Source: Patescibacteria group bacterium
GTDB taxonomy: Bacteria > Patescibacteriota > Patescibacteriia > UBA2591 > JABMQE01
DNA length: 37,482 nt
Reading direction: 5' to 3'
Assembly (NCBI GenBank): GCA_018896645.1
Contig: JAHIMF010000085.1
Location: 1-37,482 of the forward strand
In this document: piece after piece, positions 1-37,482 of the stretch
Layout of the letters: the number at the start of each line of letters is the position of its first letter
How positions within the stretch are numbered: the first letter of the stretch is position 1
The notes under the pieces: model-generated
What the model saw: the letters and a program-made list of their open reading frames with translations, nothing else
What the model was told of the DNA's origin: nothing
Database searches by the model: none
Program-made: the position numbers and the translations under genes

Positions 1-1
1 A

Positions 2-100
2 GAAATGCATCGTAATTATAGAGAGCCAGATTTGGTTGAGGATCTTGATTGTTGTATTGAACTTTTTTATGGAGAGTGGGTTGAGATTTCAGTTCTTTAA
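2..100 (+). CDS. 3' end of a gene or a 31-residue ORF, unknown
   Basis: An open frame runs in from the left edge and stops at 98-100. An ATG at 5 would give a 31-residue acidic peptide rich in Leu, Glu and Asp. Because the frame is still open at the edge, it may instead be the C-terminus of a longer gene. The next gene starts 15 bases later behind a strong SD. No family recognised. Confidence 0.35.
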   Translation, partial: EMHRNYREPDLVEDLDCCIELFYGEWVEISVL

Positions 101-114
101 ACAAGGAGGTTATT

Positions 115-357
115 GTGAAAGAGAGAGTATCACCGATAGCTATTTTTTCTGAAGGCATGAAAAAAGCCGAGGATGAGAAGAAGGCCAAACTGATGGCTGA
201 AGAGAAGTCCAGAAGGTACGATAAGATCGAGACTATAGTGGCTCTCGCAGAAAGATTTTGCAAAGCCGGGTTACAATCTGAGTCACCGCCTCCTTCTGCG
301 GCTATGTATAAGTGTAGTGCCTTTGATGAGATCGCAAAAATAGTGAGCGGTGATTAA
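115..357 (+). CDS. Hypothetical protein, 80 aa, GTG start
   Basis: The start is GTG at 115, chosen because AAGGAGGT lies at 103-110 with ideal spacing. The N-terminal half is a very charged Lys/Glu helix (about residues 15-50). A Cys sits near residue 49 and another near 67, with a Pro-rich stretch between them (SPPPSAA). No signal peptide or membrane segment is seen. I do not recognise the family. It is followed by two more small SD-led ORFs and a terminator, so 2-653 looks like a small operon. Confidence 0.6.
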   Translation: MKERVSPIAIFSEGMKKAEDEKKAKLMAEEKSRRYDKIETIVALAERFCKAGLQSESPPPSAAMYKCSAFDEIAKIVSGD

Positions 358-386
358 AATGTAGTTCTTTAGAGAGAAGGAATGTT

Positions 387-455
387 ATGTTATTCGAGTT
401 CATAGTAATTTTGATAGGACTCATAGTTACATTTATTTTTGGTTGGCTTATGTGA
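387..455 (+). CDS. 22-residue single-span membrane peptide
   Basis: An ATG at 387 follows the purine-rich stretch AGAGAGAAGGA at 371-381. The predicted peptide is almost entirely hydrophobic (Leu, Ile, Val, Phe, Trp) and could form one transmembrane helix. It stops at 453-455, seven bases before the ATG of the next gene, which suggests translational coupling. Its length and composition resemble bacterial small membrane proteins. Without homologs, chance cannot be excluded. Confidence 0.4.
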   Translation: MLFEFIVILIGLIVTFIFGWLM

Positions 456-461
456 GGTAGA

Positions 462-653
462 ATGCTAGTCAGAAAAGCAGAGATGTGTGATCAAGTTGAG
501 GAGATAATTAAAGAGACAGGGAGGACTCTTAGTGATTATGCCCAAGACGAGGTAGCTGCTTGGACCGAAAGAAGATTTGATGCTTATGGTGATATTGAAG
601 GTATATCTATTCAGGAAAGAAAGAGATTAACAAAATTAAAGTCAAAAGCATGA
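462..653 (+). CDS. Hypothetical protein, 63 aa
   Basis: The ATG at 462 is preceded by GAGGTAG at 454-460. The product is charged and helical, with an acidic middle (EEIIKE, DYAQDEVAAW) and a basic C-terminus ending in a Lys-rich tail. No zinc motif, signal peptide or membrane segment is visible. It is the last gene before the terminator at 660-700. Family not recognised. Confidence 0.55.
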   Translation: MLVRKAEMCDQVEEIIKETGRTLSDYAQDEVAAWTERRFDAYGDIEGISIQERKRLTKLKSKA

Positions 654-659
654 TTATTT

Positions 660-700
660 CCACTCAGGTGACTATGTCATCTGGGTGGATTTTTCTTTTT
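660..700 (+). terminator. Rho-independent terminator
   Basis: A 12-bp stem pairs CCACTCAGGTGA with TCATCTGGGTGG across a short loop, with G-U or mismatch at two positions. It is followed by a T-rich run broken by one C. It closes the small-gene cluster at the left edge. Confidence 0.8.
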
Positions 701-721
701 GAAGCAGGTAGAATTTATGTA

Positions 722-743
722 GGGGTTGATTGCAATCAACCCC
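722..743. promoter_or_regulatory. Perfect 22-bp palindrome upstream of comEC
   Basis: Half-site GGGGTTGATTG is followed immediately by its exact reverse complement, 15 bases before the comEC ATG. There is no T-run after it, so it does not look like a standard terminator. A dimeric repressor operator, or an RNA hairpin masking the weak comEC start, are both possible. Confidence 0.4.
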
Positions 744-757
744 CATAGTTAATAATT

Positions 758-2209
758 ATGAAAAAATCCCAAATATTTTTATATTCCTGTTTAGCGTTTA
801 TTGTTGGAATTGCGCTCGGGTCATTTATTGAAGTTCAGTTTTTTATTATTTTTATGATTTTAGTTCTGGGCGCGGTTGTTTTTGGATTTACATTGAAAGA
901 TAAGAAATGGAGAGTACTCGGATTAGTAGTGATATTTTTTGTACTCGGATTATTAAGGTGTGACTTTGGTGGGAGCGATAATAATTCACGAGTAGATACG
1001 AATGATACGAACGAGATGACGACATTTGTTGGGATTGTGGCGGATGAGCCAGACCAACGGATTGACCACGCTAAACTAACAATAAAACCAAGAGGCGAAG
1101 ATATTAGCGGCAAGGTGTTGGTAAAGACGGATTTATATCCTGAATATAATTATGGTGATGAATTGGAGATTAGTTGTAAATTGGAGACCCCTGGTATGGT
1201 TGAGGACTTCAATTATGGGAGGTATTTAGCAATGAATGGGATTTATTCGGTTTGTTATAATCCAGATATAAAGTTGTTAAGCCAAGGCAAGGAGAGTTCT
1301 GCATATGCGGGGATTTTGAAGTTAAAATATAGGTTAAAGCAGGTGGTTGAGCGAGGAATATCAGAGCCAGGGTCAGCGATTTTTGCCGCTATGTTTTTGG
1401 GTGCCCGGCGAGGGATTAGCCAAGAGTTGCTGGACAAATTCAGCCGTGTGGGTGTGAGCCATGTGATTGCCATATCTGGTTTGCATATTACGATTATCTC
1501 TACAATTTTGATGAGTGTGCTGATTGGGTTTGGCTTGTGGCGAAAGCAGGCGTTTTGGATAGCGAGTGTATTTTTAAGTTTGTATATTATTATGATTGGC
1601 GCGCCAGCGAGCGCAGTGCGAGCCGGAATTATGGGGTTTTTGCTTTTGTTAGCCATGAATTTAGGCCGGCTAAATAAGTCGTTGAATGCTCTACTGTTCG
1701 CGGCTTGTTTAATGCTTTTGGTGAACCCCAAGATTCTGCGAAGTGATGTCGGGTTCCAGTTATCATTTTTAGCTGTTTTGGGGATTATTTATTTTTCGCC
1801 GTGGTTTGAGAAAATTTTTAAAAAAATACCAAAGAAGTTTGGATTGCGGCAATCTTTAGTGATGACTATGTCTGCCCAGGTGATGACATTGCCTTTAATT
1901 GCATATCAGTTTAATCGTGTTTCGATTATAGCGCCTTTGGTGAATATTTTGGTTTTGCCTATTTTGCCTTTTGTTTTGATTTTTGGAGCGGTGGCAACAG
2001 TTTTGGGCTTGGCATGGACAGGCCTGGCGAAGGTGTTATTTATTCCAGTATGGTTGTTGTTGGGGTATTTAGTGAAAGTGGTTGATGTGTTTTCGGGGTT
2101 GAATTTTGCTGGGGTGGAGATTGAGAAGGTGTCGGTGTGGGTAATTGGTCTGTTTTATTTGGGGATTGGAGTGATGATTTGGAGGATGAAGAAGATAATT
2201 AATAATTGA
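758..2209 (+). CDS. comEC: ComEC/Rec2-type competence membrane protein (channel part only)
   Basis: 483 aa. Two N-terminal membrane segments (residues about 5-65) are followed by a soluble OB-like region of the DUF4131 type, then the Competence domain with a run of membrane helices from about residue 190 to the end. The family motif HVIAISGLHITI is present at about residue 228. Known ComEC proteins form the inner-membrane channel for single-stranded DNA uptake and usually carry a C-terminal metallo-beta-lactamase fold. Here the protein ends after the last helix, and that domain is encoded at 2790-3647. No SD precedes the ATG. Confidence 0.92.
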   Translation: MKKSQIFLYSCLAFIVGIALGSFIEVQFFIIFMILVLGAVVFGFTLKDKKWRVLGLVVIFFVLGLLRCDFGGSDNNSRVDTNDTNEMTTFVGIVADEPDQRIDHAKLTIKPRGEDISGKVLVKTDLYPEYNYGDELEISCKLETPGMVEDFNYGRYLAMNGIYSVCYNPDIKLLSQGKESSAYAGILKLKYRLKQVVERGISEPGSAIFAAMFLGARRGISQELLDKFSRVGVSHVIAISGLHITIISTILMSVLIGFGLWRKQAFWIASVFLSLYIIMIGAPASAVRAGIMGFLLLLAMNLGRLNKSLNALLFAACLMLLVNPKILRSDVGFQLSFLAVLGIIYFSPWFEKIFKKIPKKFGLRQSLVMTMSAQVMTLPLIAYQFNRVSIIAPLVNILVLPILPFVLIFGAVATVLGLAWTGLAKVLFIPVWLLLGYLVKVVDVFSGLNFAGVEIEKVSVWVIGLFYLGIGVMIWRMKKIINN

Positions 2210-2276
2210 TAATTAATAATTTTTGAAATTTTTTTGATTTGATATAATGAACCATCATACCGAGAAATTCATACTG

Positions 2277-2298
2277 GAACCATTCGCCTGAATGGTTC
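2277..2298. repeat. Hairpin-forming inverted repeat
   Basis: GAACCATT and AATGGTTC form a perfect 8-bp stem around a 6-base loop in the spacer after comEC. There is no clear T-run on either strand. It could be a transcript-end stabiliser. Function unknown. Confidence 0.35.
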
Positions 2299-2309
2299 TA
2301 AAAATATAA

Positions 2310-2348
2310 AAAGAAAAAGCCATCGGGACCAATGAGGTTGCCGATGGC
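2310..2348 (-). terminator. Terminator of the minus-strand gene
   Basis: Read on the minus strand, GCCATCGG pairs with CCGATGGC (8 bp), followed by TTTTTCTTTTT. It lies 36 bases after the final stop of the minus-strand frameshifted gene and so marks that locus as a complete transcription unit. Confidence 0.8.
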
Positions 2349-2383
2349 GCGATTATGACAGGAGCCAAGAGTATATTTAGGGA

Positions 2384-2728
2384 TTATATTATCCTGATTT
2401 CGTAATTGGGAAATTCTGTTTTCAGGAATTGAGTAGCTTGTTCTAAATCCGTAGCACCTACGGTATCGCTTTTCCCTGTAAATCTAATAGTCCTTCGACT
2501 ATTATTTACATTAATAAATGCACCTCCTTCATTTTTGACTGTTAAACCGTTGGCTTCACCACGATTTCGTTAAGAATATCTGCATGTGATGGTGCGGATG
2601 TGGAGGCCCTAATAATGCGTTTATTTCCTCCCCTGTTGTCAGAAATTAAGGCCATTACGAACCTTAACCGCCCTCGTACTACCATCGTCCACAATAGAGA
2701 AGTTAGGTATTTCGTTGAGGCTTTTCAT
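2384..2728 (-). pseudogene. Frameshifted SD-led gene, about 114 codons, unknown family
   Basis: On the minus strand, GAGGAGG precedes an ATG at 2728. Frame a (2728-2639) gives 29 residues ending VRNGLNF-stop. Frame b is open over 2655-2542 and contains SDNRGGNKRIIRA and HADILNEIVVK. Frame c is open to the stop at 2384 and contains NGLTVKNEGGAFINVNN and TDLEQATQFLKTEFP. The two shifts cancel, and joined at the overlaps they give one plausible soluble protein of about 114 residues. The promoter at 2767-2795 and the terminator at 2310-2348 fit a single gene. Sequencing errors, or three coupled peptides, are alternatives. Confidence 0.6.
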
Positions 2729-2766
2729 GTTTTTCCTCCTCGTCACTTTTGACTCTTGGCAATATA

Positions 2767-2795
2767 ATATTAAGTCAATTTTTAAAAATATGCAA
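2767..2795 (-). promoter_or_regulatory. Minus-strand promoter TTGCAT-N17-TAATAT
   Basis: On the minus strand the -35 is TTGCAT (2795-2790) and the -10 is TAATAT (2772-2767), 17 bp apart. The -35 overlaps the ATG of the plus-strand hydrolase at 2790. A TATAAT also lies on the plus strand at 2763-2768, so the region may fire in both directions, and the two genes could interfere with each other. Confidence 0.5.
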
Positions 2796-3647
2796 CCCCC
2801 TAAAAAACTCCTTACAATAATCATCACCCTCATCCTCCTCGCCCTAGGCCTTGGCGGTTATGTTTGGATTGTAGAAAACCAACAGACGAATTTAGAAGTC
2901 ATCGCTTTAGACATCGGCCAGGGCGATGCGATTTTGATTAAGACGCCTTATCGCCAGAATATTTTGATTGATGGCGGGCCGGATAATAGTGTGGTGCGGG
3001 GAATTGATGGGAATTTGCCTTTTTGGCGGCGGCGGATTGATTTGATGATTTTGACGCATCCGGATGCAGACCATGTGACCGGGCTGGTGGAGGTGTTAGA
3101 GCGATATCCTGTGGAGCGGGTGATGAGCACTGGGGTAGTGCATACCTTGCCGGCCTATATTGAGTGGTTAGAAATTATTAAGGATGAGCAAATACCTATG
3201 GATATTGCTCGAGCGCCGATGAAGGTGGAATTTGGTGATGACCTATGGCTGGAAATTATTTATCCTTGGGAAGATTACGTGGGAATTAATGTAGAGGATA
3301 ATAACGAGACCTCAATTGTGGTTAAGTTAATTTATGGAGAAACTTCGTTTTTATTGACTGGTGACGCGACAATTAAATCAGAAGAAGAGATGTTGAGCGC
3401 GGGCATTGATGTAAATTCAGATGTTTTGAAAGTCGGGCACCATGGAAGCAAGGGGTCAACTTGTCTGGAGTTTGCGCAAGCAGTGGAGCCAGAATATGCC
3501 GTGATTTCAGTTGGAGCGGATAATAGGTTTGGGCATCCGAATCTGCGGGTTTTAAAGAATTTAGAAGCAGTAGGAGCCATTATTCTACGCACTGACAAGA
3601 CAGGAGACATTATATTAGTGAGTGATGGGGAAACCGTGAGCTATTGA
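2790..3647 (+). CDS. ComEC C-terminal-type metallo-beta-lactamase-fold hydrolase
   Basis: 285 aa from the ATG at 2790. I prefer this over upstream non-ATG starts because a Lys-containing N-terminus then leads straight into a signal-anchor helix (residues about 6-27). The metal site reads THPDADHVTG (HxDxDH) and the C-terminal GHHGSKGS motif is present. The opening strand LDIGQGDAILI is typical of the ComEC/Rec2 C-terminal domain. It is proposed to act outside the membrane on incoming DNA, as a free anchored partner of the channel at 758-2209. The two halves are separated by a divergent minus-strand locus. Confidence 0.88.
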   Translation: MQPPKKLLTIIITLILLALGLGGYVWIVENQQTNLEVIALDIGQGDAILIKTPYRQNILIDGGPDNSVVRGIDGNLPFWRRRIDLMILTHPDADHVTGLVEVLERYPVERVMSTGVVHTLPAYIEWLEIIKDEQIPMDIARAPMKVEFGDDLWLEIIYPWEDYVGINVEDNNETSIVVKLIYGETSFLLTGDATIKSEEEMLSAGIDVNSDVLKVGHHGSKGSTCLEFAQAVEPEYAVISVGADNRFGHPNLRVLKNLEAVGAIILRTDKTGDIILVSDGETVSY

Positions 3648-3672
3648 TTGTGGACATTGATTGGGGATTAAT

Positions 3673-3738
3673 AAAGTTAATAAAATAGTTAATAGAGTTA
3701 ATCTTTTTTATTAACTATTTATTAACCTTATTAACTTT
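3673..3738. repeat. AT-rich hairpin of GTTAATAAA-type repeats
   Basis: Outer arms AAAGTTAATAA and TTATTAACTTT pair perfectly (11 bp). The inner part is built from further copies of GTTAATAAA and its complement around a T-rich loop. It is the first example in this window of a spacer repeat that recurs at about 24.7, 26.5, 27.0, 29.5 and 29.8 kb. Confidence 0.6.
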
Positions 3739-3751
3739 AGTAACCACGCCC

Positions 3752-3780
3752 TTGTCTGTTAAATAATTTTTTGCTATACT
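3752..3780 (+). promoter_or_regulatory. Sigma70 promoter of the receiver gene
   Basis: -35 TTGTCT and -10 TATACT are separated by exactly 17 bp. The predicted start is near 3787, about 25 bases before the ATG at 3812. Confidence 0.7.
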
Positions 3781-3811
3781 AAAAACAGTAATCATTAATA
3801 TCAAAACATTT

Positions 3812-4201
3812 ATGCCCACACAAGAATCCCAAAAGAAAGTTTTAATAATTGAAGATGAAGATATGCTCTCGGATATGTATAAAGTCAAGTTTGAAAAGGA
3901 GAAGTTCCAATTTTTAAGAGCCACAGAAGGATCTGAAGGACTTGAGATGGCAAAAAGGGAGAAACCCGACGTTATTTTATTAGATGTGATTATGCCAAAA
4001 ATGGATGGCTTTGCGGTTCTACAAGCATTGAAAGCTGATAGCGCTACCAAGAGTGCCAGGGTAATTTTGCTGACTAATCTGGGCCAGGATGAGGATATCC
4101 AGAAAGGCAAAGACATGGGCGCTGACGATTATTTGGTAAAAGCTAATTTTACGCCCACACAAGTAGTGGAAAAGGTCAGGATGTTATTGGGCCGGAAATA
4201 A
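3812..4201 (+). CDS. CheY-like single-domain response regulator
   Basis: 129 aa, a receiver domain only, with no output domain. The acidic pocket is E14-D15, the predicted phospho-acceptor is Asp58 (in LLDVIMPKMDG), the switch Thr is T88 and the conserved Lys is K110. The length matches a stand-alone CheY/Spo0F-type protein. No histidine kinase is nearby, so the partner is unknown. It has its own promoter at 3752-3780 and lacks an SD. Confidence 0.9.
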   Translation: MPTQESQKKVLIIEDEDMLSDMYKVKFEKEKFQFLRATEGSEGLEMAKREKPDVILLDVIMPKMDGFAVLQALKADSATKSARVILLTNLGQDEDIQKGKDMGADDYLVKANFTPTQVVEKVRMLLGRK

Positions 4202-4267
4202 TATTATCAAATTCAGTTATCTTTATATTAATTTTTTGAACTAACATAGGAAAGAAAAAGTTAAAAT

Positions 4268-5353
4268 ATGAAAAATTATGAGAAAGAGTTTCCTTTGAAG
4301 GGAACCAAGGTAAAAGGCATTACTAAAAAATTTGACTTTAGCGATCCAATTGACAGACGAGAATATTTCAATAAGAAAGCGGATAAAGAGATCAAACTAT
4401 TAAAGAAATATTTTGATGATGGCAATACTTTTATAGCTTATTTTTTGGGCAAAAAGGGTTCTGGCAAGGGAACTTATGCCAAAATGATGATTGAAATATT
4501 TGGTGAGGAAAGAATCGGTCATATTTCGGTGGGTGATATTGTCCGGGCTGCTCATAAGGGCCTGGAAGATGAAGACAAGAAAAAAGAAATAATCGATTAT
4601 TTAAGTAAAAATTATCGCGGTTATATCTCGGTTGAGCAGGCCATGGAAGCTCTGCTGAGCCGGGATACAAAGACCCTTTTGCCAACCGAGTTTATCTTAA
4701 CCTTAGTTAAAAAAGAGATTGACAGGCTGGAAAGGAAAATACTTTTTATTGATGGTTTCCCTCGCGATTTGGACCAAGTTTCTTATTCCTTGTATTTTCG
4801 GGATTTAATTAATTACCGGGAAGATCCTGATGTTTTTGTGGCGATTGATATACCAGAAATTGTGATTGATGAGCGGATGAAGAACCGCGTAGTTTGTCCC
4901 AAGTGCCAAACTCCGCGAAACTTAAAACTTTTAGCAACTAAGCAGGCAGGTTATGATGAGAAGAAGAAAAAATTTTATCTGATGTGTGATAACCCCGCGT
5001 GCGATAAGGCGAGAATGGGAGCTAAAGAAGGGGATAGCCTAGGAATTGAAGCGGTTAGGGACCGATTAGAGCTTGATGATTCATTGATTGATAAAATTTT
5101 TACTTTACATGGTATTCCCAAAGTACTTTTAAGAAATGCAGTACCAGTTGACTTTGCAAAAGATAATTTTGATGATTATGAGATTACCCCAGAATATGTT
5201 TATGAATGTGATGAGAGTAATAAAAGAGTGAAAATATCAGAAAAACCCTGGATTTTGAAAGATGACCAAGGCAATGATGCGTATAGTTTGATGCCGCCGG
5301 CAGTAGTGCTTTCACTAATTAAACAGTTGGTTAAAGTTTTAGAAATTAGCTAA
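4268..5353 (+). CDS. Adenylate-kinase-like NMP kinase, long zinc-lid form
   Basis: 361 aa, against about 215 in ordinary adenylate kinase. A 55-residue N-terminal extension precedes the P-loop GKKGSGKGT at residues 61-69. DGFPRD, the NMP-binding signature, is at about residue 160. The lid carries CPKC and a second Cys pair (CDNPAC), consistent with a structural zinc. The C-terminus is about 90 residues longer than usual. A canonical adk starts at 37311, so this may be a paralog with another substrate. AGGAAAG lies upstream of the ATG. The phosphotransfer fold is clear, but the substrate is not. Confidence 0.8.
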   Translation: MKNYEKEFPLKGTKVKGITKKFDFSDPIDRREYFNKKADKEIKLLKKYFDDGNTFIAYFLGKKGSGKGTYAKMMIEIFGEERIGHISVGDIVRAAHKGLEDEDKKKEIIDYLSKNYRGYISVEQAMEALLSRDTKTLLPTEFILTLVKKEIDRLERKILFIDGFPRDLDQVSYSLYFRDLINYREDPDVFVAIDIPEIVIDERMKNRVVCPKCQTPRNLKLLATKQAGYDEKKKKFYLMCDNPACDKARMGAKEGDSLGIEAVRDRLELDDSLIDKIFTLHGIPKVLLRNAVPVDFAKDNFDDYEITPEYVYECDESNKRVKISEKPWILKDDQGNDAYSLMPPAVVLSLIKQLVKVLEIS

Positions 5354-5390
5354 TCTTAGCAATTTTTTGATTTGGTGGATAAGTCAATGC

Positions 5391-5419
5391 TTGACACTAT
5401 TTTAAAGGTGTGATAAGTT
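5391..5419 (+). promoter_or_regulatory. Promoter of the Leu/Val attenuator
   Basis: Consensus -35 TTGACA at 5391-5396 and -10 TAAGTT at 5414-5419, with a 17-bp spacer and an extended TGA just before the -10. The predicted start (about 5426) lies only about three bases before the leader AUG at 5429, so the message would be nearly leaderless. Confidence 0.75.
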
Positions 5420-5428
5420 ATAAACAAT

Positions 5429-5494
5429 ATGAAAAACATATTTAAACAATTAGATCTAGTATTGGTAATTTTGGTACTTTTACTCGTCGTCTAA
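5429..5494 (+). CDS. Leader peptide, Leu/Val-rich (21 aa)
   Basis: ATG AAA AAC... to TAA at 5492-5494. From residue 8 on the peptide reads LDLVLVILVLLLVV. It has seven Leu (spread over TTA, CTA, TTG, CTT and CTC codons), five Val and two Ile in 21 residues. No SD precedes it. It lies between a strong promoter and a terminator with a competing antiterminator, as leader peptides of leu and ilv operons do. A ribosome stalled at the Leu/Val codons would cover the 5' arm (region 1). Confidence 0.85.
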   Translation: MKNIFKQLDLVLVILVLLLVV

Positions 5495-5571
5495 CGCGGC
5501 TAGATCTTATGTTTAAATAAAAAATAGAAAAATTTGCAGAGTACATAGAGATCTAGCCCCAAGGGCTAGAT
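5438..5571 (+). promoter_or_regulatory. Leu/Val transcription attenuator (regions 1 to 4)
   Basis: Region 1 (5438-5459, inside the leader) pairs with region 2 through AGATCTAG/CTAGATCT plus ATTTAAAC/GTTTAAAT. Region 2, GGCTAGATCT (5498-5507), pairs perfectly with region 3, AGATCTAGCC (5549-5558). Region 3, ATCTAGCCC, pairs with region 4, GGGCTAGAT (5563-5571), before a T-run. These are the mutually exclusive folds of ribosome-mediated attenuation: Leu or Val starvation should favour 2:3 and read-through. The first gene downstream is tRNA-Val, then an unidentified RNA, then leuA. Confidence 0.8.
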
Positions 5572-5576
5572 TTTTT
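5551..5576 (+). terminator. Attenuator terminator (regions 3:4)
   Basis: A perfect 9-bp stem ATCTAGCCC/GGGCTAGAT with a three-base loop CAA, followed by six T. Confidence 0.9.
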
Positions 5577-5593
5577 GCTTTTTAGTAGGCGAA

Positions 5594-5631
5594 TCCCGCG
5601 CTAATTCTCACTTCGTTTGAATAATGCGGGA
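5594..5631. repeat. Palindromic repeat with AATTCTCACTTCGTT-type loop
   Basis: TCCCGC and GCGGGA flank a loop containing AATTCTCACTTCGTTTGAA. A copy in inverse orientation, with a longer GC stem, sits before tuf at 19690-19727 (loop TTCGAACGAAGTGAGAATT). The loop is better conserved than the arms, suggesting a dispersed repeat family rather than chance. Confidence 0.55.
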
Positions 5632-5670
5632 CAAGTAGCCCGCTGCGAATGGGCGCATACGAATTAATTA

Positions 5671-5745
5671 GGGTGATTAGCTCAAATGGCTTAGAGCATC
5701 GGAATTACAATCCGAGGGTCCCTGGTTCAAATCCAGGATCACCCA
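5671..5745 (+). tRNA. tRNA-Val(UAC)
   Basis: Full cloverleaf: acceptor GGGTGAT/ATCACCC, D-stem GCTC/GAGC, anticodon stem TCGGA/TCCGA with loop ATTACAA (anticodon TAC), T-arm CCTGG-TTCAAAT-CCAGG and discriminator A. CCA is not encoded. It lies about 95 bases downstream of the Leu/Val attenuator terminator, with no clear promoter of its own, so its expression may depend on read-through. Confidence 0.95.
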
Positions 5746-6032
5746 CTTTCAATAGTTCTTTAGAAGAAGAATCGCGCAAGTATCAGGAGGAAACCTACGA
5801 CGGCTGACAGGCAAAACTGACCCATCATAGTCAGCGGCGCTTTCAAGGGGCACATCATACCCCAAGATTATCCGTAAACCCCGTACCAAAAGGTCCAACC
5901 TATTTTTAGGGCTGTGCCTTACCGTTTTGGTACGGGGTAAAGAGGTGAAGACCAGAAGTCAACAGAGAGGACGAAGAGCTTCGGATTCACTACGGGCTCC
6001 CCCTTTCTGATCCTCTTGATGCTTGCGCTTGC

Positions 6033-6079
6033 GGGGTCGGTGGAGAAATTTACTTCATCGGCCCCACCCCTTATTTTTT
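6033..6079 (+). terminator. Strong terminator ending the structured RNA
   Basis: A 13-bp stem pairs GGGGTCGGTGGAG with CTTCATCGGCCCC around a 7-base loop, with four G-U pairs. It is followed by ACCCC and a T-rich run at 6071-6079. Confidence 0.8.
6049..6077 (+). promoter_or_regulatory. Possible promoter of the leuA leader, inside the terminator
   Basis: TTTACT (6049-6054) and TATTTT (6072-6077) are 17 bp apart. The leader ATG follows six bases after the -10, exactly as in the cimA leader. Both hexamers are weak, and the T-run of the preceding terminator supplies the -10. Confidence 0.35.
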
Positions 6080-6083
6080 GATT

Positions 6084-6164
6084 ATGTTTCAGAACATTCA
6101 AAATCCAAATACTCAAAATAGCTTATTATCAATAGGTCTGCTTTTGCTAATTTTTTTGGGCTAG
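6084..6164 (+). CDS. Probable leuA leader peptide, Leu-rich (26 aa)
   Basis: An ATG at 6084 gives a 26-residue peptide whose second half reads SLLSIGLLLLIFLG: seven Leu, against none in the first half. There is no SD. Its stop codon TAG (6162-6164) lies within region 2 of the candidate attenuator. The position, Leu content and a terminator 79 bases before leuA fit a leader peptide. A small membrane peptide is the alternative. Confidence 0.5.
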   Translation: MFQNIQNPNTQNSLLSIGLLLLIFLG

Positions 6165-6221
6165 ATTTTTGTTTTGCGTCTGTAAGATAAATATCTGGCT
6201 GGAAATCCGGTTAGTTTTTTT
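6158..6221 (+). terminator. leuA-proximal attenuator: antiterminator and terminator
   Basis: Terminator stem CTGGCTGG (6195-6202) with CCGGTTAG (6207-6214) is eight pairs, several G-U, plus seven T. The competing pairing GGCTAGAT (6159-6166) with ATCTGGCT (6193-6200) uses all eight positions including wobbles. CCAAA within the leader can pair with TTTGG at 6155-6159. The pairings are weaker than in the other three attenuators, but the layout is the same. Confidence 0.5.
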
Positions 6222-6299
6222 GCTCATTTTTAAAATTTGTGTTAGGTTTAATGTTCCATTCATTAACAATTCAACCGCCAAACAAAGGAGGAAAATCAA

Positions 6300-7829
6300 A
6301 TGGTTACTGAAAAAGTCTATGTATTTGACACTAGCCTAAGAGACGGCGAACAGGCCGCTGGCAGTCGGTTGGGTGCCAGAGAGAAGTTGGGTATTGCCCA
6401 GCAGTTAGCTCGTTTGAGAGTTGACATCATTGAAGCTGGCTTTCCTGTTTCTTCACCTGGAGAATTTGAAGCGGTGCGGTTGATTGCTCAAAAAGTAGAA
6501 GGGCCTGTTATCTGCGCTTTGGCTAGGGCGTTGCCGGATGACATCATTAGAGCGGCTGACGCGGTTAGAAATGCATATAGCCCCCGTATCCACACTTTCA
6601 TTGGCACTTCTCCCCAGCATATGGATATGTTAAAGAGGCCGCCGCATGCCATTTTGGGAATGGCAGTTGAATCTGTGGAGCGAGCAAGGTCGTTCTGTGA
6701 GGATGTAGAATTTTCTCCAATGGATGCCACGCGCACCGAGTTTGATTATCTTTGCGAGGTAATTGAGGCCGCAATCGGGGCCGGGGCAACAATTATTAAT
6801 ATTCCTGATACAGTTGGCTATGCCCAACCCCAGCAATTTGGCGCCTTAATAAAAGACATTTTGAGGAACATTTCCAATATCCAAGGAATCGTCTTAAGCG
6901 TTCATTGCCATAATGATTTGGGTTTGGCGGTAGCTAACACCTTGGCCGCTGTTGATAATGGGGCGCGCCAGGTGGAGTGCACCATCAATGGCATTGGCGA
7001 GCGCGCCGGGAACGCCGCTTTGGAAGAGGTGGTTATGGCCATACGGACTCGGCGGGATTATTATTCTGATGTGGCTACTGGCATTGATACTCGCGAAATT
7101 GTTAGGGCCAGTCGTTTGGTAGCTGATGCTTTTGGTATGATTGTCCCCGCAAATAAGGCAATTGTTGGTGCTAATGCTTTTGCCCATAGTTCTGGCATTC
7201 ACCAGGATGGTTTCCTAAAGAATCCTGAAACTTTTGAGATTATAAAGCCAGAAGATGTGGGTCTGGATGCGAGTAAAATTGTACTGACCGCCCGGTCAGG
7301 CCGCCATGCTCTGCAACATCGATTAGAACAGCTGGGTTACTATCTCTCTGATGAGGAGTTGGGGGGATTCTACGAAACGCAGTTTTTACCTCTATCTGAT
7401 AAAAAGAAAGAGGTTTATGACGAGGACCTAATAGCGATGATGGGTGATGAGATGCAGGATATTTCGGAAACTTATCACCTAAAATATTTGCATACCTCTG
7501 GTGGCACTGGCGCAATTCCGACAGCTACCGTCCAGATTCAAATCAGAGATGAAGTTAGACAAAAGGCTGAGTGCGGCGATGGTCCAGTGGATGCGACTTT
7601 TAAGGCCATCCAGGCGGTTGTCAATCTGCCGACTACTCTGCAGCAATATGCAATCAGGTCAGTGACCAGTGGTACCGAAGCCATGGGTGAGGTTACGGTC
7701 CATTTAAAGGAAGACGGTAATGTAGTGATTGGTCGCGGCGTTTCCACGGACATTATTGAGGCCAGCGCTAAGGCCTACATAGATGGATTAAACAAACTAG
7801 CCGTTCGCAAGAAGGCGAGTGTTGAGTAA
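6300..7829 (+). CDS. leuA: 2-isopropylmalate synthase
   Basis: 509 aa. It condenses acetyl-CoA with 2-ketoisovalerate, the committed step of leucine synthesis. The HMGL-like TIM barrel opens with [13 protein letters not shown], the metal site HCHNDLG is at about residue 201, and [14 protein letters not shown] follows. The C-terminal part from about residue 390 ([25 protein letters not shown]) is the LeuA allosteric domain that usually binds leucine. Thus both feedback and attenuation may act on it. The SD AAAGGAGG is perfectly placed. No leuB, leuC or leuD is in the window. It is closed by a terminator at 7837. Confidence 0.95.
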
Positions 7830-7836
7830 TATTTAT

Positions 7837-7872
7837 CCCCCAGAGAATAAGATAATTTCTGGGGGTTTTTAT
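7837..7872 (+). terminator. leuA terminator
   Basis: CCCCCAGA pairs with TCTGGGGG (8 bp), followed by TTTTTATTT, just after the leuA stop. Confidence 0.9.
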
Positions 7873-7988
7873 TTGATCCCGAACCATACTCACCATCACT
7901 CGCAGTTACGGAGCGGGATATAGATTATTTGGAGGATTTAGAGAAGGGCAAGTTCGCGTTTGGTCAGAAGATGTTGCTTTGAAGAAAT

Positions 7989-8017
7989 TTGACAAAATTT
8001 TTTACATAGCATATTAT
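7989..8017 (+). promoter_or_regulatory. Promoter of the cimA attenuator
   Basis: -35 TTGACA and -10 TATTAT with a 17-bp spacer. The predicted start at about 8024 coincides with the first base of the leader ATG, which would make the transcript truly leaderless. The preceding spacer 7873-7988 holds nothing else that I can support. Confidence 0.85.
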
Positions 8018-8023
8018 TAAACT

Positions 8024-8098
8024 ATGAATGAAACCTTCCAGGCAATTAGAATTATTAACATTATTATTAGCCGCTTAAGACGAGTGGAAGGCCTTTAA
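8024..8098 (+). CDS. Leader peptide, Ile-rich frame (24 aa)
   Basis: From the ATG at 8024 the core reads AIRIINIIISR: six Ile, all ATT codons, in ten positions. The stop is at 8096-8098, beyond region 2, so a terminating ribosome would mask region 2 and allow the terminator, as the model needs. Isoleucine is the end product of the citramalate route encoded downstream. An overlapping Leu-rich frame exists at 8028-8078. Confidence 0.7.
   Translation: MNETFQAIRIINIIISRLRRVEGL
8028..8078 (+). CDS. Alternative overlapping leader peptide, Leu-rich (16 aa)
   Basis: A second ATG, in another frame four bases downstream of the first, gives MKPSRQLELLTLLLAA with six Leu, all TTA, read from the same nucleotides that give Ile in the first frame. 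Its stop at 8076-8078 sits just before region 2 (8082). Which frame is translated, or whether both are, cannot be decided from sequence alone. Confidence 0.45.
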   Translation: MKPSRQLELLTLLLAA

Positions 8099-8165
8099 TT
8101 AACAACAGCTCAATTAAATAATTTAAAAAGTTGACTGCCTTCCACTCTTGGGAGGCAGTTTTTTG
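8034..8165 (+). terminator. cimA attenuator with terminator at 8134-8165
   Basis: Region 1 CCTTCCA (8034-8040) pairs with TGGAAGG (8085-8091). Region 2 GAGTGGAAGGC (8082-8092) pairs perfectly over 11 bp with region 3 GCCTTCCACTC (8137-8147). Region 3 ACTGCCTTCC (8134-8143) pairs with region 4 GGGAGGCAGT (8150-8159) with one G-U, followed by TTTTTT. This is a textbook set of alternative hairpins, 30 bases before the cimA start. Confidence 0.88.
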
Positions 8166-8194
8166 TTCTTTATGCTATTATAGGAGAAAGAGCT

Positions 8195-9793
8195 ATGGTT
8201 ACAATTTTTGACACAACCTTAAGAGACGGGTCTCAAGCCGAAGGCATCTCATTTTCAGTTGAGGACAAGCTGGCGATTGCTAAACGATTAGACGACCTTG
8301 GCGTGCATTACATCGAGGGCGGCTGGCCCAACCCAACTAATCCCAAGGATCTGGAGTTTTTTGTTCGTGTTAAAGAGTTGGGTTTGAAAAACGCGAAAGC
8401 CACTGCTTTTGGCAGTACTCGGCGGGCCAAGAACACACCGGAAAAAGATCCGATTCTCCAGACTTTGCTCAAAGCCAAAACCCAAACAATCGCTCTATTT
8501 GGCAAAAGCTGGGATTTGCATGTTTGGGAGGTGTTAAGGCTTAAGGGGCCGGAGGGGCTAGAGACAAATCTGCATATGATCAGAGATTCCGTAGCTTTTT
8601 TGCGATCAGCGGGGCGGGAAGTTATTTATGATGCCGAGCACTTTTTTGATGGCTACAAAGCAAACCCAGTTTATGCCCTCCGGACATTGGAAGCGGCCCT
8701 GAAAGGCGGGGCAAGCATCCTTGTTTTATGTGATACTAATGGCGGTTGTCTGCCTGGCGAGATTAGGCCGATTATCGCAGATGTGTTTAAACATTTTGGG
8801 GATACTCCCATCGGTATCCATACCCATAATGACAGTGGCTGTGCCGAAGCTAATATTTTCGAAGCAGTAAGGCTGGGTGTTTGTCATGTTCAGGGGACTA
8901 TTAATGGCTATGGAGAACGGTGTGGAAATGCAAACCTTTGCACTGTAATCCCAACCCTAAAACTCAAGATGGGCATAGATTGTATTAGCAGAGAAGGATT
9001 AGAGGATCTAACAGAACTCTCTCACTTTGTGAGCGAGATTGCTAATGTGGCGCCTGATCATCGCCAACCCTATGTGGGCGCCAGCGCTTTTGCCCACAAA
9101 GGAGGCGCCCACGCAGATGGGGTAGTCAAAAATTCTCGTTCCTTTGAACATATTGAGCCGGAACTGGTAGGCAATGAACGGCGCTTTTTAGCTTCGGACC
9201 AAGCAGGCACGGCGCTTGTTGCTAAATATTTAGAGCAGTTTGGGTATGTTGTTGATAAAAAGGATGAACGTGTTGTCAGTCTGTTGACCGAGTTAAAGCA
9301 ACGGGAAGCCCATGGTTATGCCTATGAAGCCGCTGACGGTTCTTTTGAGCTTTTAGCTCGGCGGGTGATGGGCGATTACACCCAACCTTTTAAGACCATT
9401 GCTTTTCGGGCAGAAGTGGGTCAATATGAAAATGACCAGCTATCCTCCGAGGCTATTGTTGAGGTGAGCGTGGATGGCCGGCAGGAGCATACCGTAGCCA
9501 AGGGGGATGGCCCCATCCATGCCCTGGACAATGCGCTCCGAAAGGCGTTAGAGAAGTTTTATCCCCAACTTAAAGAAGTGTATCTTAGAGATTATAAAGT
9601 GCGCGTGTTGTCTAATAGCAACGATGATGGAACCGCGGCGACTGTGCGGGTGTTGATTGAATCTTCGGATGGTAAAAGGGTTTGGAGCACAGTCGGAGCC
9701 TCGGAAAATATTATTGAGGCTAGTTGGGAGGCGTTAGTAGATAGTTTTAGCTATAAGTTGCTGAAAGACAGGCCACCAGCTCAAGCGGTCTAA
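8195..9793 (+). CDS. cimA: (R)-citramalate synthase
   Basis: 532 aa. It makes citramalate from pyruvate and acetyl-CoA, the threonine-independent entry to isoleucine. DTTLRDGSQAEGISFS and DDLGVHYIEGGWP are typical of the CimA branch rather than LeuA. The metal motif HTHNDSGCAEAN is at about residue 207, then NGYGERCGNANL. The C-terminal LeuA-type regulatory domain starts near residue 395 (AEVGQYENDQLSSEA, KGDGPIHALDNAL). The SD is AGGAGA. It sits directly behind the Ile/Leu attenuator and ahead of a terminator, so it is a single-gene operon. Confidence 0.93.
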   Translation: MVTIFDTTLRDGSQAEGISFSVEDKLAIAKRLDDLGVHYIEGGWPNPTNPKDLEFFVRVKELGLKNAKATAFGSTRRAKNTPEKDPILQTLLKAKTQTIALFGKSWDLHVWEVLRLKGPEGLETNLHMIRDSVAFLRSAGREVIYDAEHFFDGYKANPVYALRTLEAALKGGASILVLCDTNGGCLPGEIRPIIADVFKHFGDTPIGIHTHNDSGCAEANIFEAVRLGVCHVQGTINGYGERCGNANLCTVIPTLKLKMGIDCISREGLEDLTELSHFVSEIANVAPDHRQPYVGASAFAHKGGAHADGVVKNSRSFEHIEPELVGNERRFLASDQAGTALVAKYLEQFGYVVDKKDERVVSLLTELKQREAHGYAYEAADGSFELLARRVMGDYTQPFKTIAFRAEVGQYENDQLSSEAIVEVSVDGRQEHTVAKGDGPIHALDNALRKALEKFYPQLKEVYLRDYKVRVLSNSNDDGTAATVRVLIESSDGKRVWSTVGASENIIEASWEALVDSFSYKLLKDRPPAQAV

Positions 9794-9819
9794 AAACAGG
9801 AGATAACCGCCAAAATAGT

Positions 9820-9852
9820 TAGGCTGGGTTTTAAAACTCAGCCTATTTTTTT
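9820..9852 (+). terminator. cimA terminator
   Basis: TAGGCTGGGTTTT pairs with AAAACTCAGCCTA (one G-U), followed by a run of T. Confidence 0.9.
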
Positions 9853-9902
9853 GTGGATAATCCCGCTTGACCCTGTTTAATAGTTATTCACATTTAGTGG
9901 GG

Positions 9903-9931
9903 TTGACATTATTTTCAACCCCTGATAAGAT
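9903..9931 (+). promoter_or_regulatory. Promoter of the aromatic attenuator
   Basis: -35 TTGACA and -10 TAAGAT, 17 bp apart, with extended TGA. The predicted start at about 9938 is three bases before the leader ATG at 9941, as in the Leu/Val unit. Confidence 0.85.
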
Positions 9932-9940
9932 TATTCCAGT

Positions 9941-10012
9941 ATGAAAATTAGCCAATGGTACAACTTTTATTTCTTTTTTACTGATTCGGATCGGCTGATT
10001 TTATATATATAA
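9941..10012 (+). CDS. Leader peptide, Trp/Tyr/Phe-rich (23 aa)
   Basis: Residues 6-13 read WYNFYFFF: one Trp, two Tyr and four Phe in eight positions, plus a further Tyr near the end. No SD is seen. The composition resembles a PheL-type leader more than a tryptophan leader. It lies between a strong promoter and alternative hairpins. Confidence 0.85.
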   Translation: MKISQWYNFYFFFTDSDRLILYI

Positions 10013-10078
10013 ATAAATAAGATTTGTAGATAAAAAAAACAGCCGATTCACAAGAGAATCGGTTTTTTATTTTTTTAA
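9944..10078 (+). terminator. Aromatic attenuator with terminator at 10043-10078
   Basis: Region 1 AAAATTAGCC (9944-9953) pairs over ten positions with GGCTGATTTT (9993-10002). Region 2 GGATCGGCTG (9988-9997) pairs over ten positions (one G-U) with region 3 CAGCCGATTC (10040-10049). Region 3 CCGATTC pairs with region 4 GAATCGG (10056-10062), then two T-runs. Phe, Tyr or Trp shortage should favour read-through. Confidence 0.88.
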
Positions 10079-10150
10079 CTCGCAAAGGGCGAGGGATAGT
10101 TTTTCGCTCTTTACATTGCTCTTTTCATTATTAACGGGAGGGTTTGGACA

Positions 10151-10342
10151 ATGACAGCTAAAAATGCTGAACTTATGAGGGCGGCTGCTATATTCAAAGA
10201 AGATCCATCTCGCAGAGAAACAGCGGCCAGGGATTTTGGCAAGGCAGTTGATTTAGAAGTGACCGAGGCAAAAGATTTTTTGCACGGTTTTATTAAAAAA
10301 CAGAAAGAATGGCAGGATACGGCGAGGAAAGGAGGAGGATGA
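10151..10342 (+). CDS. Hypothetical protein downstream of the aromatic attenuator, 63 aa
   Basis: The ATG follows GGGAGGG at 10136-10142. The protein is helical and charged (RAAAIFKEDPSRRETAARDF, then a Lys-rich C-terminus ending in GGG). No aromatic-biosynthesis motif is visible, although the attenuator in front predicts one. It is followed four bases later by the next gene. Family not recognised. Confidence 0.6.
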   Translation: MTAKNAELMRAAAIFKEDPSRRETAARDFGKAVDLEVTEAKDFLHGFIKKQKEWQDTARKGGG

Positions 10343-10346
10343 TATT

Positions 10347-10565
10347 ATGGATGACGTTAATAATGGTCATTTTGGTGTGAATGATCTAAGCCTGGAAGTA
10401 TTCGGGAAACCTCTTTCAGAGTTGACACCAGAAGATATGGAGGAGGCGATAACAAGGGTTAAAATCAACCCGGTTCAAGCAGAGATTTTGATGAAAGCCA
10501 CGAGAGGACGCCTAGTTATCCCGCATGATTGTGTAGTTGGGACAGGGTTTGCATCTCTTGTCTGA
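10347..10565 (+). CDS. Hypothetical protein, 72 aa
   Basis: Preceded by AAAGGAGGAGG, with a four-base gap from the upstream stop, so probably co-transcribed. An acidic N-terminal half with LSELTPEDMEEAITRVK is followed by a basic and then hydrophobic end (KATRGRLVIPHDCVVGTG). No known domain recognised. Closed by the terminator at 10576. Confidence 0.6.
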   Translation: MDDVNNGHFGVNDLSLEVFGKPLSELTPEDMEEAITRVKINPVQAEILMKATRGRLVIPHDCVVGTGFASLV

Positions 10566-10575
10566 TTCCTCTTTT

Positions 10576-10621
10576 AGTCAAGCGGACGCGTACATCGTTC
10601 CACGTTCGCTTGACTTTTTTT
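10576..10621 (+). terminator. Terminator
   Basis: AGTCAAGCG pairs perfectly with CGCTTGACT (9 bp), followed by seven T. Confidence 0.92.
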
Positions 10622-10639
10622 AACTCAAAGGAGGGAACC

Positions 10640-10819
10640 ATGAAAGAGAAGAAAAAGCCTGCCTGCCCCCTTCATCCAAAGGTTGAATTAAAGTGGGTGC
10701 CAGGGAAAAGTCCTGGCGGCTGGGGTACAGCAAGTAGTTCTGGAGGTAGATTTCAGTGTCCAATTTCAGACTGTTTGTTGAACAGAAGCCAAAAAGAGAA
10801 TGGGGCGAAAACAGGGTGA
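10640..10819 (+). CDS. Small Cys-containing protein, possible zinc ribbon, 59 aa
   Basis: The ATG at 10640 is chosen over an upstream in-frame start because AAAGGAGGG lies at 10628-10635. CPLH near residue 9 and CPISDC near residue 40 could supply four metal ligands, with a Gly/Ser-rich turn between them. It is the third SD-led small gene in a row and lies behind a terminator, so it needs read-through or its own promoter. Function unknown. Confidence 0.55.
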   Translation: MKEKKKPACPLHPKVELKWVPGKSPGGWGTASSSGGRFQCPISDCLLNRSQKENGAKTG

Positions 10820-10850
10820 TTTAGACAAATGGTTATACACCAAAGGCTGG

Positions 10851-10890
10851 GCCTGGTTGGGTATGTAATAACTACTTGACCGGGCTTTTT
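10851..10890 (+). terminator. Terminator between convergent genes
   Basis: GCCTGGT (10851-10857) pairs with ACCGGGC (10879-10885), one G-U, followed by TTTTTATTTTTATTTTTT. It separates the plus-strand small genes from the minus-strand prephenate dehydratase, which ends at 10895. Confidence 0.8.
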
Positions 10891-10894
10891 ATTT

Positions 10895-11455
10895 TTATTT
10901 TTTCACTGCCAGAAATGAGGTATAATTAAATTTCAAATCCTGAATCCCCTTTTCTAAAATTTCCAAATTATAAAGTTTTGCGCAGGATTCTGGAGCAATG
11001 ACTGCGGTCGTAGCGGACAGGACTTTGTTTTTTAGATCTTCAGCCGCATGCGCTGTATCATCGCGTTCTTCCAGCCCTGCTTTTGGCCAGATTCTTTTTA
11101 GATACATTTTACATTGTTTGATAGCTTGGGGATGGGAGGCGATTTTGGCGATAGTTTCTTTTTTAGTTCCAGGAGCCACGAGCAAGCAGTGAATCACCGG
11201 AATCTCAAAAATATTTTTGATGTTAAAGATGTGTTTGCTCATAGCATAAATGGCTTCAAGCACGACTCCCCCATTGGAGTTTTCAATTGGAAAAATACCA
11301 AGGTCAATTTTGCCTTGGTTAAGTGTTGTAAGCACATTTTCCGCGGAAATCAGATATTCCAGCCGGAAATCGCTTATATTGTTTGTTCTGACGTATTCTC
11401 GGGCCGCTTGCTCGGAAAAACTGCCGCGAGCGCCGGAAATGCCGATAATAGTCAT
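10895..11455 (-). CDS. pheA: Prephenate dehydratase-like protein, catalytic domain only
   Basis: 186 aa on the minus strand. Family signatures in order: GARGSFSEQAA (N-terminal), FPIENSNGGVV, SHPQAIKQC, TAVIAPESCAKLYNL. The family converts prephenate to phenylpyruvate. Two deviations: the C-terminal ACT domain that senses Phe is missing, and the conserved TRF motif near the end reads TSF (residues 179-181; Ser codon at 10918-10916). In E. coli P-protein that Thr is catalytically important, and the adjacent Arg is normally conserved. Activity is therefore uncertain. No clear SD. Confidence 0.8.
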   Translation of the reverse strand: MTIIGISGARGSFSEQAAREYVRTNNISDFRLEYLISAENVLTTLNQGKIDLGIFPIENSNGGVVLEAIYAMSKHIFNIKNIFEIPVIHCLLVAPGTKKETIAKIASHPQAIKQCKMYLKRIWPKAGLEERDDTAHAAEDLKNKVLSATTAVIAPESCAKLYNLEILEKGIQDLKFNYTSFLAVKK

Positions 11456-11473
11456 AAGGCATTATGGTTTGGG

Positions 11474-11503
11474 TTGACAAAATTTTGTTAGATATGCTAT
11501 GGT
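11474..11503 (+). promoter_or_regulatory. Promoter TTGACA-N18-TATGGT
   Basis: -35 TTGACA and -10 TATGGT with extended TGC, spacer 18 bp. It is divergent from pheA, whose start lies 18 bases to the left, and drives the small membrane protein gene. Confidence 0.6.
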
Positions 11504-11579
11504 GGTGAGTTAAAGTAGGCTTTTTTTATTGTTGTTCCACATCAACATCAACCAGTATCAAAAGAGGAAGGAGAAAGAA

Positions 11580-11753
11580 ATGGACTGGAAAGTCTGGATT
11601 GGGAAAGGGATTGCCATTGTTGGAATTTGGCTGGGCGTAGGTATATCATCTTTTTATATTGGAGGCGATACAATTTGGGTTGCTCTTTTTGCAACATTTG
11701 CAACAGTTTGTGTTGCGATTCCGGAAACTATGCGTGATTTGTTGGGGTGTTGA
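11580..11753 (+). CDS. Small membrane protein, 57 aa
   Basis: The ATG at 11580 is preceded by GAAGGAG. Two hydrophobic segments (residues about 7-27 and 31-48, rich in Gly, Ile, Val and Ala) suggest two membrane spans, with a short polar C-terminus. It has its own promoter and terminator and so is a self-contained cassette. No family recognised. Confidence 0.6.
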   Translation: MDWKVWIGKGIAIVGIWLGVGISSFYIGGDTIWVALFATFATVCVAIPETMRDLLGC

Positions 11754-11764
11754 TAAAGAAGACG

Positions 11765-11797
11765 GGACCTGTTTAATTTTCAGCGGGTCCTTTTTTT
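11765..11797 (+). terminator. Terminator
   Basis: GGACC (11765-11769) pairs with GGTCC (11786-11790), followed by seven T. The stem is short but the T-run is good. Confidence 0.7.
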
Positions 11798-11851
11798 GAA
11801 AAATTTCCAGGGTTGGAAAATTTTAAGATTTATGGTAGAATGAATTTAACA

Positions 11852-11893
11852 GCGGGGTATGGCGCAGTTGGTAGCGCGCACGCATGGCCCCGC
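11852..11893 (+). pseudogene. Truncated tRNA-Pro copy (5' half)
   Basis: Positions 11862-11887 are identical over 26 bases to 11911-11936 of the intact tRNA-Pro, covering the D-arm and the 5' side of the anticodon arm. The copy then runs into CCCCGC, which pairs with GCGGGG at 11852-11857. No 3' half exists. It may be a failed duplication, an assembly artefact, or an element that alters folding of the precursor. Confidence 0.6.
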
Positions 11894-11901
11894 ACCTTTT
11901 T

Positions 11902-11974
11902 CGGGGATTAGCGCAGTTGGTAGCGCGCACGCATGGGGTGCGTGAGGTCAGGAGTTCGAGTCTCCTATCCCCGA
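11902..11974 (+). tRNA. tRNA-Pro(GGG)
   Basis: Acceptor CGGGGAT/ATCCCCG, with the C1-G72 pair typical of bacterial tRNA-Pro. D-stem GCGC/GCGC, anticodon stem CACGC/GCGTG with loop ATGGGGT (anticodon GGG), T-arm AGGAG-TTCGAGT-CTCCT, discriminator A. CCA is not encoded. A perfect 12-base inverted repeat flanks the mature ends: CCCCGCACCTTT at 11888-11899 and AAAGGTGCGGGG at 11976-11987. Confidence 0.95.
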
Positions 11975-12026
11975 CAAAGGTGCGGGGTAAAGGTGTGTGA
12001 CCCCGATCAACAAAACAAGAAGACCG

Positions 12027-12203
12027 CTAAACAGCCTTTTTATTCAAGGTTTTAATACACCGCGTACACACTTTCAGTTTTTTTCCATCAATCCGCTTGG
12101 TTTGAAGATTGGGGTAAAGTTTGCGTTTGGTGGCAATGTTAGAATGGCTCCGGGAAATTGAAGTCTTTGGTTTTTTGCCGCAGATGTCGCAGATTTTAGA
12201 CAT
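12027..12203 (-). CDS. rpmB: 50S ribosomal protein L28 (bL28)
   Basis: 58 aa on the minus strand. It begins MSKICDICGKKPKTSISRSHS, and the remaining core KRKLYPNLQTKRIDGKKLKVCTRC is split here only for length: KRKLYPNLQTKR, then IDGKKLKVCTRC. Both Cys pairs (CDIC and CTRC) are kept, so this is the zinc-binding form. It is slightly shorter than the usual 60-78 residues. It stands alone, with no SD, in opposite direction to its neighbours. Confidence 0.9.
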   Translation of the reverse strand: MSKICDICGKKPKTSISRSHSNIATKRKLYPNLQTKRIDGKKLKVCTRCIKTLNKKAV

Positions 12204-12254
12204 ATGGTTTCATGGATTAATGTATTAATTTAAGTTAACATCTTACTGGTTGAA

Positions 12255-12335
12255 TTTTAGCATTCATTGTTCAATTGTTCCATTGTTCAATTGTCATTAC
12301 TTCCACTCAACAATCGAACAATCGAACAATATCAC
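12255..12335. repeat. Spacer repeat, TTGTTCAATTG family
   Basis: TTGTTCAATTGTTCCATTG is followed by AACAATCGAACAATCGAACA, partly inverted copies of one 9-11 base unit. The same family recurs near 14.55, 21.05, 28.45 and 34.40 kb, always in spacers. Confidence 0.6.
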
Positions 12336-12378
12336 CGTGATTTTAGGTTATCATCATTTTCAATTTTAATCAAGTTTT

Positions 12379-12993
12379 ATGGTCACCACGATTTCCATAT
12401 TTTTCCTTATCGTAATAATCTTTTCCGCTATTATCCATGAATACGCGCATGGCTGGATGGCTTGGAAGCTGGGTGATTCAACTGCCAAGGATATGGGTCG
12501 CTTAACGCTTAATCCTTTGGCGCATATTGATATGTATGGAACGATTTTAGTGCCTTTGCTTTTATGGATTTCCCAAACCGGGTTTATTGTTGGCTGGGCC
12601 AAACCAGTGCCTTATAATCCTTATAATTTAAGAAACCCTAAACGCGACTCTGCTCTGGTGGCCATTGCCGGACCTGCGGCCAATATTATAACTGCTCTAG
12701 TGTTTGGTCTCGCAGTTCGGTTTTTGCCAATGACTGATTTTATTGCCTTGCTTTCTATCGTGGTTTATGCTAATGTTCTCTTAGCAGTATTTAATTTGGT
12801 TCCGATACCACCGCTTGACGGCTCTAAAGTTCTTTTTGCGGTATTGCCAGATTCTCTGAACAATATAAAAATGTTTTTATCGCGCTATGGTTTCTTTATT
12901 TTACTGATTTTCATCTTTTTTGGTTTTAGGTTGATTATCCCACCCATCCTTTTCATTTATTCATTATTTGTTGGCGGCGGCGGTATTTTTTGA
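12379..12993 (+). CDS. Site-2-type membrane metalloprotease (M50)
   Basis: 204 aa, five to six membrane segments. The zinc motif HEYAHG lies in the first helix (residues about 20-25), followed by LTLNPLAHIDMYG and GWAKPVPYNP, then NLVPIPPLDGSKV, which supplies the third ligand (Asp). This is the short, PDZ-free group of S2P proteases common in bacteria. Substrate unknown: typical roles are cleavage of anti-sigma factors or signal-peptide remnants. The ATG at 12379 has no SD. Confidence 0.88.
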   Translation: MVTTISIFFLIVIIFSAIIHEYAHGWMAWKLGDSTAKDMGRLTLNPLAHIDMYGTILVPLLLWISQTGFIVGWAKPVPYNPYNLRNPKRDSALVAIAGPAANIITALVFGLAVRFLPMTDFIALLSIVVYANVLLAVFNLVPIPPLDGSKVLFAVLPDSLNNIKMFLSRYGFFILLIFIFFGFRLIIPPILFIYSLFVGGGGIF

Positions 12994-13015
12994 TAGGCTG
13001 GGAAAGTTAGAGGAG

Positions 13016-13080
13016 TAACAGAGCGAGCCGCATCGAGCTCTGTTATCGTGGATAACGAAGCTCGCCGCGGCTCGCTTCGT
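13016..13080. repeat. Tandem GC-rich hairpins
   Basis: AACAGAGC pairs with GCTCTGTT. A second hairpin GAAGCTCG...GCTCGCTTC follows, centred on CCGCGG. It is far more GC-rich than its surroundings. Similar GAGCCGAG/GCTCGGCT elements occur at about 13.91, 26.56, 35.02 and 36.75 kb. Confidence 0.5.
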
Positions 13081-13120
13081 CAGTCCAACTGTTTGTTTCG
13101 TCATTCCGTAGTTTTTTCGC

Positions 13121-13149
13121 TTGACGCATTTTTTGATTTATGATAGATT
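13121..13149 (+). promoter_or_regulatory. str-cluster promoter
   Basis: -35 TTGACG and -10 TAGATT with a 17-bp spacer and extended TGA. It is the only good promoter in the 366-base gap before rpsL. The transcribed leader is about 205 bases long. Confidence 0.6.
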
Positions 13150-13158
13150 TATTGCAAG

Positions 13159-13197
13159 ACACTTGGAAATAGGTGTTTTAATGAAGAGTGTTTTTTT
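13159..13197 (+). terminator. Possible leader terminator or attenuator before rpsL
   Basis: ACACT (13159-13163) can pair with AGTGT (13187-13191), followed by TTTTTTT. A competing hairpin CACTT/AGGTG overlaps the left arm. It lies just after the promoter. Short stems make this tentative. The rest of the leader holds repeats but no convincing gene. Confidence 0.35.
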
Positions 13198-13359
13198 GTT
13201 AGACGCGGATAGCCGTGGATTTATTACGGATAGCCACAGATCACGGATTTAGAACTCAAATAATCTCTAATAGATTAGAATACCCTTAATAATTATTCGC
13301 GATAAAATTAGCGAAATACATTCGCGAGTTCATTCGCGAAACATTCAAATAAATAAAAT

Positions 13360-13839
13360 ATGCCGACAATTCATCAGTTAATTAAAAAACCCAGGAAAAG
13401 CAAATCAAAAAGAAGCAAGACTCCAGCCCTGGAGACGGTTTTAGATACGCTTAAAAGAAAAAGGACTAAATTGCCAAAAGGCAGTCCGTTTAAGCGCGGC
13501 GTTTGTTTGAAAGTAACAACCGTAACTCCCACAAAACCAAACTCGGCCTTGCGCAAGATTGCCAGGGTCCGCCTTTCCAATGGTATGGAAGTAACCGCCT
13601 ATATTCCGGGTGAAGGCCATAACTTGCAAGAACACTCGATTGTTATGATTCGCGGCGGCCGGGTTAAAGATTTGCCGGGTGTGCGATATCACGTTGTTCG
13701 AGGTCGCTATGATACTCAAGGCGTGGCCAACCGGAAACAAGGGAGAAGTTTGTATGGAGTGAAAAAGCCTTTGGATGTTGCGGGTGGGACGCAGGCAGCG
13801 GCCGGCGCGAAGGAAAAGCCGGGGGAGGGAGAAAAATAG
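13360..13839 (+). CDS. rpsL: 30S ribosomal protein S12 (uS12)
   Basis: 159 aa, against about 124 in E. coli. The conserved blocks [30 protein letters not shown] and [17 protein letters not shown] are intact. These form the decoding-centre loops, where Lys changes give streptomycin resistance; both Lys (in TPTKPNS and GGRVKDLPG) are present. There is an extra basic stretch at about residues 27-45 and a low-complexity Gly/Ala/Lys tail of about 20 residues. No SD precedes the ATG. Confidence 0.96.
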
Positions 13840-13849
13840 TAATTTATTG

Positions 13850-13945
13850 TAACTCGATAGTAATGCGATTGTAATACAATTGTATTACAACTGTATTACG
13901 CGAGCCGAGCCGCAGCGAGGCGAGCTAGTTGCAATAAGTTACTAT
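13850..13945. repeat. GTAATACGATTG-type spacer repeat with GC element
   Basis: Direct and inverted variants of GTAACTCGATAG and GTAATACAATTG surround a GC-rich insert CGAGCCGAGCCGCAGCGAGG. The TACAATTGTATTACAA part is self-complementary. It belongs to the same family as 18682-18815, 35000-35075 and 36735-36810. Confidence 0.6.
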
Positions 13946-14006
13946 TGAGAAGAGCTATTTTAATTTAGTTATATGTTTTTTAAAGTATATTTTTCTTAAA
14001 ATTTTT

Positions 14007-14489
14007 ATGCGTGGTAAACCAGCGCCTAAGCGCAAAATTAAATCAGATCCAAAACATAATTCCGCCACTGTGGCTAAGTTTATTAACCATATTATGCAGC
14101 GGGGTAAAAAGACCGTAGCGCAGAAAATTGTCTATGGCGCTTTTGATCTTATAGCTCAAAAAACCAAAAAAGACCCTTTAGATATTTTTAAAAAAGCTTT
14201 AGAAAATATTAGTCCAGAAGTGGAAGTTAGAGGCCGCCGGATTGGCGGGGCTAATTATCAGATACCAATGGAAGTCAACCCAGACCGGCGAATGACCCTT
14301 GGTATGCGTTGGATTCTTACGGCGGCCAGAGCGCGCAAGGGCAAGCCAATGGCGGAAAGATTGGCTATGGAATTGCAAGATGCGGCGCAAAACCAAGGCG
14401 CGGCGTTTAAGAAAAAGCAGGATACTTATCGGATGGCCCAGGCGAATAAGGCGTTTGCGCATTTCGGACGGCCGAGGCGGAAGAAGTGA
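14007..14489 (+). CDS. rpsG: 30S ribosomal protein S7 (uS7)
   Basis: 160 aa, close to the usual length. MRGKPAPKRKIKSDPKH is the typical N-terminus. KTVAQKIVYGAFD, SPEVEVRGRRIGGANYQIP and RWILTAARARKGKPM are conserved 16S-binding regions. The C-terminus AHFGRPRRKK is basic. No SD. In most bacteria fusA follows directly, but here about 2 kb of unrelated genes intervene. Confidence 0.96.
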   Translation: MRGKPAPKRKIKSDPKHNSATVAKFINHIMQRGKKTVAQKIVYGAFDLIAQKTKKDPLDIFKKALENISPEVEVRGRRIGGANYQIPMEVNPDRRMTLGMRWILTAARARKGKPMAERLAMELQDAAQNQGAAFKKKQDTYRMAQANKAFAHFGRPRRKK

Positions 14490-14615
14490 GGTACGAATAG
14501 ATACGAATAGATTACGAATGGCGACGAATTACGAATGGATACAAATAACAATCGAACAATCGAACAATGGAGCAATAACGCCCCAGTTATCTCTAATTTG
14601 TTCAAATATCTCGAA
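14490..14615. repeat. Mixed spacer repeats after rpsG
   Basis: Repeated ACGAATAGAT and ACGAATGG units are followed by CAATCGAACAATCGAACAA and by TCTCTAATTTGTTCAAATATCTC. Three of the window's spacer-repeat families lie side by side here, just before the promoter of the toxin-antitoxin pair. Confidence 0.55.
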
Positions 14616-14624
14616 TGTGGGAAA

Positions 14625-14653
14625 TTGACCAAGATGATTTTTGTGAGTATAAT
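14625..14653 (+). promoter_or_regulatory. Near-consensus promoter of the toxin-antitoxin pair
   Basis: -35 TTGACC and -10 TATAAT with a 17-bp spacer. It lies inside the str cluster, directly before the antitoxin-like gene, giving these two genes independent expression. Confidence 0.85.
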
Positions 14654-14681
14654 TTAATTGTTGTAATTAATTTCAAAAAAT

Positions 14682-14924
14682 ATGCGAGAAGAAATTAAAC
14701 AGGCTAGAGTTACCATTCCTCTGGGAGCAATGAGGTGTATTTCTGGTTATCCAAAGGAGAGAAAGGTTATTTGCGAAATCAATATGGATGCACTCGAAAA
14801 GGTAAATGATGCGGAAACTTTTGATGAAATTATTAGTCAAGCTCGTTTGAACTATGCTCTGGGTAATTATGAAACTTTTAACAGCGCACGGGAACTTGTT
14901 GAGGACTTACATAAATATATTTAA
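14682..14924 (+). CDS. Putative antitoxin partner, 80 aa
   Basis: A small protein directly upstream of, and 9 bases from, a RelE/ParE-type toxin gene. It has a short beta-rich N-terminus (VTIPLGAMRCIS, ERKVICEINMDAL) and an acidic helical C-terminal half (DAETFDEIISQARLNYALGNYE). The antitoxin role rests on gene order, size and the acidic C-terminus. I see no definite Phd, RelB or HTH motif. Confidence 0.55.
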   Translation: MREEIKQARVTIPLGAMRCISGYPKERKVICEINMDALEKVNDAETFDEIISQARLNYALGNYETFNSARELVEDLHKYI

Positions 14925-14933
14925 AATATTTTT

Positions 14934-15200
14934 ATGATTGTTCACAGAGAGCCGAGATTTATCAGGGCTTACCAGAAATTGCCAGATTATATTAGAGAAG
15001 ATTTTGATAAAAAGATAATAATTTTTGAAAATAATCCAGGGGATCCGAGACTACGCACTCATAAATTAGGAGGTAAGCTTCGGGAATGTTTTTCTTTTTA
15101 TTTGCGTGATGGTTTTAGAGTATATTTTGAATTTTTAGGAAAAAGCGAAGTTGATTTACTTTATGTGGGGCCTCACAATGGTTATAGGAGATGGAGATGA
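14934..15200 (+). CDS. RelE/ParE-superfamily toxin, 88 aa
   Basis: The pattern RFIRAYQKLPDYIREDFDKKI, then FENNPGDPRLRTHKLGGKL, then FYLRDGFRVYFEF and a final VGPHNGYRRW, matches the RelE/YoeB-type mRNA-interferase fold: two helices followed by a basic beta-sheet. Lys/Arg-rich strands and a C-terminal His-x-x-Tyr-Arg resemble the active-site region. Such toxins cut ribosome-bound mRNA, so its place among ribosomal genes is notable. Catalytic competence is not proven. Confidence 0.8.
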   Translation: MIVHREPRFIRAYQKLPDYIREDFDKKIIIFENNPGDPRLRTHKLGGKLRECFSFYLRDGFRVYFEFLGKSEVDLLYVGPHNGYRRWR

Positions 15201-15263
15201 TAGCCCCTTCAATTATCTATAATATAGTGGAGTTTGACTAGGATTATTTTTTTGAGATATTTT

Positions 15264-15344
15264 ATGTCTTCTAAAAAAGAACAAAAACCAGATGATGAGA
15301 TGACTGCTGATGAAATGGTAGCTGAAGCCAGAGCCGAATATTAA
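15264..15344 (+). CDS. Possible 26-residue acidic peptide
   Basis: ATG at 15264 to TAA at 15344, with composition MSSKKEQKPDDEMTADEMV then an Ala/Glu-rich end. No SD. TTGACT with an AT-rich hexamer 17-18 bases downstream lies immediately before it, which would place the transcript start inside this ORF. It may therefore be untranslated leader of the lipoprotein gene. Confidence 0.3.
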   Translation: MSSKKEQKPDDEMTADEMVAEARAEY

Positions 15345-15349
15345 ACAAT

Positions 15350-15394
15350 TAAATTTTTCATTAAGATATTTTAAAATTGATTTTCAAAACCATG
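15350..15394. repeat. 45-bp direct repeat, copy 1
   Basis: Identical over 45 bases to 15944-15988. Both copies end in the ATG of the following gene, so two unrelated genes share the same 5' untranslated sequence. Confidence 0.9.
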
Positions 15395-15946
15395 AAAAAA
15401 ATCATCTTTTTAACAATTTTAGTATTCAGCCTGGTTTTGAGTGGTTGTATTTTAGAGAATATTGAAGTTAATGAAGACAAAGGACAGCCAGTTGCGGGTG
15501 ATGAGCAAGAAGATGAAATGGTAGATACAGAAGAGCCGCAGGATGAGGAAGATGATATGACAACGGAAATTAAAGTTTATTTTATTGATAAACAGGTTGC
15601 CGTTGAAAGAGATTGTGCAACGGTAGTAGAATTTGCCAGGGAGATTCCTTCTACGGAAGCGATAGGAGCGGCTGCAGTTAATGAGATGATAAAGGGGCCG
15701 AGTATGAAGGAGGAGGGGGTTGCTAGTAATGCTGTTCCCACAGGGACTAAGTTGTTAAGTTTAGAGATAAGAGATGGTGCTGCTTATGCTCATTTTTCAA
15801 AGGAGTTGCAGAATTACGGCGGCGGTTCTTGTGCGGTAAGTGCTATAAGGGCCCAGATAGAAAGCACGCTTAAACAGTTTCCAACAGTGGATAGTGTAGT
15901 AATTTCTGTTGAGGGCGTGCTCCAGGAAGAAGTTTTACAGCCGTAA
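15392..15946 (+). CDS. GerMN-domain lipoprotein
   Basis: 184 aa from the ATG at 15392, chosen because it gives a clean signal peptide (Lys-Lys, hydrophobic core, lipobox LSGC with Cys at about residue 19). A very acidic linker (residues about 28-60) leads to a GerMN domain at about 65-180: VYFIDKQVAVERDC, EMIKGPS, PTGTKLLSLEIRDGAAYAHFS and a C-terminal VDSVVISVEGV strand. The domain is known from GerM and many surface lipoproteins. Its role here is unknown; membrane-anchored on the outer face is inferred. Confidence 0.82.
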   Translation: MKKIIFLTILVFSLVLSGCILENIEVNEDKGQPVAGDEQEDEMVDTEEPQDEEDDMTTEIKVYFIDKQVAVERDCATVVEFAREIPSTEAIGAAAVNEMIKGPSMKEEGVASNAVPTGTKLLSLEIRDGAAYAHFSKELQNYGGGSCAVSAIRAQIESTLKQFPTVDSVVISVEGVLQEEVLQP

Positions 15947-15988
15947 ATTTTTCATTAAGATATTTTAAAATTGATTTTCAAAACCATG
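15944..15988. repeat. 45-bp direct repeat, copy 2
   Basis: The second copy begins on the stop codon of the lipoprotein gene and ends in the ATG at 15986. The first copy is at 15350-15394. Confidence 0.9.
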
Positions 15989-16360
15989 GCATTTGAAAAA
16001 ATGGGTTTAGAATACCCGAATGAAGGCAGAAATTTAGAGCAAAGAGTAAAGTCTCTTTTGCAAGCCGATTTGACTCATAACCTTGAGGGTGAATCTAACG
16101 CTGATAGAAACCAACGGTGGTTTGCGGAGGCAGTGGCTATTGGCGCTAAACTGGCTGATCTAAAAGAAAGACTGGGTGGTGAGGAGGAATTGAGTCATCA
16201 TATAGGAAGTGAAAATCTAAGGAAGTTTTTTGAATTTTATATGGCCTTACAGACATCGGTCCAAGCAGGAAAGAATTTAGAAGCAGAAAAAAGATTTGAA
16301 AAATTAGAGGAAGAGAGAAAAGCTCGGAAAGAACTTGAAGATAGTCGCCAGAATAAATAA
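15986..16360 (+). CDS. Hypothetical protein with C-terminal coiled coil, 124 aa
   Basis: The start at 15986 (ATG at the end of the 45-bp repeat) is preferred over an upstream in-frame codon within the repeat. The protein is soluble and helical. From about residue 95 to the end it is strongly charged (EAEKRFEKLEEERKARKELE) and likely forms a coiled coil. No known family recognised. It lies 40 bases after the lipoprotein and ahead of fusA. Confidence 0.6.
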   Translation: MAFEKMGLEYPNEGRNLEQRVKSLLQADLTHNLEGESNADRNQRWFAEAVAIGAKLADLKERLGGEEELSHHIGSENLRKFFEFYMALQTSVQAGKNLEAEKRFEKLEEERKARKELEDSRQNK

Positions 16361-16557
16361 AAAAGAATAATTTAAAAAAATTGGGTTTTGCATAAATCCT
16401 TGTGATTAGTTTTTTATATTTGGACTCAACCTTAGACTTTAGACTGCAAAGTTTTACAATAAGCTACAACAAGTTACCATAGGTTACTATTATTCCCCAC
16501 TCGCGAGAATAAAAAACAATAAACCAATAAATTAATAAACCAATAAATTAAAGAATC
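16361..16557. repeat. Spacer with AATAAACCAATAAATT repeats
   Basis: No gene is seen. It contains GTTACCATAGGTTACTA-type units and, directly before the fusA ATG, tandem AATAAACCAATAAATT. The latter occurs before rplD and adk as well. Confidence 0.5.
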
Positions 16558-18681
16558 ATGCCCCGAGCCTACCCCCTACAACGCGTCCGAAACATCGGAA
16601 TAATCGCCCACATAGACGCCGGTAAAACCACCGTCACCGAGCGGATTCTTTTTTATACTGGCAAAAAACATAAGATTGGGGAGGTGCATGAAGGCGAGGC
16701 TGAAATGGACTGGATGGACCAGGAAAAAGAACGGGGGATTACGATTACTTCCGCGGCCACAACTTGCTTTTGGACGCCAAAAGGCAAGGATAAAAAAGAA
16801 GATGAGTGTCGGATTAATATTATTGATACTCCCGGTCATGTGGACTTTACAGCCGAAGTAGAACGGTCTTTGCGGGTTTTAGACGGCGGAGTGACTGTTT
16901 TTGATGGCGTAGCTGGAGTGGAACCCCAAAGTGAAACTGTTTGGCATCAGGCGGATAAATATGAGGTGCCGCGGATTTGTTTTATTAATAAGTTAGACCG
17001 GATGGGCGCGGATTTTTATAAAGATTTAGAATCAATCCATGAAAGGTTGACTAAAAAAGCCCGTCCTTTGCAACTGCCGATTGGCACGGAAGCTAACTTT
17101 GTGGGCATTATAGATTTGTTAGAGCAAAAGGCCCGGATTTATAAAGATGACTTGGGTCAAGAAATTGTTGATGAAGAAATACCGGCGGACATGAAAGATC
17201 AGGTTGAAAAATATCGGAGTGAGTTATTGGAAGCCATTGCGGAAAATGATGAACATCTGATGGAGAGGTTTTTGAATGGTGAAGAAGTGTCAATTGAGGA
17301 CTGGAAACAGGTGTTGCGAAAAGCAGTGATTGCTAATGAGATTGTGCCGGTTTTGTGCGGTTCAGCTTTAAAAAACAAAGGCGTGCAGTTTTTATTGGAC
17401 GCTGTTTGCGAATATCTGCCCTCGCCCTTGGATGTGCCAGCGGTTGAGGGTTTTGACCCCAAAAATAAAGAGACAAAGATAACCATAAAAGCCGATGACA
17501 AAGAGCCATTTGCCGCCCTGGCTTTTAAGGTAGCCACTGATCCTTTCGTTGGCACTTTAACATTTTTTAGGGTTTATTCAGGGGTTTTAGAAGGGGGTTC
17601 TTATGCCCAAAATACAACTAGCGGGGAAAGAGAGCGGATTGGCCGGATTTTGCGGATGCATGCTAATCATCGGGAAGATGTTAAAGAGGTTTATGCCGGA
17701 GAGATTGCCGCGGCTGTGGGTTTAAAAAATACTTCTACTGGCCATACTTTGTGCGCTCCGGAACATCCGATTGTTTTGGAGTCAATCACGTTTCCAGAAC
17801 CCGTGATTTCTATCGCCATAGAGCCCAAGACTAAGGTGGACCAGGAAAAAATGGGTTTGGCTTTACAGAAATTAGCCCAAGAGGATCCGACTTTTAAAAT
17901 CAAAACAGATGAAGAAACTATGCAAACAATTATTTCCGGCATGGGCGAGTTGCATTTAGATATTCTGGTAGAAAGAATGAAGCGGGAATTTAAAGTGGAG
18001 GCCAATGTGGGTCAGCCCCAGGTAGCGTATAAAGAAACCATTACCAAATTAGCTGAAGTAGAGGGTAAATATATTCATCAATCTGGCGGCCGAGGCCAGT
18101 ATGGCCATTGTTATCTGCGCTTAGAACCCAAAGAGCGGGGCGAGGGTTTTGAATTTTCTGATGAAATAAAAGGCGGGTCTATTCCTAAAGAATACATTCC
18201 CGCGATTCAAAAAGGCGTTAAAGAAGCCATGGATAATGGGGCTCTTGCTGGTTATCCAATCGTGGATATGAAAGTAACAGTCTATGATGGTTCTTTTCAT
18301 GAGGTTGATTCTTCAGAGGCGGCTTTTAAAATCGCTGGGGCCCGGGCGATTCGCAGCGGCGCTAAAAAAGCTGGCATAGTCTTGCTCGAGCCGATTATGA
18401 AAGTTGATGCAGTTACCCCAGAACAATTTATGGGTGATGTTATTGGCGACCTAAATTCCAAACGCGCTCAAATAGACGAGATGAATGACAGGGGTAATGT
18501 TAAAGTAATCAGCGCTCATGTGCCTTTGGCTTCAATGTTTGGTTATGCTACCCAATTACGGTCTATGACCCAAGGACGGGCTTCTTATTCAATGGAGTTT
18601 TCTAATTATCAGGAAGTGCCGAAGAATGTGACAGAAGAGATCGTTGCTGGGAGGATGGAGGGGGAGGGGAAGAGGGCGTAG
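16558..18681 (+). CDS. fusA: Elongation factor G
   Basis: 707 aa. GTPase motifs: [13 protein letters not shown] (G1), the switch region [24 protein letters not shown] (G3), [10 protein letters not shown] (G4) and [10 protein letters not shown] (G5). The domain IV motif GGRGQYGHC and the C-terminal [13 protein letters not shown] are present. It drives ribosomal translocation. Length matches the family, with no insert. No SD precedes the ATG; instead there is an AT-rich repeat leader. Confidence 0.97.
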
Positions 18682-18830
18682 AGTTTTTGTAATACGATGG
18701 TAACTCGATGGTAACTCGATGGTAACTCGATTGTAATACGATGGTAATACGATAGTAATACAGTTGTAATTCATTGTAACTCATTGTAACTCGTAGTAAC
18801 TTCTTGTAATTTATTGTATCGTGTTGCGTG
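18682..18830. repeat. Tandem GTAACTCGATG / GTAATACGATG repeat
   Basis: At least ten imperfect copies of an 11-base unit (GTAACTCGATG, GTAATACGATG, GTAACTCATT) lie in a row after fusA, then TATCGTGAATCGTGA. It is the longest array of this family in the window. There are no spacers, so it is not a CRISPR. Confidence 0.75.
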
Positions 18831-18853
18831 TATCGTGAATCGTGAAGGCGGTC

Positions 18854-18882
18854 TTGACATCTGAAAGGATAAAAAGTATAAT
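18854..18882 (+). promoter_or_regulatory. Perfect consensus sigma70 promoter
   Basis: -35 TTGACA, 17-bp spacer, -10 TATAAT: an exact consensus match. Predicted start about 18889, 27 bases before the gene at 18916. Confidence 0.92.
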
Positions 18883-18915
18883 AAAGACACTTATACACAA
18901 TAAAAACTGTTTATT

Positions 18916-19446
18916 ATGAACATGGATGACCAACTCCAACAAATCACAGATTTAATCGAAAAAACCGGTGATAAAGCCATTGTCTTAAAAGAAAATAAGC
19001 CGGCTTATGTTTTGATGACTCTAAAAGACTATGAAAGGCTAATATTAGGCAAATATGAGGTAAAAGGCTTGACAGAAGAAGAGCTTTTGGATAAGATTAA
19101 CCGCGAGATTGCTGTTTGGAGAAGCGGCCAGGAAAGACTAAAACAAGTTGAAGAAGAGGCGCCTTTGTTTGATGAACCCCTATCACCTGCCAGAGAACCA
19201 TGGGGAGAACCATGGGACTTCTCGACGGCTCGATCTGATTTTGCCGACAAGTCAAACTTGAGGCCTTCGCTTGATTCTGACGAGCCTCGCTTTGAGAACA
19301 GATGGGATAAGGATGATGATGATTTTGAGGTGCCGTTTGATTTGGATGATGAAGACGACATGTTAGACGAAGACTCGGGGTCTCCGATTGATTCTGACGA
19401 ATCTCGTTTTGAAGAGGATAAGTACTATGTGGAACCAATTAGATGA
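18916..19446 (+). CDS. Phd/YefM-like N-terminus with acidic disordered tail, 176 aa
   Basis: Residues 5-50 (LIEKTGDKAIVLKENKPAYVLMTLKDYERL) resemble the DNA-binding half of Phd/YefM antitoxins; I split them as LIEKTGDKAIVL and KENKPAYVLMTLKDYERL. A helical region to about 85 follows, then a long acidic tail with the repeat DSDEPRFE / DSDESRFE and DDDDFEVPFDLDDEDDM. No toxin follows. A possible autoregulator or repurposed antitoxin. The perfect promoter in front suggests high expression. An alternative ATG lies at 18922. Confidence 0.55.
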   Translation: MNMDDQLQQITDLIEKTGDKAIVLKENKPAYVLMTLKDYERLILGKYEVKGLTEEELLDKINREIAVWRSGQERLKQVEEEAPLFDEPLSPAREPWGEPWDFSTARSDFADKSNLRPSLDSDEPRFENRWDKDDDDFEVPFDLDDEDDMLDEDSGSPIDSDESRFEEDKYYVEPIR

Positions 19447-19551
19447 CAACGAATCGGCACGAATAGGTGCACGAACTTCACTAATCACAAATCTAGGGTG
19501 AGAGGGGGATTTTACTTGTATTTTTTTTAAAAATGTGTTTGAATAAATAAT

Positions 19552-19727
19552 AACCCACCTTCGCTCTCGCTCGAGCTTCGGCGGGTAAATAATAAATCTT
19601 AAAGAAATCCATGACGGCTGGATAAAACCCTGTACCAGTCGCTTCGCTCCGGTACGGGGCAGGCCCTTGATAAAACAAAGGGGGGCTTGCCCCGCACCAT
19701 TCGAACGAAGTGAGAATTGGTGCGGGG
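19552..19727. repeat. Cluster of three palindromic GC-rich elements before tuf
   Basis: ACCC...GGGT around CTCGCTCGAGCTTC, CCCTGTACC/GGTACGGGG (19628-19659) and CCCCGCACC/GGTGCGGGG (19690-19727). The loop of the last matches the repeat at 5594-5631 in inverse orientation. These elements fill most of the 306-base gap; no gene is seen there. Confidence 0.6.
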
Positions 19728-19752
19728 GTCGTCGTAAGGAGATTAACAAAAA

Positions 19753-20958
19753 ATGGCAGAAAAATTTGACAGAACAAAACCCCATATTAACATGGGAACC
19801 ATTGGTCATGTGGACCACGGTAAAACCACTTTAACAAGTGCTATGCTTCAGGTTATTGATGCTACTGGCGGTAAAGCCAAGGTCGAAAAGTATGATGACA
19901 TTGATAACGCGCCCGAAGAAAAAGAGCGCGGTATTACTATTGCCACTCATCACAGTGAATATGAAACTGGAAAATATCACTGTGCTCACGTGGACTGTCC
20001 GGGACATGCTGATTACATTAAAAACATGATTACTGGTGCGGCCCAAATGGACGGCGCTATTTTATTGGTTTCCGCTACTGACGGCCCGATGCCTCAAACC
20101 CGAGAGCATATTTTGTTAGCGCGTCAGGTTGGCGTGCCTTATATCATTGTTTTCATTAACAAAACTGATCAGTTAACTGGTTCAGATGATGAGAAAAAAG
20201 AAATGTTAGAACTGGTTGAAGAAGAAGTCAGAGATTTGCTTAAGAAATACGAATTCCCTGGTGATGAAATTCCTATTATCAAAGGCTCAGCTTTAAAAGC
20301 TATGGAAAATCCAACAGATGCGGAAGCCCAAAAGCCAATTCTGGAATTGCTTAAAGCTATTGATGAGTATATTCCAGAACCGGCGCGAGATGTTGATAAA
20401 CCCTTTTTGATGCCGATTGAAGATATTTTCTCTATTGAGGGTCGGGGTACGGTTGTTACTGGCAGAATTGAGCGAGGCATTGTCAAGTTAAACGATGAAA
20501 TGGAAATTGTTGGTCTAAAAGACACCCAAAAGACTATAATTACCGGGATAGAAATGTTTAATAAATCTTTAGATGAAGGTCGAGCTGGTGATAATGCGGG
20601 TATTTTGCTTAGGGGCACTAAAAAAGAAGAGGTTGAACGCGGCCAAGTTTTGGCCAAACCAGGCAGCAGTACTCCGCATACTGAATTTGAAGGCGAGATT
20701 TATATTTTAACCAAAGAAGAAGGTGGTCGTCATACCCCATTCTTTAAAGGTTATAAACCCCAGTTTTATATCAGAACCACTGATGTTACTGGTGATGTTG
20801 AATTGCCCGAAGGAACCGAGATGGTGATGCCTGGTGATACTGTAACTTTAAAGGTTAAACTTAATAGCCCAATTGCCTTGGAAGAAAAACAAAGATTTGC
20901 CATTCGTGAAGGTGGCCATACAGTCGGAGCCGGTGTAATTACCAAAATTATAAAATAA
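19753..20958 (+). CDS. tuf: Elongation factor Tu
   Basis: 401 aa. [14 protein letters not shown] (G1), [15 protein letters not shown] (switch I), [20 protein letters not shown] (G3), NKTDQ (G4) and SALKAM (G5), then domains 2 and 3 with [13 protein letters not shown] and [19 protein letters not shown]. It delivers aminoacyl-tRNA to the ribosome. Unlike most translation genes here, it has an SD (AAGGAGA). A hairpin with a weak T-run follows. Confidence 0.98.
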
Positions 20959-20962
20959 ATAG

Positions 20963-20994
20963 GGGACGGTTCTATATAAGGGCCGTCCTTTAGG
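20963..20994 (+). terminator. tuf terminator (weak T-run)
   Basis: GGACGG pairs with CCGTCC around a 13-base loop, followed by only TTTA. Probably terminates the str cluster. Confidence 0.55.
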
Positions 20995-21035
20995 TAAATT
21001 TAATTTTTTTAGGGTTTATGTGTTTAAACTCCGAA

Positions 21036-21105
21036 TTGTTAAATTGTTACATTGTCAGATTGCTTAGTCGCAACAATGTAGCAATTTAACAATGTAACAA
21101 TGGTT
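21036..21105. repeat. Long AT-rich inverted repeat
   Basis: TTGTTAAATTGTTACATTGT and, inverted, ACAATGTAGCAATTTAACAA form a stem of about 20 bp around GATTGCTTAGTCGC. The units belong to the TTGTTCAATTG spacer family. Confidence 0.65.
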
Positions 21106-21188
21106 AAAAGTTCAATTTACAAGATACCGGTGTTCGTATTAAGCGCGTAAATCCTAATTTTATAAATACTTTTGATATTAAAAATTTG

Positions 21189-21572
21189 ATGACAGAAAAA
21201 CAGACCTTGAAAAGTCAAACTCCTGCTCCTTCCGGGCAAAAGAAAGAAGAAGGAAGCGAGGAGGAAACAAAACAAAGGATTAGAATTAAAATCAAAGCCT
21301 TTGATCATAAGATTATTGATCAGTCAACAAGGATTATTATTGAGACTGCTGAACGTTCTGGCGCTCAAGTTGTCGGTCCTGTTCCCCTGCCAACAGAGAA
21401 GACTAAATATACAGTCTTGAAATCTTCTTTTGTTCATAAAGATTCTCGGGATCAGTACGAGACAAGGGTCCATAAGCGATTGCTTGATATTTTGGAGCCA
21501 ACCCCAAAGACAATTGATGCTCTGACAAATTTGAATTTACCAAGCGGAGTGGATGTAGAGATAAAAATGTAA
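21189..21572 (+). CDS. rpsJ: 30S ribosomal protein S10 (uS10 / NusE)
   Basis: 127 aa from the ATG at 21189 (a TTG one codon earlier is also possible). It has an extra N-terminal tail of about 28 Lys/Glu/Ser-rich residues. The conserved core starts at [18 protein letters not shown], then [34 protein letters not shown] and [11 protein letters not shown]. It also serves in transcription antitermination as NusE in other bacteria. It is separated from rplC by 264 bases holding a leader hairpin. Confidence 0.95.
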
Positions 21573-21748
21573 GACACTAATTGCTACGAATTTAGAACAA
21601 ATGGCTACAAATTACAAATGGCTACGAATATTTTTATAGAAACTCCATTATTTTTCAGCCAATAAGATTCTCTTTTTTTAGAGAAAAACCTTGGTTAGGA
21701 AGATGATTGGATTTTGGAGAATAATTAATTTTATTTAAATAATTTTTA

Positions 21749-21812
21749 AAAACCAAAGAACTGAAAGTTGAGACATTTTGTCAGCTAGTTCTGGTTTTGG
21801 GCTAGTTTTTTT
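21749..21812 (+). terminator. Structured leader / possible attenuator before rplC
   Basis: AAAACC-AA-AGAACT pairs with AGTTCTGGTTTT (12 bp with a two-base bulge), topped by GACA/TGTC. A short CTAG repeat and seven T follow, 24 bases before the rplC ATG. It could be a terminator for rpsJ or an autoregulatory leader of the S10-type operon. The latter is speculation from position. Confidence 0.55.
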
Positions 21813-21836
21813 GTTTAACGCACGTTTAGAAATTAT

Positions 21837-22610
21837 ATGAAATTTATTCTAGGTAAAAAATTAGAGATGAGTCAGATTTTTGCGGATGATGGAACAGTTA
21901 TTCCAGTGACAAAGATTCAGGCAGGACCGTGTACGGTGACACAGGTGAAAATTCAAGAAAAGGATGGCTACAAGGCTATTCAGGTTGGGTTTGGCGAGAA
22001 AAAGAGATTGAATAAACCGCTGGGCGGGCATTTGAAGGGTTTGTCCAATTCCCGACATTTAGTAGAATTTAGAGGTGATACTAATAAAACAAATGAAACC
22101 AATAAAACTAATTCTGATTTGAAGCGAGGGGATGTGATTACGGTTGGTGTTTTTGAACCGGGGGATAAAGTGAAAGTGACTGGGGTTTCTAAAGGAAAAG
22201 GTTTTCAGGGTGTTGTTAAACGACATGGATTTCACGGCAGTCCGGCTTCGCACGGGCATAAAGATCAGTTGCGAATGCCTGGTTCTATTGGCGCGACTGA
22301 TCCGGCAAGGGTTTTTCCGGGAATGCGAATGCCTGGACGGATGGGCGGCGAGCAGGTGACAGTTACTAATTTGGAGATTGTTAAAATTGATAAAGATAAG
22401 AACCTGTTGTATATAAAAGGGGCGGTGCCGGGGGCGCGGAATAGGCTGCTGGAGATTAGCGGGGCGGGGGAGATGAAGATTGATGCTGGAGACGAGGGAA
22501 ACGTTGGAGATAGTGAAGTTAATAAGGTTGATAAAGTTTCGGCCAAAGGCCGACCAGCCCTTGGCTGGAATAAAATAGTTAATAAAGAAAGTAAGGGAAT
22601 AGAGAAATAA
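21837..22610 (+). CDS. rplC: 50S ribosomal protein L3 (uL3) with insert and repeat-derived tail
   Basis: 257 aa, against about 210 normally. The core is intact: MKFILGKKLEMSQIF, VSKGKGFQGVVKRHGFHG, SIGATDPARVFPGMRMPGRMG. Two additions stand out: TNKTNETNKTNS at about residue 83, encoded by an AATAAAACAAATGAAACC-type repeat, and a tail from about 225 containing NKVDKVSAKGRPALGWNK, whose DNA (22515-22590) is the same element found in spacers. No SD. Confidence 0.95.
   Translation: MKFILGKKLEMSQIFADDGTVIPVTKIQAGPCTVTQVKIQEKDGYKAIQVGFGEKKRLNKPLGGHLKGLSNSRHLVEFRGDTNKTNETNKTNSDLKRGDVITVGVFEPGDKVKVTGVSKGKGFQGVVKRHGFHGSPASHGHKDQLRMPGSIGATDPARVFPGMRMPGRMGGEQVTVTNLEIVKIDKDKNLLYIKGAVPGARNRLLEISGAGEMKIDAGDEGNVGDSEVNKVDKVSAKGRPALGWNKIVNKESKGIEK
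22515..22592 (+). repeat. GGCCAAAGGCC/CCAGCC repeat inside the rplC tail
   Basis: A GTTAATAAGG unit, then the twin-hairpin core GGCCAAAGGCC and CCAGCCCTTGGCTGG, then AATAAAATAGTTAATAAAG. It is in frame and encodes part of the L3 C-terminus. Confidence 0.85.
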
Positions 22611-22673
22611 GAAACAAGGGAATGATGCGAATAGTGAGCTGGACTAATCGCCCGATTAGTACAGTGGTGGAAA

Positions 22674-22722
22674 TAAAAAAAGCGGCACCGGACCCAAGAG
22701 ATTTGAGTCGCGATGCCGATGG
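22674..22722 (-). terminator. Terminator of the minus-strand membrane gene
   Basis: On the minus strand CGGCATC pairs with GGTGCCG (one G-U), followed by CTTTTTTT. It lies just beyond the stop at 22739. Confidence 0.65.
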
Positions 22723-22738
22723 TTGAGATGAGTAAAAT

Positions 22739-22975
22739 TCAGATAGGAGTCTCCTCTTGCTGGTTTATCTTTCTTACCAGCGATTCTAGGTGGTTTGTTT
22801 TTCTCACTACCGATTCTAGGCAGGCATATAAAAAACCAAACGCAAATATTACCACTGCCGCATAGAACACGATGAAAAAGAGGATACCCTCTTTGAAAAA
22901 TAAGTCATTGATAGCTGATAGGACCATCAGGAATATAACCAGTGCTAATACGAACCAGAGCTCTTTCTTGTTCAT
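22739..22975 (-). CDS. Small membrane protein inserted between rplC and rplD, 78 aa
   Basis: Minus strand. GGAGGT is well placed before the ATG at 22975. Two membrane segments (residues about 6-24 and 31-52) are followed by an amphipathic C-terminal helix with paired LESVVRKTNH / LESLVRKINQ, a short internal repeat that may form a coiled coil. It has its own promoter (23035-23063) and terminator. Family not recognised. It faces against the surrounding ribosomal operon. Confidence 0.65.
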   Translation of the reverse strand: MNKKELWFVLALVIFLMVLSAINDLFFKEGILFFIVFYAAVVIFAFGFLYACLESVVRKTNHLESLVRKINQQEETPI

Positions 22976-23034
22976 GTTTCATACCTCCGATTGAAACGTT
23001 TGATGGTAATTTGCGATTTCTCATAACTCATTGT

Positions 23035-23063
23035 TTTTTATCATACCTAAAAACAAAAGTCAA
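23035..23063 (-). promoter_or_regulatory. Minus-strand promoter TTGACT-N17-TAAAAA
   Basis: The -35 TTGACT is read from 23063 to 23058 and the -10 TAAAAA from 23040 to 23035, with extended TGA. It drives the minus-strand membrane gene, 60 bases downstream. Confidence 0.5.
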
Positions 23064-23110
23064 CCCCCAAATTTATAAAATATGGAAAATTAAGCTAAAA
23101 TTAGCGTTTA

Positions 23111-23187
23111 ATCACGATACACGATTCACATATCAAGATTCAAAATTACGAGAAATGGTTCGTGATATGTGACTCATGTATCGTGAA
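23111..23187. repeat. Long imperfect inverted repeat
   Basis: CACGATACACGATTCACATA and TATGTGACTCATGTATCGTG are near-perfect reverse complements across a loop of about 30 bases. The TATCGTGAATCGTG unit also occurs after fusA at about 18.82 kb. Confidence 0.6.
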
Positions 23188-23227
23188 AATAAACCAATAA
23201 ACCAATAAATCAATAAACAGGGCACGC

Positions 23228-24079
23228 ATGCCAAAAGTTACTGTCTACAATCAAGAAGGAGTAATAGTTGGTTCGCAGGAATTAAGCGATGAAGTTTTTG
23301 GTATTAAGCCAAAGGTTGAGGTGGTGCATCAGGTAGTAGTAGGGATGATGGCGAATAAGCGGCAGGTTTTGGCTCATACCAAGGATAGGGGTGAGGTGCG
23401 CGGCGGCGGGAAAAAACCCTGGCGGCAGAAAGGCACTGGCCGGGCCAGACATGGCTCTATTCGCTCCCCTTTATGGGTTGGCGGCGGAGTGACGTTTGGT
23501 CCGACCAAAGAGCGGAATTTTAAAAAGAGAATAAATAAAAAGATGCGGCGGAAAGCGATTTTGATGTGTTTGTCGGATAGAGTGAATGATGATAAATTAG
23601 TTTTGTTAGATAAAATTAAGCTTGATGAGATTAAGACGAGACGGGTGGTTGAGTTAGTGGATAAACTAAGAAAGGTGTTTTATGGTGAAGGAGAAGTTAA
23701 TAAAGTTTCGGCCAAAGGCCGACCAGCCCCTGGCTGGAATAAAGTTAATAAAGAAAAAGAAGTTCAGAAACAAGAAACTAGAAACAAGAAACTACCTCTC
23801 GGCCGTGCCTTCGGCTCTGAGGCTCAGGCTCGAAGAGAGCTTGAGGCCGAACGGGAGACTAAGGAATCTAACGAAAAGAAGACGACCAAAGAAAAATCGA
23901 AGAAGATTTTAATGTTGATTGATAAAAAGGACGAGAAAATTCAAAGGTCATGTCGGAATATTCCTTGGCTTTCGTGTATTCGGGCGCAGGATGTTAATGT
24001 CTTGGAAGTTTTGAGTAATGAATATATTTTGACATCAGTTAATGGGGTTAAGAAGATCGAAGAGATTTTTACGAAATAA
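23228..24079 (+). CDS. rplD: 50S ribosomal protein L4 (uL4) with about 60-residue repeat-derived insert
   Basis: 283 aa, against about 205 normally. The N-terminal core is normal: the exit-tunnel loop region RGGGKKPWRQKGTGRARHGS, then RSPLWVGGGVTFGP. From about residue 155 to 225 there is an insert not known from typical L4. It contains NKVSAKGRPAPGWNKVNK (same DNA element as in rplC) and a second GC-rich part LGRAFGSEAQARRELEAE. The C-terminal domain resumes at KKILMLIDKKDEKIQRS. The insert sits in the surface alpha/beta part, so it may be tolerated. Confidence 0.93.
   Translation: MPKVTVYNQEGVIVGSQELSDEVFGIKPKVEVVHQVVVGMMANKRQVLAHTKDRGEVRGGGKKPWRQKGTGRARHGSIRSPLWVGGGVTFGPTKERNFKKRINKKMRRKAILMCLSDRVNDDKLVLLDKIKLDEIKTRRVVELVDKLRKVFYGEGEVNKVSAKGRPAPGWNKVNKEKEVQKQETRNKKLPLGRAFGSEAQARRELEAERETKESNEKKTTKEKSKKILMLIDKKDEKIQRSCRNIPWLSCIRAQDVNVLEVLSNEYILTSVNGVKKIEEIFTK
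23690..23757 (+). repeat. GGCCAAAGGCC/CCAGCC repeat inside rplD
   Basis: The core GGCCAAAGGCC followed by CCAGCCCCTGGCTGG is identical over 37 bases to the rplC copy except at one position. It is flanked by GTTAATAAAG units and is in frame. Confidence 0.9.
23798..23855 (+). repeat. Second GC-rich element inside rplD
   Basis: It begins CTCGGCCGTGCC and ends GAGCTTGAGGCCGAACGGG. The reverse complement of 33437-33493, inside rplR, begins CTCGGCCATCCC and ends GAGCTCGAGGCCGAATGG. The same family is thus inserted in opposite orientations in two ribosomal genes. Confidence 0.7.
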
Positions 24080-24087
24080 TTAATAAT

Positions 24088-24124
24088 TTCGGCCAGAGGC
24101 CGACCAGCCATTGGCTGGGATAAT
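24088..24124 (+). repeat. GGCC/CCAGCC repeat, intergenic copy
   Basis: GGCCAGAGGCC then CCAGCCATTGGCTGG, flanked by TAATTAATAAT units, in the rplD-rplW spacer. Confidence 0.8.
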
Positions 24125-24174
24125 TAATAATTTTTTAATAAATCAATAAAAGCGAAGCGCAATAAATTAAGCTT

Positions 24175-24663
24175 ATGAGTATATTTAATAGATTCAAAAA
24201 ACATAAGAAAGAAGAAAAAGAAATAGAGAAATTAAGGCCTTTGACAAGCTCAAATTCTGTTGAAAATAAAGAAACAAAGAGAGCGGATAAAAAGGAAGCC
24301 AAGGTTGGAGAAAAAACCGTTGCGCCGGAGAAGGCTTTGAAATTAAAGAAGCCAAGAAAGACCGAGTTGAAAAAGTTTGAAAATGTGCATAATGTTCTAG
24401 TTCGGCCGTTGGTGACCGAGAAAATTTCTAATCTGGGGATGTATAACCAGTATGCTTTTGAAGTTAAACCTAAAGCCAATAAAGTTCAAATAAAGAAAGC
24501 CATTGAGACTTATTATAATGTTCGGCCAGTCAAAGTGAATATAATAAATATACAGGGAAAAAATGTCAGATGGGGCCGGACTCGAGGCCGGACTCAAGAT
24601 TCGAAAAAGGCGATAGTGACCTTAAGGCAAGGGGATAAGATTGAGGTGTATGAAGGGGTTTAA
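24175..24663 (+). CDS. rplW: 50S ribosomal protein L23 (uL23) with long N-terminal tail
   Basis: 162 aa, against about 95-100. The first 65 residues are a charged low-complexity tail (KKHKKEEKEIEKLR, then Lys/Glu/Ala-rich). The core starts at about NVLVRPLVTEKISNLG and includes YAFEVKPKANKVQIKKAIE and RPVKVNIINIQGK. L23 forms part of the tunnel-exit docking site for SRP and trigger factor, so a tail there is of interest. No SD. Confidence 0.93.
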   Translation: MSIFNRFKKHKKEEKEIEKLRPLTSSNSVENKETKRADKKEAKVGEKTVAPEKALKLKKPRKTELKKFENVHNVLVRPLVTEKISNLGMYNQYAFEVKPKANKVQIKKAIETYYNVRPVKVNIINIQGKNVRWGRTRGRTQDSKKAIVTLRQGDKIEVYEGV

Positions 24664-24722
24664 AACACGAATTGATACAAATTAAAAATAAATTATGGCA
24701 AATTATAAATAGGTAAAATAGA

Positions 24723-24905
24723 TGATAGGCAGTTAATAGGGTTAATCCCTCGGCTTCACTCGGGACAGGTAAGATAGTTTCAGCCAGAGGCTTGAACCCA
24801 GGGGTACATCCGCCTTTGGAGGAGATCACCCCTTGGGTGAAATAAAGTTAATAAATTAATAAATGGTTAGTAAAAGTGAATAAAATAGTTAATAAAAACG
24901 TGTTG
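24723..24905. repeat. Composite repeat region before rplB
   Basis: GTTAATAGG units, a diverged GC-rich copy (CAGCCAGAGGCTTG...GGAGATCACCCCTTGGG) and more GTTAATAAATT units. No ORF is supported in the 289-base gap. Confidence 0.6.
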
Positions 24906-24952
24906 ATATGGGGGATAATAAATAACTAAATGAAATAATAAATTGAGAACCT

Positions 24953-25795
24953 ATGCCGGTTAAAGTATATAAACCCACAACTCCATCACGAAGAATGACC
25001 TCGGTTGTTGATACGAGTGATTTGACTCGTAAGCGGCCGGAGAAGTCTTTGGTTAGGATAAAGAAAATAAAATCTGGTAGAAACGCACAAGGAAAAATTA
25101 CGGTTCGCCATCAAGGCGGCGGTGAAAAAAGATATTATCGGATTATTGATTTTTGTCAAGACAAATTAGATGTGGAATCAAGGGTTGAAGCCATTGAATA
25201 TGATCCCAACCGGAATGCCAGGATTGCCCTTTTGATTGATGAAGACGGCGAAAAAAGATATATTATCGCCCCAACTGAATTAAAGGTTGGCGATAAAGTT
25301 GTTTCTTCAAACGAGAAGATAGAGATAAAACCAGGCAACAGAATGCCCTTGAAATATATTCCCACAGGAATGATGATTTATAATATTGAGTTGACCCCGG
25401 GCCGTGGAGCCCAGGTTGTGCGTAGTGGCGGCTCTTCCGCAGTCCTTCAGTCAATAGATGAAAAACAGGCCCAAGTTAAATTGCCGTCAAGTGAGATTCG
25501 TTTAATAGATGTTAAGGCGCGGGCGAGTATTGGCCAGGTTTCAAATCCAGATGCCAGGACAGTCCGAATTGGTAAAGCTGGCCGCAAGCGCCATATGGGA
25601 ATCAGGCCAACAGTTCGCGGCAAGGCAATGAATCCAGTTGATCACCCGCATGGCGGCGGCGAGGGCGGTTCGCCGATTGGTTTAAAACATCCAAAAACGC
25701 CATGGGGCAAGCCAGCGTTGGGAGTGAAGACCAGGCGCAAGAATAAGTTTAGTAATAGGTTTATTGTTAAACGTAGGAAAAAACGTAAAAGATAA
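24953..25795 (+). CDS. rplB: 50S ribosomal protein L2 (uL2)
   Basis: 280 aa, normal length. [38 protein letters not shown] and, near the C-terminus, [16 protein letters not shown], whose His is important at the peptidyl-transferase centre in E. coli. Basic C-terminus. No insert or tail, unlike its neighbours. No SD. Confidence 0.97.
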
Positions 25796-25839
25796 TTCCC
25801 CATGATATCTCAAATTAGCTCTAATATCTCGGATAGTGA

Positions 25840-25895
25840 AAATAATTGATAATTAATAATTGATAATTGATAAATAATAATTGATAATTGGTGAT
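25840..25895. repeat. TAATTGATAATTAATAAT spacer repeat
   Basis: At least five imperfect tandem copies of an ATTGATAATTAATA-type unit. The family also occurs after comEC, before rplP's neighbour at 28.5 kb and before rplF. Confidence 0.65.
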
Positions 25896-25926
25896 AGTTG
25901 ACAGTTCTTTTTAGGGGAGGCGCGAG

Positions 25927-26106
25927 ATGAAATGGCAAGAAATAGTTGAAGAGGCGGATAGACTTATTGCGAATGGTGAATATTCAGAAGATGCGGAGAA
26001 TTTGGCTATTGCGATAGGAGTAAGTGTTGAAGAGTTAAGAAATGCCTGGCAACTGGCGATGATGGCCGCTGGCGCGTTATTTGAGAGAGACGGCGAGGCG
26101 ATTTAA
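25927..26106 (+). CDS. Small helical protein between rplB and rpsS, 59 aa
   Basis: The ATG at 25927 follows GGGGAGG. The protein is acidic: WQEIVEEADRLIANG and DAENLAIAIGVSVEELRNAW look like a helix-turn-helix-like or tetratricopeptide-like helical pair, though too short for a firm call. It forms a pair with the next gene, with 39 bases between. Not a ribosomal protein. Function unknown. Confidence 0.6.
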   Translation: MKWQEIVEEADRLIANGEYSEDAENLAIAIGVSVEELRNAWQLAMMAAGALFERDGEAI

Positions 26107-26145
26107 GAGTTGATTTGTTGCTCTTTTTAAAGGAGGTGATATGAG

Positions 26146-26373
26146 ATGGAGGAAGAGCGCATTGTTGATAAGGAAATGATTGATGATGGAGAGTTTGATG
26201 GCATAATAGCAGATATTTTAGATAGAATATCTGAAGATAAAATTTTTTCAGATGAGATTAATGGGATAGCCAGGAAGATAGACAGAATGCCGGAGGAGGT
26301 GCGGAATATTTTAAGAAGGGCCTCGGAACTGGTTGAAGATGCTTATGTCGCAAGTCTTACACCAGTGGAGTAG
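26146..26373 (+). CDS. Small acidic protein between rplB and rpsS, 75 aa
   Basis: The ATG at 26146 is preferred over the one at 26141 (other frame) because AAAGGAGGTG ends seven bases before it. It is very acidic, helical, with no Cys: GIIADILDRISEDKIF, then MPEEVRNILRRASELVEDAY. It may act with the 59-aa neighbour. Family not recognised. It is followed by a hairpin. Confidence 0.6.
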   Translation: MEEERIVDKEMIDDGEFDGIIADILDRISEDKIFSDEINGIARKIDRMPEEVRNILRRASELVEDAYVASLTPVE

Positions 26374-26403
26374 TCTTTGCGTTGAGTATCATAGTGTAAT
26401 TTT

Positions 26404-26436
26404 GGAGGGTTTCTTCTTTGAGAAATCCTTCATTTC
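26404..26436 (+). terminator. Possible terminator after the two-gene cassette
   Basis: GGAGGGTTTC pairs with GAAATCCTTC with one G-U and one mismatch. It lacks a T-run, so termination is uncertain. Confidence 0.4.
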
Positions 26437-26601
26437 CAAGGTGATAAATAAAAGTGAATTTGTCGCCTTAGAGATGAGGATACAGGTTATGAGTTAGAGT
26501 GGTTAGATTGGTTATTGTTAATAGAGTTAATACAGTTGTTAATAAAGTTAATAAAAGTCGAGCCGAAGGCGAGGCGCAATAAATTAATAAATTAAAATAT
26601 C

Positions 26602-26949
26602 ATGTCTAGATCCCTAAAAAAAGGTCCATACGTTGACGAAAGGCTGCTATCAAAGATAGCCAAGATTAAACGTGGGGACAAAACAGTAATAAAGACCTGG
26701 TCGCGGGCTTGTACGATTACTCCAGAGATGGTAGGTTTTACCTTTGGAGTGCATAATGGTAAAGAACATATACCAGTATTGATGGTGGAGAATATGGTTG
26801 GACACAAGCTTGGTGAATTTGCAGCAACTAGAAAATTTGTTAAGCATGGCGGTAAGATGCAAAAAGATCAGGAAGAAGAGGCGGCAGCCAAGGAGAAAGA
26901 ATCGTTGCAAAAAGAGAAGACCGTGGTTGAGAAGAAAGAAGAGAAATAA
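26602..26949 (+). CDS. rpsS: 30S ribosomal protein S19 (uS19)
   Basis: 115 aa, against about 92. The core is [43 protein letters not shown] and [15 protein letters not shown]. The extra C-terminal tail of about 25 residues is Lys/Glu-rich. The start follows repeat-type AT sequence without SD. Confidence 0.95.
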
Positions 26950-27079
26950 TTGATAAATAATAGTTGATAATTATTGATAGCTGATTGTTAGTAGAGTTAA
27001 TAGGATAGTTAATAAATCAATAAATTAATAAAGCGGATATTATTAAAGTAATATTCGTGGATGATGAATAAAATATTAT

Positions 27080-27673
27080 ATGGAAGTGAAAGCCAGTGCA
27101 AGATATATCAGAATGTCGCCGAAAAAGGTTCGGTTGGTGTTAGGTGTGGTTAAGGGAATGGATGCCGGGGAAGCCTTAGAGCAATTGAGATTTCTTAATA
27201 AAAGAGCAACTGGGCCAGTTATTAAACTTTTGAATTCAGCCGTTGCTAATGCTACCCATAACCTTGGTTTGGAAAAATCTAATTTATATATTAAAGAGAT
27301 TGTTGCCGGCCTTGGTCCAACGCTTAAACGTTGGAAACCCCGAGCTTTTGGCCGAGCGACGCCGATAAGAAAGAAAACATCACATATTTCCGTTGTGTTA
27401 GCCGAAAAAAAGCCGACCAAGCAAGTAAAAAAGAAAGAGACTAAAGTTGAAGCACCAGTAGCTGTTAAAGATTTTGAGAAGGCAGCGAAGCAGGCGAAAA
27501 AAGAAGAACAGAAGGCGGAGATTGAACCCAAAGCCAAAGAAAAAAAGGCCAAAGCAGTAGAAGAAAAGAGAATGCCGGAAAAGGGCCGAAAAGAGCAGCT
27601 AGAACAGTTGCGCAAGAAGGAGAAAAGGGGTATATTTAGAAAAATATTTTCCAGGAAGACGGGCAGTTCATAG
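27080..27673 (+). CDS. rplV: 50S ribosomal protein L22 (uL22) with charged tail
   Basis: 197 aa, against about 110. The core is in residues 1-112: ARYIRMSPKKVRLVL, LNSAVANATHNLGL, RWKPRAFGRATPIRKKTSHI (the tunnel hairpin). From about residue 113 a Lys/Glu/Ala-rich tail of 85 residues follows, possibly a long helix. The tail is not made of the DNA repeats seen in rplC or rplD. Confidence 0.95.
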   Translation: MEVKASARYIRMSPKKVRLVLGVVKGMDAGEALEQLRFLNKRATGPVIKLLNSAVANATHNLGLEKSNLYIKEIVAGLGPTLKRWKPRAFGRATPIRKKTSHISVVLAEKKPTKQVKKKETKVEAPVAVKDFEKAAKQAKKEEQKAEIEPKAKEKKAKAVEEKRMPEKGRKEQLEQLRKKEKRGIFRKIFSRKTGSS

Positions 27674-27733
27674 AATGAAGTTTGATTCCTAAAGTGGAGA
27701 ATAGCATTATTTAGAAGTTAGAATTTATAATAT

Positions 27734-28438
27734 ATGGGACAGAAAGTCAATCCAAAAGCTTATAGAATCGCAGTGATTAAAACTTGGGACTCCAAGTGGT
27801 TTTCGAATAAAGAATTTAAGAATTTTTTACGCGAGGATGTAATGCTTCGCAAACTCATTTATGAAAAACTCAAAAAGTCAGGTGTAGCCAAGATTGAAAT
27901 CGAACGTTCGCCGGAAGATATTAAAGTGATTGTAGAGGCGGCTAAGCCGGGTTTGATTATTGGCCGCGGCGGAGCCGGAATTGAGCAGCTAAAAAAAGAA
28001 ATTCAAAAAAAGGTTTTTAATAAAATTTATACTAAAAGACCAAAAAGTAAATATAAACTTGATATTGTCATTCAAGAAGTTAAAGAGCCCTACTTGCAAG
28101 CTCAGATTTTACTGGAAGAAATTATTGGGGATATTGAAAAGCGCATCCGCTATCGTCGGGTTATGAAGCAATCGATTGAGAAAGTGAAAAAAGCCGGCGC
28201 AAAAGGCGTAAAAGTGATAGCCAGCGGCCGTCTTGATGGGGTTAGCATTGCTCGGACCGAAACTTTAACTTGGGGCAGTCTACCCTTGCACACTTTGCGG
28301 GCTGATATTGATTATTCCCGCGGCGTAGCGAGGACAATTTATGGCGCGGTTGGGGTGAAGGTCTGGATTTATAAGGGGGAAGTGTTTAAAGAGAAGCGCG
28401 GGGCGGAAGCGAAAGCCGAGGGGAAAGAAGAGAAGTGA
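27734..28438 (+). CDS. rpsC: 30S ribosomal protein S3 (uS3)
   Basis: 234 aa, normal length. MGQKVNPKAYRI start, KH-type-2 domain with GLIIGRGGAGIEQLK (about residues 73-86) and the C-terminal domain with ASGRLDGVSIARTE and YGAVGVKVWIYKGE. Binds 16S rRNA at the mRNA entry side. No SD. Confidence 0.97.
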   Translation: MGQKVNPKAYRIAVIKTWDSKWFSNKEFKNFLREDVMLRKLIYEKLKKSGVAKIEIERSPEDIKVIVEAAKPGLIIGRGGAGIEQLKKEIQKKVFNKIYTKRPKSKYKLDIVIQEVKEPYLQAQILLEEIIGDIEKRIRYRRVMKQSIEKVKKAGAKGVKVIASGRLDGVSIARTETLTWGSLPLHTLRADIDYSRGVARTIYGAVGVKVWIYKGEVFKEKRGAEAKAEGKEEK

Positions 28439-28439
28439 T

Positions 28440-28555
28440 TGTCCGATTGCTCAATTGTTACATTGTTACATTGCTAAATTGTTGAATTGCTATATTGGCA
28501 AAAATAATTAATAATTAATAATTAATAATTAATAATTAATAATTAATAAATTGGA
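28440..28555. repeat. Two spacer repeat families in tandem
   Basis: TTGTTACATTGTTACATTG units are followed by about seven copies of TTAATAATTAA, the clearest short tandem array in the window. Confidence 0.75.
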
Positions 28556-28557
28556 TT

Positions 28558-28980
28558 ATGAAAATTGCGATTTGTGCTAGTATGATGTTTGCTAAAGAAA
28601 TGAAAGATGCCGCAGATTACTTAGTGAGTCAAGGTCACCAGGTATTTCTGCCCGAATTTGTAGAAGACATCGTGAGCGGCAAACAGGATATCAATAAAAT
28701 TAAGGAATATGCCGAGCATGCGGATTTAAAAATAGAGCATAATTTAATCAGAAAACATTGGGAGAAGATGAAACAGAGTGATGCCACTTTAGTTTTAAAT
28801 CATGATCGCAAAGGAGTAAAGAATTACATTGGTGGTAATACGTTTCTGGAAATGGGATTTGCTCACGTGTTGAATCTGCCTATATATTTAATCAACCCAA
28901 TTCCTGAAATGGCTTATTCAGATGAGATTAAAGCTATGGAGCCAATTGTATTAGACGGAGATTTGGGCAGGATTTTATAA
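28558..28980 (+). CDS. Nucleoside 2-deoxyribosyltransferase-like protein, 140 aa
   Basis: A Rossmann-like start KIAICASMMFAKEMKDAADYL with SQGHQVFLPEF, then KQSDATLVLNHDRKG and GGNTFLEMGFAHVLNLPIYLI. The order of an Asp after the fourth strand and a GxxxFLEMGFA helix resembles the nucleoside 2-deoxyribosyltransferase / TIR-like superfamily, where the Glu is catalytic. The exact substrate is unknown. It interrupts the S10 cluster between rpsC and rplP. No SD, as in its ribosomal neighbours. Confidence 0.65.
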   Translation: MKIAICASMMFAKEMKDAADYLVSQGHQVFLPEFVEDIVSGKQDINKIKEYAEHADLKIEHNLIRKHWEKMKQSDATLVLNHDRKGVKNYIGGNTFLEMGFAHVLNLPIYLINPIPEMAYSDEIKAMEPIVLDGDLGRIL

Positions 28981-28995
28981 GAATAATAAATAATA

Positions 28996-29050
28996 TTAGC
29001 CAAAGGCTGACCCCTCCAAAGGCGGGCAGGCACCCATTGGCTGGAATAAT
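28996..29050 (+). repeat. GGCC/CCAGCC-type repeat, diverged copy
   Basis: AGCCAAAGGCTGACC, an insert with CCTCCAAAGGCGGGC, then CCCATTGGCTGGAATAAT. It fills the spacer before rplP. Confidence 0.65.
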
Positions 29051-29058
29051 AAATAAAA

Positions 29059-29475
29059 ATGTTAGCGCCCAAGAAAGTAAAACATAGAAAATGGCATAAG
29101 CAGGCTGGTGGTAGCGGTCAAGCTAAAAAAGCTTCAGCTACCAACAAAATCAGTTTTGGAAGTTTTGGTATGGTGGCAACCACTGCAAAATGGATAACCG
29201 CCAGACAAATCGAAGCCGCGCGCCGAGTGATTACTCGCAAATTACAAAAAGGCGGGAAGATTTGGATTCGGATTTTTCCGGATAAGCCCGTGACCATCAA
29301 AGGCAATGAGATTCCTATGGGTGGCGGCAAGGGCGCGGTTGATCACTATGTTGTTAGCATTAAGCCAGGCAATGTCTTGTTCGAAATTGATGGGGTGGAA
29401 GAAGAATTGGCTCGTGAAGCGATTGTGTTGGCTGGACATAAATTGCCGGTGGCGGTGAAGTTTATCAAAAAGTAA
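29059..29475 (+). CDS. rplP: 50S ribosomal protein L16 (uL16)
   Basis: 138 aa, normal length. MLAPKKVKHRKWHK, FGSFGMVATTAKWITARQIEAAR, KIWIRIFPDKPVTIK, EIPMGGGKGAVDHYV. Binds near the tRNA A-site. No insert. Confidence 0.97.
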   Translation: MLAPKKVKHRKWHKQAGGSGQAKKASATNKISFGSFGMVATTAKWITARQIEAARRVITRKLQKGGKIWIRIFPDKPVTIKGNEIPMGGGKGAVDHYVVSIKPGNVLFEIDGVEEELAREAIVLAGHKLPVAVKFIKK

Positions 29476-29551
29476 AATAATAGACGATGAATTTAACACA
29501 AATACCACAAATTGGTTAATAGAGTTAATAAAGTTAATAAGATAGTTAATA

Positions 29552-29881
29552 ATGAAAATCAAAGAATTAAAAATTAAATCTGAAGCAGAGCTACAGCAGA
29601 TGCTCAAACAGGAGCGTGAGCACTTGCGGGAGCTAAGGTTTGATTTGGCCAGCAAAAAGTTGAAAAAGGTGCGAGAGGTCAGGAAAAATAAAAAATTAAT
29701 TGCTATGATTTTAACTTTATTGAATGAAAAGAAAATTGATCAGGATGGTCAGATAGAAACAAAGCAACTAAAAAATGAATCTGGGGAGATTGATAATGTT
29801 GTTAATAAAGTTAATAAAGTTAATGGTTCGATGCGACTCACCACAGGTAAAGTTAATAAAAGTGATAAAAGTGATAAATAA
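29552..29881 (+). CDS. rpmC: 50S ribosomal protein L29 (uL29) with repeat-derived tail
   Basis: 109 aa, against about 65. The core is residues 1-60: MKIKELKIKSEAELQQMLKQ, LRELRFDLASKKLKKVREVR. The tail after about residue 70 includes DNVVNKVNKVNG and KVNKSDKSDK, encoded by GTTAATAAAGTTAATAAAG, the same repeat that fills spacers. The repeat thus seems to have moved the stop codon outward. Confidence 0.93.
   Translation: MKIKELKIKSEAELQQMLKQEREHLRELRFDLASKKLKKVREVRKNKKLIAMILTLLNEKKIDQDGQIETKQLKNESGEIDNVVNKVNKVNGSMRLTTGKVNKSDKSDK
29798..29880 (+). repeat. GTTAATAAA repeat within the rpmC tail
   Basis: GTTGTTAATAAAGTTAATAA and further units are read as VNKVNK. The same units lie in the spacer just upstream (29513-29550). 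Confidence 0.8.
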
Positions 29882-29895
29882 CTTAATAATTTTAT

Positions 29896-30288
29896 ATGCC
29901 AGATGATAAAGTAAAAAAAATTAAACGTACTCTTGAAGGAATTGTTGTGTCAGATAAAAATGACAAGACGGTTGTGGTTCGGGTTGACCGGGTGAAGATG
30001 CATTCTAAATATCATAAACGATTTACAGTCAGCAAACGATATAAAGCTCATGATGCCAAAAATGAGTACAAAGTTGGTGACAGGGTTTTGATTCAGGAGT
30101 GCCGGCCATTATCTAAGGATAAACGTTGGCGAATTGTCGGCAGGGTTGGTAAAGTCAAAATAGCCGAAGAAGTGGTTGATGAGAAATTAAAAGAGGTAAC
30201 AGAAGGTGAAGAGATATTAGGGGTTGAGAAGAAAGGGGAGGGGGTGAGGGAAGTTGACACCTCAAATAACTCAAATAAGCTCGAATAA
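29896..30288 (+). CDS. rpsQ: 30S ribosomal protein S17 (uS17) with tail
   Basis: 130 aa, against about 85. Core: [58 protein letters not shown]. The tail of about 35 residues ends [11 protein letters not shown], encoded by CTCAAATAACTCAAATAAGC, a spacer-type repeat that continues past the stop codon. Confidence 0.95.
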
Positions 30289-30351
30289 CTCTAATATTCG
30301 CGATTCATTGGCGAAACTTATTAGCGATAATATTAATGAAATCACTAAGCT

Positions 30352-30723
30352 ATGATACAAGCCCATACAATGTTAAAATCTGCAGATAATTCTGGTGCTA
30401 AGAAACTTCAATGCATCAAGGTTTTGGGTTCTTCAAAACCACGATATGCTCGTTTAGGAGATATTATAACTTGTGTGGTTAAAGAAGCAGTACCGCATTC
30501 AACAGTCCAAAAGTCGCAGATTGTATGGGCTGTAATTGTTCGTCAGCGGAAAGAGTATCGCCGAAAGAATGGTGTTTATATTCGATTTGATGAGAACGCG
30601 GCTGTGATTGTTGATAAAGAATCCAAGGAACCAGTAGGCACGCGGATTTTTGGGCCAGTAGCGCGGGAGTTACGGGCGCGGGGGTTTCAGAAGATTGTGT
30701 CGTTGGCGCCTGAAGTACTTTAA
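30352..30723 (+). CDS. rplN: 50S ribosomal protein L14 (uL14)
   Basis: 123 aa, normal length. [69 protein letters not shown]. No tail. Confidence 0.97.
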
Positions 30724-30761
30724 AATTTTAGTTGACTCTAATAAATCAATAAATCAAATAC

Positions 30762-31070
30762 ATGAAAATAAAAACAGGAGACCAAGTTAAGGTTCTCCAA
30801 GGAAAAGATAAAGGCAAGAAAGGAAAAGTTATCCGAGTTAATTCTTGTGATAATAAGATTGTTATTGAAGGAATTAATCTCTTTATCAAACACGTTAAGC
30901 CGAAAAAGGAAAGAGAAAAAGGCCAGCGAGTGCAATTTCCAGCGGCAATGGATGCATCTAAAGTAATGCTTATTTGTCTGCATTGCGGCAAACAGACACG
31001 GGTCGGCTACAAGGTTTTGGAGAGCGGGAAAAAGGTGAGAGTGTGTAAGAAATGCAAGGATGTTGTTTAA
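30762..31070 (+). CDS. rplX: 50S ribosomal protein L24 (uL24)
   Basis: 102 aa, normal length. KOW motif KTGDQVKVLQGKDKGKKGKV, then GINLFIKHVKPKKE. The C-terminal half contains CLHC and CKKC, a zinc-ribbon-like pair of Cys motifs seen in some bacterial L24 proteins. Confidence 0.95.
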   Translation: MKIKTGDQVKVLQGKDKGKKGKVIRVNSCDNKIVIEGINLFIKHVKPKKEREKGQRVQFPAAMDASKVMLICLHCGKQTRVGYKVLESGKKVRVCKKCKDVV

Positions 31071-31135
31071 GACGAATTTACACTAATCTGTACACAAATT
31101 TCACTAAAATCACAAATCTTTACACGAATAATTTT

Positions 31136-31696
31136 ATGCCTAAGCTAAAAGAAAAATATATAAAAGAAGTGATTCCTCATATGAAGGAAAAGTTTGGATA
31201 TAAAAATAATTTAGCAATACCCAAGTTAGAGAAGGTGGTGGTTAATGTTGGATTTAATCGAGATATATCGGGCGATAAAAATAAAATAGCAACGATTGAG
31301 AATAATTTAGCAAGGATTGTTGGCCAGAAGCCTGTGCGGACAAAGGCTAAACAGGCGATTTCAGCGTTTAAAATTAGGCAGGGGATGGTAATCGGGATGA
31401 TGGTGACATTGCGCGGCAAACGAATGTATGACTTTGTTGATAAATTAATTAATGCAACCATACCCTGTTTCCGTGATTTTCGCGGACTCTCGCAGCAATC
31501 AGTTGATAAGAATGGAAATTTAACCATTGGAATTAAAGAGCACTTAGTGTTTCCAGAAATTAAGGTTGATGAAGTGGAGTTTATCCATGGTTTGGAAGTG
31601 ATAATACAGACTACAGCTAAGACTCGAGAGGAAGGTTATGCACTTTTGAAGGGGTTAGGTTTTCCATTTAAGTCTGACGCGAATCAACGCGAATAG
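31136..31696 (+). CDS. rplE: 50S ribosomal protein L5 (uL5)
   Basis: 186 aa from the ATG at 31136 (MPKLKEKYIKEV). A longer frame upstream reads through ACACGAATTT-type repeats and overlaps rplX, so it is rejected. Core: PKLEKVVVNVGFNRD, GQKPVRTKAKQAISAFKIR, GMMVTLRGKRMYDFVDKL, RDFRGLS. Binds 5S rRNA. No SD. Confidence 0.96.
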   Translation: MPKLKEKYIKEVIPHMKEKFGYKNNLAIPKLEKVVVNVGFNRDISGDKNKIATIENNLARIVGQKPVRTKAKQAISAFKIRQGMVIGMMVTLRGKRMYDFVDKLINATIPCFRDFRGLSQQSVDKNGNLTIGIKEHLVFPEIKVDEVEFIHGLEVIIQTTAKTREEGYALLKGLGFPFKSDANQRE

Positions 31697-31820
31697 GTAC
31701 ATGAATTGCGCGAATCACGAATTTATTTTTTCTAATTATCTCTAATTAGCTCAAATATCTCTAATGAATCGTTCGTGATTAGTGAAATTTGTGTACGTAT
31801 TAATGTAAATTAGCGAGTTT
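31690..31820. repeat. ACGAAT and CTCTAATTAGCTC spacer repeats
   Basis: GAATCAACGCGAATAGG-type units and TCTAATTATCTCTAATTAGC units fill the rplE-rpsZ spacer. Both families recur elsewhere in the window. Confidence 0.55.
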
Positions 31821-31824
31821 AATT

Positions 31825-32010
31825 ATGGCAACAGAAGCTCAAAAAGCAAAATCTAGGAAAAAACCAAAATATTCCACACGGATCGTGCGGCGTTGTTGGC
31901 GTTGCGGCCGGAAGCGCGGTTATATGCGCAAGTTTGATTTGTGTCGGATTTGTTTTCGGGAGTTGGCGAGCAAGGGGGAAATACCCGGGGTACGTAAGTC
32001 TTCGTGGTAA
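31825..32010 (+). CDS. rpsZ: 30S ribosomal protein S14 type Z (uS14, zinc-binding)
   Basis: 61 aa, the short zinc form, with CWRC and CRIC and C-terminal [11 protein letters not shown]. The zinc-free long form has about 100 residues. No SD. Confidence 0.96.
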
Positions 32011-32080
32011 CTCGCTAATATTATCCGAATTTATCACGAATATCAACGAATATTTACACGAATAATTTTAATTTTATTTT

Positions 32081-32509
32081 ATGCATACTGATCCTATATC
32101 TGACTTGTTAACAAGAATCAGGAATGCCTCGGCAGTAAAAAAAGACGAGGTGGTTTTGCCGTACTCAAAAGTCAAGTTCAATATAGCCCAAATTTTACAA
32201 GAAAACGGTTATATAAAAAAAGTAGAAAAAATAAATCCTACCCCAGAGAGGGATCGGATGATTAAAGCCGGGGCTTCTGCGTTTATGCAGTTAAGACTTG
32301 AGCTGAAATATAAGGCTGGCAAGCCGTCAGTTGAGAGTTTAAAGCGGATTAGTAAACCTGGCAGGCGGGTATATGCAGGCAAAGATAAACTGCCTTATGT
32401 TTTAAGCAACATTGGTATTGCTATTGTCTCAACCTCTCGGGGATTGATGACGAATAAAGAGGCGCGAAATAAAGGTCTCGGCGGGGAAGTGATATGCGAG
32501 GTTTATTAG
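32081..32509 (+). CDS. rpsH: 30S ribosomal protein S8 (uS8)
   Basis: 142 aa. DPISDLLTRIRNASAVKK at the N-terminus, LKRISKPGRRVYAG, GIAIVSTSRGLMTNKEARNK and GGEVICEVY at the C-terminus. Slightly long owing to a loop at residues about 55-70. Binds 16S rRNA and in E. coli represses the spc operon. Confidence 0.97.
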   Translation: MHTDPISDLLTRIRNASAVKKDEVVLPYSKVKFNIAQILQENGYIKKVEKINPTPERDRMIKAGASAFMQLRLELKYKAGKPSVESLKRISKPGRRVYAGKDKLPYVLSNIGIAIVSTSRGLMTNKEARNKGLGGEVICEVY

Positions 32510-32566
32510 CGTTGGGTGATTTTTTTGATGTCTATATAATTAATAATTAATAATTAATAATTTTTT

Positions 32567-33115
32567 ATGTCGCGTGTAGGAAAGATGCCGATTGAGATAC
32601 CAGATGGCGTTTCAATTGACATTAAAGATAATTTAATAAAAGTCAAAGGACCAAAAGGCGAACTTGAACAAAAAATAGTTCGGGGTGTTAGTATTGTGTT
32701 GGAAGATAAGGTGATAAAAGTTAGGGTTGAAAAACCAACGGACAAAAAACAGCGAAGTTTGTGGGGTCTATACCGAAGTTTAATCGCTAATATGGTTGAA
32801 GGATTAGCCAGAGGATTTGAGAAGAAGCTAGAGATCAGTGGCGTTGGTTTTAAAGCTGAGGTGAGCGGCGACAAGCTTGTCTTAAATGTTGGATTCTCTC
32901 ATCTAGTTGAGTTCGATATACCCCAGGGGATTGAGATTAAAACAGAAAAAAACATTATTGCTGTATCTGGCGTTGATAAACAGTTGGTTGGTGAAACCGC
33001 AGCGCAGATTAGAGCCTTTAAAAAAGTTGAGCCGTATAAATTGAAGGGTATTAAGTATGCGGGTGAACAAGTAAGAAAAAAGGCCGGCAAGGTAGTGAAG
33101 GCCGCAGAGGGCTAA
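32567..33115 (+). CDS. rplF: 50S ribosomal protein L6 (uL6)
   Basis: 182 aa, normal length. MSRVGKMPIEIPDGVSIDI, VKGPKGELEQ, LWGLYRSLIANMVEGLARGF, GVGFKAEV and KLKGIKYAGEQVRKKAGK. Near the factor-binding stalk. Its start lies behind a TTAATAATTAATAAT repeat. Confidence 0.97.
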   Translation: MSRVGKMPIEIPDGVSIDIKDNLIKVKGPKGELEQKIVRGVSIVLEDKVIKVRVEKPTDKKQRSLWGLYRSLIANMVEGLARGFEKKLEISGVGFKAEVSGDKLVLNVGFSHLVEFDIPQGIEIKTEKNIIAVSGVDKQLVGETAAQIRAFKKVEPYKLKGIKYAGEQVRKKAGKVVKAAEG

Positions 33116-33140
33116 GTACTCCAATACCCTCTAATGAACT

Positions 33141-33215
33141 CCCAGCCAAAGGTCACCGACGCTCCAAAGCTCTGGCGACGGAGCGCGACGGAGCGCTGGC
33201 CAGCCTCTGGCTGAT
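33141..33215 (+). repeat. Diverged GGCC/CCAGCC-type repeat before rplR
   Basis: CCCAGCCAAAGGTCACC, an inner GGCGACGGAGCGCGACGGAG direct repeat, then GGCCAGCCTCTGGCTGA. Confidence 0.6.
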
Positions 33216-33235
33216 AATATTTCAAATAGGTTTTT

Positions 33236-33691
33236 ATGAATAAGCAAAAAGTAAAATTGAGTAAAAAGTTGCGAAGAAAGCAGCGAGTGCGGGCTAAGGT
33301 TTTTGGTACAGCAAAAAGGCCCCGGTTTTCAGTTTTTCGGAGTTTGAAGGGGATTTACGCTCAGCTTATTGATGATGCGAGTGGTAAGACTTTGGTGAGT
33401 GCGAGTGATAAAGAAAATCAAGAAATCAAAAAATCACCATTCGGCCTCGAGCTCACCCTTCGGTCCCAAGCTCAAGGTCAAGGGATGGCCGAGAGGAAAA
33501 ATCAAAAAAACAATAAAGACGGAGTTTTGGGTGGTAAAGTGGGCGTGGCTTATGCGATTGGAGAATTGATTGCGAAAAAGGCAGTGAAAAAGGGAATTAA
33601 GCAAGTGGTTTTTGATCGGGGTTCATATAAATATCATGGACGGGTGAAGGCCTTGGCAGAAGGGGCGAGGAAGGGCGGATTAAAGATTTAA
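33236..33691 (+). CDS. rplR: 50S ribosomal protein L18 (uL18) with 34-residue insert
   Basis: 151 aa, against about 118. [20 protein letters not shown] and TLVSASDKE are normal, as is the C-terminus [20 protein letters not shown]. Between them (about residues 62-98) lies an insert including [20 protein letters not shown], encoded by the GC-rich element at 33437-33493. L18 binds 5S rRNA; the insert replaces a loop that is short in other bacteria. Confidence 0.93.
33437..33493 (-). repeat. GC-rich element inside rplR, inverse of the rplD copy
   Basis: Its reverse complement shares both ends with 23798-23855 (CTCGGCC...CC and GAGCT-GAGGCCGAA). The middle is more divergent. It is in frame in both genes despite the opposite orientation. 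Confidence 0.65.
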
Positions 33692-33717
33692 AGTAGACAT
33701 TGTTAACTGTTGATAGC

Positions 33718-33754
33718 TTCGGCCAAAGGCCGACCAGCCTCTGGCTGGAATAAA
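33718..33754 (+). repeat. GGCCAAAGGCC/CCAGCC repeat, intergenic copy
   Basis: The core matches the rplD copy at 35 of 37 positions: GGCCAAAGGCC, then CCAGCCTCTGGCTGG, then AATAAA. It lies in the rplR-rpsE spacer. Confidence 0.9.
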
Positions 33755-33779
33755 TAAATAAATTAATAAATTAATATAT

Positions 33780-34391
33780 ATGGCTAGAGGAAACTACAAT
33801 AAAAAACGAGAACCCAAAGAAGAAAAGGAGTTTGAACAGCAATTGGTTGATATTGCTCGAGTGACCCGGGTGAAAGCCGGCGGTAAAAGGTTATCTTTTA
33901 GGGCCCTTGTTGTTATTGGCGATAAAAAGGGACGAGTGGGGGCCGGTGTTGGTAAGGGCGCGGATGTGGCGATTGCTGTTGATAAGGCGGTGGTTAAAGC
34001 CAAGAAAAATTTGATTAATGTGCCAATGATTGAAGGCACTATTCCCCACGAAATTACAGAAAAATTTAAAGCTTCAGTGGTCCTGATAAAACCCACCAAA
34101 CAAGCTCGGGGTATTATTGCCGGCGGCCCAGTCCGAGTGGTTTTAGAATTAGCTGGCTTGGAAAATGTTATTAGTAAGATGAAGGGCTCACATAATAAAA
34201 TTAATAATGTTTGGGCAACGATTAATGGACTTCGGAAATTGCGGAAGCCGAAGATTAGTGAATATAAAAAGTCAGACGGGAAAGAAGATGTCCTCTCAAA
34301 TAACTCCAATAAAGACTCTAATAACTCAAATGAAGCAAGAAAGAATAAAGATAATGATAAGGTTAGAAATGTAAAAGGTAAAGAGAAATAA
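33780..34391 (+). CDS. rpsE: 30S ribosomal protein S5 (uS5) with repeat-derived tail
   Basis: 203 aa, against about 165. RVTRVKAGGKRLSFRALVV, GDKKGRVGAGVGKGADV and IAGGPVRVVLELAGLENV are conserved. The tail from about residue 165 is low-complexity and reads VLSNNSNKDSNNSNEARKNK, encoded by CTCAAATAACTCCAATAAAG. This is the same family as the rpsQ tail. The next gene is rplO: no rpmD (L30) is present. Confidence 0.95.
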   Translation: MARGNYNKKREPKEEKEFEQQLVDIARVTRVKAGGKRLSFRALVVIGDKKGRVGAGVGKGADVAIAVDKAVVKAKKNLINVPMIEGTIPHEITEKFKASVVLIKPTKQARGIIAGGPVRVVLELAGLENVISKMKGSHNKINNVWATINGLRKLRKPKISEYKKSDGKEDVLSNNSNKDSNNSNEARKNKDNDKVRNVKGKEK

Positions 34392-34397
34392 ATAATT

Positions 34398-34505
34398 CAT
34401 TGTTCAATTGCCCGATTGTTCAATTGTTTCATTGTTACATTGTTAATAAATCAATAAACCAATATCACCCCAAGGGGGACCAGCCTCTGGCTGGAATCAA
34501 TAAAT
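34398..34505. repeat. Three repeat families between rpsE and rplO
   Basis: TTGTTCAATTGCCCGATTG units, AATAAATCAATAAACCAAT units and a half copy of the GC element ending CCAGCCTCTGGCTGG. The gap of 123 bases is too small for an L30 gene and shows no ORF. Confidence 0.65.
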
Positions 34506-34514
34506 TAAAATAGT

Positions 34515-34979
34515 ATGTCATTAGGATTGCATAATTTAAAACCAGCAGCAGGTTCTCGAAAAAATAGAAAACGCGTGGGTCGGGGCAATGCCTCGGGTCA
34601 CGGGACTTATAGCGGGAGAGGAATTAAGGGTCAACGGTCCCGTACTGGCGGCAGGAACAAGTTGAAATTAAAAGGCTTTAAACGGCAAATTCAACAAGTA
34701 CCCAAGAAGCGGGGTTTTAAGTCGTATAAACCCAAGATGGAAACCGTGAATTTGCGGGATTTGGAATTGAAATTTAGTGCTGGTGCCGTGATTGACCCCC
34801 AAAAATTAGTAGAAGCAAACTTGATTAAAGATACTAAAAAAGGCGTCAAGATTTTAGGTGACGGGAAATTGAGTAAAAAGTTGACCGTGAGAGCCGATGC
34901 CTTTTCTAAAAGCGCGGAAAGTGGTATAGTGGAGGCGGGAGGGACGATTGAACTTATTAGCAAAGAAAAGACAAAATAA
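34515..34979 (+). CDS. rplO: 50S ribosomal protein L15 (uL15)
   Basis: 154 aa, normal length. LHNLKPAAGSRKNRKRVGRG, GRGIKGQRSRTGG, KKRGFKSYKPKMETVNLRDL and a C-terminal EAGGTIELI. No insert. Confidence 0.96.
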   Translation: MSLGLHNLKPAAGSRKNRKRVGRGNASGHGTYSGRGIKGQRSRTGGRNKLKLKGFKRQIQQVPKKRGFKSYKPKMETVNLRDLELKFSAGAVIDPQKLVEANLIKDTKKGVKILGDGKLSKKLTVRADAFSKSAESGIVEAGGTIELISKEKTK

Positions 34980-34999
34980 ACTTGTTTTTGTGTGTTGGT

Positions 35000-35075
35000 T
35001 GTAATTCATTGTAATAAGCTTGTCTCGCCTACGGCTCGACTTCGCGTAACACGATAGTAATACAATTGTAATTTG
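35000..35075. repeat. GTAATACGATAG-type repeat with GC insert
   Basis: GTAATTCATTGTAATAAGC, then GTCTCGCCTACGGCTCGAC, then AACACGATAGTAATACAATT. It has the same layout as after rpsL and after secY. Confidence 0.6.
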
Positions 35076-35081
35076 AAAAAT

Positions 35082-35111
35082 AAAAAAAGCCGCAAGTTGT
35101 GAGCTTATGGC
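35082..35111 (-). terminator. Terminator of the minus-strand 48-aa gene
   Basis: On the minus strand GCC...GGC and AAG/CTT form a broken stem around TCACAA, followed by TTTTTTTA. It overlaps the stop codon. Confidence 0.5.
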
Positions 35112-35251
35112 AAGGGTTGAAAAACCGTTATCTTTCTTTGACATTTATGATTTATGCGCCAGGAGTTTGAGGGATTTTCAATCCTTGAATCATTTTCTCT
35201 CTCGTCGGTGGTTACTATAGAGAAACTTTCTACTGGTCTCCCAAAAAACAT
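35105..35251 (-). CDS. Minus-strand SD-led small protein between rplO and secY, 48 aa
   Basis: Minus strand. AAGAGGAGGA precedes the ATG at 35251 with good spacing. The product is polar (VTTDERENDSRIENPSNSW) with a basic C-terminus. Upstream, GTGACT-N17-TAGGGT resembles the Leu/Val attenuator promoter, sharing TTTTAAA and GGTGTGATA. Family unknown. The remaining gap to secY holds the tandem AGTGACTAGTGACCAGTGAC (about 35370-35392). Confidence 0.55.
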   Translation of the reverse strand: MFFGRPVESFSIVTTDERENDSRIENPSNSWRINHKCQRKITVFQPLP

Positions 35252-35402
35252 AACTATTCCTCCTCTTGAGTGTTTGCGGTTTCCCCCTATTTATTTCTAA
35301 ACCCTATCACACCCTTTTAAAACAGTCACACATATTCACCAAATTCACTGGTCCAAATATATACCCTAGTTACCAGTGACTAGTGACCAGTGACTAAATC
35401 AT

Positions 35403-36680
35403 ATGCTCTCCAAACTCCTCCAAATTTTCAAAATCAAAGACCTGCGGAATAAAATTCTGTTTGTTTTGGCTATGCTGGTGGTTTTTCGGTTAGCCGCGCA
35501 TGTGCCTTTGCCCGGAGTTAATGTTGAAGCTTTAAAACAGTTTTTTGCTTCTAATCAAATCCTGGGACTTTTAAATGTTTTATCCGGCGGCGGCATGCGA
35601 ACCTTTTCCGTAGTGGCTTTGGGTATTGGTCCTTATATTACAGCCTCAATTGTTATGCAGCTTTTGACAATGATTGTGCCGAAATTGGAAGCTCTATCAA
35701 AAGAAGGCGAATCCGGGCATCAAAAAATTAACCAATACACTCGCCTGCTGTGCGTGCCCTTGGCAATTGTTCAGGCCTATGGCATGATTGTGCTTTTACA
35801 AAAAAGCGGTCAGGGCATTATTGGCGAGCTAACATTTTTTCAGCTATCAACCACGATTTTGACCATGGCCGCCGGTGTGGTATTTTTAATGTGGCTGGGC
35901 GAGCTGATGTCCGAGAAAAAAGTAGGCAATGGCATTTCTTTAATTATTTTCGCGGGTATTGTTTCTGGCATTCCAACCGCTATTCAGCGCACAATTGCCA
36001 CTTTTGACCGCTCGCAAATGATGAATCTCTTATTTTTTGTTATCTTGGGGGTTGTAACAATTGCTGGCATTGTCTACATTACCGAGGCCCAGCGCAATAT
36101 TCCGGTTACTTATGCCAAGCGCATTCGGGGAAATCGCATGTATGGGGGCATGAGCACTTACTTGCCTTTGCGCGTTAACCAGGCCGGCATGATTCCGATT
36201 ATTTTTGCCATTGCCTTAATTTTATTTCCGCCAATGATTGCCCAATTTTTTTTAAGAGCCAGTTCAGCTTGGATTGTTAGGGGGGCTGAATTTGTAATTG
36301 AGGTTTTTCAAAATCAAGTTATTTATGGTATTTTGTATTTTGTTCTGGTTGTGGCTTTTACCTATTTTTACACTTCAGTGGTTTTTCACCCGCACCAGAT
36401 TGCTGAAAATTTGCAAAAGCAGGGCGGTTTTGTTCCGGGCATCCGGCCAGGCCGGCCTACTGCTGAATATTTAGGCGGCGTAACTAACCGCATAATGCTG
36501 GCTGGCGCTTTGTCTTTGGGTATCATTGCGGTTTTGCCAATTATCAGTAAAGGCGCTTTTTCTGGCATTACCAGCATGGCTATTGGCGGAGCTTCTATTC
36601 TGATTGTGGTTTCAGTAGTTATTGAAACTGTTAAGCAGGTTGAAGCGCAGTTGGAGATGAGGGAGTATGAAGGCATATAG
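35403..36680 (+). CDS. secY: Preprotein translocase subunit SecY
   Basis: 425 aa with ten membrane segments. [12 protein letters not shown] in the first helix region, [38 protein letters not shown] and [15 protein letters not shown] near the C-terminal cytosolic loop are conserved. Forms the SecYEG channel in the inner membrane. Its place after rplO and before adk is the usual spc order. Confidence 0.97.
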
Positions 36681-36734
36681 GCGTGGAACGCGAGAATGAA
36701 GAGCAGGGAACGGGAGATGGATTTGGGTTGTAGT

Positions 36735-36810
36735 AACTTGTAGTAATAAGCTCGGCTCGCTTCGCTCGCCTTCGCGTAATACGATTGTAACTCATTGTGA
36801 ATTTTTGTAA
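36735..36810. repeat. GTAATACGATTG-type repeat with GC insert after secY
   Basis: TAGTAACTTGTAGTAATAAG, then CTCGGCTCGCTTCGCTCGCC, then GTAATACGATTGTAACTC. The same family lies after rpsL, fusA and rplO. Confidence 0.6.
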
Positions 36811-36906
36811 ATCCAAATTTCAAATGACAAAATAAAAAATGTGACGGAGTAGCACCTGGAGCCAAAGGCGGAGGATGCGATTGGTCTCTTTGACAAAATT
36901 TGATAG

Positions 36907-36935
36907 TTGATGTACCTTTTATTGAGTAGTATATT
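36907..36935 (+). promoter_or_regulatory. Promoter TTGATG-N17-TATATT
   Basis: -35 and -10 are 17 bp apart, about 29 bases before the ATG at 36971. Confidence 0.5.
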
Positions 36936-36970
36936 TGTCAACAGGAAACCATTAAACGAGGAGGGAAGTG

Positions 36971-37195
36971 ATGGGAACCCCAAAAGAAGCTCTTGGAAGA
37001 TTGGGAATAGGTTTTGGCAAACTCCCAATTGAAGAAAGGCTGGTTTTGCGGCCTTTGTTGCTTTATGCCTACATAGGCAGTAGTGGCAAGCCTTATCCGC
37101 AAATTTGTCGAGAACTGAATCTTCCGCAGGATGAGCCCAACGAAGTAGTTAGAAAGCAAGTAGAGGAATTTTGCCGCAAGCAATTGGGGCTATAG
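36971..37195 (+). CDS. Small SD-led protein between secY and adk, 74 aa
   Basis: The ATG at 36971 is placed behind GAGGAGGGA; a GTG one codon earlier is possible. LPIEERLVLRPLLLYAY, KPYPQICRELNL and VRKQVEEFCRKQL vaguely recall the helix order of sigma-factor region 4, but the recognition helix is not convincing. Two Cys are present. It has its own promoter and terminator, so it is another self-contained small cassette. Confidence 0.55.
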   Translation: MGTPKEALGRLGIGFGKLPIEERLVLRPLLLYAYIGSSGKPYPQICRELNLPQDEPNEVVRKQVEEFCRKQLGL

Positions 37196-37212
37196 TCAAC
37201 ATCTGAACATTT

Positions 37213-37246
37213 ATGGGAGAGTCAATCTTGGCCTCCCATTTTTTTT
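37213..37246 (+). terminator. Terminator
   Basis: ATGGGAG pairs with CTCCCAT (7 bp), followed by eight T. Confidence 0.9.
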
Positions 37247-37310
37247 CAAAAAATGCTAAGATGGAGATAGTAAGGTTCAATAAATTAATAAACCAATAAA
37301 CCAATAAATT

Positions 37311-37482
37311 ATGTTAAAATACAAAAACATTATCCTATTCGGTCCACAGGGCAGCGGCAAGGGAACTCAAGCAGATATTTTGGCAGAAAAGTTTGGGATG
37401 CCGCATATTTCTACAGGCGAGATTTTTCGGCAGGAAATTAAAGAGCACACGGAAATTGGTAAAATGGCCGAGCAGATTATCA
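37311..37482 (+). CDS. adk: Adenylate kinase (partial, cut by window edge)
   Basis: The first 57 codons are present. P-loop [10 protein letters not shown] at residues 11-20, then [18 protein letters not shown], typical of the AMP-binding region. Its place after secY is the usual one for adk. It is preceded by AATAAACCAATAAATT repeats and no SD. This appears to be the house-keeping enzyme, in contrast to the long paralog at 4268. Confidence 0.93.

Follow-up and report, generated by a model that had tools for sequence, protein, structure and literature searches.

The window, that is, the whole stretch of 37,482 nucleotides under analysis, corresponds to contig C85 in a genome of 1.33 Mb and 92 contigs. 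A gene for ribosomal protein uL30 was not detectable in this genome, which, taken with the genome size, is consistent with a placement in the CPR/Patescibacteria. On its forward strand lies cimA (8195–9793), encoding an (R)-citramalate synthase of 532 amino acids (TIGR00977 match with 729.5 bits against a cut-off of 450), an enzyme whose product is a precursor of isoleucine. The gene has a Shine-Dalgarno sequence, AGGAG, at 8182–8186 of the same strand, and leuA (6300–7829) is located upstream. Distribution of cimA across the phylum is patchy: it occurs in 11 of the 383 genomes of the class sample and in 10 of the 381 genomes of the phylum sample (the source genome being counted in both), with more cases in the order of genome G250, beyond the two samples. 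No further cimA was found in the family or order of the source genome itself, nor in the order of genome G164.

Leader anatomy and RNA folding

The interval between leuA and cimA carries a sigma-70-type promoter on the forward strand, TTGACA-N17-TATTAT (7989–8017), which agrees with the consensus in 11 of 12 positions. It is followed by two ATGs, at 8024 and 8028, that open different reading frames across the same bases, as the initial annotation had described. The frame starting at 8024 (8024–8098, forward strand) specifies the peptide MNETFQAIRIINIIISRLRRVEGL, including a run of six ATT codons for isoleucine (8045–8068), and ends with the TAA at 8096–8098. The overlapping +1 frame (8028–8078, forward strand), MKPSRQLELLTLLLAA, reads six TTA codons for leucine and ends with the TAA at 8076–8078.

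Four RNA segments, all on the same strand, can be recognised in and behind these frames. Region 1 (CCTTCCA; 8034–8040) may pair with region 2 when the leader is free of ribosomes. Region 2 (GAGTGGAAGGC; 8082–8092) is the 5′ arm of an antiterminator, the 3′ arm of which is region 3 (GCCTTCCACTC; 8137–8147); the complementarity of the two is perfect over 11 bp, again as noticed at the outset. Region 3 is also part of the 5′ arm of an intrinsic terminator, made up of the 3:4 hairpin (8133–8160) and a T-run extending to 8164, so that antiterminator and terminator are mutually exclusive.

The 2:3 duplex has a predicted energy of −21 to −22 kcal/mol, equalled by none of 500 and none of 300 shuffled sequences in two series, while the 1:2 duplex (−13.7 kcal/mol) was equalled in 13 of 300 shuffles. 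Two terminator-like sites were found against 0.3 expected in shuffles, and the folding of the whole leader has a z-score of −3.0. We simulated folding with the part of the RNA covered by the ribosome removed: when the ribosome is held up at the Ile codons, the 2:3 antiterminator forms (−23.5 kcal/mol), and when it stands at the 8096 stop, the terminator forms (−19.3 kcal/mol). The Leu-frame stop at 8076 likewise permits the terminator. The early observation that both stops are compatible with attenuation is thus borne out, and since both allow the terminator, the anatomy alone does not choose between the frames. Searches against Rfam yielded nothing above threshold at 7989–8194 (the best hit was sau-41, with 22.9 bits against a gathering score of 80), and relaxed thresholds did not bring up a family at this locus either.

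From the promoter at 7989–8017 and the usual spacing of 6–8 bases to the start point, transcription is expected to start at about 8024; the predicted range (8023–8025) places it at, or one to two bases from, the Ile-frame ATG. Neither of the two ATGs is preceded by a Shine-Dalgarno sequence. As the predicted transcript start coincides with ATG 8024 and neither start has a Shine-Dalgarno sequence, the 5′-proximal ATG of the Ile frame should be favoured over the one at 8028. Across the genome, the gaps between −10 element and ATG, at sites where a promoter is followed by an ATG, peak at 6–7 and at 9, which is suggestive of leaderless starts, although the peaks are not sharp enough for proof.

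Isoleucine leaders in other genomes of the phylum

We compared the cimA leader with the upstream regions of 23 cimA-like loci from other genomes of the phylum. A leader ORF with four to 12 Ile codons is present at 16 of them, making 17 leaders with the one described here; nine neighbouring cimA-like genes were checked, all of which have TIGR00977 as their best match. The peptides are MTSTRNIIISIIITPFASGWLLVR (L083), MNIFKGITILLSIILIAIISEFSPCL (L084), MNLFQSAKIISIIEIIIIDDHFCAL (L085), MTFAKNIIISISIISQPTGGSLSTV (L087), MKKTFTNNIIIGIIIISQPRGGSFLSS (L088), MNIYPAIAIIINIIIPVMNGRLLNS (L089), MNKVFQSIIIAIIIPAYSMEDFII (L090), MHLTRTNIINIIIIQSLSGKC (L091), MKKGFQNIIISIIIPVVWEGFGVS (L092), MASHQIISSIIITPLRKA (L127), MTSCQITSSIIITSTQKA (L128), MQSLHSIIGRIIIRRSGVRG (L131), MNILRRIQKIIISIIAIIINGNFLYPWQA (L161), MKLEKAIQIIIIQIIIINDHFVFPLKT (L162), MSLIQSIIIIIAIIGIIIIGNRSYYALKAKLK (L163) and MNLAQSTIIIIGIIGIIIIDNQFYCALKTKSE (L164). 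The 17 leaders are not independent samples, yet many families are represented among them, and apart from the Ile run the peptides vary greatly. Upstream of the cimA-like genes at the remaining seven loci (L086, L123–L126, L129 and L130), we found no leader.

The Ile frame, with its start, codon run and stop, is kept in all 17 leaders, which supports the expectation that isoleucine is the amino acid sensed at cimA. By contrast, the initial annotation had suggested that the overlapping Leu frame could provide a second input, and it had proposed aligning orthologous leaders to see which frame is retained. In that comparison only the Ile frame proved to be conserved, the very outcome that the annotation had named as a refutation, and a second input found no support: 15 of the 17 leaders use ATC or ATA codons, by which Ile is kept and the Leu of the shifted frame is lost, the +1 frame is interrupted by stops at L084, L162, L163 and L164, and an ATG that opens the +1 frame through the run exists solely in the leader of the source genome.

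The RNA elements recur to varying extents. In 13 leaders, the 2:3 complementarity was matched by no more than 0–6 of 300 shuffles; at L127 it is weaker (20 of 500). The 1:2 helix is strong at L084, L085, L087 and L090, weak at L083, L089 and L127, and no better than shuffles in several relatives. With the ribosome at the stop codon, a terminator-like hairpin formed in all 10 leaders modelled. With the ribosome stalled, equilibrium folding still favoured the terminator at L083, L087, L088, L090 and L092, so that these five would depend on kinetics or on the choice of the stalled codon. A simple scan missed the terminator at L127, L128, L131 and L161, where candidate hairpins are visible by eye.

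Shine-Dalgarno sequences are absent ahead of all 17 leader ATGs but present ahead of 13 of the 17 cimA-like genes downstream. The gap between the −10 element and the ATG measures six bases in the source genome; where a promoter can be recognised in a relative, it mostly spans 7 to 19. Given this variation, the cimA leaders are best described as leaderless or having a very short 5′ UTR. The leader ORFs appear to begin at the predicted RNA 5′ end or not far from it, and to be translated independently of a Shine-Dalgarno sequence.

Outside the phylum, 80 named cimA loci showed no convincing Ile leader upstream. Matches to ISTSEIKIS... at some of these loci were discarded as leaders, as they seem to be the terminal part of an adjacent conserved gene. 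Long non-coding stretches occur upstream of the cimA-like genes at L125, L129 and L130; L125 and L129 have the blocks GGTGCAAATTGGCGG and CCGGCTTCCCCC in common, and none of the three stretches has a match in Rfam.

Probable attenuation of cimA and the overlapping leucine frame

Promoter, Ile leader ORF, 2:3 helix, terminator and cimA follow each other in the order of a classical attenuator, with pairings that outdo shuffled sequences, and the proposal of a cimA attenuator made in the initial annotation is upheld. On the computed evidence for the individual elements and their conservation, for the outcomes of folding and for the frame retained, we consider it highly probable (about 0.9) that cimA is controlled by an isoleucine-sensing, ribosome-mediated transcription attenuator. 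Transcription would begin at or one to two bases from AUG 8024, as we infer from the promoter, and a ribosome would load onto the leaderless or almost leaderless RNA and translate the Ile frame. A shortage of charged tRNA-Ile would make the ribosome stall in vivo on the AUU run, where it would cover region 1 and leave region 2 free to form the 11-bp antiterminator with region 3, upon which RNA polymerase would run on into cimA. Given ample isoleucine, the ribosome would reach the stop at 8096 and cover region 2; region 3 would then pair with region 4, and transcription would end at around 8160–8164.

The presence of the second frame raises the question of whether initiation could occur at 8024 (Ile) or at 8028 (Leu), with a shortage of either amino acid opening cimA. 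The sequence does contain the two ATGs, the two codon runs and the two stops, both stop positions permit the terminator in folding, and a scatter of a few bases in the transcript start could favour either AUG. However, an ATT codon followed by an A reads as TTA one base later, and most of the +1 TTA run therefore comes free with the ATT codons. In a chance model built on the codon usage of the window, where ATT makes up 71% of the Ile codons (15 ORFs), an open +1 ATG precedes the run in 4.9% of the modelled leaders, and six or more TTA codons appear in the +1 frame in 3.7% of them, or in 19.5% if all Ile codons are ATT. At about 5% per leader, roughly one open +1 frame would be expected among 17, which is what is observed, and that the same bases can be read in two frames is in itself only mildly improbable. 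Considering also that the Leu run is broken by ATC or ATA codons or by stops in most relatives, and that a distinct Leu/Val leader exists at 5429 in the same genome, we regard a leader working in both frames, which would be a new kind of two-input sensor, as very unlikely. The same small likelihood attaches to its restricted form, in which the start at 8028 arose recently in the source lineage alone, so that leucine shortage would also open cimA there. Judging from the relatives, the +1 TTA frame is probably a by-product of the ATT codons rather than a working leader.

Two further readings deserve even less credence. The region is AT-rich and ATT is the prevailing Ile codon of the window, so the codon run might be low-complexity sequence in front of a plain terminator or fold that works without a leader peptide; this is hard to reconcile with an Ile ORF found again in the corresponding position of 16 other genomes, with differing codons and peptides, and with a 2:3 partner present wherever the scan found a terminator. 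That the leader actually responds to leucine, the Ile frame being the by-product, has next to no likelihood, open though the Leu peptide is and close as its stop lies to region 2: ATT, ATC and ATA are all used in the 17 Ile frames, preserving Ile and not Leu, the Leu frame has a start in none of the relatives, and CimA makes an isoleucine precursor. The relatives already refute it, unless the source lineage has switched.

Further leaders in the genome and known attenuators

The same genome harbours at least five sibling leaders, a lower bound since only exact TTGACA promoters were used to find them, and all five have a terminator. A Leu/Val leader, MKNIFKQLDLVLVILVLLLVV (5429–5580; terminator at 5547–5575), lies upstream of tRNA-Val(UAC) (5671–5746), which is followed by leuA. 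It holds three GTA codons, which are read by the very tRNA-Val(UAC) encoded just downstream, and charging of tRNA-Val may thus control a tRNA-Val gene. A Phe/Tyr leader, MKISQWYNFYFFFTDSDRLILYI, with antiterminator and terminator, occupies 9941–10070. Elsewhere in the genome, there are a His leader, MKNLNTTIHHHEQAQAI, before hisI-hisE-hisG (L114; G000:C36:1395), a Cys leader, MKNIFKIQSIACCCILEKISGMLCLGLK, before a cysteine synthase-cysS pair (L136; G000:C55:9739) and a probable Arg leader, with RRR, before a GNAT acetyltransferase gene (L142; G000:C69:5419). Folding with a stalled ribosome led to an alternative structure for the Phe/Tyr, His and Cys leaders, and to no clear one for the Leu/Val and Arg leaders.

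Some other elements of the window may be recorded here. The Phe/Tyr leader precedes small ORFs of unknown function, and no gene of an aromatic pathway is obvious behind it; a gene for prephenate dehydratase is situated nearby on the opposite strand (10895–11455). Between tRNA-Val and leuA, 316 nt (5770–6085) fold at −127 kcal/mol (z = −7.7) into a structure closed by a long terminal helix, after which come a second hairpin and a T-rich tract. No Rfam family matches this stretch, which may be a structured RNA that is either undescribed or strongly diverged. At 11860–11980, the tRNA-Pro(GGG) gene has in front of it an incomplete second copy of its own 5′ half (tggcgcagttggtagcgcgcacgcatgg).

Ribosome-mediated leader-peptide attenuators control ilv and leu operons in proteobacteria. 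They have also been described for ilvBNC in Corynebacterium (PMC11857589) and for ilvB in Actinobacteria (PMC1262725). Like these, the cimA leader has a short ORF with many codons for the amino acid under regulation, alternative 2:3 and 3:4 helices (with a putative 1:2 helix as a further alternative), an intrinsic terminator and a biosynthetic gene downstream. Unlike them, it controls citramalate synthase and not acetohydroxyacid synthase, its regulatory codons specify Ile only, its ORF is devoid of a Shine-Dalgarno sequence and begins on, or close to, the first base of the predicted transcript, and it sits in a phylum of small genomes. Leaderless polycysteine short ORFs act as attenuators in mycobacteria, by the accounts of citing papers (Canestrari et al. 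2020, cited in PMC9031893 and PMC13236596). By these accounts, they resemble the cimA leader as leaderless (here predicted) short ORFs with a run of a single amino acid that attenuate a biosynthetic operon, but they sense cysteine rather than isoleucine, occur in an unrelated phylum and attenuate downstream translation, whereas the intrinsic terminator at cimA points to transcription. Branched-chain synthesis in Staphylococcus aureus is likewise reported to be subject to leader-peptide attenuation (PMC5794164), the leader there being leucine-rich and belonging to a different operon.

Among the titles and abstracts retrieved in a literature search, leader-peptide attenuation was not found in Patescibacteria or before citramalate synthase. 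Ile leader-peptide attenuators in front of citramalate synthase genes in a small-genome phylum (probably CPR/Patescibacteria) apparently constitute an undescribed family: the mechanism is that of the classical leader-peptide attenuator, and what appears to be new is its place, the phylum and the citramalate synthase gene.

Bacteria of this small-genome (probably CPR) phylum are thought to have little biosynthesis to regulate. Isoleucine attenuators nevertheless precede citramalate synthase across the phylum, and a single genome holds leader versions for Ile, Leu/Val, Phe/Tyr, His, Cys and probably Arg. Such leaders could reveal, from sequence alone, which amino acids are made and sensed by uncultured cells.
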